This document shows, piece by piece, positions 1 through 64,000 of a stretch of 64,000 bases of DNA. The position numbers were made by a program, and so were the translations under genes. Each line of letters begins with the position of its first letter. Position 1 is the first letter of the stretch. The notes under the pieces were generated by a model, which saw only the letters and a program-made list of their open reading frames with translations, did not search any database and had not been told where the DNA came from. The stretch spans positions 34,310-98,309 of the forward strand of contig JADFXU010000005.1 in assembly GCA_015233365.1 (NCBI GenBank), written 5' to 3'. Source of the DNA: Nitrospirota bacterium. GTDB lineage: Bacteria > Nitrospirota > Thermodesulfovibrionia > Thermodesulfovibrionales > Dissulfurispiraceae.

Positions 1-376
1 GTGCTGCCGCTTTCCCCCTTGCATTGGGCAGGCAGGAGAAAGGCTGCGCATATCATCATGGCTGCGAAAGTCATCAGTGCTCTTTTGTAAAAATGATGCA
101 TAGGTCCCAATTGTTCCATTATTGTTCTCCTTGTAATGATAATCGTATTTTTTCTCCGGCCTGCCGGCATGACCGTTTCATACGTCTTTCAAGAGGGCAT
201 GAATCTATTATAAGAATGCATTGTTACAAAATGATGACACCGGGAGGAACCCGCCCCCCCTCCAGGTTTAAAGCGTGATATAATAGTGCAGCTTCCGGCT
301 TTGCAATGATATAACCTTTCTGATAAGATTATTTCAATACTTGGCAAAAGAGGACGGACTCTCCGGCTGGTGCGCG

Positions 377-1243
377 ATGCTGAATATTAAGAAAATTCTT
401 CTTCCGGTTGATTTCCCGAATCCCTCTCTGCGTGTGGTTCATCAGGCTGCTGCATTGGCCCACCATTTCCATTCTGAGATCGTGATGCTGCACGTCGTGA
501 CAGCGCTGAGCCAAACCGCCGGTGTGCCGGGAGACGGCCCCGGGCTTGCTGGTTGGGACATGCTCGCGGAGATTATTAGATGGGCCGGGAAGAACCTGGA
601 CCAGTCTCTCGGGCCGGAGCTTGCTGACCTTAACATTAAGCGCGTGTTGGCAAAAGGCCGCACGGCCTGGGCAATTGTGCAGACGGCTCAGGAGGAAAAA
701 GCGGACCTGATCATGATGCCGTCCCATGGCCACACGTTCTCCCAGTTTCTTCTGGGCTCTGTGACAGAGAAAGTGCTACGCGGGACCGAGTGCCCGGTTT
801 GGACAGACGCCCACGTGGAAGAATCGCCGGTGCAGGAGTTTGCGATCCGCAATGTCCTGTGCGCGGTTGATTTCACCCCCCATAATCAAAAAACTGTGTC
901 GTGGGCCGCGCAAATAGCCGCTCAATTTGATGCCCGTCTCACGCTCGCTCACGTCACTCCCGGGGTGGAGTTGTGGGGGCCGGGTGGCAACTACGTCAAT
1001 CCGAAGTTTAAAGAGGTGCTTGTCGGCGACGCTTCCAGGCATATCGCAGAGCTTCAGCAAAACATAGGCATCAAGACAGACGTTTTTATCGGTAGTGGTG
1101 ACGTGCCCATGGTGCTGAGCCAGGCTGCGAAGCAGACGGAGGCCGACTTGCTGGTTACCGGGTGCCGCCCTTATGGCCTTCACCTGCGGACACACGGCTA
1201 CGCAATCATTTGCGCGGTGCCGATTCCGGTTTTGAGCATGTGA
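377..1243 (+). CDS. Universal stress protein family, two Usp-like halves
   Basis: ORF 341..1243; MLNIKKILLPVDFPNPS start at 377, second half NVLCAVDFTPHNQKTVSWA; MMPSHGH motif. Confidence 0.8.
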   Translation: MLNIKKILLPVDFPNPSLRVVHQAAALAHHFHSEIVMLHVVTALSQTAGVPGDGPGLAGWDMLAEIIRWAGKNLDQSLGPELADLNIKRVLAKGRTAWAIVQTAQEEKADLIMMPSHGHTFSQFLLGSVTEKVLRGTECPVWTDAHVEESPVQEFAIRNVLCAVDFTPHNQKTVSWAAQIAAQFDARLTLAHVTPGVELWGPGGNYVNPKFKEVLVGDASRHIAELQQNIGIKTDVFIGSGDVPMVLSQAAKQTEADLLVTGCRPYGLHLRTHGYAIICAVPIPVLSM

Positions 1244-1297
1244 AGGCCCTGACTCGTTGCTTGCATGGCATCCTTGCTCTTTCAGAAAGCTCCGAAC

Positions 1298-2095
1298 TCA
1301 GGACCTGAGGGCGTAGCCGCTCCCCCACTCCTTCAACTTTCCACTTATAAATTCGATGATGCGCTGATGTTCTCCTGCGCCGTTTCCCTTGACGCTGAGC
1401 GGCTCTCCGAAAGCGAAATGCACCTTTTTGGAAGGGTCAATCCTGCCGAAGTCTTTGAGATGTTTTCCATTTCCCCATGCATCGGTTTTAAGTGCTATGG
1501 GAATGACAGGGACACCGGCTTTTTTTGCAAGCTTGATTCCTATAGTGTTGAACGCTGCCGGATCAAAAACAGGCGTCCTTGTAGTCTGCGGAAAAATGAT
1601 AACAGACCTTCCGGTTTTAAGTCTCTCTGTACCGCCGTCCAGAACGGCCTTTAGATCTTCCCGGGGGTTTACGCGGCCGACAACAACAGGGTCTCTTGAA
1701 CGCATGACGTACCTGAAAACAGGGTAATCGATCAGGCTTTTCTTTACAACGAAGGTAACATCCTTGAGCGGCTCGATTATGCCGGGCAGGACGAATGTTT
1801 CAAGGGTGCTCATATGGTTCCCTATGAATACACATGGCACGTGAAGATCGATGAAATGGTCGACCCCTGTCACTTCTATTGTGACTCCGACATGTTCCAG
1901 GGCTTTCATGATATCCTGGCTGCTCTCCGCCCATCCGCTGTCCCCATAATGACCCCGCTTTGCCCGCGAACTCGAAATCAATACTATTGCCGCCATCCGC
2001 CTGTAAAAACTGAACGAAGGTGTCAGCCTTGCAAATGAAGAAGCTGCAGACGGGTCGGTTTTATATGTCCCGTTATGAAAGGGGAGAATTTCCAT
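1298..2095 (-). CDS. PlsC-like 1-acyl-glycerol-3-phosphate acyltransferase
   Basis: NHMSTLE (HX4E) and FPQTTRT blocks in PlsC context, VPVIPIALKTD. Confidence 0.75.
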   Translation of the reverse strand: MEILPFHNGTYKTDPSAASSFARLTPSFSFYRRMAAIVLISSSRAKRGHYGDSGWAESSQDIMKALEHVGVTIEVTGVDHFIDLHVPCVFIGNHMSTLETFVLPGIIEPLKDVTFVVKKSLIDYPVFRYVMRSRDPVVVGRVNPREDLKAVLDGGTERLKTGRSVIIFPQTTRTPVFDPAAFNTIGIKLAKKAGVPVIPIALKTDAWGNGKHLKDFGRIDPSKKVHFAFGEPLSVKGNGAGEHQRIIEFISGKLKEWGSGYALRS

Positions 2096-2211
2096 ATATC
2101 AACCACTTTAAAAATTCCCCGGGTCTCTTGTCAATAAACCTATACAACTGCTTTCAAAATGTTCAGTGATTGTGATAAATTACCATGTTGCAATTTGTTA
2201 CGTGGAGAAAT

Positions 2212-3507
2212 ATGGGTCTGAAGAAGTCCAGGTTATTGTTTGAGAAGGCGCTGCGTTTGATGCCGGGCGGGGTAAACAGTCCTGTCAGGGCATTCAAGGC
2301 AGTCGGCGGCTGTCCTCTTTTTATCAGCAAAGCGAAAGGGTCCAGAATTTACGATGCTGATGGGAATGAATATATAGATTACGTCCTCTCATGGGGACCG
2401 CTGATTTTGGGCCATGCACATCGCGCAGTTGTGAGGGCGCTCAAAGCTGCTGTGGAAAAAGGAACGAGTTTTGGAGCTCCGACCGCACTTGAAGTGGAAC
2501 TTGCGCAGATGGTGGTCAGGACATATCCTTCGATGGAGAAGGTGCGCATGGTCAATTCGGGGACCGAGGCGACTATGAGCGCCATAAGGGTTGCGAGGGG
2601 ATTTACCAAGAGGGACAAGGTTGTCAAGTTTGAAGGATGCTACCATGGTCATGCCGATGGCCTGCTTGTCAAGGCCGGTTCAGGGGCCGCAACCTTCGGT
2701 ATTCCGGACAGCCCGGGGGTCCCGGCATCGTATGCCCAAAAAACACTCACGCTGCCTTTCAACGATAGCGCTGCCTTTAAAAGTCTTATTGAAAAAGAGT
2801 GGAAGGATATTGCCTGCGTCATCGTTGAACCGGTAGTGGGGAACATAGGATGTGTACTGCCGAAGCCGGGCTTTCTTGAGAAGTTAAGGTCAGAGACAAA
2901 AAAATACGGGATTGTTCTTATCTTTGATGAGGTGATGACCGGTTTCAGAGTGGCCTTTGGCGGTGCGCAGGCCCATTACGGAATCAAGCCTGACATGACC
3001 TGTCTCGGCAAGGTCATCGGTGGAGGGCTGCCTGTAGGCGCTTACGGCGGAAAGAAAGAGATTATGTCGCTTGTTTCTCCGGAAGGACCGGTCTATCAGG
3101 CCGGGACACTCTCCGGCAACCCGCTGGCCATGACTGCCGGAATAGAGACGATGAAAGTCCTGGCGAAAAAGGACACGTATAAGAAGCTTGAAAAAACCAT
3201 GCAGCATCTTGAAGAAGGGCTGAAAGACGCGGCCAAGAAGGCCGCCGCCAAAACGAGGTTTTACAGGGCGGGCACTATGTTTTGCACGTATTTCACTGCT
3301 TTCGACGTTATTGATTATGCATCGGCCAAGACTTCGGATACTGTAACATTCTCTCAATTTTTTAAAGGCATGTTAAAGCGCGGAATCAACCTTGCTCCTT
3401 CACAGTTCGAGGCCGGATTCATTTCCCTCGCCCATAGCAGGACCGATATCGACAAGACAGTTGATGCAGCTTATGCAACGTTAAAGGCCATAATGCGTAA
3501 TGGGTGA
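2212..3507 (+). CDS. hemL: Glutamate-1-semialdehyde 2,1-aminomutase
   Basis: [62 protein letters not shown] can extend to 2185. Confidence 0.95.
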
Positions 3508-3548
3508 GTATTATGGATATTTATTATATAATCTATCTTGGGAGGTAA

Positions 3549-4541
3549 GTGATGTTCAATCCAGCAAAATGGTTGGCCCGGACTACTGAAAACCTTTCTG
3601 CCCGGATCAAAATTATAATTTCAATTGTGGTTTTATTGGTCTTTGCGGGCATAGGCGCGGGATCGTACAAGATAAACGCTTATTTTGAACACAATCCCAA
3701 TGCCTGCCTGATGTGCCATGTGCACGACCAGGCGCAGAAGTCATGGACGACGAGCGTGCACCACGGCGTGACTTGCCATGAATGCCACCGGGCAACCAAG
3801 AAGGAGCAGGTCCTGCAGATCTACAAGTTTGCAGTGCTCGGGCAGAAAACTGTCTCTCCCAGGCATGGCGCAATAATCGTGGCGCGCAAGGTCTGCTCGG
3901 AGTGCCACTGGGAACGGAACAAGGACTATCCGAATGCGCCGTTGGTGAACCGTTCACAGTTTCACGCAAAACATACGTTTATTGAAAATATAGAATGCAC
4001 GAAATGCCACGGCTATAAGGTCCATCAATTTCTTCCCGAGGAACGTTTTTGTCTTAATTGCCATAAGGGCCTGGAGGTCCATGGAACGGGCATGGAAAAA
4101 TTCGCATGTCTTAACTGCCATACCGACCGGACCACGGACCTGAAACCTGCGAGGAAGAAATGTCTTTATTGCCATGGAAGCAGCCAGGACAGACAGGAAC
4201 TGATCGCAGCCGGCACCATCGATGTTAAATATTTTCAGCCCCCGCCGGAAGTCGTTAATAAGGCGCACAAGATCAGCGTGCCTCAGGATGCACCGATGCA
4301 GTTTTACTGCTATGAGTGCCACAAGCCGCACTCAAAGCTGAGGCCGGATATGAATGACTGCCTGAAATGCCATGCCAATGCCCCGAATGTGGGCAAGCAT
4401 GATTTGCATATCAAAACAATGAACATGAAATGCATGGACTGCCACAAACCCCACCAGTGGAGGGTAACTGCGGCCCAGGCAAAGAAAGATTGTGTAAAGT
4501 GCCACGAATACAGGGAACCCAAGACGTTTATCGGTTCCTGA
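3549..4541 (+). CDS. Membrane-anchored multiheme c-type cytochrome, NapC/NirT-like N-terminus
   Basis: 11 CXXCH motifs counted (CLMCH ... CVKCH); single N-terminal TM anchor. Confidence 0.9.
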   Translation: MMFNPAKWLARTTENLSARIKIIISIVVLLVFAGIGAGSYKINAYFEHNPNACLMCHVHDQAQKSWTTSVHHGVTCHECHRATKKEQVLQIYKFAVLGQKTVSPRHGAIIVARKVCSECHWERNKDYPNAPLVNRSQFHAKHTFIENIECTKCHGYKVHQFLPEERFCLNCHKGLEVHGTGMEKFACLNCHTDRTTDLKPARKKCLYCHGSSQDRQELIAAGTIDVKYFQPPPEVVNKAHKISVPQDAPMQFYCYECHKPHSKLRPDMNDCLKCHANAPNVGKHDLHIKTMNMKCMDCHKPHQWRVTAAQAKKDCVKCHEYREPKTFIGS

Positions 4542-4549
4542 AAAGGTAG

Positions 4550-4664
4550 GGGCACTCCGGGAATCGGATGATTTTTGGAGTGCCCGTAAACTGTTGGGAG
4601 GGGCAGACACCCCTCCCCATGAATAACCTTCTAGTTCTTTTAGGATATGCATCGTGCATATCCT
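4550..4664 (+). promoter_or_regulatory. Three consecutive hairpins in the intercistronic region between cytochrome genes
   Basis: gggcactcc/ggagtgccc (4550-4558/4577-4585), gggagggg/cccctccc (4596-4603/4610-4617), aggatatgca/tgcatatcct (4642-4651/4655-4664); SD aagga follows. Confidence 0.7.
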
Positions 4665-4677
4665 TAAGGAGTGGCGT

Positions 4678-5148
4678 ATGAGCAATCATGTTCTGAGGCC
4701 GCTGTTCGTAGTTGCAGTTCTCGTCTTCCTTGGTCTCCTTGCGCGACACTTTATCGTGCCAAAGGATTTCGGCATTGGCCGGACCGGGTATATGTATGGC
4801 TGGCACCGGAAGAGTAATGTGGAAGATTGGAAGGCGGTCAAGGTCAAATACCGGACTGCCGAATACTGCAAGGACTGCCACAGCGACAAAATCGATCTGA
4901 TTATGACATCCCCACACGCAATTATCAATTGTGAAAATTGCCATGGGCCCGCTGTTGACCATCCTGATGACCCTCCGAAATTGCCGATAGACAGGAGCAG
5001 GGAACTCTGTCTCAGATGTCATTTCCCTCTGCCGTATCCGACAAGCGGAAGAGGAAAAATCAGGGGAATTAATCCGGAACTGCACAATCCCGGTCAGGCA
5101 TGTTCCACATGCCACAATCCTCATAAACCGGAACTTAGCATACAATAG
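4678..5148 (+). CDS. Tetraheme c-type cytochrome
   Basis: CXXCH x4 (CKDCH, CENCH, CLRCH, CSTCH); N-terminal signal anchor; ORF listed from 4654. Confidence 0.85.
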   Translation: MSNHVLRPLFVVAVLVFLGLLARHFIVPKDFGIGRTGYMYGWHRKSNVEDWKAVKVKYRTAEYCKDCHSDKIDLIMTSPHAIINCENCHGPAVDHPDDPPKLPIDRSRELCLRCHFPLPYPTSGRGKIRGINPELHNPGQACSTCHNPHKPELSIQ

Positions 5149-5159
5149 GAGGGATTGCG

Positions 5160-5945
5160 ATGATAACGAGGAGGGATTTTTTAAAATATACTTTGAAAGG
5201 AGCGGCTGGACTTGCAGTGCCTGTTGCCGCCCTTGAAATAGCGGCCCCAGGCAAACTCTTTGCAGGCAAGTACGACCCCTCAGGGGTGCGCTGGGTGTTT
5301 CTGGTCGATACCTTGAAATGTGTAGGCTGCGGTCTGTGTGTAAAAGCGTGCAAACTTGAAAACGAAATCCCTTATGATGCGAATGTGACGAGAACATGGG
5401 TCGAGCGCTATGTCCTGACAAAAGACGGCAGGGTATCCGCCGACACTCCCAAAGGCGCGCGTGACGGTTTTCTAACGGAGAAAGTAGAGCTGGGTCAGGG
5501 GAAATACCGGGACATTAAGAAAGAAGAAATTGAGAAAGCCTTTTTTGTGCCGAAACTCTGCAACCAGTGCCAGAACCCGCCTTGTGTGCAGGTGTGTCCT
5601 GTTGGAGCTACCTATCAGACCCCTGACGGTGTTGTGCTCATCGACAGGAAGTGGTGTATCGGCTGCGGATACTGTATAATGGCATGTCCCTACGGCGTAA
5701 GGTTTTTCCATCCCGTATACCATGTTGCCGAAAAATGCAATTTCTGTTATCACCGGATAACAAAAGGAATGAACACAGCCTGTGTGGATGCCTGTCCGTT
5801 CGGCGCAAGAAAGATAGGCAATATGAAAGACCCTAACGACCCGGTGGCAAAAATCATCGCAAGTGAGAGGGTCGGGGTTCTGAAAGAAGAATACGGGACC
5901 AAACCGCAAGTCTATTATATAGGCCTGAGCAAGGAGGTGCGATAG
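5160..5945 (+). CDS. Tat-exported 4x[4Fe-4S] ferredoxin-like subunit (NrfC/HybA/PsrB type)
   Basis: RRDFLK twin-arginine motif; CVGCGLCVKAC, CNQCQNPPCVQVCP, CIGCGYCIMACP, CNFCYHR...ACVDACP clusters. Confidence 0.9.
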   Translation: MITRRDFLKYTLKGAAGLAVPVAALEIAAPGKLFAGKYDPSGVRWVFLVDTLKCVGCGLCVKACKLENEIPYDANVTRTWVERYVLTKDGRVSADTPKGARDGFLTEKVELGQGKYRDIKKEEIEKAFFVPKLCNQCQNPPCVQVCPVGATYQTPDGVVLIDRKWCIGCGYCIMACPYGVRFFHPVYHVAEKCNFCYHRITKGMNTACVDACPFGARKIGNMKDPNDPVAKIIASERVGVLKEEYGTKPQVYYIGLSKEVR

Positions 5946-7195
5946 TGATGGTACATGGCGAAGCGTGGACACTGAAAGAGCTGTTTGTCTATCCCAATGA
6001 ATATATTTACTGGAGCGTTCAAATCGTTATGTATCCTTTTATGACCGGGCTTGTTGCAGGGGCCTTTGTCCTGTCATCTCTGTATCATGTTTTCGGGATA
6101 AAACAACTGAAGGACATGGCGCGGTTCTCGCTTGTGTTTTCTTTTGCCCTTCTGCTTGTCGCACCGGTCCCGCTGCAATTGCACCTGCAGCAACCTTTAA
6201 GAGGCATCAACGTCTTTATGACCCCTCATTTCACCTCGGCGATTGCGGCTTTCGGAATAGTATTCTCCACTTATGCCGCCATAGTGGCATCAGAGTTGTG
6301 GTTTGTATACCGCAGATATTTTATAGAGACGGTCCTCTCCTTGCGGGGAAAGGCAGACAAGGGTTTTTTCGAAAAAATCAGGCAGGGTATCTTTTCTCTT
6401 TTGACGCTAGGCTCTTACGATGTCAGCGAAAAAGCCCTGAAGGCCGATGAAAAGGCTGTTAAAATCCTGGCCGGTGTTGGAATACCTGTGGCGTGTTTTC
6501 TCCACGGGTACGCGGGCTTTATCTTCGGGTCGGTCAAAGCGAATGCCCTCTGGATGACCCCTCTTATGCCGGTTATTTTCATTATGTCTGCAATCGTTTC
6601 CGGGATTGCCCTCTGCATGCTCACCTATATTGCCGTCATGGAAATAAGGAAATTCCTGGTTTCTTCCCGAAGACAGGCGTTGTCCCGCCCACAGGCGAGG
6701 GAGGAACTCAAGGGCGCTGAGATACAGGTGATAAGCATAACGGCAAAGTACCTTCTTCTTTTTCTCGTATTCGCCATATCGCTTGAACTGCTCGATCTTG
6801 TCTTCAGGGGATATACCGCAGTTAAATCATGGGATGTTTTGAGGAGCGTAATTTACGGCAGGGATTTCTTCGATATATTCATCCTGCAATATGGAGTGGG
6901 CAACCTTGTACCGCTCATGCTCTTCCTGGTCCCGGGCCTGACCATAAAACGGGCTGTGGTCGGCACCTTACTGGTCCTTTTCGGAGTTTTTATGATGCGG
7001 TGGAATGTAGTTATCGGCGGCCAGTCCTTCTCACTTACATTTGCAGGGTATATGCATTACCACTTGCCGATTGTCCCGCATAATCTGGAAACGTTCAAAG
7101 AGGGGCTCGGCGGAGCTTTGACAGTGGCAGCTATGCCGTTTTTTCTTTTCTGGATAATGAATAAAATATTCCCGGTCTTCGGTTATAATAAATGA
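5945..7195 (+). CDS. NrfD/PsrC-family polytopic quinone-interacting membrane subunit
   Basis: Polytopic hydrophobic protein directly after FeS subunit; FVYPNEYIYWSVQIVMYPFMTGLVAGAF. Confidence 0.85.
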   Translation: MMVHGEAWTLKELFVYPNEYIYWSVQIVMYPFMTGLVAGAFVLSSLYHVFGIKQLKDMARFSLVFSFALLLVAPVPLQLHLQQPLRGINVFMTPHFTSAIAAFGIVFSTYAAIVASELWFVYRRYFIETVLSLRGKADKGFFEKIRQGIFSLLTLGSYDVSEKALKADEKAVKILAGVGIPVACFLHGYAGFIFGSVKANALWMTPLMPVIFIMSAIVSGIALCMLTYIAVMEIRKFLVSSRRQALSRPQAREELKGAEIQVISITAKYLLLFLVFAISLELLDLVFRGYTAVKSWDVLRSVIYGRDFFDIFILQYGVGNLVPLMLFLVPGLTIKRAVVGTLLVLFGVFMMRWNVVIGGQSFSLTFAGYMHYHLPIVPHNLETFKEGLGGALTVAAMPFFLFWIMNKIFPVFGYNK

Positions 7196-7446
7196 CGGAA
7201 GAGAAACCCGAAAAATCGATTTTCGGCCAGCTCCTAGATGCCAGCAGCGTCGGCATACAGCTTGTCATCTCAACATTTGTCGGGCTGGCGATTGGGTACG
7301 GGCTTGACCGTCTCTTCGGTACGTCGCCCTGGCTGACATTTATTTTTCTTATTATCGGCATAATTTCGGGCTTCAGAGAGTTGTTCAGGGTTGCAAGAAA
7401 GGTAGACAAGGGGGACAATGCAGGGAATAACAAGCCGGGTTTATAA
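7192..7446 (+). CDS. AtpZ/AtpI-like small F0F1-associated membrane protein
   Basis: GIQLVISTFVGLAIGYGLDRLFGTSPWLTFIFLIIGIISGFRELFR, typical AtpZ. Confidence 0.75.
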   Translation: MTEEKPEKSIFGQLLDASSVGIQLVISTFVGLAIGYGLDRLFGTSPWLTFIFLIIGIISGFRELFRVARKVDKGDNAGNNKPGL

Positions 7447-7798
7447 ACAGGCACTGATTATCCTTGGACCGCTTTGCCTGGTTTCCCTGTTTTTTGCTGA
7501 ATGGCGTTTTCCCTTCAGCATGGCTGTGGGGGGATTGGTTGGAGTCGGCAACCTGGGCGGGCTTGCCTGGAGCGTGACAGCGCTGCTCTCTGCGGGAAAG
7601 GCGCAGGCAAAGATGATATTTTTAAGTATTTTCAAACTGCTTATCATTTTCTCCATTTTGATTATACTGGCTGCCCTGAAGCTTATCAACGTATGGGGAT
7701 TGCTTGGCGGTTTCACGGTTGTTGTCGTGCTTATTTTGAAGGAGGGCTTTATTGCTGCAAGGGAAGAGAGCCGGGAAAAAGCCGGAGAAGATAGTTAA
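7418..7798 (+). CDS. ATP synthase subunit I (AtpI) family protein
   Basis: Four hydrophobic segments, AVGGLVGVGNL, position next to AtpZ-like gene. Confidence 0.6.
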   Translation: MQGITSRVYKQALIILGPLCLVSLFFAEWRFPFSMAVGGLVGVGNLGGLAWSVTALLSAGKAQAKMIFLSIFKLLIIFSILIILAALKLINVWGLLGGFTVVVVLILKEGFIAAREESREKAGEDS

Positions 7799-7802
7799 TT
7801 AA

Positions 7803-7940
7803 ATGCGTTATTATCTGCTAATCGCCGCTGTGTTCGTTCTTCTCAGCGCCCTGAAACTGGCAAAATTTTTCGGTATGTTTGTTCTTTTGGCCCTGATCGT
7901 CATAGTAATTACTCTAAAAATACCCGGGCGCAAGGGATAA
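7803..7940 (+). CDS. 45-aa small membrane protein (not in ORF track)
   Basis: ATG at 7803: MRYYLLIAAVFVLLSALKLAKFFGMFVLLALIVIVITLKIPGRKG*; adjoins the AtpI-like gene. Confidence 0.45.
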   Translation: MRYYLLIAAVFVLLSALKLAKFFGMFVLLALIVIVITLKIPGRKG

Positions 7941-7950
7941 GTCTTGCTTC

Positions 7951-8514
7951 TCACCTGAATTGTCTCCGGTGCTCTCTCCTCCATTGTTCCGGGGTTTCCT
8001 TGAGCCCGCCTTTTTTCCAGATGCCGGCCCTCTCTGACCGCGCCTTTTCCACGGCGGCGGCGAGTCGGTCGGCATATTTCATGTTCGGCGGCGACGAAGA
8101 GAGCACTGCATATCCTGATTCAAGGAGTTTTTCATTGATCAGTTCGCCTTTTTTGTTCCATAGATAGGCTACAAGTCTTCCATCCCTGTCCCTCTGCTGC
8201 ACATCAAATTCGATGTTGACAACCCAGCAGTTTTCACTGACTATCTTTTTCAGGTGTTTCTTTGCCAGTCTCCCCCATTGCTCCTGTTTGAGTTCCGGCG
8301 CATCAATGCCTATGAGTCTGATGCGCTCTATTTTCAGGGGGATGCCGACGAAGCTTTTCGTGCGGATGCTGATGGTATTTCCATCGATGACCTGCGTCAC
8401 ATGAAAAGGGACGCCCGGAGTTGCAGCAAAAGAGGAAGAGCAGGACATCGCAAGAATAATTATGGACACAATTCTTGTATAATAATAAAACTTCATAATT
8501 GAATATTTTAACAT
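7951..8514 (-). CDS. Thermonuclease (SNase)-family exported protein
   Basis: Signal peptide; VIDGNTISI...RLIGIDAPE...DRDGRLVAYLW...LLESGYA. Confidence 0.9.
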   Translation of the reverse strand: MLKYSIMKFYYYTRIVSIIILAMSCSSSFAATPGVPFHVTQVIDGNTISIRTKSFVGIPLKIERIRLIGIDAPELKQEQWGRLAKKHLKKIVSENCWVVNIEFDVQQRDRDGRLVAYLWNKKGELINEKLLESGYAVLSSSPPNMKYADRLAAAVEKARSERAGIWKKGGLKETPEQWRREHRRQFR

Positions 8515-8549
8515 AAGCGATACGTTATAAAAGCGATTTTGGAGATTGT

Positions 8550-9056
8550 GTGAAAAATATTGTTCTGACCGGTTTTATGGGTACCGGAAAGACGGCTGTG
8601 GGAAAAATACTGGCTCGAAGACTGGGGCTTGTTCTGGTCGACGTAGATGCCGAAATTGAAAGAGAGCGGAAAACAACCATAACGGAAATTTTCAGGCAAT
8701 GCGGAGAGGCCGGCTTCAGGGACATTGAGTCTGCTGCAATAGAAAAGCTCTCCGCAATGAAAAACGCGGTGCTGTCAACCGGAGGTGGTGCTGTATTGAG
8801 AGCTGACAACATGGATGCTCTGAGAAAAAACGGGGTCATTATATGCCTGGCTGCATCTCCTGAGACAATTCTCAGAAGGACAGGCGCCTGCAAAAACAGG
8901 CCGCTACTTCAGGTCGATAATCCGCTTCAGAAGATAAAAGAGTTGTATGAATTCAGAAAACCTTATTATGAGAAAGCAGATATAATAATACACACCGATG
9001 ATATGTCGCCGGCCCAGGTAGCGGAGAAAATAATAAAGGCGATGAAAAACAGGTAG
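8550..9056 (+). CDS. aroK: Shikimate kinase
   Basis: GFMGTGKTAVGKILA Walker A; DVDAEIE; STGGGAVLR. Confidence 0.92.
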   Translation: MKNIVLTGFMGTGKTAVGKILARRLGLVLVDVDAEIERERKTTITEIFRQCGEAGFRDIESAAIEKLSAMKNAVLSTGGGAVLRADNMDALRKNGVIICLAASPETILRRTGACKNRPLLQVDNPLQKIKELYEFRKPYYEKADIIIHTDDMSPAQVAEKIIKAMKNR

Positions 9057-9064
9057 AGGTAGAG

Positions 9065-10153
9065 ATGGGATTAATGGAAAAGGTAACGGTAGAACTGGAA
9101 GATAGAAGCTATGATATCGTGATCGGCAGCCGCACGCTTTCTGCCATTGGCGACAGGATGGCACAGTTCGGGTTCAGCCCTACTGTTGCAGTCATAAGCA
9201 ACCCGACTGTTCTCGGGCTTTACGGCGAAGATGTGGTCCGCTCGCTGAGCGATGCCGGGTTTAACTGTTTCAGCTCCCTTGTTCCTGACGGGGAGGAATA
9301 TAAGGACTATTACTGGGCTTACCACATATTGACCGAACTCCTCAGGAACAGGCTCGACCGGAATTCCTGTGTTGTGGCGCTGGGCGGAGGGGTAATCGGC
9401 GATATTACGGGGTTCTGCGCATCGCTATACATGCGGGGAATTCATTTTATCCAGGTCCCCACTACTCTGCTCGCACAGGTGGACAGTTCTGTTGGCGGCA
9501 AAACCGGCGTAAATCATCCGGCAGGGAAAAACATGATCGGGACATTTTATCAGCCCAGGCTGGTGTGGACTGATGTCGGCACTCTCGCTACGCTGCCCAG
9601 GAGTGAATTATTGTCAGGTATAGCGGAGATCATAAAGTACGGCGTAATCTGGGATGCGGATCTCTTCGACGTCCTGGAAAAAGAACGTGAGGCTATACTC
9701 GGTCTTGACAGGTCTGTCATAAGCTATGTTATTAAACGCTCCTGTCAGATAAAGGCGGAAGTGGTCTCGAAAGACGAACGGGAGTCCGGTTTGCGGGCGG
9801 TCCTGAATTATGGGCACACCATAGGTCACGCGGTGGAGACCGAAACAGGGTATTCAAAATATCTGCATGGCGAGGCCGTTGCTATGGGCATGTGCCTGGC
9901 GGCGCGTCTTTCCTCTGAACTGGGAATTATGGAAGGTTCTCACGCAGACAGAATAAAGTCAGTTATCGGCGCTTACGGCCTGCCTGTTGAATTGCCAAAA
10001 GATGTCAATGGTGATAAACTAGTTTCGCTTATATCGATGGACAAGAAGACAGTGGCCGGAGAAATGAGATTCATCCTGCCGAAAGCCATAGGGAGCGTTG
10101 TAATCCACAAAGGCGTTGACGTGAAAATATTGAAAAGGATAATGGAAACTTGA
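9065..10153 (+). CDS. aroB: 3-dehydroquinate synthase
   Basis: ALGGGVIGDITGFCASLYMRGIHFIQVPTTLLAQVDSSVGGKTGVNH; LNYGHTIGHAVE. Confidence 0.95.
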   Translation: MGLMEKVTVELEDRSYDIVIGSRTLSAIGDRMAQFGFSPTVAVISNPTVLGLYGEDVVRSLSDAGFNCFSSLVPDGEEYKDYYWAYHILTELLRNRLDRNSCVVALGGGVIGDITGFCASLYMRGIHFIQVPTTLLAQVDSSVGGKTGVNHPAGKNMIGTFYQPRLVWTDVGTLATLPRSELLSGIAEIIKYGVIWDADLFDVLEKEREAILGLDRSVISYVIKRSCQIKAEVVSKDERESGLRAVLNYGHTIGHAVETETGYSKYLHGEAVAMGMCLAARLSSELGIMEGSHADRIKSVIGAYGLPVELPKDVNGDKLVSLISMDKKTVAGEMRFILPKAIGSVVIHKGVDVKILKRIMET

Positions 10154-10860
10154 AAACCATACTTGTTATTGATGACGAAGTAGATATCGTCGAACTCGTT
10201 TCTTATAATCTGAAGAAAGAAGGTTTTGCCGTGGATGTTGCTTATGACGGCGAGGCTGCCCTGAAAAAGGTCAGGTCCTGCCCTTATGATCTTATCGTTC
10301 TCGATCTTATGCTGCCGGGCATCCAGGGACTTGAATTATGCAGGATGATCAGGAATGATTCCTCTATTGCCGACACTCCCATTGTGATGCTGACGGCAAA
10401 AGGAGAAGAAGTGGACAAGGTGCTTGGACTCGAAATAGGGGCCGATGACTACATGATCAAACCTTTCAGTCCGAGGGAACTGGTTGCGAGGGTCAAGGCC
10501 ATTTTACGGAGAGCGGAGCACCAGAAGCCGGCTCCCGTTTCCGAGGAGAATAAGACCGGACAGCTTCTGAAGATAAGGGACATAAGCATTGACAAAGAAA
10601 AATACATAGTCAGCGTGGGGAAAAAACAGCTCAAGCTGAGCGCCACCGAATTCAAACTGCTCCTTTATCTGTGCGAGAGGCCCAATAAGATTTATAACAG
10701 GGAACACCTCCTTGATGCAGTGTGGGGTGATGACGTTTTTGTCGAACCGAGGACTGTCGATGTCCATATCAGGAGGTTGCGGACAAAAATAGAGGATGAC
10801 CCGAACAATCCCAAGTATATAAAGACGATGAGGGGAATCGGTTACTTTTTCGAAGGATAG
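10150..10860 (+). CDS. OmpR/PhoB-family response regulator
   Basis: REC (VIDDEVDIVEL, VLDLMLPG, LTAKGEE, KPFSPREL) + winged helix (RTVDVHIRRLRTKIE). Confidence 0.92.
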   Translation: MKTILVIDDEVDIVELVSYNLKKEGFAVDVAYDGEAALKKVRSCPYDLIVLDLMLPGIQGLELCRMIRNDSSIADTPIVMLTAKGEEVDKVLGLEIGADDYMIKPFSPRELVARVKAILRRAEHQKPAPVSEENKTGQLLKIRDISIDKEKYIVSVGKKQLKLSATEFKLLLYLCERPNKIYNREHLLDAVWGDDVFVEPRTVDVHIRRLRTKIEDDPNNPKYIKTMRGIGYFFEG

Positions 10861-10866
10861 ATCAGA

Positions 10867-12117
10867 ATGTTGATTATAATCATCCTCTCGCTGATCATTT
10901 TGTTTCTTGTTGTCTATCTGGTCCGCATGCGCCGGTCTATCAGTGCAATTTCAGGTCTTCTCAAAGAAGTTTCCTCCGGCAACATGAACGCAAGGCTTTT
11001 CACCGTCGGCTCGGGCAAGCTTGATGACATTGCCCGTGACATCATAGCGTTTACGGAGAAAACGAGCCTGAGGCTCGGCTTTGCCGAGGCCGAGATGCAG
11101 AGAATGGAGGCCATGCTCAGGGGAATGTCGGACGGCGTGCTTATAACCGATGTTCATGATATGGTCATTCTGGCGAACCGTACTTTCAAAAAACTGCTTT
11201 CGGTAAACGAGAATATCGAAGGGAAACAGATAATGGACGTTCTGCGCAATGCACAGCTTATTGAAATTGTGCAGAGGGCGTTGGAGTCGTGGGAGATTAT
11301 GTCCGAAGAGATTACGGTCAACAGGGGGGGGAAGGACATGCACCTGATCGCGACAGCGGTGCCGATCTACACCGAAAATTCCGTGACAGGGACCGTCCTC
11401 ACGCTCCATGACATCACTCGTCTGAAGCAGCTCGAAGAAGTGAGGAAGGATTTTGTGGCCAATGTATCACATGAAATCAAGACTCCGATAACCGCTATGA
11501 AAGGCTTTGCCGAGACGCTGCTCGACGGCGCCCTTGACGACAAGGAAAATGCCGCGCGCTTTCTCACCATGATAAAGAACCACAGCGAGCGTCTCAACAG
11601 CCTTGTGGATGACTTGCTCGCATTGTCGAGCATCGAACTGGGTGACGTCAAAATGAACAAGACCGAAGTCAACCTGGAACAGGTGATCGATAATGTTTTT
11701 CTTACGCTCAAGGACAAGGCGGACAGAAAAGAACTCTATCTCAGAAAAGCGCTGACACAAAACAGCCCGTCCATTGCAGCGGACAAGGACAAGCTTATTC
11801 AAATAGTAATTAATCTTGTCGATAACGGGATCAAATTTACCGATAAAGGCGGCGTCACCGTCGGCATCGACGAGACCGGCGGAAGGGTTGTCCTTTTTGT
11901 CCAGGATACCGGCATCGGTATCCCCCCAAGGTACCTGGGCAGGCTCGGGGAGAGATTCTACCGCGTTGACAGCGCGCGTTCGAGAGAACTGGGGGGCACT
12001 GGTCTCGGACTCGCCATTGTTAAACATCTGGTCCAAGCTCACGGCTGGAGCCTGAGGATCGAAAGCGATCCCGGAAAAGGCACAAGGGTCAATGTCACTA
12101 TTGACCGCTACCTGTGA
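10867..12117 (+). CDS. PhoR-like sensor histidine kinase (TM, PAS, HisKA, HATPase)
   Basis: FVANVSHEIKTPITAMKGFAETLLDGA; NLVDNGIKFT; DTGIGIP; GTGLGLAIVKH. Confidence 0.92.
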   Translation: MLIIIILSLIILFLVVYLVRMRRSISAISGLLKEVSSGNMNARLFTVGSGKLDDIARDIIAFTEKTSLRLGFAEAEMQRMEAMLRGMSDGVLITDVHDMVILANRTFKKLLSVNENIEGKQIMDVLRNAQLIEIVQRALESWEIMSEEITVNRGGKDMHLIATAVPIYTENSVTGTVLTLHDITRLKQLEEVRKDFVANVSHEIKTPITAMKGFAETLLDGALDDKENAARFLTMIKNHSERLNSLVDDLLALSSIELGDVKMNKTEVNLEQVIDNVFLTLKDKADRKELYLRKALTQNSPSIAADKDKLIQIVINLVDNGIKFTDKGGVTVGIDETGGRVVLFVQDTGIGIPPRYLGRLGERFYRVDSARSRELGGTGLGLAIVKHLVQAHGWSLRIESDPGKGTRVNVTIDRYL

Positions 12118-12288
12118 GTACCGGCGCACAAATAATTTATACATCCATCAGGTTCCACGATTTGATACAAATATTTTCTTTTCAAACGTTCCGTTTATTG
12201 ATATGATTTTTACATGGGGTAGAAAATGTCCGCCGGGTATGGTAATTGTTATGCCTCACCCTCTAAACCGCTAAACAAAGGAGTATCG

Positions 12289-12780
12289 ATGATGAAAAGT
12301 CCTGCGTACCTGCTTGCAGTTGTTGCCCTTGCTATGTCGGTCGTCGCAATGAGTCCTGAAAGGTCCGTCCTTGCCGCGTCTCAACACACAGAGGTCTGCG
12401 TTGAGACCGGTGAGCAGGAAATCGCGTCGCTGTTCGACCGCTGGAACAGTTCACTCCAGACGGGTGATCCCCACAAGGTAGTTGCCAACTACGCGGCCAA
12501 GTCTGTATTGCTCCCCACAGTGTCGAACAAGCCACGACTGACACCCGAAGACAAGGAGGACTACTTTCACCACTTTTTGGAGGGCAAGCCGTTCGGGCGC
12601 ATTGATTCGCGAACAATCGAAATTGATTGCAACACAGCGGTTGACGTAGGCTTATACACGTTCACATTCAGGAAAACCGGCTCCCAGGTTAAGGCGCGGT
12701 ACACCTTCACTTACAAGTGGGACGGAAAGCAATGGCTGATCACCAGCCATCACTCATCCGCGATGCCGGAGAAAGAGTGA
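12289..12780 (+). CDS. Exported SgcJ/EcaC-like (DUF4440/NTF2-like) protein
   Basis: Signal peptide; EIASLFDRWNSSLQTGDPHKVVANYAAKSVLLPTVS...WDGKQWLITSHHSSAMPE. Confidence 0.75.
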   Translation: MMKSPAYLLAVVALAMSVVAMSPERSVLAASQHTEVCVETGEQEIASLFDRWNSSLQTGDPHKVVANYAAKSVLLPTVSNKPRLTPEDKEDYFHHFLEGKPFGRIDSRTIEIDCNTAVDVGLYTFTFRKTGSQVKARYTFTYKWDGKQWLITSHHSSAMPEKE

Positions 12781-12850
12781 CATGTGGATCAGAGGCGTGG
12801 GCTATGCCCGCGCCTCTCAGCTCTTGGCTCTCTATTTTTCCGGCTACCGG

Positions 12851-13468
12851 CTACTGGACACCCGCTATTATCCGCTGAATCCCCATCCGTATCATCTTCA
12901 CAGCTATTGCGGCAAGCAAAAGGGACGCCAATCTGGTGATTCCGCGCGTACCGTTGACCCCGATTTTTCTTACGATGATATCGGCTTTATCAAACAGTAT
13001 CCATGCCAGGATGAGGTTAAAGACAAGCGAAAAGATGACCGGAAAATAGCCATAGTTTCCCACGAGCAAGAGGCATGTAGTGAGCGTGGCCGGGCCTGCC
13101 AGCAGAGGGGTGCCCAGCGGGACTACACCCGATGCCAGGCTTGACACCGGCGCCGTGGCGCTTCTTGCTGCGCCTGCGCTCAGCATGTCCGCAATCGAAA
13201 TAACCAGCAATAATATTCCTCCCGCAATCATAAAATCTTCCACCAGGATACCGAGTATGTTGAATACGGCCCGACCGAGCAGAACAAACAACAGCGTGAT
13301 AAGCAACGCCGTGAGCACAGATTCCCGCACTACTCTTCTTTTCTCATGCGGCGCTATGCCTTCAGTCAAAGCAAGATAGATGGGCAGTACGCCCGGAGCG
13401 TCAATAGCTACCATAACAGGTATGACTGTCAGGAGAAAGGGACTGAACATATTCATATCCGGATTCAT
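12851..13468 (-). CDS. MarC family integral membrane protein
   Basis: Polytopic; GVVPLGTPLLAGPATLTTCLLL. Confidence 0.85.
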   Translation of the reverse strand: MNPDMNMFSPFLLTVIPVMVAIDAPGVLPIYLALTEGIAPHEKRRVVRESVLTALLITLLFVLLGRAVFNILGILVEDFMIAGGILLLVISIADMLSAGAARSATAPVSSLASGVVPLGTPLLAGPATLTTCLLLVGNYGYFPVIFSLVFNLILAWILFDKADIIVRKIGVNGTRGITRLASLLLAAIAVKMIRMGIQRIIAGVQ

Positions 13469-13523
13469 ACCTCATTTTATTCTCTGTGAGGTAAAGATGC
13501 AAGAATGCGAATTGCCTGTGCTT

Positions 13524-14084
13524 TTATTTTCCGGTTTCGATCTGCAGGAGCATGGCTTCTTTTATTGCTTCAGCCCTCTCCCTGCTCACGAGCTTTTCAA
13601 CGATGGCTATCCCGAATTCCAACGCCGTGCCCGGACCCCTGCTTGTCAGGATCTGCCCATCCGAGACAACATTCTTATTTACATAGCGCGCCTTGCCGAG
13701 CCTGTTCTCGAATGAAGGATAAACAGTGGCCTCCTTTCCGTCAAGAATGCCGGCGTTTGCCAGAACGTATGGTGCAGCGCATATAGCGCCTGTCAACTTT
13801 CCTTTCTTATAAAAATCCCTGATCAGGACTTTGACTCGCTCATCAGCATTGAGATTGTCGGATCCGGGCTGACCTCCGGGAAGCACAAGCATATCAAAAT
13901 TGTCGGCGTGTATGGCGTCGATGGTAGTGTCAGGGATCACCTTTACCTGGTGAGCGCCTTCGATATGTCCTGCATGCAAGCCGGCAATGACGGCTGTTAT
14001 ATCAGCCCTCCGTAAAACATCGACAATTGACATTGCTTCCACTTCCTCAAAGCCATCTGCTAATAACACGGCGACTCTCGGCAT
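13524..14084 (-). CDS. DJ-1/PfpI family protein
   Basis: PRVAVLLADGFEEVEAMSIVDVLRRA; GAICAAPYVLANAGIL nucleophile elbow; ORF track extends upstream to 14138 into the palindrome. Confidence 0.9.
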   Translation of the reverse strand: MPRVAVLLADGFEEVEAMSIVDVLRRADITAVIAGLHAGHIEGAHQVKVIPDTTIDAIHADNFDMLVLPGGQPGSDNLNADERVKVLIRDFYKKGKLTGAICAAPYVLANAGILDGKEATVYPSFENRLGKARYVNKNVVSDGQILTSRGPGTALEFGIAIVEKLVSRERAEAIKEAMLLQIETGK

Positions 14085-14097
14085 GATTTCCTCCACT

Positions 14098-14222
14098 GAC
14101 GGTCTCGTAAAAAGTCCATATGCTGCGTTGCGCGGCATCCTTCGTCACTGCGGCGTACAAACAAGTACGCCTCATTCCTCAGGATTTGCGCGCCTTGCCT
14201 ATGAACTTTTTACGAAACCGTC
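14098..14222. repeat. 125-nt long-palindrome MITE-like element
   Basis: Ends gacggtctcgtaaaaagt.../...actttttacgaaaccgtc; arms complementary over most of length, centre gtac-aaacaa-gtac. Confidence 0.8.
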
Positions 14223-14258
14223 TATTTTTAGTTTGGAAACGCGGATCCGGTCTCTATT

Positions 14259-15012
14259 TTACGCTATTTTTGATATTGTTTTCCCGGAACACGCACCTAC
14301 GGCAAAGTAAAGATAGCAAGTTGCGAACAAAAGTGATATCACCGAACTGTAAGGGAACTCTATATTCAGCAGGGAATGCAGTGTCTGAAGCACTATCGGC
14401 GGAGTGAATGCGACGGCCGAAAGGCGGACCAATGCACGGGGTAACAGCTTCAGATCGTGCATTTTCGCAAACAGCATCCCTATCGAGGCGCAGATTAAGA
14501 CCTGAATAAGATAGTACAAGAAGGTGAAAAAAAGGGCAAAAGGATAGACCGCAAAAATAAAATAATCCTTGAACTGCTCTATCCATCTATTTATCAGGTC
14601 CCGGTCAATAATGAGATTCTGTATATGAGAAAGATCTACCGAGTGGATATCAGTTGCATCGTCATTTACCAGGAGTTTCGTCTTTGTCAGGACGACAGTT
14701 GCCTTTAATTTTGCTGCAGGAACCGTCCCTTCAGAGGTGTCGATAATGGCAAAGGGCAGCTTGCTCCATGGCGCCTTTATGACATAAGGGACCGGCTCCT
14801 TAATGGATGCGACCCCTTTGGAAATGGTTACGGTCGGGACCTGGCTCACAATTTTAGGCGCTTCTTCAGCAAGAAAATCAGAGACATTGTTATGAAGCCT
14901 TACCATGTCAGGGATAAGGCTCAGGGAAAGCAATATGACCAGGTAGGTCATGCATAAGCCGCTCCGGTTTCTTGCGACATCCCGGTACAAATCCTTCGAG
15001 AAGAATGACATG
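14259..15012 (-). CDS. DUF1189 family membrane protein
   Basis: MSFFSKDLYRDVARNRSG...; YVIKAPWSKLPFAIIDTSEG; multiple TM segments. Confidence 0.7.
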
Positions 15013-15088
15013 AATAAAGTGTGAACAATCGAATAATGCTTCGTCGTTCCGGTTTGCGTTTGATCGTCCCCCCCTCTCTTTTCCCCTC

Positions 15089-15295
15089 TCAAAAGATTTT
15101 CTTTTTGACTTTGCCCGCGTAATCGGAGGCCTGGTCCGAGAGATCCTCAGCCATATCGCGTATCTGTCGCCTTGTCTTCCTGCCGGACTGGGGAGCCATA
15201 AGAAGCGCAAGTCCGGCGCCGACCGCACCACCGATCAGAAAGGAAAAAGTTGCAACCATGCCCATGTTGTTACAGTTACTGTCTATTCTGCCCAT
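15089..15295 (-). CDS. YtxH-domain small protein
   Basis: FLIGGAVGAGLALLMAPQSGRKTRRQIRDMAEDL. Confidence 0.85.
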   Translation of the reverse strand: MGRIDSNCNNMGMVATFSFLIGGAVGAGLALLMAPQSGRKTRRQIRDMAEDLSDQASDYAGKVKKKIF

Positions 15296-15459
15296 ATCAA
15301 CCTCCGTTTGTGATTTAGCGTCTGCTTAAAACTTACCATGTGAGAGCGAAGTAGTCAAGCAAAAGCTAAAAGCTGATATCCGAGAGCCGAGAGCTAAAGG
15401 CAGCAAATATTTAGTTCTCAGTGTTTGGGTTTTGGCTCTTAGCTCTGGACGCTTGGCTC

Positions 15460-16902
15460 TCAGCTTTTTGCCTTCAGCCTTTCGTTGTTGTTTATAAAGA
15501 GCCAGAATAGGCTCTTTATACTCTTGAGCGCCACCCCGAAATCGTGCGGGGTCCTCAATTCAAGCAGTTTTTTGAGCATAAATGAAGGCCTGCCGTAAAA
15601 TTTCCTGAACCCTATCCTGCGCAGCTTTATTATTTCCTCCCTTGTCATCGTATAAGGAACGAATGCCGCACCCTGATACGTGAAGTCGGACAGTTCATCG
15701 GACAGGTAGCCGAACTTTTCGATATTATCATAAAGATATGTGCCGGGGAAGGGTGTGATGGCGTGAAAGTTTGCTATATCGGGGTCAATATCTACTGCGA
15801 AATCTATTGTCTGGAGCCCTTCCTCGAATGTTTCGCCGGGGATACCGAACATAAACGGCGTGCTTACCTTCAGCCCCACTTCCCGGGCCGCTTTTACTGC
15901 CGTGCGTATCTGAGCAAGAGTTGTCCCTTTCCTGATTGTGTTGAGGTTCTTCTGCACGCCGCTCTCAGCTCCGAAAAGGATGGCCCAGCACCCGGCATCT
16001 TTAAAAGCCTGCAGCAGCGGCTTGTCAACCTGGTTAACACAGGCAGAGGCAAACCACGTGAAATCCAATCCCCTGGCCTTTATTTCGCGGGCGAGACGCA
16101 GTGCCCGGTTGTAATCGGCTGCAAGGGTATCGTCTATGAACTTAATTTCACGGTATCCCTCTTTAAGGCAGTGCTCAATTTCTTTGAGTACGTTTTCGAC
16201 GCTGCGGCAGCGTATACCCGATTTTCTGGTTTTATCTATTTGAAAACAATAGATGCAGTTTCTGTTGCATCCCCTGGACGTCATGAGCACTGCAACAGGC
16301 TTTCTCTTGTAAGTGGCCGGCGGCGGGATATACAGTCCGGCATCGCCCAGCAAGTCCCTTGCCGGAAAAGGAATGGCATCGAGATCGGATATTAACGGCC
16401 TGGGTTGATTTTTTATGATTCCTCCGGCAGAGTTGTAAACAACACCCCGGATGCCTTCAAGCCCATTGCCTGATTCCAGCCTCTCGATGAGTTCCAGTGT
16501 GGAATATTCTCCCTCACCGGTGATTATGGCATCCATCGAGGCCCCCGCATCTTCAAGGCATTTTTCCTGCGCGGCAATAGGATATGGACCTCCGGCACAG
16601 ATGAAAACCTGTTTGCCGAGCATCATTTTAAAATCTTGCGCAGCTTTTTTGGCCTTTTCCCATCCAAAGGTAGTGGAATATAGCCCTATAAATCCGGGGT
16701 TGAATTCCCTCAGCCCGGCACATATGGCATTGTGAGTAAGGAATGCACCGTTGAAAAAGCGGACTTCATGCCCGGCCTGACGCAAGACAGCAGCCACATA
16801 GAGCGTGCCCAACGGCTGCCAGTAGTTGATTTGGGAGCTTGCGGTTTTCGAAGAGAAGATTTCCTGGGGCACCCATGCAGGGACCACCAACGCGCACTTC
16901 AT
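15460..16902 (-). CDS. B12-binding-domain radical SAM protein
   Basis: RGCNRNCIYCFQ (CX3CX2C), N-terminal B12-binding-like domain, Elp3-type middle. Confidence 0.9.
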   Translation of the reverse strand: MKCALVVPAWVPQEIFSSKTASSQINYWQPLGTLYVAAVLRQAGHEVRFFNGAFLTHNAICAGLREFNPGFIGLYSTTFGWEKAKKAAQDFKMMLGKQVFICAGGPYPIAAQEKCLEDAGASMDAIITGEGEYSTLELIERLESGNGLEGIRGVVYNSAGGIIKNQPRPLISDLDAIPFPARDLLGDAGLYIPPPATYKRKPVAVLMTSRGCNRNCIYCFQIDKTRKSGIRCRSVENVLKEIEHCLKEGYREIKFIDDTLAADYNRALRLAREIKARGLDFTWFASACVNQVDKPLLQAFKDAGCWAILFGAESGVQKNLNTIRKGTTLAQIRTAVKAAREVGLKVSTPFMFGIPGETFEEGLQTIDFAVDIDPDIANFHAITPFPGTYLYDNIEKFGYLSDELSDFTYQGAAFVPYTMTREEIIKLRRIGFRKFYGRPSFMLKKLLELRTPHDFGVALKSIKSLFWLFINNNERLKAKS

Positions 16903-16945
16903 TGCTTGCCTCTTGTGTTTTTCTTCTGTGGCTTCATATCTTCAG

Positions 16946-18346
16946 TTACGCGGCCTGGACCGCACTCATGCCGGACATGCTGGTGATCACCGCTTCGGCT
17001 GTATTGAACCCGGACTCTATAGCGTGGTCCATATTGTAATATCTGAACATGCCGACTCTTCCGGCAATGTGAAGGTTCCTGAAGGCGCTCAGATAATCGC
17101 AAAGAAGTTTGCACTGTTCCGCATAGCCGATTTCAAATAGCGGGTATGCCTTTTTCGCACGCACAACAACACTGCCCGACACCTCGCTTTTTTTGACAAA
17201 CCCGAGCTGATCGAGCCCCCGGACCGTCATTTCTGCAAGGTGTTCATCGGAGGCATTCCAGAAGCGGTCTCCCTCGAAACTGAAGTATTCAGTCACAAGC
17301 AGGGTATTTCCGTCCGGGGCCATTTTACGGCTCCAGTTCGTGGGTTCATGAATCCTGCCGAAGGGTATTTTCTTCTCCGGGACATAAATCCACGTCTGAT
17401 CGGTGACCTGCTTCTTATGCACCATGACTGCAACAACGACAAGGTCCCGGAACATGAGTTTTGAGGCCGCTTCCCTGACGTGAGAGGGAGCCGGAGGGTC
17501 CAGCAGCCGCACCAACGTTGTGATCGGGATACTCGATATGAACGCGTCCCCCGATGCCCGACATGCGCTGGAGCCGCAACCGGCTTCGACACTTTCTATC
17601 ATGCAGCCGGAATGGTTTATCCTTGTGATGGGGGATCCGGTATGCACAATGTTGTCCTGTCCTATTTCTTCCCTGAGCCTCTCGGCAATACGGCCTATGC
17701 CCAGAGCAGGGTAAGTAAACTTGTCCACAAGAGAAGGGATATCCTTTCCGCTGAATTTAAAAAAGGCGTTCTTTACCGCCCTGGCGAGTGAAAGCCCCCT
17801 GATACGCTGTGCCACCCAGTCAACACTTATCCGGCTGCAATCGATACCCCACACTTTTTCACTGTATTCTTTAAAATATATGTCGAACATGGCACGGCCG
17901 AAATTGCCCACCACCCAGTCCTCCAGGGAAAGCTGGGGCCGGACTTTAGCCAGACCACGGATTTTTTCCGCTATATAGTCTTCGACTATTCTTACCGTGG
18001 TCGGGACACCCATTCCCAATATGGCATTGGCAGGTCTTAATGGGTAATCGAAATACTTGTTGCGCAGATAGATTGTGCTTTTTCGGGGGACGGAAATCAA
18101 TTCCCCTTCCATCAGGTTGTTCAGGAAGCTGTTGATCCGCTGATTTTTTGTAAAAAAACGGTGACCGCCGAGATCGAAACGGAACCCGTTGCTCTCAATC
18201 GTTTTTGAGAGACCACCCACAGAGGCGTCATACTCAAAGAGTTCCACGTCGGTCCCTGCTTTAGCGAGGGCGTATCCTGCGGCAAGGCCGGTAAGACCAC
18301 CACCCAGAATAACAGTGGTAAATTCGTTGTTATATGGCTTCAACAT
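16946..18346 (-). CDS. FAD-dependent oxidoreductase (UDP-galactopyranose mutase / protoporphyrinogen oxidase-like)
   Basis: VILGGGLTGLAAGYALAKAGTDVELFE; GGLSKTIESNGFRFDLGGHRFF. Confidence 0.85.
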   Translation of the reverse strand: MLKPYNNEFTTVILGGGLTGLAAGYALAKAGTDVELFEYDASVGGLSKTIESNGFRFDLGGHRFFTKNQRINSFLNNLMEGELISVPRKSTIYLRNKYFDYPLRPANAILGMGVPTTVRIVEDYIAEKIRGLAKVRPQLSLEDWVVGNFGRAMFDIYFKEYSEKVWGIDCSRISVDWVAQRIRGLSLARAVKNAFFKFSGKDIPSLVDKFTYPALGIGRIAERLREEIGQDNIVHTGSPITRINHSGCMIESVEAGCGSSACRASGDAFISSIPITTLVRLLDPPAPSHVREAASKLMFRDLVVVAVMVHKKQVTDQTWIYVPEKKIPFGRIHEPTNWSRKMAPDGNTLLVTEYFSFEGDRFWNASDEHLAEMTVRGLDQLGFVKKSEVSGSVVVRAKKAYPLFEIGYAEQCKLLCDYLSAFRNLHIAGRVGMFRYYNMDHAIESGFNTAEAVITSMSGMSAVQAA

Positions 18347-18713
18347 TCAAGAATCAGGACCTGTAAAATATACCTTTTATCTGTATAGTGTACCTCTAAT
18401 GATGAACAATTTTCCATATTTACTCTTCTGCTTTATCTCCGACAAAGGCAATTTTCAATAACCCTCAGTGACTAACTTCCTATAACTAAAAGAGGCGGCC
18501 TGTTCCAGTTGTGTTAGGGGTACACTCGCACCCTCAAACTGGCCATGCTTTAAAATAGTTCAGTTTGATGATTAAAGCGCCCGCGGGCGTGATCATATGA
18601 CTCTGCTCGAAAAGAAAAGTTGACAAAAGGAACGTTGTCAAAATAGTCAGAACTATAGTTGCATTTAGAAACATGCCGTTACTTGTTGTATCTGTTTTTA
18701 TTTAACATATAAA

Positions 18714-18812
18714 ACAAATAGTTATACTATTATGATTCCTCTTGCTAATTGTCTTATAACAGTAATATGTTTTACTTCTATTTTGAAAACAAACAAGACA
18801 AATAGTTATACT
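18714..18812 (+). promoter_or_regulatory. Repeated 15-nt motif with candidate promoter upstream of signalling operon
   Basis: acaaatagttatact exact at 18714-18728 and 18798-18812 (84 nt apart); TTGAAA (18783-18788)-N18-TATACT (18807-18812). Confidence 0.45.
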
Positions 18813-18858
18813 CTGGCACAGAAAATGCTAAAATGAGAAAGCAAACAACGGGAGGAAT

Positions 18859-19236
18859 ATGCACAGAGAGATGAAGGAAGTCGTCATCGTATCAAGGGGG
18901 TCATTTGTGAGCAGCACATTTATCCGGCGATTTCCGAACTGCGATATTAATATAATCCCTCATTACCGGCTGCAGAGAAACGCATATGAAGACAAATACA
19001 ATCTGATAGTGCCGTATGTCTCATCCGAAGAAATTCCTGCAATACAAGAACCGCTGAAAATGATGTGCCAAAAACTCATGCCCCCCATTGTTGCGGTCAC
19101 GGACTCTTTTGTAGGAGTATCAAAGGAGCTGGCCGAATTGGGGCTATTCACTATTTTCGTCAAGCCTGTTGACGCAGAAACGATTGTCTCGCTTGCGGGA
19201 GCCTATTGCGAAAACGGAACGATAAGATATGCTTAG
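18859..19236 (+). CDS. Small protein, possibly degenerate receiver-like, overlapping CBS-GGDEF gene
   Basis: 125 aa; overlaps next ORF by 8 nt; LFTIFVKPVDAETIVSLAG resembles the end of a receiver fold. Confidence 0.55.
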   Translation: MHREMKEVVIVSRGSFVSSTFIRRFPNCDINIIPHYRLQRNAYEDKYNLIVPYVSSEEIPAIQEPLKMMCQKLMPPIVAVTDSFVGVSKELAELGLFTIFVKPVDAETIVSLAGAYCENGTIRYA

Positions 19237-20968
19237 AAAACGAATTAGTGAACTTATGAACGTGAGAATTATAGAGGTGCCTATTAATTCTAAAGTATTG
19301 GTTGCGATTGAAATGATGAGAGACAATAAAACAAGTTGTATCTTGGTTCTCAAAGACAAAAAACCTCTCGGTATTTTTACGGAACGAAACATTGTTCAAA
19401 ATGCAATTGCCAATCGTGACTTTATTCATCTCACCGTAGGCGAACTGATGCGTCATCCTGTTTTAACCGCTAAGTCTGATATGTATGTATTCGAGGCTTT
19501 TCATGTTCTTCTTGCAAATAATATTCGCCATCTTGTGATAGTGGATGAGCATCAGCATGTTATTGGAACCCTAAGTCAATCGGACATAATTGAACAGATA
19601 GGCAATCAATATCTATTCGGAATGGAAAAAATATCCCAGATGGCAAGCAGTGTTATTTTGACCATGCAAAAAGAAAGAAGCGTGTTAGAAGCCCTTACAG
19701 CGATGGACGAATATTCACTCAGCGCAATACTTGTCACAGAAAAAGAAACTCCTCTTGGGATCCTAACCGAGCGCGATGCAGCCGCTATAGTCATTGGAGG
19801 CGGTGATATAGAACAAATTAAAGTTTCGGAAGTGATGAGCAGTCCCGTGAAAACTCTCGATTCAGAAGTACCGGTTTATGAAGCCGCAAGAGTAATGAAA
19901 AAAAACAACATGCGTCGGGTGGGTATTGTAGATAAGAGTGGGAAAATAATCGGCTTACTCTCACAGTCCGACATCATCAAGGGGCTTGAAATGAAATATA
20001 TCGAGCTTCTGAATGATAACCTCAAGGCAAAGGAACTTGAGCTTAAAGAAGCCTCAAAGGATTTGCACGAAAAAACTGTTTACCTTGACGGCATTTTGCA
20101 TTCAGCACTGGATATGGGCATTATTGCAGTTGATATTAACTTTAATGTTGTCTACTTCAATCCAGCCGCTGAAGAGCTTCTGGGGCAGAAAGCACAGGAG
20201 GTTATCGGCTCTGATGCAAGGAAGTTCCGCATCAAAGAGGAAAAAGAGCTTTTCCGGTTCGACAGAATATTAAAAGAGGACCCAAAACCCTCCAGTTATG
20301 TCTTTTCATTTGAGAGGGAATTGCAAGGCGAAATACGCCTCATCGAATCAAGGGTGTGTGGAATTTGGGATCAGAACAAAACCCATGTCGGTTATGTTCT
20401 GACTTTACTGGATATTACTGAGCGGAAAAAGGCTGAAGATACTATACGTTATATGGCTTACCACGATAATTTAACCGGGCTCGCAAATAGATCATTTTTT
20501 GATGAGCTGATTGATCGGGAGATTATTCGTGCGGGGCGTAATAGGTCTTCACTGGCAATAATGATAATCGATTTAGATCGCTTCAAAAATGTCAACGATA
20601 CACTTGGACATCATGTCGGCGATCTTCTTCTCAAAGCCGTATCAGATCGTATGTTCCGTGTATTCAGAAGGTCCGATGTTTTGGCCAGAGTCGGGGGAGA
20701 TGAATTCTACGCAATACTGCCCGATATCGGTGAACGTGAAAACACAGTCATGATTGCAGAAAAAATAATCCATGTCTTAGAATCTCCCTTTAAGTTAGAA
20801 GGAACAGACATTATGATAACAGTCAGTATCGGCATTTCTCTTTTCCAGGTTGATGGCTTGGATGCCAAAACACTTATGAGAGTTGCAGATCATGCTATGT
20901 ATAAGGCTAAAGAACTAAATCGTGAAAACTTCCGGTCAAACGTCTGTTCCGGATATTGCATTCCTTGA
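19229..20968 (+). CDS. Multi-CBS-PAS-GGDEF diguanylate cyclase
   Basis: CBS repeats (LGIFTERNIVQN, VIGTLSQSDIIEQ, LGILTERDAAAIV, IIGLLSQSDIIKG); PAS; RVGGDEFYAIL active site. Confidence 0.9.
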   Translation: MLRKRISELMNVRIIEVPINSKVLVAIEMMRDNKTSCILVLKDKKPLGIFTERNIVQNAIANRDFIHLTVGELMRHPVLTAKSDMYVFEAFHVLLANNIRHLVIVDEHQHVIGTLSQSDIIEQIGNQYLFGMEKISQMASSVILTMQKERSVLEALTAMDEYSLSAILVTEKETPLGILTERDAAAIVIGGGDIEQIKVSEVMSSPVKTLDSEVPVYEAARVMKKNNMRRVGIVDKSGKIIGLLSQSDIIKGLEMKYIELLNDNLKAKELELKEASKDLHEKTVYLDGILHSALDMGIIAVDINFNVVYFNPAAEELLGQKAQEVIGSDARKFRIKEEKELFRFDRILKEDPKPSSYVFSFERELQGEIRLIESRVCGIWDQNKTHVGYVLTLLDITERKKAEDTIRYMAYHDNLTGLANRSFFDELIDREIIRAGRNRSSLAIMIIDLDRFKNVNDTLGHHVGDLLLKAVSDRMFRVFRRSDVLARVGGDEFYAILPDIGERENTVMIAEKIIHVLESPFKLEGTDIMITVSIGISLFQVDGLDAKTLMRVADHAMYKAKELNRENFRSNVCSGYCIP

Positions 20969-21338
20969 ACCATTAAGTGAGAGTTGCAGATCATGCTATG
21001 AGTGAGTGTCTGGAGTCAGACTTGATTATTGACTTTTCCCACCTAGGCTAAACAGTTTCATCCTTTTTCTTTTACAATAATTGCGGATTGTACTCTGCAG
21101 AATTCTCAGTATCATCGTTCGTGTTAATTCCTGTCAAGTCGCGCCGGAATTATCGAATGTTTCTTTAAGTCCGGGACGTGGGCGTCTTCCGGCTTGAAAA
21201 ACCAGCCGTGTCGCCAGAAAAAAATCTAAGTTATTGTTTATAATAGATGGGAAATCGCAGCTTATGCGCAAACCTATAGCTGTTGTTTCTTCTTAATGCC
21301 ACACGCAAAAATTAGGATAAAAAGTAGAGGAGAATAAA

Positions 21339-21635
21339 ATGCCGATTTTAAAGAACGAGATTAAGTATATTGACATTCCTGCCGTTACCGAGAAGTTTGC
21401 GGACTCAGTAGGTTCTATTTTCTTTGACGGACAGAGCTCTCGGATCGAACTCTGCGTCACCCGCATGGTCCCGACCACTGGGGCGGAGGCGACAGCGCAA
21501 AGATACCCGGCATGTAGGCTAGCCCTTACTCCGGCGGCAACCATCGAATTGTTCAACAACCTTCAGAATTTGATTAACGCGATGCACCAGCAGGGCATGA
21601 TCACGAAAGGCGAGCCTCCGGCCGAAGCAAAATGA
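21339..21635 (+). CDS. Small DUF3467-like protein (tentative)
   Basis: 98 aa; EKFADSVGSIFFDGQSSRIELCVTRM...CRLALTPAATIELFNNLQNLINAM. Confidence 0.5.
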   Translation: MPILKNEIKYIDIPAVTEKFADSVGSIFFDGQSSRIELCVTRMVPTTGAEATAQRYPACRLALTPAATIELFNNLQNLINAMHQQGMITKGEPPAEAK

Positions 21636-21744
21636 CCTCCCCACCAGGCGGTAGCTCCAGTCGGCACGGGAATTCCGGGGACACATTACTTATCTTCCCT
21701 TTCCCTGTTAAGAATTAAATATTGTGTCCCCGTAATTACCTGTT

Positions 21745-23391
21745 CTACCTTGCCCCCCGGACCGCTTCATAGAGTAGTTTCCTGTTCGACAAGGCTTTTT
21801 CATATTTCGGATCAAGCTCGATAGCCTTGTTGTAATCGGCAAGGGCCGCGTCATAGTTCTTCAGGTTGTAGTAAAGAAACCCTCTGTTGTTATACGCAGC
21901 CGCGTAATTTGGATTCAGTTCGATGGCCTTGTTGTAGTCCCTCAGTGCCTGATCGTATTTCTTTTGATTCTTGTAGACATTCCCTGCATCCATATAAGCA
22001 GCGGCGTAATTTGGATTCAGTTCGATAGTTTTCTTGTAGTCGGCAAGGGCCGCGTCATAGTTCTTCCGGTCGTAGTAAAGATTCCCTCTGTTGATATAAG
22101 CAGCAGCGTATTTAGGATCCAGTTCGATGGCCTTGTTGAAGTCGGCAAGCGCGGCGTCGAAATTTTTCTGCTGCGTATAAACCAATCCCCTGTTAAAATA
22201 GGCCTTTTCATATTTGGGATCAAGCTCAAGGGTCTTATTGTAGTGTGCCAGCGCCTCATTGTATTTCTTTTGATTGTAGTGAATATTCCCTGCGTCCATA
22301 TACGCAGCAGCGTATTTAGGATTCAGTTCGATGGCCTTGTTATAGTCAACAAGAGCGGCGTCGAAATTTTTCTGCTCTGCATAAAGGATTCCCCTGTTGA
22401 CATAGGCCTTTTCATATTTGGGATCAAGCTCAAGGGCCTTACTGTAGTCTGCCAGCGCCTCATCGTATTTCTTTTGATTGTAGTAATAAAAAACCCCTCT
22501 GTTGTTGTAAGCTATGGCGTAATTTGGATTCAGTTCGATGGCCTTGTTGAAGTCGGCAAGCGCAGTATCATTTTTATTTTGATAGGTATAAACGAGCCCC
22601 CTGCTTGTATAAGCTGCAACATATTTTGGATTCAGTTCGATGGCCTTATTGAAATCAGTAATCGCTTTTCCGAACTTCTTGAGCTCCAGATACGTTGAAC
22701 CCCTGCTGACATAAGCCCTCGCATGCCGGGGTGCAAGTGTTATCGCCTGCGTGAATATTTCCAGTGCATCATCATACTTCTTTTCTTTCCTCAGAAATAT
22801 CCCTTTGTCTATCAGGTCATTTATCTTCAATTCATCTATGGCTTTATCGTATTCCGCTTGTTTTTTAGTGTCGGTTTTAGCGAGTCCCAGTTCCTTCCTA
22901 AGGCTCTCGATCTGCTTCATCGACTCGTCCGATTTCTTTCTCAAATCCTCAAGTTCCTGGCCCTTCTCCCTGTCCCCCCGAAGATACTGTATCGATTTAG
23001 CTACTTCGTCAGGGTCGGCGATCAGTTTTGCTTTCATGTAGTAGGTCTGTCCGTCCCATCTTTCCTGTAAAATCATAGTGACAACGGTCCCGGCAGTATA
23101 GGTTACAATTTGGTCTTTACTTAACTGGAAATCCTTGACCTCGGTCTCGCTGATTAAAAAGGTCCCAAGCTCTTCAAGGAGCAGCCTCTTGACCTGCTCC
23201 AGCGCTATGGCGCGGCTCGAAAGCTTACTGTCTGCCTCACTCGCCTGATATGTATACTCTTTATCAAAGGTCACCCTCGCTGCAAAGAGACTGGCAGGGA
23301 TGAAAAGCGAGGCTGCTAAAATTACGGAGAGAATCGTTACCGGGGAAATACTGTTTCTCATTCCGTCACTCATACGAAATTTCCTCCTCAT
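21745..23391 (-). CDS. Exported TPR-repeat protein
   Basis: About 10 TPR units (e.g. AAYNNRGFLYYNLKNYDAALADYNKAIELDPKYE); signal peptide. Confidence 0.9.
   Translation of the reverse strand: MRRKFRMSDGMRNSISPVTILSVILAASLFIPASLFAARVTFDKEYTYQASEADSKLSSRAIALEQVKRLLLEELGTFLISETEVKDFQLSKDQIVTYTAGTVVTMILQERWDGQTYYMKAKLIADPDEVAKSIQYLRGDREKGQELEDLRKKSDESMKQIESLRKELGLAKTDTKKQAEYDKAIDELKINDLIDKGIFLRKEKKYDDALEIFTQAITLAPRHARAYVSRGSTYLELKKFGKAITDFNKAIELNPKYVAAYTSRGLVYTYQNKNDTALADFNKAIELNPNYAIAYNNRGVFYYYNQKKYDEALADYSKALELDPKYEKAYVNRGILYAEQKNFDAALVDYNKAIELNPKYAAAYMDAGNIHYNQKKYNEALAHYNKTLELDPKYEKAYFNRGLVYTQQKNFDAALADFNKAIELDPKYAAAYINRGNLYYDRKNYDAALADYKKTIELNPNYAAAYMDAGNVYKNQKKYDQALRDYNKAIELNPNYAAAYNNRGFLYYNLKNYDAALADYNKAIELDPKYEKALSNRKLLYEAVRGAR
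21770..22740 (-). repeat. ~102-nt tandem coding repeats (TPR units)
   Basis: Recurrent DNA blocks attcagttcgatggccttgttgaagtcggcaag etc. every ~102 nt. Confidence 0.85.
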
Positions 23392-23410
23392 TTACGAGTA
23401 CCAACCCCCA

Positions 23411-23440
23411 AACAAAAAAGCCCGGAGGATTCTCCGGGCC
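23411..23440 (-). terminator. Rho-independent terminator downstream of YedE gene
   Basis: Minus strand GCCCGGAGAATCCTCCGGGC followed by TTTTTTG. Confidence 0.85.
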
Positions 23441-23472
23441 TTGTCTTTGTCTACAAAACAACCTGTCTGCTG

Positions 23473-24555
23473 TCAGTCCTGCATAGGTTTGATAAATTTA
23501 AAATACACCATTGTCCAGTTCCCGAGGATCATGAAAATAATCGACGTCAGGCTGCCGAGAGAAAGTGTCGATGACCCTGTAAGCCCCTGTCCTATATTGC
23601 AGCCCCCTGCAACCGAAGCACTGAATCCCATCAGCAGGGCTCCGGCTATGACAGTAAGGAGTTCGCCTACAGAGGGCACTTTCCAGGAAAATTCCTTTAA
23701 AATTTTAGCGCTTATATATGCCCCCAAAGGAACACCTATGAGAAAGAATTCACCCCATGTGGCTTTGAACGGCCCGATATCAAACATGGGAAAGAAGCGC
23801 GATTTTGCGTCGCCCGTCAGTATTGTGAAGAATAGCTCTCCGGTAGGAGTAGTAAAGTTCATTCCGCGCGCAAAGCCGCCGCCCCAATGTTCCGAGGCCC
23901 AAAAGGTCAGGACCCCTGCCAGGCCCAGCAGCAATCCTGTAACCGACCAATAGAACCCCTTCTGTTTTCCCATGCGAAAAGGTTTATCTTTAAGGGTCAG
24001 GGAGAATAAGAACAGTGCAAAAATGATTATGACTGTCCATTTTACGGACATGCTGTCACCGAACAACTGCCACAAAGTAGTATTGGTATTTCCGTCAATT
24101 TCAAATTTTACGCTTCTTAAGGCCACATAGAGCGGATTCAGTATACCGTAATTGGTGGCGCCGATGCCGAGGAAGAAGAATATAACGCCGATCACAGCTG
24201 CAATCTGTCCCTCGCCGCCCTTATACACAATGCCGCTTCCGCATCCGCTCGCCAGCACCATACCCATTCCGAATAAATATCCGCCGATGATGTTAGCCAG
24301 CGGATAGAAGGTCTGGCTTTTCAACTGAATCAAGCCGATATCATTGAGAAGGTTAGAACCTACGACCATGACAGCCAGGGCAATAAGAAAGCCGCGGAAC
24401 AGCGTATAATCCTGGATAAATATGGTGTCCCTGAACGCAGAGTTCATGCAAAACCTGCCGCGTTGCAGAATAAGCCCCACAAAACCCCCGCATAACAACC
24501 CCGAAAGAATAAAGCCGAGAGTTACGCTTTGTGTTACAGTTTCTTCCATTGCCAT
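23473..24555 (-). CDS. YeeE/YedE (TsuA-like) sulfur-compound transporter
   Basis: GLILQRGRFCMNSAFRD; FGMGMVLASGCGSGIVYKGGEGQ; GFSASVAGGCNIGQGLTG. Confidence 0.9.
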   Translation of the reverse strand: MAMEETVTQSVTLGFILSGLLCGGFVGLILQRGRFCMNSAFRDTIFIQDYTLFRGFLIALAVMVVGSNLLNDIGLIQLKSQTFYPLANIIGGYLFGMGMVLASGCGSGIVYKGGEGQIAAVIGVIFFFLGIGATNYGILNPLYVALRSVKFEIDGNTNTTLWQLFGDSMSVKWTVIIIFALFLFSLTLKDKPFRMGKQKGFYWSVTGLLLGLAGVLTFWASEHWGGGFARGMNFTTPTGELFFTILTGDAKSRFFPMFDIGPFKATWGEFFLIGVPLGAYISAKILKEFSWKVPSVGELLTVIAGALLMGFSASVAGGCNIGQGLTGSSTLSLGSLTSIIFMILGNWTMVYFKFIKPMQD

Positions 24556-24598
24556 CTTCCTCCGAGCGCATTTTCCCCATAGTATAGAGATACGGCTT

Positions 24599-26353
24599 TT
24601 ATTTTGTCAACGCGCCGGGAGCAGAAAATGGCATAATGACCTTTATGGTAGTGCCTCTGTTTTTATCACCGGAAATCTCCACTTTCCCGTCCCAGGGATA
24701 AACTCGCTCGCGCATCCCCAGGAGGCCAAAGCATTGAGGCTTGAAAAGTTGTTCGTTTTCTATGCCTTTGCCGTTATCCATGACTTCCAATATGATATTG
24801 TCGCTGCCTTTTGTCAGTCTTGCCGTCACCGTTGTCGCCTTCGCATGTTTAAGCACGTTTGTCAGTGCTTCCTGGAAGATCCTGAAAAGTGCTATGCTCC
24901 TGTTATTGTCAAGCGCGATATCCTCAGACTCGGCTATAACCGCACATTCTATCCCAGTTCGTTTCTGAAATTCTTTCGCCTGCCATTCCAATGCAGCAAC
25001 AAGGCCGAAATCATCCAGCAGCGAAGGTCTCAATTCGGCGCAGATCCGCTTGACCGACAGTATCATTGTGTCAAGTGTGTGAAGCATGGCTTCGGTCTTG
25101 TCGAAGGTCGGATCACGGTCTGTGCAATTGTCGCGAAACCAGTATAGTTCCATCTTCAAAGCGGTCAATATCTGGCCAAGCTCGTCATGAATCTCGCGCG
25201 CAATATTTGTTCTTTCCTCTTCTCTGAAAGTCAGCAGATGAGAGGCAAGCTTGCGAAACTGCTCATGAGCTGTTTTAAGCTCTGCCGTCCTTGTTATTAC
25301 GGTTTGTTCTATTTCGGCGTGTCTCCTGAAAATGCTCACCATAAGCATCAACAGCGTTCCCGTCAACAGAAAACCGCTGATCAAAACCAGCAGGTAGTTG
25401 TTCGTAGTCACCATAGCGCCTGCATGAGTCACATAAATTTTCCATGATTGACCGCCTGCATCTATGACACGTTCCATTATCGGCCTGTCCTGAGGCAATT
25501 TATCCCGGACAACAGACCACCCTGTTCCATTCGAATAGGCGCCAAGCAGCCGCCCGGACCTGGATTCATCCAAGTCTGCTATCCACATTAACAGTCCTTT
25601 GCGGGCGAATCCTGCCAACGCTTTTTCGACTACGTCTCTGACTCTGAAAACACCGACAACAAAGCCGCGCAAACCTGAGGAATCCGGCACAGTGCTTCTC
25701 GAAAGAACACCGGGTTCGTAGACAGGATAAAACAGCAGAAAGCTATATGGTTCTTCGCGTTCCTCGACGAGTTTTATTCCTTCCGTGGCCGCAAATCCTC
25801 CGATATTAATGGAGTGCCTGATTGCTTTTAATCTGGCGGGACTGGACGCCACATCAAAACCCGTAGAGGGTTCGTTACTTTTATACGGTTCGATATGATA
25901 TACAGGGAAGTAGTCGTTTCTCTTTCGGGCACGCACCAGTTGCCCTTGCTCGTTCATTTCCTTTATCTCAAAGATGTGATCCCCATCCCTTTGTGCCGCT
26001 TGCTCAAATCTTTTCCTTTTGGAATCCGGAACTCGCGGAATCCATTCGACGGCCTGCATAACAGAGTTTTGAAGAAGCCTGTCAGCTACTTCATTAAATG
26101 CATACCTGTTTATATCAGGGGTTGCGGAATAAGAAGCGGCCAGTGATTTCAGTATTGCGATGTTCGAAACAAGGGCCTGCTCAAGAGCGAAAGTTTGCTC
26201 TTCAGCAGAATCTGTCAGCTCATGCTGAGCCAATGATCGTTCGGATATATATGTTTCGTAAGTGCTGAACGCTGTTAGCCCGACACCCGCAATTACAATG
26301 GATGCCAGCAACAGAAGTCGTTTGTTTTGAAGAAATATATTTTTAGTGTCCAT
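24599..26353 (-). CDS. CHASE-domain sensor histidine kinase, NarL-type (HisKA_3)
   Basis: AVEWIPRVPDSKRKRFE...YFPVYHIEPYKSNEPSTGFDVASSPAR CHASE; EERTNIAREIHDELGQILTALKMEL; GLLGMRERVYPWDGKVEISG. Confidence 0.92.
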   Translation of the reverse strand: MDTKNIFLQNKRLLLLASIVIAGVGLTAFSTYETYISERSLAQHELTDSAEEQTFALEQALVSNIAILKSLAASYSATPDINRYAFNEVADRLLQNSVMQAVEWIPRVPDSKRKRFEQAAQRDGDHIFEIKEMNEQGQLVRARKRNDYFPVYHIEPYKSNEPSTGFDVASSPARLKAIRHSINIGGFAATEGIKLVEEREEPYSFLLFYPVYEPGVLSRSTVPDSSGLRGFVVGVFRVRDVVEKALAGFARKGLLMWIADLDESRSGRLLGAYSNGTGWSVVRDKLPQDRPIMERVIDAGGQSWKIYVTHAGAMVTTNNYLLVLISGFLLTGTLLMLMVSIFRRHAEIEQTVITRTAELKTAHEQFRKLASHLLTFREEERTNIAREIHDELGQILTALKMELYWFRDNCTDRDPTFDKTEAMLHTLDTMILSVKRICAELRPSLLDDFGLVAALEWQAKEFQKRTGIECAVIAESEDIALDNNRSIALFRIFQEALTNVLKHAKATTVTARLTKGSDNIILEVMDNGKGIENEQLFKPQCFGLLGMRERVYPWDGKVEISGDKNRGTTIKVIMPFSAPGALTK

Positions 26354-26462
26354 AAATTACCGTACCTGTCCGGTAAGAACTGTGCGACCTGCATTAAAAT
26401 AATGATAGAGCACTTCCGGCAATGATGCAAGAACGGAAAAGAGCGGGTGTCCGGTATATGAT

Positions 26463-27419
26463 TCAGGGACGAATCCTTGTCCCTGCCCTCCCATCCATCG
26501 CATCCTCTATCAACTCCGGGCTCGTGATTATAACTTCCCTGCCGCCCGACTCAAGGAACTGTATTGCGGCCTCTATCTTCGGCCCCATGCTGCCTTCCGG
26601 GAATTGACCTTCTGAGTAGTATCTCTTAATGTCCGCCAGGCATGTATCTCCCAAGCCTTTTTGATTCTTCTTTCCGAAGTCAATGTATACCATGTCGACC
26701 TGAGTCAGGTTGATGATGCACTCAGCGCCTATTCCGGCGGCAAGGACACTTGTCGCCAGGTCTTTGTCCACTACGGCATCAACTCCCTGAAGGTCTTTGT
26801 CAGCTGTTTCCACCACAGGCACGCCTCCTCCTCCTGCTGCTATGGTAATCACGCCTTCAAGAGCCAGGCGCCTGATAACATCGTTTTCAACAATCCTGAG
26901 AGGTTTTGGTGAAGGCACTACCCGCCGGTATCCCCTTCCGCTGTCTTCGATCAGCCTCCAGCCCTTGGTCTGTTGCAGGAGAGCAGCCTCGTCCGGCGCA
27001 TAGTAAGGGCCTATGGGCTTGGTGGGTCGCTCAAATGCAGGATCGTTTGCGTCAACTACTGTCTGAGTGATTACTGTGACCACGTCCCTCACATGCCGGA
27101 TTTTGCGCAGATGATTGTAGAGGGTCTGCTGGATCATAAACCCGATGCCTCCTTCCGAGTCAGCGTCGCATATGTAAAGAGGCATGGGCGGCACAGTATT
27201 CCGGGCCGCTTCGTTTCTGATGACGATATTGCCGACAATTGGGCCGTTGCCGTGTGTGATGACCACCCGGTGTCCCTCTGTGAGCATCTTTGATATCTGC
27301 TTCATGCAGGCCTGGGTGTGGGCGAACTGCTCCTCGATTGTCCCTTTTTCGCCGCGTCGTATAAGGGCATTGCCGCCGATGGAGACTATGACCAAAGAGT
27401 TTTGTCCGGGTCTATCCAT
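26463..27419 (-). CDS. arcC: Carbamate kinase
   Basis: SIGGNALIRRGEKGTIEEQ; VITHGNGPIVGNI; AAGGGGVPVV; ALQ-type FLESGGREVIITSP. Confidence 0.92.
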   Translation of the reverse strand: MDRPGQNSLVIVSIGGNALIRRGEKGTIEEQFAHTQACMKQISKMLTEGHRVVITHGNGPIVGNIVIRNEAARNTVPPMPLYICDADSEGGIGFMIQQTLYNHLRKIRHVRDVVTVITQTVVDANDPAFERPTKPIGPYYAPDEAALLQQTKGWRLIEDSGRGYRRVVPSPKPLRIVENDVIRRLALEGVITIAAGGGGVPVVETADKDLQGVDAVVDKDLATSVLAAGIGAECIINLTQVDMVYIDFGKKNQKGLGDTCLADIKRYYSEGQFPEGSMGPKIEAAIQFLESGGREVIITSPELIEDAMDGRAGTRIRP

Positions 27420-27457
27420 TGTGTGCCTACCGTCCTCTATAAATTATTAAGCACTGA

Positions 27458-27601
27458 TGTCGAGCAGCCAGGCCATAGTGCTTCAGCTAATCCTCGCAAG
27501 GCATCCAGCCTTGCTCGAAGGCGCTGCCGGCCTGTTCAGCCATCCATGGCGTCTCAGGCCGCCAACGCCCGCCTCAGCACTATGTCCAGTCTGCTCTTGG
27601 A
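27458..27601. repeat. 144-nt structured repeat, copy 1
   Basis: tgtcgagcagccaggccatagtgcttcagc...cctcagcactatgtccagtctgctcttgga; terminal inverted repeats + two internal hairpins; matches 30274..30417. Confidence 0.85.
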
Positions 27602-28918
27602 CTAAACTTCTGACAAAAAATCTTCTATATGTTTCCGTAGGCTCTCTCCCGTGGTTTCTTCTATCCTGTAAGTCACCCGAACAGTCTCTTTCGTGAGCCC
27701 TAGTAATCCGGTCAGGTCCACGGGGGTGGCTATGAGGACGAGATCGCACGGGGTGTCCTCGATGCTTTCCCTGAGTTCGGCGGTCTGTTCCGGTGAATAG
27801 CCCATTGCCGGAAGCAGATTACCGATATGCCCGAATTTTCGAAAGGTTTCTTTTATTGAGCCCTTTGCATAGGGTCTTGGATCGACGACCTCACAGGCCC
27901 CGAATTTTTTTGCAGCGATGGTCCCGGCCCCGTAAGGCATTCCGCCGTGGGTGAGGGTGGGGCCGTCTTCAACCACCAGGATTTTCCTGCCTTCTATTCT
28001 TTCGGGTTTGTCCGCTGATATGACCGATGCCGTGCGGACTATCGCTGCGCCGGGATTAAGCATGCGAATATTCTGTTCAACAGTTTTTATATCTTTCTCC
28101 CCTGCGGTGTCTGTTTTGTTGATCACGGCGATGCCGGCCCTCCTGAGATTCGTTTCTCCCGGGTGATAGGCAAGTTCATGGCCGGGACGGTGAGGGTCGA
28201 GGACAACCACTTCGAGGTCCGGCTTTATAAAGGGCAGGTCGTTGTTCCCACCATCCCACAAAACCATATCGGCTTCCAGTTCGGCTTTTTTCAATACCTC
28301 GATGTAATCGACGCCCGCGTACACGGTGAATCCTGATCTGACATGCTGCTCGAATTCTTCCCTTTCCTCGATGGTGCACACGGTGATATCAGATGGAGTT
28401 TCGAACCTCTGGACGCGGCCATCTAGCCTGTCGCAGTATGGCATCGGGTGCCTGATAATTACCGGTTTAATCCCTTTCATTTTCAGGGTCCCCGCGATAT
28501 ATCCCGTTATGCCGCTCTTGCCGCATCCTGTCCTTACAGCGCATACGGAGATAACGGGTTTTTTCGAGACGAGCATTGTGCTTTCAGTGCCGAGGAGGAT
28601 AAAGTCAACGCCAAGGGCGAGGCAACGGGAGGCGGTATGCATCACATAGGTATGGGACACATCGCTGTAAGCAAATACCACCTCATCCGTCCTATGCTTT
28701 TTTACCAGGTCTTCAAGCAGGGACTCCGGATAAATGGGTATGCCCTTGGGGTATAAGTACCCGGCAAGTTCAGGAGGATAAAGTCTTTTTTCGATGAACG
28801 GTATCTGTGCGGCAGTGAAGGCCATGACCTCATATTGAGGATTGTCCCTGTAAACCGTATTGAAGTTGTGGAAATCCCTGCCCGCTGCACCCATTATGAT
28901 CACGCGCCGACGTTTCAT
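27602..28918 (-). CDS. Cyclic 2,3-diphosphoglycerate synthetase-like protein / predicted GTPase
   Basis: MGAAGRDFHNFNTVYRDNPQYEVMAFTAAQIP; VRTGCGKSGITGYI P-loop-like; INKTDTA. Confidence 0.85.
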   Translation of the reverse strand: MKRRRVIIMGAAGRDFHNFNTVYRDNPQYEVMAFTAAQIPFIEKRLYPPELAGYLYPKGIPIYPESLLEDLVKKHRTDEVVFAYSDVSHTYVMHTASRCLALGVDFILLGTESTMLVSKKPVISVCAVRTGCGKSGITGYIAGTLKMKGIKPVIIRHPMPYCDRLDGRVQRFETPSDITVCTIEEREEFEQHVRSGFTVYAGVDYIEVLKKAELEADMVLWDGGNNDLPFIKPDLEVVVLDPHRPGHELAYHPGETNLRRAGIAVINKTDTAGEKDIKTVEQNIRMLNPGAAIVRTASVISADKPERIEGRKILVVEDGPTLTHGGMPYGAGTIAAKKFGACEVVDPRPYAKGSIKETFRKFGHIGNLLPAMGYSPEQTAELRESIEDTPCDLVLIATPVDLTGLLGLTKETVRVTYRIEETTGESLRKHIEDFLSEV

Positions 28919-28939
28919 AAAGTACCCTTCATTTTATCT

Positions 28940-30220
28940 TTACCTAGTCTTACCGATGGCTTCTTCAAGAATGTCCAGCCCCCTGTTCATTTCGTCTCCG
29001 GTTATTATGAGAGGCGGGGCGAGCCTTATAATGTTTTTGTCTGCCCCGCATTCCAGCAGCAGCAGGCCTTTGTCAAGGCAGTAGGAAATAATATTCTTCA
29101 AACCCTCTGTGTCAGGCTCCTTGCCTTCCTTCACAAGTTCTATGCCGATCATTAGTCCCAGACCCCTTACATCTCCCATTGCAGGGCGGTCCACCTGCAT
29201 TGCCTTGAGCCTCTTAATTGCAGCGCCGCCTGCTCTTGCCGCGTTTTCGAGCATGCCTTCTTTCTCCATCACACTGATAGTGGCGATGGCCGCAGCACAA
29301 GAAACGGGATTTCCTCCGAAGGTAGTGCCGTGTGCTCCAGGCGGCCATTCCAACATTATCTTTTTTTGCGAAATAACCGCGCTCAACGGCATGCCTGAGG
29401 CTATGCCCTTGGCTACGGTCATGATATCCGGAGTGATGCCGAAGTGCCCGCAGGCGAACCACTTGCCGGTCCTGCCCATACCCGACTGCACTTCGTCAAA
29501 GACAAGAAGTATCCCCCACTTGTTGCAGAGGCCCCGCAGTCTTTCCAGGAAAATTCGGGGAGGAACGACATACCCCCCTTCTCCAAGAACAGGTTCGATG
29601 ACAATGCATGCCACCTCATCGGGTGGTATCTGATGTCTGAACAATCTTTCGAGATACTCGAAGCATTCGAGGCTGCATGTTTCGGACTTCTGCCCGAACC
29701 AGCACCTGTAACAATACGGATAGGGGGAATGGTATACCGATGGAAGCATGGGATGATATCTTTTTCTGTACCGTATGCTCGATGTGGTCAGGGTCGCCGC
29801 TCCGAAGGTCCTTCCGTGGAATCCGCCGGTAAAGGCTATGATGCCCTGCCTGCCGGTATAAAACCTGGCCAGTTTAAGCGCGCCCTCAATTGCCTCTGCC
29901 CCAGAGTTGCTGAAAAAAAACATATCCAGGCCGGGGGGCATAATCTTCTTCAGCATTTGCGCCAGCTCTGCAAGACGTTTATGATAAAACATGCAGCCCG
30001 AATGTATCAGGTCCCCGGCCTGGTCCCGTATGGCCTCGACAACCGCCGGATGATTGTGGCCGGTATTCGTTGTGGCCAGGCCTGAAGTGAAATCCATATA
30101 GCGGTTTCCATCGATATCGTCCAGATAAATGCCGGATGCCTTTTTCACCGCTATATTTGCGTGGACAACAAGGGCAGGAGTTATTGCCTCTTTCGTCAGT
30201 TTTATGATGTTTTTATCCAT
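28940..30220 (-). CDS. Class III aminotransferase (acetylornithine/4-aminobutyrate type)
   Basis: SNSGAEAIEGALKLARFYTGRQGIIAFTGGFHGRT; VFDEVQSGMGRTGKWFA; VAKGIASGMPLSAVI. Confidence 0.92.
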   Translation of the reverse strand: MDKNIIKLTKEAITPALVVHANIAVKKASGIYLDDIDGNRYMDFTSGLATTNTGHNHPAVVEAIRDQAGDLIHSGCMFYHKRLAELAQMLKKIMPPGLDMFFFSNSGAEAIEGALKLARFYTGRQGIIAFTGGFHGRTFGAATLTTSSIRYRKRYHPMLPSVYHSPYPYCYRCWFGQKSETCSLECFEYLERLFRHQIPPDEVACIVIEPVLGEGGYVVPPRIFLERLRGLCNKWGILLVFDEVQSGMGRTGKWFACGHFGITPDIMTVAKGIASGMPLSAVISQKKIMLEWPPGAHGTTFGGNPVSCAAAIATISVMEKEGMLENAARAGGAAIKRLKAMQVDRPAMGDVRGLGLMIGIELVKEGKEPDTEGLKNIISYCLDKGLLLLECGADKNIIRLAPPLIITGDEMNRGLDILEEAIGKTR

Positions 30221-30273
30221 AATTGAATTATATCAGCGATTCTGGAGGATACAAGCCCATATTGTTCATGAGG

Positions 30274-30417
30274 TGTCGAGCAGGCAGGCCACAGTGCTTC
30301 AGCTAAATCTCGCAAGGCATCCTTGCCTTGCTCGAAGCGATGTCAGCCTGTTCAGCCATCCATGGCGTCTCAGGCTGCCAACGCCCGCTTCAGCACCATG
30401 TCCTGCCTGCTCTTGGA
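30274..30417. repeat. 144-nt structured repeat, copy 2
   Basis: tgtcgagcaggcaggccacagtgcttcagc...cttcagcaccatgtcctgcctgctcttgga; see copy 1. Confidence 0.85.
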
Positions 30418-30434
30418 GACGATTTGTTTATCTT

Positions 30435-32114
30435 TCAGTAATAAACGGTCACGAGCGTCTGGCGGTCGAAAACGTCGTCCGTGATGGCGAAAGCCTTTGA
30501 GTTTCCGAATTTGTTTACTTTGGCCGCGACTTCTTCCGGCAGTGCAGGTATCGGTCCCCCTGCAATGACCGCAACCGCGGCTTCGGAAGGGGGTGGATTT
30601 CCGGCATAATATTCCGGATTTCTATATATCCACGAGAAGCGGAATGAGGATATTGCGATTTCTTCGGGCTGGGGGACGTACTCAGGATGATAATTGTAAT
30701 GAATCCTCTTATGGGTAAAGATATCAAGGACCGGCACGTAGACAGCGATGTTGACTTCGTCATCTTTACCGGGGAGCGTCACCACCTCGATGTTTTTCCC
30801 CGGCAGTGTGGCAAGAAACGCCCCTGCGTTTTGCAAATTCTGGGCGCTTGTCTGTTGAAGGAACGGAAGATAGGCAAATGCTGCGATGATGATTGAACAG
30901 GATGCAGCCGAAAATGCGATGTATCTTTGCAGGCCCCTGTCCCTGACTGCGTTGAGCCCGTAAGCAGCCATGAGCGAAAGCATGGGGAACGCTACTATGG
31001 TGTAGCGTATCCTTTTGATCTGCAGTGCAAATAGAAGCACTATGAGCCAGCCTGCAATAAAGAGCTTAGGGTCCTTTTTCTTCCACGCAGTGTAAACGGA
31101 GAGGACCGCGGCTGCGGTGACAAATGGATGCGTCTGAAACAGCAACGTGGAGACGAAGCTTTCTCCCCACCTTCTCAGACCCGGCCCCTGAAACGAAACC
31201 AGAAGGCCTATCTGTGTGGCGAAGACATTGTATTTCAGGAGCATTACGGCCCCGGCAATAAGCGTACCGGTCAGGACAGGGGCGATAATGCGGAAACAGC
31301 AGCTTCTGATGGGGGGGTCTCCAGGCGTCCGGTAAGCCTCCAACAGTCGCACCGCTGCTATGACACCGAGCAGCGAGAACATCAGCCATGCTGAATACTT
31401 GGAAAAAAAGGCCAGGAACAGGGCTGCCGAGGCAGCCGCTATCCAGATGCCCCCGCGCTCCAGCGCCTTAATATATGCATACACGGCAAGGGTGAAAAAA
31501 AACATTGTCGAGGTGTCCACGAGCATAAGCGGCACCTGTGTAAATATGAAAGGTATGCCCAGAAGGGACATGCCTCCAAGGAAACCTGTTTCCCTGTCCC
31601 AGAGGGTTTTACCCATCAGATAAGTAAGCACAACTGTGAACGAGAAGAGCAGCGTTGTAATAATCTGGATGTGCATTCTTCCCTCGCCCGTGTATTTAAA
31701 GACAAGCCCATAGATGAAAGGCATCAACGGCAGGTCTGTCCACGCCGCTATGGTATTACCCCATTCCCTGAAGAACCAGCCTGCGCCGAAGAGTTCGAGA
31801 TGCTTGGCCTGCGTAAAATACCGAGAGGCGTCCACATTCATCTCGGGCTCTCTCCAGAGCAGGGCGGCAGCGGCAAAAGACATGATGAAAAGAAAAAGTA
31901 CGGGATAGCGCTCCGGCACCGTACTATGCGAAAGCATGAAGGCCAGGATGCAGCCTGGAACAAGAAGCGCAAGTATGCGGACGAAGCTTACCGCACCGAA
32001 CACGGATTCCCAACTCGTCAGCCGGTTGTCATCGAGAGTGCGGAAGGTATATAGCAACAGGAAGGTGAGCACTGTCAGCGCTAAAACGATGATGAACGGC
32101 ACATTTTTTTTCAT
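30435..32114 (-). CDS. Glycosyltransferase family 39 (ArnT/PMT-like) membrane protein
   Basis: Polytopic; WREPEMNVDASRYFTQAKHLELFG...GNTIAAWTDLPLMPFIYGL. Confidence 0.85.
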   Translation of the reverse strand: MKKNVPFIIVLALTVLTFLLLYTFRTLDDNRLTSWESVFGAVSFVRILALLVPGCILAFMLSHSTVPERYPVLFLFIMSFAAAALLWREPEMNVDASRYFTQAKHLELFGAGWFFREWGNTIAAWTDLPLMPFIYGLVFKYTGEGRMHIQIITTLLFSFTVVLTYLMGKTLWDRETGFLGGMSLLGIPFIFTQVPLMLVDTSTMFFFTLAVYAYIKALERGGIWIAAASAALFLAFFSKYSAWLMFSLLGVIAAVRLLEAYRTPGDPPIRSCCFRIIAPVLTGTLIAGAVMLLKYNVFATQIGLLVSFQGPGLRRWGESFVSTLLFQTHPFVTAAAVLSVYTAWKKKDPKLFIAGWLIVLLFALQIKRIRYTIVAFPMLSLMAAYGLNAVRDRGLQRYIAFSAASCSIIIAAFAYLPFLQQTSAQNLQNAGAFLATLPGKNIEVVTLPGKDDEVNIAVYVPVLDIFTHKRIHYNYHPEYVPQPEEIAISSFRFSWIYRNPEYYAGNPPPSEAAVAVIAGGPIPALPEEVAAKVNKFGNSKAFAITDDVFDRQTLVTVYY

Positions 32115-32164
32115 CAGCTAATTGTCACTAAAGAGGAGAAAAATGTCAACGGCTATGCCATGTT

Positions 32165-32926
32165 CTACTGCGGCGCACTGCTGAAAATAATGTCCCGGAC
32201 ATATCCTTCGGCAATGTCTTTTGTATGCTGCGTATTCGACTGTATTCTCACTCCCGTTACGCGGGGAGGCTGTTCGTTGAAAAACTTTTTGTAGTCCTCG
32301 TAGATATTCCTGGTATCGGTCACCCATTTGCCCGTGTCGGCAGTGCCGGGCTGCACCACAATAACGGCAATTTCAATGCTGAATGGCCACATGACGAATT
32401 CACGGGCTGTCGTCCCTTCAGGGGCATTCGAGTCCCAGACGTAGCTGAGCACTTTCTTGTTGTCAAAAGCGACCAGCAGTTGCAGTGCCTGATCATCATG
32501 TCCTTTCTTGCGCACATCACCGGCTTTGGGAAGACGCACTGCCTTCCATGTCCAGATGACATAAGGATAATCTGCAGGGCTAAGCGGCAATTCACTCTCC
32601 AAAGAGAAGGAGGAGTCCACGCACTTGATGTGAAGAATGCTAGCGCCGTCCTCGGTAACCACGGCTGCCCCTGCGTTTCCCTTGTTGACCTTGAGTTTCC
32701 ATGGCCCGGGTATTCCTTTATCATCCGGCGTACCGCCAAACCCCAGTTTAAATGAATCGGAATCAGATGCCAGTGCGTAAGCCGAAAGCACGAGAACTAT
32801 TAGTAGCGCACTTATTATTGGATGGATATATTTTGAGTTTGTGTCCACGCTTTTATTCCGGTGCAAATGCGGAGAGTTTTCTATAATCCGGCGGGGTCCT
32901 CCCGTCAAAGAGATTGCAGGCAGCAA
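32165..32926 (-). CDS. DUF3047 domain protein
   Basis: YVIWTWKAVRLPKAGDVRKKGHDDQALQLLVAFDNKKVLSYVWDSNAPEG. Confidence 0.8.
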   Translation of the reverse strand: MLPAISLTGGPRRIIENSPHLHRNKSVDTNSKYIHPIISALLIVLVLSAYALASDSDSFKLGFGGTPDDKGIPGPWKLKVNKGNAGAAVVTEDGASILHIKCVDSSFSLESELPLSPADYPYVIWTWKAVRLPKAGDVRKKGHDDQALQLLVAFDNKKVLSYVWDSNAPEGTTAREFVMWPFSIEIAVIVVQPGTADTGKWVTDTRNIYEDYKKFFNEQPPRVTGVRIQSNTQHTKDIAEGYVRDIIFSSAPQ

Positions 32927-34118
32927 AATATCTGATGTCCTCGAGCCACAACTTTATATGCGGAGGATCTTTGAGAACACGCTTTAAAAAGAAAGCAGGG
33001 TTGCCGAAAAGCGTGAGGAGAGGGCCGGACAGTTCCGAGGGGTCCCTGAAACATTCCCAGTCGCATCTCCTGCATTGGGCTTTTTTGTCCAGCTTTTCGA
33101 AGTCAAGCTCCCAGAACTTGCCGAGATTATCTGTTCCCCGGTAGCCGCAGGGGTATGTGTTGCCGTCACCTGCGTTTACAAAAAAGAATTCTATGCCGCC
33201 CCTGCAGGAATAGCTGTAACCTGGCTCGAGTGTATATTGCCTGATAAGCGAATGGAGAGAGGTCCTCGGAGTGAATATGCGGATCTTTGATCTGTACTCC
33301 GGGATGGTGTCAAAGAGGGCACTGAACACAACGGCACGCTCCTCTTTGGTGAACTGTATGAGTGATGCCTCTGAAGTGGCTCCATATACAGCACTCAATT
33401 CGCCCGGATCATCCGCGTCTATACTCATGGGATAACACGCATTGACAATAGTAAACCCGAGATCGATTGCAGCACTGTAAAATTTCCCGAATGCCTTCCT
33501 GAATGAGTCATAGATCTGCGCGGAGCTTGTTCCGGCCTCGAAAACGCCGCCCGTATTCCTGTTGATGCCCAGATTGGCAGAGGGATAAATCCCGTATTCC
33601 CCGAATATGGGCAGGGCCTTTTCTATCCCTTCAATTACCCCGGGCAATCCCCGCATCTGTTCATGCAAGGCAGGGACAGCGGAATCGATGCTGATCCAGA
33701 AGGTGTAGAGCCCCGATGCTGCAATGCCCTCGGCTATCCGCCTGATCCTGGAATTGAAATCAGGGGTGCTTGGATTCATAAACATGAAACCGTTGGTGCC
33801 GGTCCTGGTATATTTGATTCCGGCATCTCCGGCATATGTGACAAGCTCCATGATATCGTCAAAGAAAAGAAACGGCTCGCCTCCGGTAAAAGACAGGGCA
33901 TTCACACCGTTTTCAGCGGCGTGGTCGATCATCCTTTTGACTGTCTCGATATCGAGCTTCGAACGGCTGAAATGTTCCGTAACTCTCATCCCGCACTGGG
34001 GGCACCGCGCATTGCATTTATCGGTATACTGAATGATAAGCTGGCCCGGCACCCTATTGCCGAAAAGCGGGAAGAGAATATGAGTTATACCCTTACGTTG
34101 TTTTCTTGTGCCGTGCAT
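32853..34118 (-). CDS. Radical SAM protein with C-terminal auxiliary-cluster (SPASM-like) cysteines
   Basis: YTDKCNARCPQCGMR; GGEPFLFFDDI; SCRGGIEFFFVNAGDGNTYPCGYRG...QCRRCDWECFRDP. Confidence 0.88.
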   Translation of the reverse strand: MHGTRKQRKGITHILFPLFGNRVPGQLIIQYTDKCNARCPQCGMRVTEHFSRSKLDIETVKRMIDHAAENGVNALSFTGGEPFLFFDDIMELVTYAGDAGIKYTRTGTNGFMFMNPSTPDFNSRIRRIAEGIAASGLYTFWISIDSAVPALHEQMRGLPGVIEGIEKALPIFGEYGIYPSANLGINRNTGGVFEAGTSSAQIYDSFRKAFGKFYSAAIDLGFTIVNACYPMSIDADDPGELSAVYGATSEASLIQFTKEERAVVFSALFDTIPEYRSKIRIFTPRTSLHSLIRQYTLEPGYSYSCRGGIEFFFVNAGDGNTYPCGYRGTDNLGKFWELDFEKLDKKAQCRRCDWECFRDPSELSGPLLTLFGNPAFFLKRVLKDPPHIKLWLEDIRYFAACNLFDGRTPPDYRKLSAFAPE

Positions 34119-36529
34119 GAGTCTTCGGTGATGAAATCGCTCCGGAGAATAGTGCTGTATGCCTGGTCGGCCCGTATTCCGTTATTCTCCGTAAAATAGC
34201 GCGCCTCCATCCCCATTTCGGATATGCTGCGCCTGTTATTCAGGAAGCGGGTCATGGCATCGATCAATGACTTGCTGCTGTGGGCCTCCACGACCAGGCC
34301 GGTCTTGCCGTTGATTATGAGCTCTTTTGGTCCGCCTTCGTCCGAGACGATAACCGGCAGGCCCGACGCCTGTGCCTCAAGCACTACATTGCCGAACGTA
34401 TCGGTAGTGCTCGGGAAAAGGAAAACATCTGCCGACGCATAAGTTGTATGAAGTTCGTCTCCTGACAAAAAGCCGGTAAACAGCACCGGATATCCCTCAA
34501 GGAGTTTCTCGAGTTCGTTTTTGTAAGGGCCGTCACCGGCAATGATCAGGTCGCATATGTTCCCGGAATCGACGACTTCCTTAAACGCCCTGGCAAGGAT
34601 TTCAAGGTTTTTCTCTTTTGAAACGCGTCCGACATAAAGGAACTTGACGGCATCTCCCAACCCGTATCTGCGCCAGAGGTACGGATCTTTTTTTGCCGGA
34701 GAGAAAATATCCGTATCCACCCATCTGGGCAGCGGTTTTGCCTTGTCCGCGATCAGGCCTTTTTGTATGAGCTGCTGCCTGGTGCTCGAAGACGGGACCA
34801 TCACCTCTTCCATCAGGTTGTAAAACCATATCATATAATTCCATGCAACATTTTCAAGGAAAGTGTCATTGGTAAGACTCTTCACATATTGCGGGATGTC
34901 CGTGTGGTATGTGCCGGATATCGGGATATTCATGAGTTTGGCGATGAACAGGGCAAGCAGACCCAGCGTGCCGGGCGTGCTCGCATGTATCCTTGTGAAT
35001 TCCTCTTTTTCAAAATAATCGATGATATCAAGGATCGGAGGGAAGTGCAGGGTAAGGTCCGGATATTCGGGAAGTGCGAAGTCCCCGACTGACTTGAAGT
35101 TCATCACGCCGTCTTTGCAGCCCGTTTCTTCATGTGTCGAAGTGATTACCGTGAATTCTATGCCCTGCTTTCTCGCGGTCTTTATAAGCCGTTTTATCGT
35201 AATGGCGACACCATTGATTTCGTGAAGCGTGTCTGTAAAAAGCGCGATCTTCTGCTTAGTCCTCGCTTTGCCTCCCGCCAGGAACTCATCTTCCAGGGCC
35301 TTAATCAAATGCTTGCTTCTGTGCTGGTGATGGAAGGAAACATAGTAAGGAGAGGTGAGAAGGTGAACGAAGCCTATGGTGCTCAGCGAATTCGCAATAT
35401 CGAGGACCCCATTGGATATCTGCATCCTGGTCAGGCGCTCGGTGTATATGTATATCAGCCTGTTAGCGAGATAGCTTGTCACCGCAAACACCTTCCGGTT
35501 TATGCCGCTGGAATTGATGGTTTGCAGGAATCTGGCATCATTCAGCAACAGCCTGGCTTCCCGGTCAAGTATCTCCTCGAATGTCTTCCCGTCGTAGCCG
35601 CTATATATTTCGGGGATGTTCTTTCTGATAAGCAGGTTGATCCTGTCGAAAAGAGAAGACTTGCTCTGGGTTCCGTTGAACACCTTGTTTAAAAGCGCAT
35701 TGATAAACGGAAAGGAATTGCCCTTCCTCGTTTCAAATCGTTCCTTGAAGAAACGGTATCCGATGCCGTAAATGCTGTGGGCCAGTGTCAGGGCGTCGCC
35801 GTCATCGCCGGCCGCCCACGTCTTTTGCTCTCTGATCGAATTGATAAAATCTTTTATGGTCCCGCCGCTGTTCGATGCGGTGTAGGCCCTGCCGATGAAG
35901 AAGCCGCTGTGATCGTCGGAGCCGGCAACAACGGATTTTATCCAGGGGCGCTCACCGTAAGGGACTATGCCGTGCTTATTTGCGAGTTGATCCATCTTCT
36001 GCGGGGTAAGAGAAGAGAGCAGGTTGGCAATCAGCCTGCCGTACCGTCTGGCCCTCGATCCGTTTTTAGTCTCAAATACTTCAAATAAGAGCAACAGTTT
36101 TTCTATCGTGGCAACCGAGAGCCGCTCGTTCATATCGTAGAGAGGGTGCGCAATATAGTGCGTAATATTATTTTTCTGAAGGTATCCCACCAGGTCATAT
36201 ATATTGGTCCTCAAATGCATCAGGTCTTTAAAAATGTCTTCATTGATATCCAGAGCTACAGTATGCAGTTTGCTGCCGTCGTCGGGGAGATATGTCGTTA
36301 TTTCGGTGCTTATGAAGGTGCCGGGCAGATGGGCTATTTCAAGCGCACCGTTGATGGAGTTATGGTCTGTTATAGTCACATAATCCATCCCCCTCTTTTT
36401 CGCAGTATTGTAAATGTACATCGGAGATGTATAGCTTTCAGGACAATTGAACTTTCTCAGCGCCCATATTGAGGGCTTGTTGGAATGTCTTGAATGTACA
36501 TGGAGATCGGCCTTATAGAACTTAGCCAT
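34085..36529 (-). CDS. PHP-domain phosphoesterase fused to GT4-family glycosyltransferase
   Basis: N-term KADLHVHSRHSNKPS, YVTITDHNSINGA; C-term LYVGRVSKEKNLEILARAF, FPSTTDTFGNVVLEAQASGLPVIVSDEGGPKELI. Confidence 0.92.
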   Translation of the reverse strand: MAKFYKADLHVHSRHSNKPSIWALRKFNCPESYTSPMYIYNTAKKRGMDYVTITDHNSINGALEIAHLPGTFISTEITTYLPDDGSKLHTVALDINEDIFKDLMHLRTNIYDLVGYLQKNNITHYIAHPLYDMNERLSVATIEKLLLLFEVFETKNGSRARRYGRLIANLLSSLTPQKMDQLANKHGIVPYGERPWIKSVVAGSDDHSGFFIGRAYTASNSGGTIKDFINSIREQKTWAAGDDGDALTLAHSIYGIGYRFFKERFETRKGNSFPFINALLNKVFNGTQSKSSLFDRINLLIRKNIPEIYSGYDGKTFEEILDREARLLLNDARFLQTINSSGINRKVFAVTSYLANRLIYIYTERLTRMQISNGVLDIANSLSTIGFVHLLTSPYYVSFHHQHRSKHLIKALEDEFLAGGKARTKQKIALFTDTLHEINGVAITIKRLIKTARKQGIEFTVITSTHEETGCKDGVMNFKSVGDFALPEYPDLTLHFPPILDIIDYFEKEEFTRIHASTPGTLGLLALFIAKLMNIPISGTYHTDIPQYVKSLTNDTFLENVAWNYMIWFYNLMEEVMVPSSSTRQQLIQKGLIADKAKPLPRWVDTDIFSPAKKDPYLWRRYGLGDAVKFLYVGRVSKEKNLEILARAFKEVVDSGNICDLIIAGDGPYKNELEKLLEGYPVLFTGFLSGDELHTTYASADVFLFPSTTDTFGNVVLEAQASGLPVIVSDEGGPKELIINGKTGLVVEAHSSKSLIDAMTRFLNNRRSISEMGMEARYFTENNGIRADQAYSTILRSDFITEDSCTAQENNVRV

Positions 36530-36627
36530 GTACTTATTTAATCAGAACAAAGTTAACTGGATATTACAGGAATGTTATCTTTCGGTGACGGTCTGTCAAA
36601 GAATCGTTATAGTGTTGAGCGTTTATC

Positions 36628-36679
36628 GCGTTATAGCGTTAACTGCAAACACCGTTTTTGTTATTTTACGCTATAACGC
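36628..36679. repeat. 12-bp perfect inverted repeat in iterated gttatag-rich intergenic region
   Basis: gcgttatagcgt (36628-36639) / acgctataacgc (36668-36679). Confidence 0.6.
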
Positions 36680-36698
36680 AATAAAGCTATGAACGCTA

Positions 36699-37070
36699 TT
36701 AACTGATGCCCAGCTCTTTATTGAGCCACGCCTCGACCTTGCTGTTTATCGGGTACATGCTGAAATAGGCCTTGTCTTTGTTTTCTTCAATGGCCCCGGC
36801 CAGCAGGTCCTGGGGAATTTCGTCTATCTTCGCCGCTGTTTCCGCAAAATCAGCAGCAGTATGGCGCATCATAAAGAGTATGGGTTTTTTATCCATTGTG
36901 TCTATGTAGAATATATAACCCTTGATCTCGTCCCTTATTTTTATTCCCTCATCTGTGACTTTCCGCCTGGGTTCCATCAAATCTTTCGGCTGGAGATTCC
37001 ATAGTATGTGTTCAATCACGAACGGCTCTTTTTTTATCTCCTCTAAAGATAACATATCACTAAACATCAT
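36699..37070 (-). CDS. Conserved hypothetical (123 aa) in redox cluster
   Basis: ORF overlapping/abutting the FTR gene (stop/start overlap at 37067-37070). Confidence 0.65.
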   Translation of the reverse strand: MMFSDMLSLEEIKKEPFVIEHILWNLQPKDLMEPRRKVTDEGIKIRDEIKGYIFYIDTMDKKPILFMMRHTAADFAETAAKIDEIPQDLLAGAIEENKDKAYFSMYPINSKVEAWLNKELGIS

Positions 37071-37396
37071 AAAACTGCCTCCTCTCGCCGCCTTTCCGGC
37101 ACATATCTATGTTCCGTGCGTCCTTCGTTCCATTCTTTGGAAACATAGAGTCCGCAATAGCAGCTTCCGTATTCTTCAATATCCGGGTCCCTGTAAGCAC
37201 ATGGACAGATTATATCCGCGTCCTTTTCCCTTGTACCTGAAGACAGGCGGCATGGACAGGAACGATAGCCGTGCCGCTCTTCATTTTTGAGAAGTCCCGC
37301 CAAAATGTCCAGGACAAAATCTTTATCTCTATTAAGCTGGATTCCCTGCGATGCGGCGTATTTCGCCAGTACCCCGTAAAGGCCTTCAGGTGTCAT
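37067..37396 (-). CDS. Ferredoxin:thioredoxin reductase catalytic subunit
   Basis: CPCR...CPCAYRDPDIEEYGSCYCGLYVS, the FTR [4Fe-4S]/disulfide cysteine signature. Confidence 0.92.
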   Translation of the reverse strand: MTPEGLYGVLAKYAASQGIQLNRDKDFVLDILAGLLKNEERHGYRSCPCRLSSGTREKDADIICPCAYRDPDIEEYGSCYCGLYVSKEWNEGRTEHRYVPERRREEAVL

Positions 37397-37659
37397 GCTA
37401 CACCAAGAGCTGCTGCCAGCTTTTCAACATCAGGGCCGTTAATTACCTCTTCGATCACGACCGTAGGAAAGGTAGCCAGGGGATTATACTTCTTTAATTC
37501 TTTTGACGCCAGCCATTGCTCACCACTGTCAAGCATGTCCACTTCTATGCACTCGTAGATTATATCGTGAGAATCGAGAAAACGCCTCACCTTTTTGCAC
37601 GCGGGACAGGTGCTCAAAGCGTAAACTCTGACTTTCTTCTTCTGGTCTTCCATAGACAC
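37393..37659 (-). CDS. Glutaredoxin-like protein
   Basis: VYALSTCPACKKVRRFLDSHDIIYECIEVDM...ATFPTVVIEE. Confidence 0.9.
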   Translation of the reverse strand: MSMEDQKKKVRVYALSTCPACKKVRRFLDSHDIIYECIEVDMLDSGEQWLASKELKKYNPLATFPTVVIEEVINGPDVEKLAAALGVA

Positions 37660-38013
37660 CTATGCATTGCCGATAGGGCCATCGGGATTGCTTTCCCGGT
37701 AGATTGCAGCGGCAGTTGTCCCGACATCCTCAAGCATCTCCATGTTGGCCGCATTTATTTTCTTTAATGGTATTTTCAAGGTATCCGACACCTGGGGAAG
37801 GGGGATCCCTTTCTGGTAATGCATCTCTGCAATCATCACTTTAAGGGCATCTTCTTCGATAAAATGCTTCAGTTCGGGGTCCTGTATATTGATAGCGCTG
37901 CATGCCTCGCTGAAGCTCAACCCGTTTTTCATCCCCTCTCTTATCTTCACCATAGCCTCATCATAAATCCTGCTCTCTTCCGGTGTATAATCCTTATATT
38001 TGAAATCACCCAT
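37660..38013 (-). CDS. Hypothetical protein (117 aa) in redox cluster
   Basis: ORF directly upstream of glutaredoxin gene, 0-nt spacing. Confidence 0.6.
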   Translation of the reverse strand: MGDFKYKDYTPEESRIYDEAMVKIREGMKNGLSFSEACSAINIQDPELKHFIEEDALKVMIAEMHYQKGIPLPQVSDTLKIPLKKINAANMEMLEDVGTTAAAIYRESNPDGPIGNA

Positions 38014-38150
38014 TATATCTCCTCGCCTGCAATTCGCATCGACGCTCCCGGTGCGACATCGTATTTATGAAATGAAGTACCAGCCGACATTTATACATAT
38101 GTAATGAATGTACCATAAATACGACGTTTTTGGCTAACCGCAGTCACTAA

Positions 38151-38314
38151 AGAACACGGCATAGCTGTCTGTCGGCAAAATAAAACTATTGTTCCAATCC
38201 AAACATTTAATTGTAGATTAGTACGTAGCAATCACAGTGTTGGGGCTCGGCGTTACTCGCCCCCGCTCCAGTAGAGCCGTGCTATTTTGCCGAAAGACAG
38301 CTATGCCGTGTTCT
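38151..38314. mobile_element. MITE-like element with 32-bp terminal inverted repeats
   Basis: agaacacggcatagctgtctgtcggcaaaata (38151-38182) / tattttgccgaaagacagctatgccgtgttct (38283-38314), one mismatch; 100-nt non-coding core. Confidence 0.75.
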
Positions 38315-38333
38315 ACCGGCGAACCATGGTGGT

Positions 38334-41000
38334 CTATTGATTCCTGGCCAGCTCAATGACATGCTTTCTTAGTTCATCGGAGAAAATCTGGTAATCGTCA
38401 GCTGCCGGATGCCGGTTTTTTGCCGCAACCTCAATATGAGAGGGCAATATTCTTTCTCCGAATTTGACCCTTATCTTTGCAGGACGTACAATAAAAGCCC
38501 CTCTCGGCAGCGCCCTGAAAGTGCCGTCGATGTATGCTGGAATGACAGGCACATTCAGTTCGAGAGCCAGCACCCCGATGCCCTTTTTGAACGACATGAT
38601 GCTTCCGTCAAATGAGCGGCCTCCTTCCGGGAATACGCAAAGTGAACGCCCGCCTTTCAGGACGTACGAAGACAGCTGCAGCGCCTTGTTCAGATATGTC
38701 TCTGCATCAATAGGAATGACGTGGCTTAAACGGCCAAACCATGATTTAATCCCCCCGGTGAAAAACTCCTGTAAACCCAGAAAATAAAGCCTTCTGAATG
38801 TGCTGAAAGGCAGCGATGCCGCAATGATGAAGCCATCCAGATAACTGGCATGATTCGGAGTTATTACGAAGGCCCCTTCTCCGCGTATATGTTCCCGGCC
38901 TTCAACTTCGAGCCGGAACACAATTTTACAAAAGAGTTTCAGCCCCATAAGCACTGCGTAAACAAGCATAAGGTCTGCAAGACCGGGTTCATAACCTATT
39001 TTATTCGCATCTGCCGGTGACAGTTCTTTGTCGAGAATCATCTTCCAGGATAGTGTGCCTGTCTCTGTTGGGCCGCGCCCTTCCACAGAGGTGTATTTTT
39101 TCATGAGGGCAACTATATCCGCCACCGTATGCGCTTCTGAAATAAAGGTCTCAGGGAGATTTGCCGCAAATACATTCTCCAGCGATGCTATCAGTTCCAG
39201 TTTTCTTAACGAATCAAAGCCGAGCTCGAGTTCAATATTATCGGAAGCCCGGATGACAGCGGTGTCATCCACCAGCGCCCCTATGCAGTCTGCCACCTTC
39301 CTGCCCACCGGGTCTGCCATAAGCTGATTATCTCCCTTCTGCGCGGCCTTCCCGGGATAGTCCGGTTTTCGTAAAATGTCTTGCACCATGAATCGCCTTA
39401 ATTTCCCCAGCGGCGTGCGGGGCAGCGGCTCGGAGGAAAGCCTGTACCCCCTGATCCTCATAAACTCGGGAAGCCGGGCAGATACCTCATTTATCTTCCA
39501 ACTGAGTTCGTCGTTTATGTTGCCTATGGAGTTTTGTCTTGCAAGCTCGAAATCCGGTACTATCACTGCCTGCACTGCATCGACAAGACCCGAGGCCACG
39601 CTGCGTTCAATTCCTGTAACGCATATTTCTTTTATGAGGGGGATAGTCATGTATGCCGTCTCGACTTCTTCCGGATATACGTTTTTCCCTGAACTCAGCA
39701 CAATGACTTCCTTCTTTCTGCCGGTAATAAAGAGATATCCCTCTTTATCGATGTAGCCGAGGTCTCCGGTAAACAGCCAGCCGTCCGTTATGGCCTCACG
39801 GGTAGATTTTTCGTTCTTATAGTATCCCTTCATCACCACAGGCCCTTTTACAATAATTTCGCCGTCATCCCGTATCTTTATTTCAATGCCCGGCAGCGGT
39901 TTTCCAGCCGAACCCGGCTTCCGTTTTTCAGGTGGGTTAAAGGTGATGACCGGAGATGTTTCGGTCAATCCATATCCTTCTAGCACTGTGAAGCCCATGG
40001 CCTCAAGATCGCTCATTACCGTTGGATCGAGGCGGGCGCCGCCGCTTGCAAAGAACCTGATCCCAAAAAATTTCCCGTGAACGGAAGCGAAAACAATCCG
40101 TCCCATATTTAGGCCGGACCTCCTCCTGAGCATGCCTGACAAACTGAGTATTGCCGGGAGCGCCCACGACAATAAACTCTGCTCCCTGATTCCCGCAATA
40201 ATCCCGTTCCTCAGCATTTCAAACAGCCGGGGGACCCCGAGGAGCACTGTCACCCCGTTTTCTTTTATTGCCGACAGCAGATCGGGGGCTTTCAGTCCAG
40301 TGCCGAAAGTGATGGTTGCGCCAAGGAAAAGCGGGGCCAGAAAGGTGCACATGAACGGATAAGTATGATGCAAGGGGAGGATCGCAAGTACGTTGTCATC
40401 GTGAGTTACCACATTGGCCTGAATCAATGCCCTGGCATCGGAACAGAAATTGCCGTGAGTCAGCAGTACCCCTTTCGGTTTTCCGGTCGTGCCCGATGTA
40501 TAGATGATCGATGCGATATCGTCGGGAGCAGCGGGGTAGTTTACTGATCGGGCATTCGGGTCCCGGTGACTGAACGGCGGGAAACCGGACAAGGCTGCTT
40601 TGTCGTCAAAGTTAATTTTCTTTATATCGAGTCCTTCTATGGCCCTTACGACATTGCTTTCCGTTTTGTCACAGCAGAAAGCTATCTTTGCGCCGGAATC
40701 CATGAGAAGATTTCTGATCTCATCACTGCCCAGTTGAATGTCTATCGGGACAGCGATGCAGCCATATCCTACTATGGCAAGGTACGACGCACACCACTCC
40801 GGCCTGTTTTCGGACACGACAGCGATCGTGTCTCCTTTTACCGGATTGTGATTTGCCAGCATTGCTGAAATGTCTTTAGTCAGCGAAAAGAAATCACCAT
40901 AGCTCATTGTTTTCCATGAGCCGTCGTAGTACCTGAATAAAGATTTATTGCGGTATTTATCATGAGCAGATGCGAAAAGACCGGAGATGGTATCAGCCAT
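38334..41000 (-). CDS. Fusion: AMP-binding acyl-CoA/ACP synthetase + acyl-carrier domain + PlsC acyltransferase
   Basis: IIYTSGTTGKPKGVLLTHGN; ELGFDSLRKLELIASLE (ACP Ser); ITPNHASYLDG, CVFPEGGRSFDG. Confidence 0.92.
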   Translation of the reverse strand: MADTISGLFASAHDKYRNKSLFRYYDGSWKTMSYGDFFSLTKDISAMLANHNPVKGDTIAVVSENRPEWCASYLAIVGYGCIAVPIDIQLGSDEIRNLLMDSGAKIAFCCDKTESNVVRAIEGLDIKKINFDDKAALSGFPPFSHRDPNARSVNYPAAPDDIASIIYTSGTTGKPKGVLLTHGNFCSDARALIQANVVTHDDNVLAILPLHHTYPFMCTFLAPLFLGATITFGTGLKAPDLLSAIKENGVTVLLGVPRLFEMLRNGIIAGIREQSLLSWALPAILSLSGMLRRRSGLNMGRIVFASVHGKFFGIRFFASGGARLDPTVMSDLEAMGFTVLEGYGLTETSPVITFNPPEKRKPGSAGKPLPGIEIKIRDDGEIIVKGPVVMKGYYKNEKSTREAITDGWLFTGDLGYIDKEGYLFITGRKKEVIVLSSGKNVYPEEVETAYMTIPLIKEICVTGIERSVASGLVDAVQAVIVPDFELARQNSIGNINDELSWKINEVSARLPEFMRIRGYRLSSEPLPRTPLGKLRRFMVQDILRKPDYPGKAAQKGDNQLMADPVGRKVADCIGALVDDTAVIRASDNIELELGFDSLRKLELIASLENVFAANLPETFISEAHTVADIVALMKKYTSVEGRGPTETGTLSWKMILDKELSPADANKIGYEPGLADLMLVYAVLMGLKLFCKIVFRLEVEGREHIRGEGAFVITPNHASYLDGFIIAASLPFSTFRRLYFLGLQEFFTGGIKSWFGRLSHVIPIDAETYLNKALQLSSYVLKGGRSLCVFPEGGRSFDGSIMSFKKGIGVLALELNVPVIPAYIDGTFRALPRGAFIVRPAKIRVKFGERILPSHIEVAAKNRHPAADDYQIFSDELRKHVIELARNQ

Positions 41001-41781
41001 TGAGAAGTTTCAATGCCCTTTCGTGCAGCGCACTATTGCCTGAAGACAAAAGGGGAGAGCTTTTATCCAGGCCGGTACCCAGGTTTTCAATAGAGTTTCC
41101 GCTGATATCAGTGAAGATGCCGCCGGCTTCGGTCACCATCAGCCAACCGCCCGCGAAATCGAAGCTCCTCGAAGGAGAAGGGCTGACAAATACGCTAATG
41201 GACCCGTATGCAAGATATGACAAATCCAGGGCGGTCGCGCCAAAGCACCGGGTTCTTCTCGTTTCACCGAGGAGGTTCATTATTCGCGGAATGTCATGCT
41301 TAGGGTTCTGTGCTTCATAGGCGACAAGATAGAAGGTGCTGTCCTGCTGTGTGAAAATCTTCTCACCGTTGAAAAAAGCCCCTTTCCCCTTCTCGGCCCA
41401 GAACTCGTCTCCGGAAAGGAGATTTATGATGTAAGCCGCTGAAATGCTCCCGATCGTGTCTCCCTCCGCGACAGCGATTGACGAGCAATAAAACGGGACC
41501 CCGCTGATTGCATTCCTGCTTCCGTCGATCGGGTCTATCAAAAAAGTTTTGCCGTTCAGCAGAATTTGCCTGGTTCCGGATTCTTCGGAAATGATATTCA
41601 TGGGTTCGTGCAGATTTTCGAGAGCTCCGATAATGATGTCTTCGGCCTGCCTGTCTATGGGATAGGTTTTGTCGCCGCTGGCGCCCCTGCCGAGCGGCGA
41701 GGAAGCAAGCGGCTTCAACCGCGTTTCCCCGATCTCAAAAAAAAGCTTCTTGCCGATCTTTCTGAGACTATTAATTGTCAT
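40993..41781 (-). CDS. Inositol monophosphatase family protein
   Basis: FLIDPIDGSRNAISGVPFYCSSIAVAEG; SRSFDFAGGWLMVTEAGG. Confidence 0.9.
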   Translation of the reverse strand: MTINSLRKIGKKLFFEIGETRLKPLASSPLGRGASGDKTYPIDRQAEDIIIGALENLHEPMNIISEESGTRQILLNGKTFLIDPIDGSRNAISGVPFYCSSIAVAEGDTIGSISAAYIINLLSGDEFWAEKGKGAFFNGEKIFTQQDSTFYLVAYEAQNPKHDIPRIMNLLGETRRTRCFGATALDLSYLAYGSISVFVSPSPSRSFDFAGGWLMVTEAGGIFTDISGNSIENLGTGLDKSSPLLSSGNSALHERALKLLNG

Positions 41782-41891
41782 GAACCACTCCGGATCAGTG
41801 TCAGTTATGCACTGTTCGATCTGCTGTTAAAATGATACCACACAAATGCTTCGCGTTGACATACTGTCTTCTGTTCAGCTATCCTAAAAAA

Positions 41892-41968
<77 letters not shown>

Positions 41969-41988
41969 AATAGAAAGGATTGAATTAC

Positions 41989-42023
41989 AAGGCTATCATA
42001 ACCTAACGGCTATGATAGCCTTA
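41989..42023 (+). terminator. Perfect 12-bp hairpin downstream of tRNA-fMet (possible terminator)
   Basis: aaggctatcata-acctaacggc-tatgatagcctt; no strong U tract. Confidence 0.55.
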
Positions 42024-42516
42024 CTGTTATCTGGAGGGTGCCAACAGGACAGTATCTTCAAACCTGTTCCCGCCGCCAAAGATATGGACAAGAAGAAAGA
42101 TAAAAAAGAGCTGCCGATAGCCTCTTTCAACTCCTTTTTGCCTCTATTGAAGACGCTGGCGGTCATGATTATGCCAGGATAGTCAGAATAATCGAACTTA
42201 GTTGTTAAACGCCCGAAAAGCATGCTTCAATAAATTATGTTATGTTTCTCACTCGCGAGATGTACTCACAGTACCTGAGAGTAGCCTTATTTTTTTATAC
42301 CTGCGGAGTACGGGATATAACTTTAGGCATCTGCCGTACCCCGGAATGAACTCCCCATTGAATGAGGATCGGGATTAGAGTTTTTTCAGTGCGGAATGTC
42401 GGAAAAAACATTGTTCTAAAAGACCCTGAAAGAATGAAACAACGTTTGAGGCAGGTTTTTTGTGTCAAACGCCTTTACAAGACTTGCACCGAATTTGAAC
42501 CCTCTTGCTTTTTATG

Positions 42517-42563
42517 TTGACAAAATTAGATCAAAGCATTACTATTTATTTAAGTAATACTTT
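42517..42563 (+). promoter_or_regulatory. Promoter/operator of the toxin-antitoxin operon
   Basis: TTGACA (42517-42522)-N17-TACTAT (42540-42545) overlapped by palindrome attact-atttattta-agtaat. Confidence 0.55.
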
Positions 42564-42587
42564 TCTAAAAGGTAAGGTGATGAGAAG

Positions 42588-42842
42588 ATGACGACGGCTG
42601 CAGTGAAAATTACAAAAAAAGGCCAGGTCACCATTCCAAAGGAGATTCGCAGCCGTCTCAGGACCAATACTGTCTACTTTGAAGTCATAAATGATACTGT
42701 TGTTGTAAAAGCAGTAAGGGATGCTGCCGGGACTCTCAGCGAATATGCGAAGAATGCAAAGCCGGGCGTTTCCATGAAACAGATGAAAGAACGGGCATGG
42801 GAGGAAGCTGCACGTGAAAAAGTCGGTAAAAAGTCTTCCTGA
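42588..42842 (+). CDS. AbrB/SpoVT-type antitoxin
   Basis: VKITKKGQVTIPKEIRSRL. Confidence 0.9.
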   Translation: MTTAAVKITKKGQVTIPKEIRSRLRTNTVYFEVINDTVVVKAVRDAAGTLSEYAKNAKPGVSMKQMKERAWEEAAREKVGKKSS

Positions 42843-43236
42843 TACCAATGCTATCGTCAGGTATCTTGTCAGAGATGACATTGCACTCTACGAAAGAGCA
42901 AGAGACTACTTCGATAAGGTTAAAAACGGCACTACAAAGACAATAATCCTTGAGAGTGTCGTTGCTGAGTGTATCTATGTGCTGACAAAAATATACAAAG
43001 TACCGCGAAATAAGGCTGCCGGGGGTCTTATCGATATTCTGCATTATAAAGGGGTCGCCAACGATGACAGAACGGATCTCATTGGTGCTCTTGCCATCTT
43101 TGCGGAACAGGACATTGACATTGTCGATTGTATTTTATCTGTAAAGTCAGACAGCTTTGATGCTCATCTTTTCTCATTCGATCAGGAGCTCAATAAAATT
43201 CATAGCGGCAGAAAACCTAAGGTCTCTGATCGGTAA
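42814..43236 (+). CDS. PIN-domain toxin (VapC family), GTG start overlapping antitoxin
   Basis: LPDTNAIVRYLVRDD; DIDIVDCILSVKSDSFDAHLFSFDQELNK acidic residues. Confidence 0.88.
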   Translation: MKKSVKSLPDTNAIVRYLVRDDIALYERARDYFDKVKNGTTKTIILESVVAECIYVLTKIYKVPRNKAAGGLIDILHYKGVANDDRTDLIGALAIFAEQDIDIVDCILSVKSDSFDAHLFSFDQELNKIHSGRKPKVSDR

Positions 43237-43373
43237 ACAAACTTTCAAAACATCAATCCTTTGGCCTCATAGGCATGAGGGAACGAGTTTATCCCTGGGG
43301 AGGTAAAGTTATAATAACCGGTTATAAAAACGGAGGAACTACGGTAAAGGTCAGTATGCCTCATTTGGTCTAA
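43233..43373 (+). pseudogene. Relic of the C-terminal end of a NarL-type histidine kinase
   Basis: Reads NKLSKHQSFGLIGMRERVYPWGGKVIITGYKNGGTTVKVSMPHLV*; resembles the C-terminus of the kinase at 24599..26353. Confidence 0.8.
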
Positions 43374-43553
43374 CCCAAGAAGAACAAGGCAATTTACATC
43401 AATAGCCTCAAACACATCATACAATAATGCCAATCGGATGCTTTCATTTAGCGACAAGACCGTTACATATGACGCAAATGGTCCGCGATCATCATCACTG
43501 CGCTGTGTATAATCGGTAATCCTTATAGTTTCCCCGAAAAAGTGGACACGCAG

Positions 43554-43690
43554 TTAAGTTTCATTTAGGAGTCCTTCGTACTGTTCCGGACTCCTGTAGC
43601 CCAATGCCGAATGCCTCCTGATACGATTATAAAACACTCCTGCATACTCAAAGATACTCAGTCTCGCCTCCTGCCTTGTGCGGTATCTTC
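43554..43690 (-). pseudogene. IS3-family transposase (OrfB) C-terminal relic
   Basis: Minus strand reads TRQEARLSIFEYAGVFYNRIRRHSALGYRSPEQYEGLLNET*; adjacent IS-end-like tgtccactttttcgggg. Confidence 0.9.
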
Positions 43691-43772
43691 AACCATCTTG
43701 AGCGATAGCTATCCCATAAATGCAGTAAATCCTTGCAAAAAATATTAATAACATTATACAGTTAAATAAAGG

Positions 43773-44651
43773 TTGAACAGGTTTGAGAGGATGCAGGTGG
43801 ATCCAATAAGAAACCAGGACGTTGCGAGTCTCACTGATGTATCACAGTTGGATATTCCGTCACTTCCGATTATAGCCGTTAAAGTCCTCGATATTTTAAG
43901 TAGAGAATCCTCTAACGCCGATGACCTGGCGGGAATTATTGCTTTTGATCCATCCTTTGTTTCGCGTTTGCTTAAAACTGCTAATTCTCCGTATTTCGGC
44001 ATAGGTGACGGTGTAAGTTCGATCGACGGCGCTATTTTGCGGTTAGGGTTTGATACTATAAGTGACATTGTTGTAATGGCAGCCTTGAAAGATATAAGAC
44101 GACATGCCGATGCAATAGATATTGGACTTTGGGAACATAGTACCGCTGTTGCGGTTGCCTGCAAGCTTATAGCCGACGAATTGGGATATGGCAATCCGAC
44201 CGAGCATCTTATTCATGGTTTGCTTCACGACATCGGCAAGATGATAATGAATATCAACTTTAAAGAAAAATACACACTAGTAGTAGACGAAGTGAGGTCT
44301 TCAGGCAAGCCCTTTGAGGATGTAGAGTCCGCAGTCTTTGGTTTCACCCATTGTGGAATTGGCGACTATACGGCAAGAAGATGGAAACTCCCCGTTGAAA
44401 TCCGAAGCGCCATATCGTTGCACCACTGCAGTGCCTCTGAACTAGCTGACCGTAAAGATATAAAGGACGTGTTATTGGTAAAAATAGCCGATCATGTCTG
44501 TTCAGAATTACAAATAGGCATCTACGACAACCTTGTTCCTATCGATAAAGACCTGGAATTCATCGGATTGACAGAGGTATCGAAGATCGATAGTTTAAAA
44601 AAGAAAGCGGAGGAAGAGTATCCGAAATATAAATCCTTCATGTTAGGATGA
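43773..44651 (+). CDS. HDOD-domain protein
   Basis: LPSLPIIAVKVLDILS-type HDOD start; RLLKTANSPYFGIG; HGLLHDIGKMIM. Confidence 0.88.
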   Translation: MNRFERMQVDPIRNQDVASLTDVSQLDIPSLPIIAVKVLDILSRESSNADDLAGIIAFDPSFVSRLLKTANSPYFGIGDGVSSIDGAILRLGFDTISDIVVMAALKDIRRHADAIDIGLWEHSTAVAVACKLIADELGYGNPTEHLIHGLLHDIGKMIMNINFKEKYTLVVDEVRSSGKPFEDVESAVFGFTHCGIGDYTARRWKLPVEIRSAISLHHCSASELADRKDIKDVLLVKIADHVCSELQIGIYDNLVPIDKDLEFIGLTEVSKIDSLKKKAEEEYPKYKSFMLG

Positions 44652-44712
44652 TTAATGCAGGAAACAGATAGATATAATCAATATCGTCTGCATCTCTTTT
44701 TGGTGAGGGACA

Positions 44713-45171
44713 ATGAAACACTGTCGACTTCTCAGTAAATTTCGGGAAGGCATAACTGCTCAAGAAGGCATAGAGATATCTACCAGAAAGCAAGATGAGA
44801 TTGATGAGCAGAAAGCCTACCGTCAGGCAATTGAAGACAATATCAGAAAGGTAGAACAGACAAAGGCTTTAAAGGAAGCAGAAAGAGAAGCCATATTCAT
44901 TCAGTCAAGCATATACGACGCACTCAAGAAAGGTAATAAGATCAAGAAGGGTGATAAGATTTCAGTTGTCCGAAGAACATCTCCCAAACCAGGCAGCCTG
45001 GTTATCATTACCGAAGATTCCAAACAGGAACTGATATCATTTCTTGAGAGGAGTTGCTTGCACGATTTTCGAATCAAAGACGAATTAACGGAACTTGATA
45101 AGTCGAAAGACTGGGTGGAGGTTAACGACGAAATTGCCTGGGAAAAGTATTATATTGTCAGTAAGCACTGA
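44713..45171 (+). CDS. Hypothetical charged/coiled-coil protein
   Basis: 152-aa ORF, E/K-rich N-half; no family recognised. Confidence 0.5.
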   Translation: MKHCRLLSKFREGITAQEGIEISTRKQDEIDEQKAYRQAIEDNIRKVEQTKALKEAEREAIFIQSSIYDALKKGNKIKKGDKISVVRRTSPKPGSLVIITEDSKQELISFLERSCLHDFRIKDELTELDKSKDWVEVNDEIAWEKYYIVSKH

Positions 45172-45358
45172 GCAGGAATATTTTTAGCTTTTACTGCAAG
45201 TCGATGAGGTGCAGGAGTCGCTGAGAAATGAGCACTTCACCAATTATGTGGCGCTACACATAACACATCAAAGTCCTCATCTGCACTATGTCACCAAATA
45301 TACGTGTTTCCGAAGAAATCATTCATGTTCGGTAGATTCTTACGGACACGACAACTAC

Positions 45359-45458
45359 ATGCAATACGGTAAAAATATGCCTGATATTGAGCATGAGAAC
45401 TGGGAAGTTTTTGGCGAATCCGTCCCGGTTTTGAATAAATATACCACCAAAGCTCTGA
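45359..45458 (+). repeat. Degenerate ~100-nt direct repeat, copy 1
   Basis: gcaatacggtaaaaatatgcctgatattgagcatgagaactgggaagtttttggc...; matches 46268..46372. Confidence 0.65.
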
Positions 45459-45473
45459 CCAGAAGTAAAAAAA

Positions 45474-46092
45474 TTATGCATATTTGAGTACTATTGCCTC
45501 AAGAATGTTTGCAACATCCTCACACGCATCGGACGCACTCTCCAGGTACTCATATGCTTCCTTCCATTTGATAATAAATATGGGGTCTCTGACCTCATCG
45601 AAGAGCTTCGCAAGCGAAGCTTGGTAGAGCTTGTCGATCCGGTGTTCAAGACTATTTATCTCGACGCAATATTCCTGCACAGAAGAATATTTTTTGTTCC
45701 TGAGGGCTGTTACGGCCTTGCTCATAACCTCAGTCGTCGCCATAAGCTCTCTCGCCATGGAGACCGCCTCCGGGGTGGGCTTTTGCAGTTTGAAAATAGT
45801 AAAGCGTTCTACGCAGGCCCAAATTAAGTCGATTACGTCATCGATCTTTATAGCCAATGCGGAGGTCCTCGCGATCAATCGGTGTGATGAAGGTCTTATT
45901 GAGCTTCTTGATGATGTCATGTGTCATGAAGTCGCCCTCTTTTTCGCATTCCCGAACCGCCTTCGAAATAATTTCGAGGTTATCCATGTCCTGGAGTACT
46001 GCGACAAGCAGCGAAGCCCCTTTGATTACATTACGCGAAGCATTGTCAAAGAGTTCGAAAAAATCTGTTTGTTACGGAAAAAAGAATTTCAT
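45474..46092 (-). pseudogene. DUF47/PhoU-like (Pit accessory) gene with nonsense and frameshift lesions
   Basis: Minus strand MKFFFP*QTDFFELFDNASRNVIKGASLLVAVLQDMDNLEIISKAVRECEKEGDFMTHDIIKKLNKTFITPIDRED(fs)ALAIKIDDVIDLIWACVERF...ILEAIVLKYA. Confidence 0.88.
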
Positions 46093-46267
46093 ATTAGCGC
46101 TATCCGGTAGCTTAATAGACGCCCTGCAATCGTTTCGTTTATCTCCAAATTCTCCCCATTGGCAGATCGACAGCTTTATAATGAAGATAATCAACAAAGC
46201 AGTAAATGAATTATGAGGTTTTTGCAGGATAGGAGCGGGTGACTTATGATACTCCAACATTTTTGTT

Positions 46268-46372
46268 GCAATGTGGTAAAAATATGCTTAATATTGAGGA
46301 TGATAACCGGGAAGTTTTTTTGGGGGGGGGTCCGTCTCGGTTTTGGACAAATATCCGACCAGAACTCTGCGT
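46268..46372 (+). repeat. Degenerate ~100-nt direct repeat, copy 2, containing T7G9 tract
   Basis: gcaatgtggtaaaaatatgcttaatattgaggatgataaccgggaagtttttttggggggggg... Confidence 0.65.
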
Positions 46373-46459
46373 GGGCGGTACTTACTCGAAGGTCGGATTA
46401 TCTCATAGCGCAATCATCGGGCCAATTTTCTCCTGTATAAACAACCCAATAAGCGTTAA

Positions 46460-46639
46460 TTAGGAGAGCGCAGGCAGACACCTGACGATCTGTCAAAAGA
46501 ACGGCTCATAAATGACCTGGTAAAATTACGGCGGCGCATTGATGAGCTTGAGAAAATAGAAGACGGAAAAAAAGAATTATCAGGCAGAACTCGCCCAGAC
46601 CAAGGCGATGTTCTAAGGCCGTTGAAAAGAGGTGACTGA
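46460..46639 (+). pseudogene. Relic of the N-terminal linker of a PAS/sensor protein
   Basis: Reads ERRQTPDDLSKERLINDLVKLRRRIDELEKIEDGKKELSGRTRPDQGDVLRPLKRGD* without a start codon. Confidence 0.5.
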
Positions 46640-46644
46640 GACAT

Positions 46645-47760
46645 ATGGGCCAAAAATATTATGGTTCTGCGCTTATTGTCGATGACGACCCGCAAGTGCT
46701 GGAGTCGGCGTCTTTGCTCCTCAACGAGTTCGGCTATTCCACTATAACCTGCGGAAATTCGCTGGAGGCTGTCAGCCGGTTCCAGGAGGTCGCGGTTGAT
46801 GTCGTTCTGACGGACATTATGATGCCCGGCCTGTCGGGAATCAACCTTCTCGAAGAAATACGCGCCGTTGATCCTGAAATGCCGGTTATCCTGATGACCG
46901 GTTATGCCGACCTGGACAAGGCCATAGAGGCGATAAAAAAGGGCGCGTTCGATTTCATCATAAAACCTTACAAGCCTGAGCAACTCACCAATTCAATCGA
47001 AAGGGCGGCAAAGTACAGCCGGCTCATCCGGATGGAGAAAGACTACAAGTATATACTCGAGGACCTGAACGAGACCCTCGAGACCCTCGTGGCTGAGAGG
47101 ACCATGGGCCTGATGGCCCTGACCCTTGCGGACAGGGTAAGAAATCCGGCCACGGTCATAAGCTGGACCTGCAAACGATTGCTGGAAAAAGAAGAGGTTT
47201 CGGGGCATCTGAAACAAAGTCTGAGGGAGATCATCGGTGAGACCGAGAAGCTCGAAAGCATTGTCCAGGACTTTCAGGGACTCCTGAAAAACAGGCAGTC
47301 CATGTACTGTTATGAAGACATCAACACTATTCTCTCGACCGTGCTGTCGGTTATCGATAAAGAGACCAGCCATAAGGGCGTTACGCTGGAGGCGAAGCTT
47401 GCCGGAGAGCCGCTGAAGATCAACATGCATAAGAACCTGGTACGTGTGGCGATTTTCCACGTGATGAGGAACGCCGTCGAGGCGATGCCTGAAGGCGGGA
47501 AGATCAGCATTAGAACGGGGAGAGAAAACGATTATGTGGCGCTTACCATATCGGACAACGGAAAAGGCATATCCCCGGACGACCTGGAAAAGATCTTCGA
47601 TCCCTTCTTCAGCACCAAAGAGCACAGGTTCGGAATGGGACTCCCCCTGGTGAAACAGATCATATCAGAACATGCGGGAGAGATAACCGTAAAGAGTGAA
47701 GAGGGGAAAGGCACTGAGGTCAGAATGGTCTTTCCGAGCCGGTGGAGCGAGGGCAAATAG
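46645..47760 (+). CDS. REC-histidine-kinase-like protein lacking the H-box histidine
   Basis: REC VDDDPQVLESA, LTDIMMPG, MTGYAD, KPYKPEQL; DHp-like LTLADRVRNPATVISW; HATPase RNAVEAM, DNGKGIS, FDPFFSTKEHRFGMGLPLVK. Confidence 0.9.
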   Translation: MGQKYYGSALIVDDDPQVLESASLLLNEFGYSTITCGNSLEAVSRFQEVAVDVVLTDIMMPGLSGINLLEEIRAVDPEMPVILMTGYADLDKAIEAIKKGAFDFIIKPYKPEQLTNSIERAAKYSRLIRMEKDYKYILEDLNETLETLVAERTMGLMALTLADRVRNPATVISWTCKRLLEKEEVSGHLKQSLREIIGETEKLESIVQDFQGLLKNRQSMYCYEDINTILSTVLSVIDKETSHKGVTLEAKLAGEPLKINMHKNLVRVAIFHVMRNAVEAMPEGGKISIRTGRENDYVALTISDNGKGISPDDLEKIFDPFFSTKEHRFGMGLPLVKQIISEHAGEITVKSEEGKGTEVRMVFPSRWSEGK

Positions 47761-47822
47761 GCCCTACCGCGTTTGCACCACCATTTTCCTGAGATGGAGA
47801 ACCAAATAGAGGGACTAAAGAA

Positions 47823-48485
47823 GTGAAAGAAATTATTGCCGCTTATAACGAAGCCATATTTGATGCCAACCGCGACAGGGCGCTGAAGATAATCCGTGAA
47901 GCAGTGGACAACGGCGTTGCCCCCGAGGATATCGTATTCAAGGTTGTTGTTCCTGCGCTGGAAGTCATGATGAAAGGGGTCAGCGAGACCCGGAACGTCA
48001 GCCTTGCCCAGCATTTTTTGGCCGCGCAGATAGCGGCTGAAGTGACGGAAGACATGGTCGCCAGATTCAGAAAGGCCCCCGCGGTTGCCGGGAGTGTCGT
48101 TATAGGGACGTCCCAGGGCGACTTTCACGGGCTCGGCAAAAAAATCATCAGCGGATGCCTTAAGGCCCTGATGATTGAGGTCATCGACTTGGGGCTCAAT
48201 GTTCCACCGGAACGGTTTGTTGACGAAGCGGTTGCACACGGAGCGCAGGTCATTGCCATATCCTCCATGATGGTCCATACCGCGCTGGGTGAGAACGGCT
48301 GTCTCAAGGTACGGCAAATACTGAAACAAAGGGGGCTTGAGGATAAAATCAAGGTCATAGTAGGCGGCGCCCCATACCGCCATGACCCGAACCTGTACAA
48401 AGTCGTGCGCGCCGACGCATGGGCCGAGGATGCCATCACCGCGGGCAAGGTAATAGCTGGCCTTATAAAAGGGGTGAGGAAATGA
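47823..48485 (+). CDS. Corrinoid (B12-binding) methyltransferase-type protein A
   Basis: GTSQGDFHGLGKKI (DXHXXG), SSMMVHT, VIVGGAPY; N-terminal helical cap. Confidence 0.92.
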   Translation: MKEIIAAYNEAIFDANRDRALKIIREAVDNGVAPEDIVFKVVVPALEVMMKGVSETRNVSLAQHFLAAQIAAEVTEDMVARFRKAPAVAGSVVIGTSQGDFHGLGKKIISGCLKALMIEVIDLGLNVPPERFVDEAVAHGAQVIAISSMMVHTALGENGCLKVRQILKQRGLEDKIKVIVGGAPYRHDPNLYKVVRADAWAEDAITAGKVIAGLIKGVRK

Positions 48486-49525
48486 TCAGCGGAATGGACA
48501 GGCTTGTTGCTGCCGCAAAGGGGGAGACTTCCGACCGCGTGCCGGTCTTCTGCAACCTTATAGACCAGGGCGCAAAAGAGCTTGGTATGACTATAGAGGA
48601 GTATTATTCAAACGGAGAGTATGTTGCCGAGGCGCAGCTCAGGATGCGTGAGAAATACGGGTATGACAATCTCTGGGGGCTCTTCTATGTCGGAAAAGAG
48701 GCCGAACTCATGGGATGTGGAAAAATCATTTTCGCCACGGACGGGCCGCCAAATGTAGGACAGATGATCCTAAAGAGCTATGACGATATAGACCGGCTCG
48801 TTGTACCGCAAGACATCTCTTCACACCCCGCTTTTCAGGAACCGTTGAAGTGTCTGAACATCCTAAAGAAAGAAGCCGGGGGAAAGTACCCTGTATGTGC
48901 ATATGTCACCGCATCTATGACCTTGCCCGCCATACTTATGGGCATGGAGAAATGGATGGAGCTTCTTCTCACAGGACCTGCGGCTGTGCGCGATGAGCTT
49001 CTGGAGAAGTGCTCTGACTTTTTCAAAAAAGAGATAACCGCGTATCGAAACGCCGGGGCCGATGTTATTATCTATGCTAACGCCTTTGGCTCGACCGACT
49101 TTGTACCGATGAGAATGTTCCAGGAACTGTCCCTGCCGTGGATGGAACGCGACCTGAAGCCGGTCGGGACCGATGGGGTAGTGTATTACTGCGGGGGGGC
49201 GCGAATGAACGCCGTACTCGGCCAGGTCATCGAAAGGCTGGGGTTAGGGACTTATTACCTCAGTCCCTTTGACGACATTGCCGAGGGCAAGAAAATAATC
49301 GGCGGGCGCGGGCTGACCTGCGGGGTTATTAACGACATCAGGCTCATTGACTGGTCAAAAGAGGAGATCAGGAGCGAGGTCAAAAGGATGATGGACGCGG
49401 GCAAACCCGGGAGAAAATTCCTTTTCGGAACTCTCGTCATGCCTTACGTTATTCCCGAGGAAAACATCCGTGCGATGCTTGAGGCCGCTTATGAATTCGG
49501 TGGCCTCGGGGGCGATGATAAGTGA
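48482..49525 (+). CDS. Uroporphyrinogen-decarboxylase-family (MtaA-like) methyltransferase A
   Basis: MDRLVAAAKGETSDRVPVF; GTDGVVYYCGGARMNAV; start/stop overlap with corrinoid gene. Confidence 0.88.
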   Translation: MISGMDRLVAAAKGETSDRVPVFCNLIDQGAKELGMTIEEYYSNGEYVAEAQLRMREKYGYDNLWGLFYVGKEAELMGCGKIIFATDGPPNVGQMILKSYDDIDRLVVPQDISSHPAFQEPLKCLNILKKEAGGKYPVCAYVTASMTLPAILMGMEKWMELLLTGPAAVRDELLEKCSDFFKKEITAYRNAGADVIIYANAFGSTDFVPMRMFQELSLPWMERDLKPVGTDGVVYYCGGARMNAVLGQVIERLGLGTYYLSPFDDIAEGKKIIGGRGLTCGVINDIRLIDWSKEEIRSEVKRMMDAGKPGRKFLFGTLVMPYVIPEENIRAMLEAAYEFGGLGGDDK

Positions 49526-50328
49526 TGAAGGGAAACCCCGAAAAACCGGAAAAGACCGGCACGGTTAAAGATGGAACGGAAGACCTGGAGGAACGGGTCT
49601 CAAGACTGGCCAGGGACAAGTCATGCTTGCAGCTTATAAACCGCATGATGGAAAAATTGAGCGCGGTCCCCGGTCTGGCAAATACGATGGAGAGCATGCT
49701 CACGGTCGTCCTGGACTGCATAGGCGGCACCAATGTAGCCGTCTATTATCTGATAGACGACACTGTTTACTATGCCGATGTTTACGGCAAAAAAATGAAG
49801 ATCGCCTCAATCGACGACCAAGAGGTGAAGAAAGTCTTCGACAGCCGCGAGCCCCTGGAAATAGAACATGATTTCAGCGACACCAAAATGATGACCCCCG
49901 AATTCACGAAGGCATTCACCTGGGTGTTCCCACTTCTTGTCGGGACGGAAATCGTAGGAGTATTCAAGATCGAGGACATGCATATGGGGATGAGGGAACT
50001 GCGTCCCTATCTGCCCACCTTTTTCAATTATGTGGCCCTTATCCTGAGAAACGAGATACTGGGGCAAACCAGGTTAAAGAAGGCCTTCTGCCAGTTGAAC
50101 GAGACGAACGTCGCTCTGTCCAACGAGATAATCGAGCGCAAGCGGGCGGAGGAGGCGCTGCGTAAGAGCAACGAGGAACTGGAGAGGAAAAACGCGGAAC
50201 TCGAAACGATGAACAAGGTGTTTGTGGGCAGGGAGATCAGGATGGTGGAATTGAAAGAGAGGATAAAGGAGCTGGAATTCAGAATTCAGAAGCAGGAAGA
50301 CGAAAATAAAAACGCACCGGGAAATTAG
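49522..50328 (+). CDS. GAF-domain protein with C-terminal FVGREIRMVELKERIKELE coiled coil
   Basis: GAF-like VLDCIGGTNVAVYYLIDDTVYY...VFPLLVGTEIVGVFKIED; no kinase domain. Confidence 0.8.
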   Translation: MMKGNPEKPEKTGTVKDGTEDLEERVSRLARDKSCLQLINRMMEKLSAVPGLANTMESMLTVVLDCIGGTNVAVYYLIDDTVYYADVYGKKMKIASIDDQEVKKVFDSREPLEIEHDFSDTKMMTPEFTKAFTWVFPLLVGTEIVGVFKIEDMHMGMRELRPYLPTFFNYVALILRNEILGQTRLKKAFCQLNETNVALSNEIIERKRAEEALRKSNEELERKNAELETMNKVFVGREIRMVELKERIKELEFRIQKQEDENKNAPGN

Positions 50329-50357
50329 CATGAAAAGATATGCAACTACAGTCGCCG
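50181..50357 (+). repeat. Direct repeat copy 1 (3' end of GAF gene + aborted start of PhnD-like gene)
   Basis: Near-identical to 52021..52204; ends ATGAAAAGATATGCAACTACAGTCGCCGC-TTAG = MKRYATTVAA*. Confidence 0.88.
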
Positions 50358-50497
50358 CTTAGCTCCCCCGGTTTTTTGCGGTCTCTAAAATTAATGCGCA
50401 TGACGGAAAAGAGTTTAAAAATAACATGTGTCAGGATAATGGCTGAAGCGCTACTTTTTCAGCGGAACCGGGGACTTCAGGTGACTATGGGTCGGGC

Positions 50498-52156
50498 ATG
50501 AAAATAAAAGCCAAATTCACACTAATCGTCTCGACCTTTGTTATTATTTTGCTCGCACTAATTGCGTTTATCGCCTTTTCACACTACAAAAAATCCATTA
50601 AAGAAACTATCGCTCAGCAGCAATTCCTCATGGTCTCCATACTAGCAGATGAAATAGACAGTAAACTTTTGACCGCTCAACAGCATCTTATTGAGGTTGC
50701 AAAAGCTGCTCCGCCGGACATAATGCAAAATCCTGGAAAGGCACAGGCATTTCTTGACAACAAGCCGAGTTTGCATGTAATGTTTGAGAGTCATCTTTTT
50801 TTATTTACGCCGGCAGGCAAAGTATTAGTTGAATCACCATATACTCCAGGCATGAGGGGATTTAACCTTTCTTTCCGCGAGTACATTATAAATACCCTTA
50901 AAACAAAACAACCGTATATCTCCGATCCGTTTGTGTCCTCGATGCCGCATAAACATCCTGTCATAACGTTCACAGTGCCGCTTTTTGACCGCAAAGGCAA
51001 AATAACAGGCATATTAACCGGCAGCATAGACCTTATGAGTGATAACTTCCTGGGGAGAATAAGCACTGTAAAAATAGGGAAGACAGGTTATTTTTACCTG
51101 ACTACCACGGACAGGACTTTAATTATGCATCCCGACAAGAAAAGGATCCTGACAAAAATGGCTTCCGGCCTAAACAGGCTTTATGATAGGGGTATAGAGG
51201 GATTCGAGGGCACCGACGAAACCATAACGTCTTACGGGACAAAAATGGTTGCTTCTTTTAAGCGGCTGAAAGTAAAAAACTGGATACTGATTGCAAACTG
51301 TCCGCAAGCTGAAGCATATCGTCCCATCCATGAGGCGGAACAGTATTTTTTAATGGCCACTATTACAGTAATCATTGCGGTATTTTTTATTATTTCCTTC
51401 ATCATAAAATATTTAACAAAACCTCTTGAACTTTTCACCCGTCACGTTGAGGACCTTCCACAAAAAACAGGGGACGACAGATTCCTGAATATAAAGACAA
51501 AAGATGAGATCGGGACGCTTTCCCTGGCTTTTAATAAGATGGTGACCGAGATTGACAAGAGGTCGGAACTGGAACGGAGTGTAAGTCGCCAGAAGGAACT
51601 AATCCTCACTGCAGCAGGCGAGGGCATTTGCGGGATGGATTCAGAAGGAAAAATAATATTTGCCAATCCGGCGGCGGCGGAAATGTGCGGCTATCAGGTT
51701 GAGGAGCTGGTCGGTTCGCACATGCACCATCTGCTCCATTATGCCAGGCCTGACGGCTCTCCTTATCCGCAGGAAGAATGCCCTCATTTCAGTACCCTTC
51801 GGCAAGGGACGTCATGTCAGATGAGAGATGAGGTTTTTTGGAGGAAAGATGGCACAAGCTTCCCTATCGCCTATACGAGCACCCCGATACGGGAAAGAGA
51901 TACGATAACAGGAGCGGTTGTCACCTTCCGCGACATCACTGACCGCAGGAAGGCCGAAGATGATATCCGTAAACTCAACGAGGAGCTTGAGCAGCGGGTC
52001 AATGAACGGACAGCCGAAATGGAGAGGAAAAACGCGGAACTCGAAACGGTGAACAAGGTGTTTGTGGGCAGGGAGCTGAGAATGGTGGAATTGAAGGAGA
52101 GGATAAAGGAGTTGGAATTCAGAATTCAGAATTCAGAATCAGGAAGACAAAAATAA
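50498..52156 (+). CDS. dCache-HAMP-PAS sensor protein with C-terminal FVGRELRMVELKERIKELE coiled coil
   Basis: TM-Cache (GFNLSFREYIINTLKTKQPYISDPF...VITFTVPLFD); [35 protein letters not shown]; no kinase domain. Confidence 0.87.
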   Translation: MKIKAKFTLIVSTFVIILLALIAFIAFSHYKKSIKETIAQQQFLMVSILADEIDSKLLTAQQHLIEVAKAAPPDIMQNPGKAQAFLDNKPSLHVMFESHLFLFTPAGKVLVESPYTPGMRGFNLSFREYIINTLKTKQPYISDPFVSSMPHKHPVITFTVPLFDRKGKITGILTGSIDLMSDNFLGRISTVKIGKTGYFYLTTTDRTLIMHPDKKRILTKMASGLNRLYDRGIEGFEGTDETITSYGTKMVASFKRLKVKNWILIANCPQAEAYRPIHEAEQYFLMATITVIIAVFFIISFIIKYLTKPLELFTRHVEDLPQKTGDDRFLNIKTKDEIGTLSLAFNKMVTEIDKRSELERSVSRQKELILTAAGEGICGMDSEGKIIFANPAAAEMCGYQVEELVGSHMHHLLHYARPDGSPYPQEECPHFSTLRQGTSCQMRDEVFWRKDGTSFPIAYTSTPIRERDTITGAVVTFRDITDRRKAEDDIRKLNEELEQRVNERTAEMERKNAELETVNKVFVGRELRMVELKERIKELEFRIQNSESGRQK

Positions 52157-52204
52157 AAGGATACTGGTGAATTAGCATGAAAAGATATGCAACTACAGTC
52201 GCAG
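52021..52204 (+). repeat. Direct repeat copy 2 (3' end of Cache-PAS gene + start of PhnD-like gene)
   Basis: See 50181..50357; 7 nt longer owing to an additional gaattca unit. Confidence 0.88.
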
Positions 52205-53088
52205 CACTGGTTTTATTATTGATAATCTCAGGCTGCAAGCAGGGGCAGCAAAGCACAGGTCCGAGGTACGGCGTATCGCCGTCGTCTCAAAATGTGCCGG
52301 TCTATCACTTTGCCGTGCATCCGCTCCACAATCCGGCCAAACTCATACAGGCGTACCAACCTCTTGTAGATTATCTGAACAAACATATCAATGGGGCACG
52401 TTTCACGCTGGAGGCTTCCAGAGACTATGCCAATTTTGAGGTAAAATACCAAAGTGGCAAGCCTGAATTTCTCCTGCCGAACCCCTGGCAGACCCTCCAG
52501 GCCATGAAGACCGGTTACCGCGTTATCGCCATTGCAGGAGAGCCGGAGGACTTCAAGGGCATATTTTTAGTACGCAGGGACAGCGGCATCAGGAAGCCCT
52601 CGGACCTGAAAGGCAAGGCGGTAAGTTATCCGTCTCCTACTGCGCTTGCGGCCTGCATCATGCCCCAATATTTTCTCCACGTACATGGTATCAACGTCAA
52701 CAGGGACATCGAAAACCGGTATGTCGGCTCACAGGAGTCTTCTATAATGAACGTCCATTTGAAAAATACAGCTGCCGGAGCAACCTGGCCACCGCCGTGG
52801 AGGGCCTTTCAAAAGGACCATCCACAGGAGGCTGCGGAATTGAAGGTTTTGTGGGAAACTGAGCCGCTTATAAACAATTCTGTCATGATACGCAGTGATC
52901 TCCCGGCTGACATACGGGAGCAGGTTCGAAAATACCTGGTCGGTCTGCATGAGACAGAGGAAGGCAGGGCGATACTCGCCGGCATGGAGACCGCCCGTTT
53001 TATTCCGGCGTCGGACAAGGACTACGATGTGGTGCGCTCTTACGTTGAGCGGTTCGAGAGGGAAGTGCGGAAGGTGGAGACTAAATGA
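52177..53088 (+). CDS. PhnD-like phosphate/phosphonate-type periplasmic binding lipoprotein
   Basis: Lipobox LIISGC; FAVHPLHNPAKLIQAYQPLVDYLNKH; DLKGKAVSYPSPTALAA; no ABC permease/ATPase nearby. Confidence 0.88.
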   Translation: MKRYATTVAALVLLLIISGCKQGQQSTGPRYGVSPSSQNVPVYHFAVHPLHNPAKLIQAYQPLVDYLNKHINGARFTLEASRDYANFEVKYQSGKPEFLLPNPWQTLQAMKTGYRVIAIAGEPEDFKGIFLVRRDSGIRKPSDLKGKAVSYPSPTALAACIMPQYFLHVHGINVNRDIENRYVGSQESSIMNVHLKNTAAGATWPPPWRAFQKDHPQEAAELKVLWETEPLINNSVMIRSDLPADIREQVRKYLVGLHETEEGRAILAGMETARFIPASDKDYDVVRSYVERFEREVRKVETK

Positions 53089-55097
53089 AGCTTCGTGATA
53101 TTCATAACTTTCTGTCCGGCACGTTACGCGGCCGACTGATCCTCGGTGTGGCCGTCGTACATGCGGTCATGATGACGCTTTTCATAACAGATTTGACATT
53201 GCGGCAGCGTTCGATGCTCCTTGACCGTCAGGAGGAGGCGGCGACAGCACTCTCACAGTCTCTTTCGACCTCGGCAGCGGGATGGCTTGCGGCTGACGAC
53301 ATCTCCGGCCTTCAGGAACTGGTTGAGAACCAGCGTCACTATCCGGAGCTCCTCTTCGCCATGCTCATCGATAAGGGGGGGCGTGTGCTGGCCCATACCG
53401 ACAAATCCCGGCAGGGGCTTTACCTGCTCGACCTTCCCAAGGAGGCCCGCCAGACAGTCGTTAGCAAAACGCCGGATTTGGTGGACGTCGCGGTCCCTGC
53501 CATACTCGGTGGCCGCCATGTAGGGTGGGCGCGTGTCGGCATAGGGCAGAAGACGGCTGGACAGAAGCTCCGCCAGATCACCCGCAGTGGCGCCCTCTAT
53601 GCGATTGCGGCAATCATTCTCGGCACGGTCATCGCTTCGCTGATTGGACGTCATCTGACCCGGCGGCTCTATGCCGTTCAGGACACGATCAACAAAGTGC
53701 GTGCTGGAAACCATCGCGCCCGGTCGTCTATCACGGGAAACGACGAGGCGGCCCTGTTGGCGCGAGAGTTTAATGACATGCTTGATGCTCTGTCGGAGCA
53801 CGAGGCTGAATTGAATTCGAGCGAGGCCCGTTTCACCAAACTATTTAACACAGCTGCTGTGCCCCTCTGTTTCGTCAATAAGGAAGGTGTACTGGTTGAT
53901 TTCAATGATCGTTTTGCGCAGACCTTCGGCTACACTCACGAGGAAGTCCCAACACTGAAGGAGTGGTGGAATTTGGCCTATCCGGACCCCGCCTATCGAA
54001 TACGGGTAGTTGCCACATGGGAAGCCGCTGTGCGGCGTGCCTCGGAGGAAAAGACCGATATCGAACCCATTGAGTACCGGGTAACCTGCAAGAGTGGCGA
54101 GGTGCGTACTATGGTGATCTCAGGCACTACTATTGACGAAGATTTTCTTGCCATCTTCTTCGACATCACCGAGCGAAAGAAGGCGGAAGAAGAAATACGC
54201 ATGCTTACTGAAGAGCTTGAAAAGAGAGTAACTGCAAGAACAGCCGAACTAATTAAAAAAAGCCAGGAACTGGAAGGCAGCCAGAAGGCGCTCATAAACA
54301 TCGTGGATGATCTGAATCAGAAGACCTGGGAACTGGAACAGGCCAATATCAAACTGAAAGAACTCGACCGTTTGAAATCCATGTTCATATCATCAATGAG
54401 CCACGAATTGAGGACCCCGCTGAACTCCATAATCGGGTTCTCAAGCATTCTCCTCCATGAATGGCTCGGACCTGTAAACGATGAGCAAAAGAAGAACCTT
54501 GCCACTGTCCTGAGGTCGGGCGAGCATTTGCTCAGCCTGATAAACGACGTAATAGACGTATCGAAAATCGAGGCAGGAAAAGTTGAGGCATTTGCGGATG
54601 AGTTTGACATAAGTGATGTGATCTCGGAAGCCGTGGATTTGCTGGCCAAAAATGCTGAAGACAAGGGGCTTGAGCTGAAAATTGAGGCTATCCATCAGAT
54701 TATGCGCACGGACAGACGCAGACTCCTGCAGTGCGTGATCAACCTGTTAAGCAATGCAGTGAAATTTACGGTCAAGGGAGGCGTGCGCGTCTCTGCGCGA
54801 CTAATCAGTAGTAATCTAAATCCTGAACTCAGAAGCCGGATCTCGGAACTCGACGGAGATTTTATGGAAATTTCCGTTACCGACACCGGCGTCGGCATAA
54901 AAGCAGAAGATATGTCGAAACTTTTCCAGCCGTTTATGCGCCTCGAATCTACTGTCGGGGCAGCGGCAAGCGGCACCGGGCTCGGGCTTTATCTTACAAA
55001 TAAGCTGGTTGCGGAAATCCTGAAAGGTGATATAATTTGCAGTAGCAGATACGGGGAAGGAAGCTCTTTTACCATGAGGCTGCCTGTGAAGATATGA
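53085..55097 (+). CDS. TM-HAMP-PAS-HisKA-HATPase sensor histidine kinase
   Basis: HAMP; PAS NTAAVPLCFVNKEGVLVDFNDRFAQTFGY; FISSMSHELRTPLNSIIGFSSIL; GTGLGLYLTNKL. Confidence 0.92.
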   Translation: MKLRDIHNFLSGTLRGRLILGVAVVHAVMMTLFITDLTLRQRSMLLDRQEEAATALSQSLSTSAAGWLAADDISGLQELVENQRHYPELLFAMLIDKGGRVLAHTDKSRQGLYLLDLPKEARQTVVSKTPDLVDVAVPAILGGRHVGWARVGIGQKTAGQKLRQITRSGALYAIAAIILGTVIASLIGRHLTRRLYAVQDTINKVRAGNHRARSSITGNDEAALLAREFNDMLDALSEHEAELNSSEARFTKLFNTAAVPLCFVNKEGVLVDFNDRFAQTFGYTHEEVPTLKEWWNLAYPDPAYRIRVVATWEAAVRRASEEKTDIEPIEYRVTCKSGEVRTMVISGTTIDEDFLAIFFDITERKKAEEEIRMLTEELEKRVTARTAELIKKSQELEGSQKALINIVDDLNQKTWELEQANIKLKELDRLKSMFISSMSHELRTPLNSIIGFSSILLHEWLGPVNDEQKKNLATVLRSGEHLLSLINDVIDVSKIEAGKVEAFADEFDISDVISEAVDLLAKNAEDKGLELKIEAIHQIMRTDRRRLLQCVINLLSNAVKFTVKGGVRVSARLISSNLNPELRSRISELDGDFMEISVTDTGVGIKAEDMSKLFQPFMRLESTVGAAASGTGLGLYLTNKLVAEILKGDIICSSRYGEGSSFTMRLPVKI

Positions 55098-55098
55098 C

Positions 55099-55494
55099 AT
55101 GAAAAAAGTCCTTGTAATAGAAGACAATAAGGACAATCTCCAGCTTATTTCCTATGCGCTTGCGCGCAGCGGCTATGAGGTTGTTTCAACTGGGACCGGA
55201 GAGGAAGGTGTTAAGCTTGCCATTAAGGAGAAGCCTTTTTTTATTATTATGGACATCAATCTGCCCGGCATTGACGGTCTTGAGACAACCAGGAGGCTAC
55301 GAAATTCAGAAGCTGACGGGAAAATCCCTATTATCGCTATTACCTCTTATGCCATGGCCGGTGATGCGGACAGGGTGCTTGCAGCAGGCTGCAATGCATA
55401 TTTTGAGAAACCGATAGACCCGCTTACAATTGTGGATAATATACACAAGGCAATACGGGAGAATACGGGACTCAGAATCCAGGATTCAGAATAA
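55099..55494 (+). CDS. Single-domain response regulator
   Basis: VLVIEDNKDNLQL, MDINLPGIDGLE, ITSYAM, EKPIDPL. Confidence 0.93.
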   Translation: MKKVLVIEDNKDNLQLISYALARSGYEVVSTGTGEEGVKLAIKEKPFFIIMDINLPGIDGLETTRRLRNSEADGKIPIIAITSYAMAGDADRVLAAGCNAYFEKPIDPLTIVDNIHKAIRENTGLRIQDSE

Positions 55495-55692
55495 CTGCTG
55501 AAATAAGAATGCCATATTCAATTTGCCTCTTTAGTTCTGACTCTTTCCCTCTTCGGCAGCATTTATTATAAGTCAATTCGCCCCGATTATTCCGGATGCA
55601 TATCGCCTCAAAAAATGATACACTGTGATTACCACATAAACTGATTCCCTTCGTGTTTTTTTAGGCGGGAGAAGAACTTTGGAGAAAAGATT

Positions 55693-56370
55693 ATGACGGA
55701 TGCTGAGCAAGCCAGGAAGTCTGTGATAGATGCGATCCTGAAAGGGGAAAGAGAGTTGGCGAACAACCTGCTGGACGATTATGCGGTATCACGCGGCCAT
55801 CGTACGGCCATGAATGAGGTTCTGGAACCGGTTCTTGAAGAAATAGGAAGCAGGTGGGCCGAGGAAAACATTTCTCTTGCGCAGGGTTATATCGCCGGAA
55901 AAGTTGCAGAGGATCTGCTCCTGAAAATCCATGATGCGGAACAAGAGTCGCCTGTCAAACAGGCGGATAAAGGGCCGGTCATTGTCGGGAATATTGAAGA
56001 CGACTATCACTCGTTAGGGAGGAAGCTGGTTTCTGTTTTCCTGCAATCGGCCGGCTGGCGGGTATATGATCTGGGCAATGATGTAACTGCGGAGGAGTTT
56101 GCGGACAAGGCGGTTGAAACAGGCGCGCGCGTGATCGGCGTTTCAGCAATGATGTATACCACTGCCGCGAATATCAGAAAAGTCCGCGAAGAACTTGACA
56201 GGCGAAAGCTCTCAGGCAGAATAAAGCTTGCCGTAGGAGGGGCGGTCTTTAAGCTCAGGCATGAACTCGCATATGAAGTAGGGGGTGATGGAACGGCCGC
56301 GAACGGCTTTCAGTCACCACAGTTGTTTGAAAGGCTGTGGCAAGAGTCGCTCCGGGAGACGCCGTTATGA
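55693..56370 (+). CDS. Corrinoid (B12-binding) methyltransferase-type protein B
   Basis: GNIEDDYHSLGRKL (DXHXXG), SAMMYTT, LAVGGAVF. Confidence 0.9.
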   Translation: MTDAEQARKSVIDAILKGERELANNLLDDYAVSRGHRTAMNEVLEPVLEEIGSRWAEENISLAQGYIAGKVAEDLLLKIHDAEQESPVKQADKGPVIVGNIEDDYHSLGRKLVSVFLQSAGWRVYDLGNDVTAEEFADKAVETGARVIGVSAMMYTTAANIRKVREELDRRKLSGRIKLAVGGAVFKLRHELAYEVGGDGTAANGFQSPQLFERLWQESLRETPL

Positions 56371-57383
56371 CAAGCATGGAACGGGTCGTTGCCGCATTAC
56401 AGGGCACAAACGCAGATAAACGTGCATTTACCATGACTCTGAGCCTCTACGGGGCAAAGCTGACGGGCTGTCCCCTGACCGAATACTACACAGTTCCGGA
56501 AAGATATGCGGAGGGACAGGCAGTGGTGGCTGAGCAATGCAGGCCTGACATCATCTTCACGCCCTTTGCCCTTGCGTTGGAGGCCCAGGCATTTGGAAGC
56601 GAAATCGTCTTTTTTCCGACAGACCCTCCCAATGTAAAGAAGCCGTTCATAAGAAATCCGAATGACATTGGAAAGATCAAGGTGCCTGACATAGAGCGTG
56701 ATGAAGGTCTGCTCTATTTGCGGACAACAACCAAGCTCCTTGCGGACCATTTCAGGGGAACAGTCCCCATCTGCGGGGTACTCGCGTCGCCGATGGATCT
56801 TCCTTCGATCATCATGGGAGTAGAGGGCTGGCTTGAGATGCTGCTCTTTGACAGGAAAAAAACGACGGAAATGATCTCCCTGATGTCTGAATATTTCGTG
56901 AACATGGCAAACAGCATGTTTGATAGCGGGATCAACTTTCTTGCCATGCCCATGATGTTCACCAATCCGCGCCTTCTTTTTGAAAAGACGATCGGGGAGA
57001 TCGTTGTCCCGGCATTGGCTGAAATGTTCGGTAAGCTCAAGGGCCCGATAGTTTTCCATCATGGAGGAAATCCGCTTGCCGTATATCTGCAGCATTACCG
57101 CAACCTGCCCAATATAGGCGGTTTCGTGCTTGACCAGCGGGACAACTTCTCAGAGGCACGGAAGATCGCCGGAGAAAACGTGCTGCTTTTGGGCAATCTT
57201 GACGGGCCTTCTCTGGGGAAGATCAGCCCTGCAGATGCAGTTGAAAAGGCGCGGGAGATCCTTGACGACAGAAAAGGAGACAGGCATTTCATATTTGCCA
57301 CTTCCAGCGCAGACGTGGCATGGGGCACCCCCATGGAAACCATCACCGGGATCTATGATCTCATCCAGCACTATGAATCATAA
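56367..57383 (+). CDS. Uroporphyrinogen-decarboxylase-family (MtaA-like) methyltransferase B
   Basis: MTSMERVVAALQGTNADKRAFTMTLSLYGAKLTG; GPIVFHHGGNPLAVY; ATGA overlap with corrinoid gene. Confidence 0.86.
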   Translation: MTSMERVVAALQGTNADKRAFTMTLSLYGAKLTGCPLTEYYTVPERYAEGQAVVAEQCRPDIIFTPFALALEAQAFGSEIVFFPTDPPNVKKPFIRNPNDIGKIKVPDIERDEGLLYLRTTTKLLADHFRGTVPICGVLASPMDLPSIIMGVEGWLEMLLFDRKKTTEMISLMSEYFVNMANSMFDSGINFLAMPMMFTNPRLLFEKTIGEIVVPALAEMFGKLKGPIVFHHGGNPLAVYLQHYRNLPNIGGFVLDQRDNFSEARKIAGENVLLLGNLDGPSLGKISPADAVEKAREILDDRKGDRHFIFATSSADVAWGTPMETITGIYDLIQHYES

Positions 57384-57392
57384 GTTAAGGTC

Positions 57393-57998
57393 ATGACGGA
57401 TAAAAAAATCACATGCCTCGCTTGCGGGGTGTTCAGGATGGAGATTGAAGCTCTCGCCAGGCAAGGGAAGCTTGATTGCGACATCACCACCCTTGAATCC
57501 ATGCTGCACATGAAGCCCGCCAAACTAGAGCAGAAAATGGGTCGGGTCATTGAGGCGGGGCAAAACGACAAATTCCTGATTTTGTACGGCGATTGCCACC
57601 CTCATATGCGCGAGATGCAGGATAGGGGAAATGTTGTGAAAGTGGCCGGCATCAACTGCTGCGAGATACTGTTGGGCATGGAGACATACAGGAAACTTCA
57701 AAAAGACCAGGCCTTTATCTTCCTGCCGGAATGGACACTGCGCTGGCGGGAGATTTTTACTCATGAACTGCGGCTCGAAAACCCGGAAGTCGCGCAGACT
57801 TTTATGAAGGAGTATAGCAAACGGCTTGTGTATGTTGATACCGGCGTTATGCCTGTGCCTGATAAAACACTTCAGGATATTTCCGAATTTTTCGACATGC
57901 CGGTCGAAACATTGCATATATCGCTCGAAAACCTCCAGCAGGGTATAGACAACGCCCTACAGAAATTTACGAGGCACAATCAAAATGGTAAAAAATGA
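57393..57998 (+). CDS. DUF1638-like cysteine-rich protein
   Basis: CLACGVFRMEIEAL, LYGDCHPHM, GINCCEILLGMETY. Confidence 0.75.
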   Translation: MTDKKITCLACGVFRMEIEALARQGKLDCDITTLESMLHMKPAKLEQKMGRVIEAGQNDKFLILYGDCHPHMREMQDRGNVVKVAGINCCEILLGMETYRKLQKDQAFIFLPEWTLRWREIFTHELRLENPEVAQTFMKEYSKRLVYVDTGVMPVPDKTLQDISEFFDMPVETLHISLENLQQGIDNALQKFTRHNQNGKK

Positions 57999-59475
57999 GC
58001 CTGCTCAGGTTCTGCTGAGTGATTTAGTAGAAAACATCCTGAAATATTCCGACAACCCGGGGGCCTGCGCCAAGTATATAACAGACCGGATCAGAGAACT
58101 TATCGGTGTTCGTATCGTAGCGCTTGTTGAACATGTGTCCGGACAAACAGGGGTTGGGTATCAGCTTATAAGCATCTGCCCTTCCCGAAAAGAGGCGGAC
58201 TGGAACCAGCCGGAAATACAAAAATTTGTCCCCTTCGCCTGCAAATGTGAAACCCCGCGTTTGTTCGACCCCATGACTGACCCTGAAGCCATGTCCCTGT
58301 CTGCCATTGATAAGGGAAAAACCTTTGTTGTGCCCCTGCTGGCAGGTTCCCAAAAGGTAGGCGTGATTGTCCTGATCGGTATGATGGATCCCGCGGGAGC
58401 AAAGGACATCCTGGCTACTCTTGCCAGAATTTCAGGGGTTATCGCGCTGATTATGAGAAATTCTCTTCTTTACCGGGACATGGAAAATCTTGTCGAAATG
58501 AGAACACGGGACCTTGCGGAACGGGAGAAGTTCTTCCGGACCATGTTTGAACAGGCAGGTGTGGGAGTAGCACAGCTCAATGCAGAAACAGGGCAGTTTA
58601 TCCGGGTCAACCAGAAGTACGCAGATATCCTCGGCTATTCCCGTCAGGAAATGGAACAGCTAAATAGTCAAACCATAACCTATCCCGAAGACTTGCCGAA
58701 GGATCTGGAAAATATGGCATTACTCAAGTCAGGCATGATGAATGAAATTACCCGGGAGAAGCGGTACTATCATAAAACCGGTTCTGTGATATGGGTAAAT
58801 CTGACGCTTTCAACCAGCGGGGGAAAAGGCTCGCCAACCGATTATTACATACATATTGTTCAGGACATATCGGAACGTAAATTAGCGGGGGAGGCATTGA
58901 GGGAGAGTGAAGAATATATAAGAAAACTTGTCGAAAACTCCCCGGTCGCGAAGGTGATATCGTCCGGGCCGGATGAAAAAAACATTCTTGTCAACAAAAA
59001 GTTTACTGAACTGTTCGGTTATACGATTGAAGATATTACCGATGTCGCCCACTGGTGGCCCCTCGCCTACCCCGATGAAAAATACCGGGAAGATATCAGG
59101 GCACAGTGGAAGGCGCGGGTCGAGAAGGCGATCATGGAACGAAGCGAGATCGAACCGATGGAATCAATGGTCACCTGCAAGGACGGTTCTTATCGTTATA
59201 TCGAGTTCCGTTTCTCCTCCATCGGCAAGCAGCATCTCGTCACATTTGTAGACCTCACAGAGCGCAAGCGGGCAGAGGAGGAGCTTAACCGACTCAACGA
59301 GGAACTCGAACAGCGGGTGAAGCAGAGGACAGCCGAACTGGAGGAGAAGAACGCCGAACTGGCCCGGATGAACCGGCTCTTTGTCGGCCGGGAGCTCAGG
59401 ATGGTCGAGTTGAAGGAGAGGATCAGGGAACTTGAATCCGGAGGCCGGGAGTCGGAATCCGGAAGACAGAAATAA
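57985..59475 (+). CDS. GAF-PAS-PAS sensor protein with C-terminal FVGRELRMVELKERIRELE coiled coil
   Basis: GAF; two PAS (FFRTMFEQAGVGVAQLNAETGQFI; YIRKLVENSPVAKVISS); no kinase domain. Confidence 0.87.
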   Translation: MVKNEPAQVLLSDLVENILKYSDNPGACAKYITDRIRELIGVRIVALVEHVSGQTGVGYQLISICPSRKEADWNQPEIQKFVPFACKCETPRLFDPMTDPEAMSLSAIDKGKTFVVPLLAGSQKVGVIVLIGMMDPAGAKDILATLARISGVIALIMRNSLLYRDMENLVEMRTRDLAEREKFFRTMFEQAGVGVAQLNAETGQFIRVNQKYADILGYSRQEMEQLNSQTITYPEDLPKDLENMALLKSGMMNEITREKRYYHKTGSVIWVNLTLSTSGGKGSPTDYYIHIVQDISERKLAGEALRESEEYIRKLVENSPVAKVISSGPDEKNILVNKKFTELFGYTIEDITDVAHWWPLAYPDEKYREDIRAQWKARVEKAIMERSEIEPMESMVTCKDGSYRYIEFRFSSIGKQHLVTFVDLTERKRAEEELNRLNEELEQRVKQRTAELEEKNAELARMNRLFVGRELRMVELKERIRELESGGRESESGRQK

Positions 59476-59547
59476 AAGAGCACCGGGGAATCCTTTGATG
59501 AGGAACGTCACGTCATATCTCGCCTTATTGCAAGAGGCGACAAAATT

Positions 59548-61494
59548 ATGAAATACCATTTTGGCAATAAGTTATTTCGCAATATTTTATTTGCTGTAAT
59601 AGTGGTCCTGGGCGTTGCCTTATCCATCATTGTCTCTGCATTGAGTTATTACGCTGACAAGAAAATCATACAGGCAGAATTCAATGAAGCAGCGGAAAAC
59701 CGCTATTCAGCATTGAAGCGGGAGATCGATAGCGATCTGGACGTGCTTGCGTCGCTTCAAACCCTGTATTATACATCCGGAAAGGACATAGAAAGATCCG
59801 AGTTTCGGAATTATACAAGCCATATTCTTAAGCAGCATGCGAGTATTCAAGCCCTTGAATGGATACCGCGCGTACCGGATTCCCGGAGGGAGGCATATGA
59901 ACGGACTGCAAGAAGAGAAGGCTTCCCTGATTTTCAACTCACCGAATGTGTTGCACAGGGAAAGATGAAGAGGGCGGAGAAGCGAAAGGAATATTTCCCT
60001 GTCTATTTTGTCGAGCCCTATAAGGGTAACGAGATAGCACTTGGTTTTGACCTTGCTTCCAATCCCGAACGGCTGGAAACTTTGGAAGCCGCCCGAAAGA
60101 CAGGCGATATACGTGCGACCGCAAGAATAACACTTGTCCAGGAGACTAAAAGTCAATTCGGTTTTATCGTCTTTGCGCCGATCTACGGGAAAGGGGCGTT
60201 GACAAATTCCGATCTGGTGCGATGGGACAACCTTGAAGGCTTCGCTCTGGGCGTATTTAGAATCAGTGACATTGCCGAAAAAGCAATAAATTATTTTAAA
60301 CCTGAAAATGTCGATTTTTTTATCTATGATGCATCGGTGCCCGAGAAAGAACGGTTTCTTTATACACATTCATCACGCTCTCGTAAAACTCCCTTACTAA
60401 ACCGGGATCAGCCTGAAACGAACCTCATAAGTTCAAAGACACTCGAGGTCGCCGGGCGGAAATGGATGGTAATCTGTTCGGCCACACCGGACTTCATCGC
60501 GGCAAGGAGCAGTTGGCGCACATGGGGCCTTCTCCTTGCGGGGTTAGCGTTTACAGGACTTGTTGCGGGTTTCTTGTTTGTTGTCAGCCATGCCGAACAT
60601 ATTGAAAAGTTCGCAAACGATTTGTCGGATGTCAATATAAATCTCGCGCATGAAATTGTGGAGCACAAGCGGGCGGAAGAGGAGATACAAAAACTCAACG
60701 AGGAACTTGAACAGCGGGTTGTTATGCGTACTGCCGACCTTAATCAGAAGACCGGGGAACTGGAACAGGCCAATATCAAACTGAAAGAACTCGACCGTTT
60801 GAAATCCATGTTCATATCATCAATGAGCCACGAATTGAGGACCCCGCTGAACTCCATAATCGGGTTCTCGAGCATTCTCCTCAATGAATGGGCCGGCCCG
60901 ATGACTTCGGAACAAAAAGAAAATCTCACTACCATCCTAAGATCGGGCGAGCATCTGTTGTCGTTGATCAATGATGTGATAGATGTATCCAAAGTTGAGT
61001 CCGGAAGTCTCGAAGCGTACTTTGAATATATTGATATTTACGATGTCGTGTCAGAGGCGATAAATACCTTCGCACATGATATGAAGGAGAAAGGGATAGA
61101 ATTAAAGGTCCAGGCAATTCATCAATCAGTGTGCACAGACAGGAGAAGGCTGCTGCAATGCCTGTTAAATCTCATAAGCAATGCATTAAAATTTACCAAA
61201 GAAGGCATGATCAGCGTATGCACAAAGATTTCAAATGAGGGGGATATCATGGAAATTTCCGTCAGTGATACAGGCATCGGTATCAAGGAGGATGATATTC
61301 AGAAATTGTTTTCTGCTTTTGTCTGTCTTGATTCTCCGGTGCGATCAACTGTCCCGGGTACAGGCCTGGGGCTTTATCTTACCCAAAAACTGCTCAAGGA
61401 AGTTCTCAAAGGCGACATAACCGTAAGCAGCACATATGGGAAAGGAAGCCTGTTTACATTAAAAGTGCCTATAACCGGATTGAGGAGGACCTAA
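59548..61494 (+). CDS. CHASE-domain sensor histidine kinase
   Basis: ALEWIPRVPDSRREAYE...YFPVYFVEPYKGNEIALGFDLASNPER; MSHELRTPLNSIIGFSSIL; GTGLGLYLTQKL. Confidence 0.92.
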   Translation: MKYHFGNKLFRNILFAVIVVLGVALSIIVSALSYYADKKIIQAEFNEAAENRYSALKREIDSDLDVLASLQTLYYTSGKDIERSEFRNYTSHILKQHASIQALEWIPRVPDSRREAYERTARREGFPDFQLTECVAQGKMKRAEKRKEYFPVYFVEPYKGNEIALGFDLASNPERLETLEAARKTGDIRATARITLVQETKSQFGFIVFAPIYGKGALTNSDLVRWDNLEGFALGVFRISDIAEKAINYFKPENVDFFIYDASVPEKERFLYTHSSRSRKTPLLNRDQPETNLISSKTLEVAGRKWMVICSATPDFIAARSSWRTWGLLLAGLAFTGLVAGFLFVVSHAEHIEKFANDLSDVNINLAHEIVEHKRAEEEIQKLNEELEQRVVMRTADLNQKTGELEQANIKLKELDRLKSMFISSMSHELRTPLNSIIGFSSILLNEWAGPMTSEQKENLTTILRSGEHLLSLINDVIDVSKVESGSLEAYFEYIDIYDVVSEAINTFAHDMKEKGIELKVQAIHQSVCTDRRRLLQCLLNLISNALKFTKEGMISVCTKISNEGDIMEISVSDTGIGIKEDDIQKLFSAFVCLDSPVRSTVPGTGLGLYLTQKLLKEVLKGDITVSSTYGKGSLFTLKVPITGLRRT

Positions 61495-61868
61495 TGCGGA
61501 AAGTACTTGTTATTGAAGACAACAAAGATAATTTGAGGCTTGTGGAATATGCGCTTCACAGGGCAGGTTATGAGGTAATCCGGGCCGAGAGGGGGGAAGA
61601 GGGCATTGAACTGGCAGTAACAGAAAAGCCTTTTTTTATCATAATGGATATTAACCTGCCCGGGATTGACGGAATAGAAGCCGCCAGAAGGATCAGAAAC
61701 TCGGAAGCAGGACGATATATCCCAATAATAGCTGTTACCTCTTATGCCATGCAGGGAGACAGGGAGAGGATGATGGCAGCGGATTGTAACGGTTACATAG
61801 AAAAGCCGATAGACCCGATAACCATTGTTGACCGGATACACGAGATTATCGGAGTAACAGGAAAATGA
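61494..61868 (+). CDS. Single-domain response regulator
   Basis: VLVIEDNKDNLRL, MDINLPGIDGIE, VTSYAM, EKPIDPI. Confidence 0.93.
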   Translation: MRKVLVIEDNKDNLRLVEYALHRAGYEVIRAERGEEGIELAVTEKPFFIIMDINLPGIDGIEAARRIRNSEAGRYIPIIAVTSYAMQGDRERMMAADCNGYIEKPIDPITIVDRIHEIIGVTGK

Positions 61869-64000
61869 AAATCCTCATTGTTGATGACAACCCTGATGAC
61901 AGAAAAGTGCTTCGTTATATCATCGAAGCACATGGCCATGAGGTCATACCAGCCGGAGACGGGCAGGAAGGGCTTGAGATGGCCGCAGCCCACAAGCCGG
62001 ACCTGATAATATCCGACGCCCTGATGCCGGTCATGGACGGCTTCCAATTCCTCAGGAAAATAAAACAGGATGCAAACTTGAGTTCGATCCCCTTTATATT
62101 CTACTCCGCTGTCTATGGGGGACATGAGGACAAACAGCTTGCCGCCTCTTTAGGCGCTGATGCATACATAATCAAACCAAAAAAACCCGTGGAGTTCTGG
62201 GAAGAGGTCGAAAAAACAATCGGCGAAAAAAATAGAGTGAAATTCATAACAGCCGCGCTTGTCGAGAAAGATGAGGAATACCTCAAGAGATATAGCCAGG
62301 TCGTGGCAGCCAAGCTCGAGGAGAAGGTGCTGGAACTGGAAAGGTCCCTGGTTGAACGTAAACGGGCCGGAGAAGCGCTGCGGGATAGCGAGATACGGTA
62401 TAAGAGGCTTGTTGAATCGGTAACCGACTACATCTATACGGTGAGTGTCGAGAACAACAGGCCGGTAAAAACGATACACGGTCCGGCCTGCATCGGCGTG
62501 ACGGGGTATGCATCACAGGAATATGATGCCGACCCATTCCTCTGGTACAGGATGATACATGATGAAGACAGGAAATATGTAATGGAGCAGGTCGAGAAAG
62601 TGTTTTCAAGTGCGGTCCCCTCCTCTTTTAACCACCGGATCATCCATAAGAACGGCGCCATCCGCTGGGTCACCAATACAATCGTCCAGCGTTTTGATGA
62701 TCATGGAGGACTCATTGCATACGATGGTCTTATCAAGGACATCACCGAACGCAGGCTGGCGGAAGAAGATCTCAAGCGTGTAAGTCGCCAGAATGAATTG
62801 ATCCTTAATGCAGCGGGGGAGGGCATCTGCGGGATGGATTCAGAGGGAAAGATTGTTTTCGCCAATCCTGCGGCAGCGGGGATGTGCGGCTATGAGGTTG
62901 AGGAGGTGATCGGGGCGCACATGCACAGCCTGCTCCATTATGCCAGGCCTGACGGGTCTCCGTATCCTCGGGAAGAATGCCCTTCTTTCAACACCCTTCG
63001 TCAAGGGACGCCATGCCGGATGAGGGATGAGGTTTTCTGGAGGAAGGACGGCACAAGCTTCATTGTCGCCTATACGACCACCCCGATACGTGAAAGAGAT
63101 GCGATAATAGGAGCAGTAATTACCTTCCGGGACATCACTGAGCGCAAGCAACTGGAGGAGCGGGAACGACTCGCGCGCGTTGTGCTGGAACGTGTAACCC
63201 AGGTGGGAGGCACTGAAGATGCGGTCCGCGATATCCTGCAAATGATTAAGCATAGTACCGGCTTTGAGGCAGTGGGCCTCCGCCTGCACAAAGATGATGA
63301 CTTCCCGTATTTTGTCCAGGACGGTTTTTCGACTGATTTCTTGCTCAAGGAAAATACGCTGACTATCCAGGGTCCGGATGGCAGGCTTTGCAGGGACAAA
63401 CACGGCAAAATCAGCCTGGAATGCACGTGCGGCCTGGTAATTTCCGGATACACTAATCCGGCGAATCCTTTTTTTACGCCAAATGGAAGCTTCTGGACAA
63501 ACGACTCAGTTCCATTGCTGGACCTTCCGGCCGGCCAGGATCCAAGACTTAATCCTCGAAATCGCTGTATCCATGAAGGATTTCATTCCGTTGCACTGAT
63601 ACCATTACGGGTAGATAAAGATATCGTCGGGCTGTTGCAGCTCAATGATCGTCGGAAAAATCGATTCACGCTGGAAATGATCCAGTTCTTCGAGGGATTG
63701 TGTTCCAGCATCGGAATCGCCCTCGCTCGCCAGCAGGCGGAAGAGGAGAAGGCCAGGCTTGAAGCTCAGTTGCGCCAGGCCCAGAAGATGGAAGCAATAG
63801 GCGTGCTTGCGGGTGGGGTGGCCCATGACTTCAACAACATCCTAACGGCAATCATAACCTACGGGAGCCTTGCGCAAAGAAGACTTAATAAAGAAGATGG
63901 GACAATGCTGAGGTATATACAGGAGATACTTGCAGCCGCAGATCGTGCCTCGGAACTAACGCGGGGACTGCTTGCTTTCAGCAGGAAACAGGTCATAGAA
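61865..64000 (+). CDS. REC-PAS-PAS-GAF-histidine kinase, truncated by window end (not in ORF track)
   Basis: ATG 61865 (ATGA overlap); [16 protein letters not shown]...; [28 protein letters not shown]; open to last base. Confidence 0.9.

Follow-up and report, generated by a model that had tools for sequence, protein, structure and literature searches.

An aspartate in place of the phosphoacceptor histidine: a histidine-kinase-like family of Nitrospirota and Desulfobacterota with the residues of a possible signal-gated phosphatase

What does a protein built like a histidine kinase do when the histidine that should carry the phosphoryl group is an aspartate? The question is raised by an open reading frame at 46645-47760 of a 64,000-nucleotide stretch of a Nitrospirota genome (the window), which encodes a receiver (REC) domain followed by the DHp and CA domains of a histidine kinase. 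From its sequence, the gene looks like a kinase that evolution has remade into something else. Its features are:

46645-47760, + strand: REC-DHp-CA protein resembling a Rec-controlled histidine kinase, with Asp in the H-box (371 aa; Pfam)
46672-46998, + strand: receiver (REC) domain, residues 10-118 (Pfam PF00072, 4e-30)
46975-47190, + strand: helix of residues 111-182, made of REC α5, the signaling helix and DHp α1 (AlphaFold2 model)
47131-47133, + strand: GAC codon 163, which encodes Asp163 where the phosphoacceptor His is expected (sequence; Asp in all Nitrospirota members)
47134-47136, + strand: Arg164 at position +1, where the acid required for HisKA autokinase activity is gone (alignment; PMC3510030)
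47143-47145, + strand: Asn167 at position +4, retained (alignment; function according to PMC3510030)
47440-47739, + strand: HATPase_c (CA) domain, residues 266-365 (Pfam PF02518, 2e-25)

An earlier note on this DNA had reported the replacement of the H-box His by Asp, and both the reading frame and the GAC codon were found again exactly where it had placed them. Asp163 aligns gap-free with the His of xAHEIRNPL kinases. The same note held that the REC aspartate and the N, G1, F and G2 boxes are kept, and this is correct: the receiver has its acid pair (D13/D14), phosphoacceptor D57 and K107, and the CA domain has N-box Asn276, G1 residues Asp304, Gly306 and Gly308, an F box and the glycines of a GMGLP G2 motif. 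Beyond what was noted then, the acid at +1 is also gone. The H-box runs Asp163, Arg164 (usually Glu or Asp), then Val-Arg-Asn-Pro, with Asn167 at +4. Among the elements of HisKA catalysis, the phosphoacceptor His and the +1 acid are absent and the HATPase_c domain with all four boxes is present. The HisKA match itself (residues 156-210) is sub-threshold in Pfam, at 21.9 bits against a cut-off of 26.9. In the AlphaFold2 model (pLDDT 84.6), one helix spanning residues 111-182 joins REC α5 to DHp α1; domain packing in this model is uncertain because its pTM is 0.49. All 21 REC-type members measured have exactly 56 residues between the REC Lys (Lys107 here) and the Asp (Asp163 here).

The residue change is shared by a whole family. 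When 396 Nitrospirota genomes were searched with a profile, 62 proved to hold members, and Asp occupies the acceptor position in 83/83 distinct members, which shows that the Nitrospirota homologues consistently lack His and rules out a local mutation or sequencing error. Position +1 is Arg or Lys in 78 of these 83 and never acidic; Arg166, Asn167 and Pro168 are essentially invariant, and N276, D304, G306 and G308 are unchanged across all 82 aligned members. Family members with a standard REC domain have the D57-type motif. Among 100 Asp entries (98 genes, two of them entered twice, with distinct counts made by hand), +1 is acidic in none and mostly Lys, Arg or Gly, compared to an acid in 115 of 119 canonical comparison kinases, and +4 is Asn in 99. 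Other kinases in the 80 loci all have His, except one with Asn. The source genome holds three members: the 46645-47760 gene, a second REC-type gene whose protein is 83% identical (C60), and a membrane-type gene at about 53% (C61). Further Nitrospirota members in the genome collection (L001, L002 and L012) all have Asp. With a wider profile, 286 Nitrospirota genomes gave 56 matches, of which the weakest scored 281 bits, with none from there down to the cut-off; there is therefore a clean gap between the family and ordinary kinases, and no hidden Nitrospirota His member at that level. Searches at E <= 1e-54 found no member in genomes of Acidobacteriota (149), Pseudomonadota (200), Nitrospinota (77), Planctomycetota (149) or Bacillota (200), an empty search being weak evidence; these phylum names are those of the loci that served as search centers.

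Compared with C60, the 46645-47760 gene has an overall dN/dS of 0.19 and is under purifying selection. A different conserved His in the DHp domain, which could have rescued a conventional kinase reading, was looked for and rejected: at positions -15 to +60 around the Asp, His never occurs in more than 6 of the 100 Asp entries. The conserved His272 (beside the N box) and His343 (within the EHxG sequence that follows the G2 box) both lie in the CA domain, outside DHp. Judged from sequence and model, the reading frame qualifies as a pseudo-histidine kinase, with a DHp-CA fold and a non-His acceptor position fixed in its lineage, and its autokinase activity is predicted to be absent given the lost His and +1 acid. 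The earlier note had offered either a pseudo-kinase or a kinase with a non-canonical acceptor. The first is well supported, because the His-to-Asp change is fixed in the family, the +1 acid is gone and DHp has no alternative His; the second is disfavored.

Members from Desulfobacterota, where 25/297 genomes matched, illustrate how such a change might arise. Three of the loci that matched, L258-L260, cluster with ordinary kinases in the tree. Of the 31 members of the family in this phylum, 5 have His+Glu, 11 combine His with a +1 residue that is not acidic (Gly, Lys, Gln or Ala), and 15 have Asp followed by Gly, Lys or Arg; Asp combined with an acidic +1 occurs nowhere in the family. A tree for which the two trait columns were removed places the Nitrospirota members to one side of a branch with SH-aLRT 89, and in it the His+Gly proteins sit within the Asp+Gly proteins, as if His had returned without the +1 acid. 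The minimum on this tree is 3 D/H and 2 acid/non-acid changes, and the codons at the acceptor position, GAC/GAT for Asp and CAC/CAT for His, are one base apart. From these sequences, the suggested order is that the +1 acid was lost first and His later, with some members reverting to His. We grade this order as suggested because at least 3 D/H changes are needed on the tree, yet one clade of all Asp members is also compatible with the data (p-AU 0.215). His+Gly and Asp+Gly members of the same type occur together in only three Desulfobacterota genomes (G646, L213/L231; G454, L239/L215; G667, L238/L237), where both paralogues are of the membrane type. His/Asp heterodimer pairs were rejected as a rule for this phylum: the four His+Glu/Asp+Lys-or-Arg pairs fall in different subfamilies, one a membrane-sensor clade and the other a clade mostly in RsbT/SpoIIE-like operons.

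The inputs vary widely across the family and include REC, degenerate REC, several kinds of membrane sensor, a Tll0287-like periplasmic domain, an RsbT-like domain and others. The membrane sensor (N-termini of L083, L002 and L012; L254:5159-5614 and similar) has several TM helices and an HG.PE.LY.HQ.AH..F-like motif, and gave no Pfam or NCBIfam match in the members scanned. It is fused to the kinase in Nitrospirota; in Desulfobacterota it is split between two overlapping genes. Five Desulfobacterota members examined (L245, L246, L248, L249 and L253) lie behind RsbT-like and weakly SpoIIE-like genes, sharing operons with them, and by eye the N-terminus of the Asp-type members there resembles an RsbT-like domain. 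Between the 46645-47760 gene and C60 (L082/L170, G000:C60), DNA identity is mostly 80-95% over about 46,905-47,744, which runs from the last part of REC to the end of the CA domain; it drops to about 55% over the beginning of REC and to background level outside the gene. This pattern suggests different inputs with one shared output, and gene conversion or a module swap likely lies behind the similar output halves of these two paralogues.

Gene neighbors vary as well. At one Nitrospirota locus the start of the Asp gene overlaps a canonical kinase gene that has no REC. Four other loci have a 4-bp overlap between the Asp gene and a kinase gene upstream of it; in the one of these four that was scanned, the upstream kinase carries its own REC. 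SPFH and VTT/DedA-like neighbors often accompany the membrane type. Genes that by eye encode SPFH (stomatin-like) and VTT/DedA-like proteins adjoin those of the family at L002 and L170 and at roughly 13-15 more Nitrospirota loci, with fabH/plsX near. Conserved neighbors were considered as a pointer to the target and set aside, membrane-type neighborhoods holding no response regulator. No consistent response-regulator gene was seen beside family genes in the neighborhoods read.

In the window, the Asp gene is followed by two B12-related genes:

47823-48485, + strand: corrinoid (B12-binding) protein, a neighbor and not a family-conserved partner
48419-49525, + strand: MtaA/CmuA-like methyltransferase with a URO-D fold, a neighbor

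The gap to the corrinoid protein gene is 62 bp. The B12 association is local, because no other examined member has B12 neighbors: none was found among those members whose neighbors were read, and the neighbors of C60 differ from those here. B12 regulation is thereby ruled out as a general role of the family among the members examined. Rfam found no cobalamin riboswitch within the 64-kb window. Further along, the proteins encoded at 49522-50328 (no Pfam domain) and 50498-52156 (dCache-HAMP-PAS) have no kinase domain and share a near-identical C-terminal coiled tail, NKVFVGRExRMVELKERIKELEFRIQ. At 52177-55097, a gene for a PhnD-like substrate-binding protein overlaps that of a canonical sCache-HAMP-PAS histidine kinase, and at 42588-43236 an overlapping AbrB-like/PIN-domain-like pair, identified by eye, is a possible toxin-antitoxin system.

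The combination of lost and retained residues resembles mutants of the kinase CrdS. According to PMC3510030, CrdS E372A, E372D, E372G and E372Q are kinase dead with full phosphatase activity, H371A retains most of its phosphatase activity (CrdA~P half-life 2.6 min, versus 53.5 alone and 0.7 with wild type), and N375A loses it, Asn at +4 being needed for the phosphatase reaction only; results for the acidic and Thr/Asn residues of HK853, HK1190 and HK4262 were similar. Nucleotide and the CA domain stimulate the phosphatase activity of HK853 and EnvZ (PMC7005713). Measured against the CrdS data, the family keeps what the phosphatase requires, including the Asn or Thr at +4 of the H-box (here Asn167), and has dropped what the kinase requires. 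Its His+Gly and His+Gln members match CrdS E372G and E372Q.

Our best explanation, to which we give close to an even chance, is that the 46645-47760 protein is a Rec-controlled histidine kinase module that has lost its autokinase and acts mainly as a signal-gated phosphatase of one or more response regulators. It is based on Asp in place of His, loss of the +1 acid, retention of the +4 Asn and of a full nucleotide site, and the fixed length of the REC-DHp helix. In such a protein, an upstream kinase would phosphorylate Asp57 of the REC domain, which would alter the coiled-coil signaling helix and shift the nucleotide-bound CA domain relative to DHp, and this shift may toggle Asn167-assisted dephosphorylation of the partner response regulator on or off. 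In other members this output module would be coupled to membrane, periplasmic or RsbT-like inputs instead. Somewhat more tentatively, we propose that the family represents "phosphatase-only histidine kinases" of two phyla, in which the kinase half has been dismantled and a sensor-gated phosphatase serves many inputs as a stand-alone eraser of response-regulator phosphorylation. The occurrence of Asp in 15/31 Desulfobacterota members, the conserved nucleotide site, the dN/dS of 0.19 and a fold match to LvrB also favor a phosphatase. Against it stand the lack of a consistent response-regulator gene beside the family genes read, and the possibility that the Arg-Asn-Pro block persists just for a helix kink or for response-regulator docking. 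The carboxylate of the Asp might also influence the reaction directly, and none of the CrdS mutants considered here (PMC3510030) is H-to-D. Retained docking features are no proof of a phosphatase, because DivL, a pseudo-kinase, is inactive both as a kinase and as a phosphatase (PMC4211667).

The strongest alternative is a non-enzymatic adaptor of the DivL or NifL kind, gated by nucleotide, which would control a bound response regulator, kinase or transcription activator by complex formation. We regard this analogy as a serious possibility, though as the less probable reading. DivL (with DivK~P/CckA) and NifL (with NifA) are precedents, and the strictly conserved ATP site would suit a protein governed, as NifL is, by ADP binding. 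Most members lack an adjacent partner response regulator, and one module sits on many different inputs, as an adaptor might. However, an adaptor gives no special reason why Asn at +4 should persist in 99/100 entries when the +1 acid is always lost, and DivL has lost tight ATP binding, unlike this family as judged by sequence.

RetS dimerizes with the canonical kinase GacS and modulates GacS, and by analogy the Asp protein could be a heterodimer partner of an ordinary kinase. The intact DHp domain would allow this, as would the overlaps of Asp genes with a REC-less canonical kinase gene (one Nitrospirota locus) and with upstream kinase genes (four more, by 4 bp) and the three Desulfobacterota genomes with both His+Gly and Asp+Gly paralogues. 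The paralogue pairs are non-adjacent in the genomes having both, however, and the overlapping genes are more simply a kinase plus its REC-bearing target; we consider this reading unlikely. We think it quite improbable that Asp163 (forming an acyl phosphate) or some other residue receives a phosphoryl group from the CA domain and relays it. The ATP site is complete, Asp can be phosphorylated, as REC domains show, and one-base D/H switches (GAC/CAC) occur inside the family. This reading is nonetheless disfavored because the +1 acid required for HisKA autokinase activity is missing in every Asp member; in addition, the Gly at -8, the pivot position (G153) required for autophosphorylation of LvrB (PMC13269768), is mostly Ser or Asn here, and DHp has no other conserved His. 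Decay of the gene or a sequencing error would account for an unusual residue and nothing further, and has next to no probability given the family-wide fixation, dN/dS of 0.19, intact frames and conserved ATP site.

Histidine kinases that lack the His, including those with Asp, are said to make up about 1% of all histidine kinases (PMC5361649), and few have been studied so far. A literature search, with subscription papers outside its coverage, found no description of this Asp family; the family and its residue signature seem to be undescribed, within an already known class of pseudo-histidine kinases. Natural intermediates (His+Glu, His+Gly/Gln/Lys, Asp+Gly and Asp+Lys/Arg) exist within one protein family, so the conversion of a kinase into a pseudokinase, and the reasons for it, can be tested directly. 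The residue pattern predicts a kinase-minus, phosphatase-plus state and could help to find other His-less histidine kinases that act as signal erasers and not as relics. If the phosphatase-only reading is true, these bacteria possess stand-alone erasers of response-regulator phosphorylation.

Among known proteins, some members of plant ethylene receptor subfamily II have a degenerate H-box with Asp or Glu replacing His. These are membrane receptors with other fused domains, and we claim no close relation. In a fold search, the closest solved full-length structure is LvrB of Leptospira (8vc9), which takes the top six matches. LvrB, the prototype Rec-controlled histidine kinase, has the same REC-DHp-CA order and a continuous REC α5/signal helix/DHp α1, but the two proteins are only 21-23% identical and the His and +1 acid are gone in ours. 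LvrB autophosphorylates on H161 and the phosphoryl group then goes to LvrC (PMC13269768). REC-triggered autophosphorylation of this type is ruled out for the 46645-47760 protein, because there is no His at the site, and the architecture alone is common to both. DivL of Caulobacter (4q20, a match in both fold and sequence) likewise has a histidine kinase fold with a lineage-conserved replacement of the acceptor His, but DivL has Tyr, a multi-PAS input and weak ATP binding (PMC4211667), whereas the present family has Asp, a conserved nucleotide site and REC or other inputs. The features of the DivL family (Tyr, a multi-PAS N-terminus and an alphaproteobacterial reader of DivK) are not those of this Asp family of Nitrospirota and Desulfobacterota. 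NifL is also histidine-kinase-like, with a GHKL nucleotide domain, and signals without phosphotransfer through nucleotide-dependent, ADP-controlled complex formation; in the form described it keeps the H-region His (PMC9866876), unlike our protein, and it has a PAS/flavin input and a known target, NifA. The sequences nearest to the catalytic core are AtoS and ZraS. CrdS and these bifunctional HisKA kinases (AtoS/ZraS/NtrB-like) have both His and an acid at +1; the family has lost both residues and holds in common with CrdS the Asn at +4.
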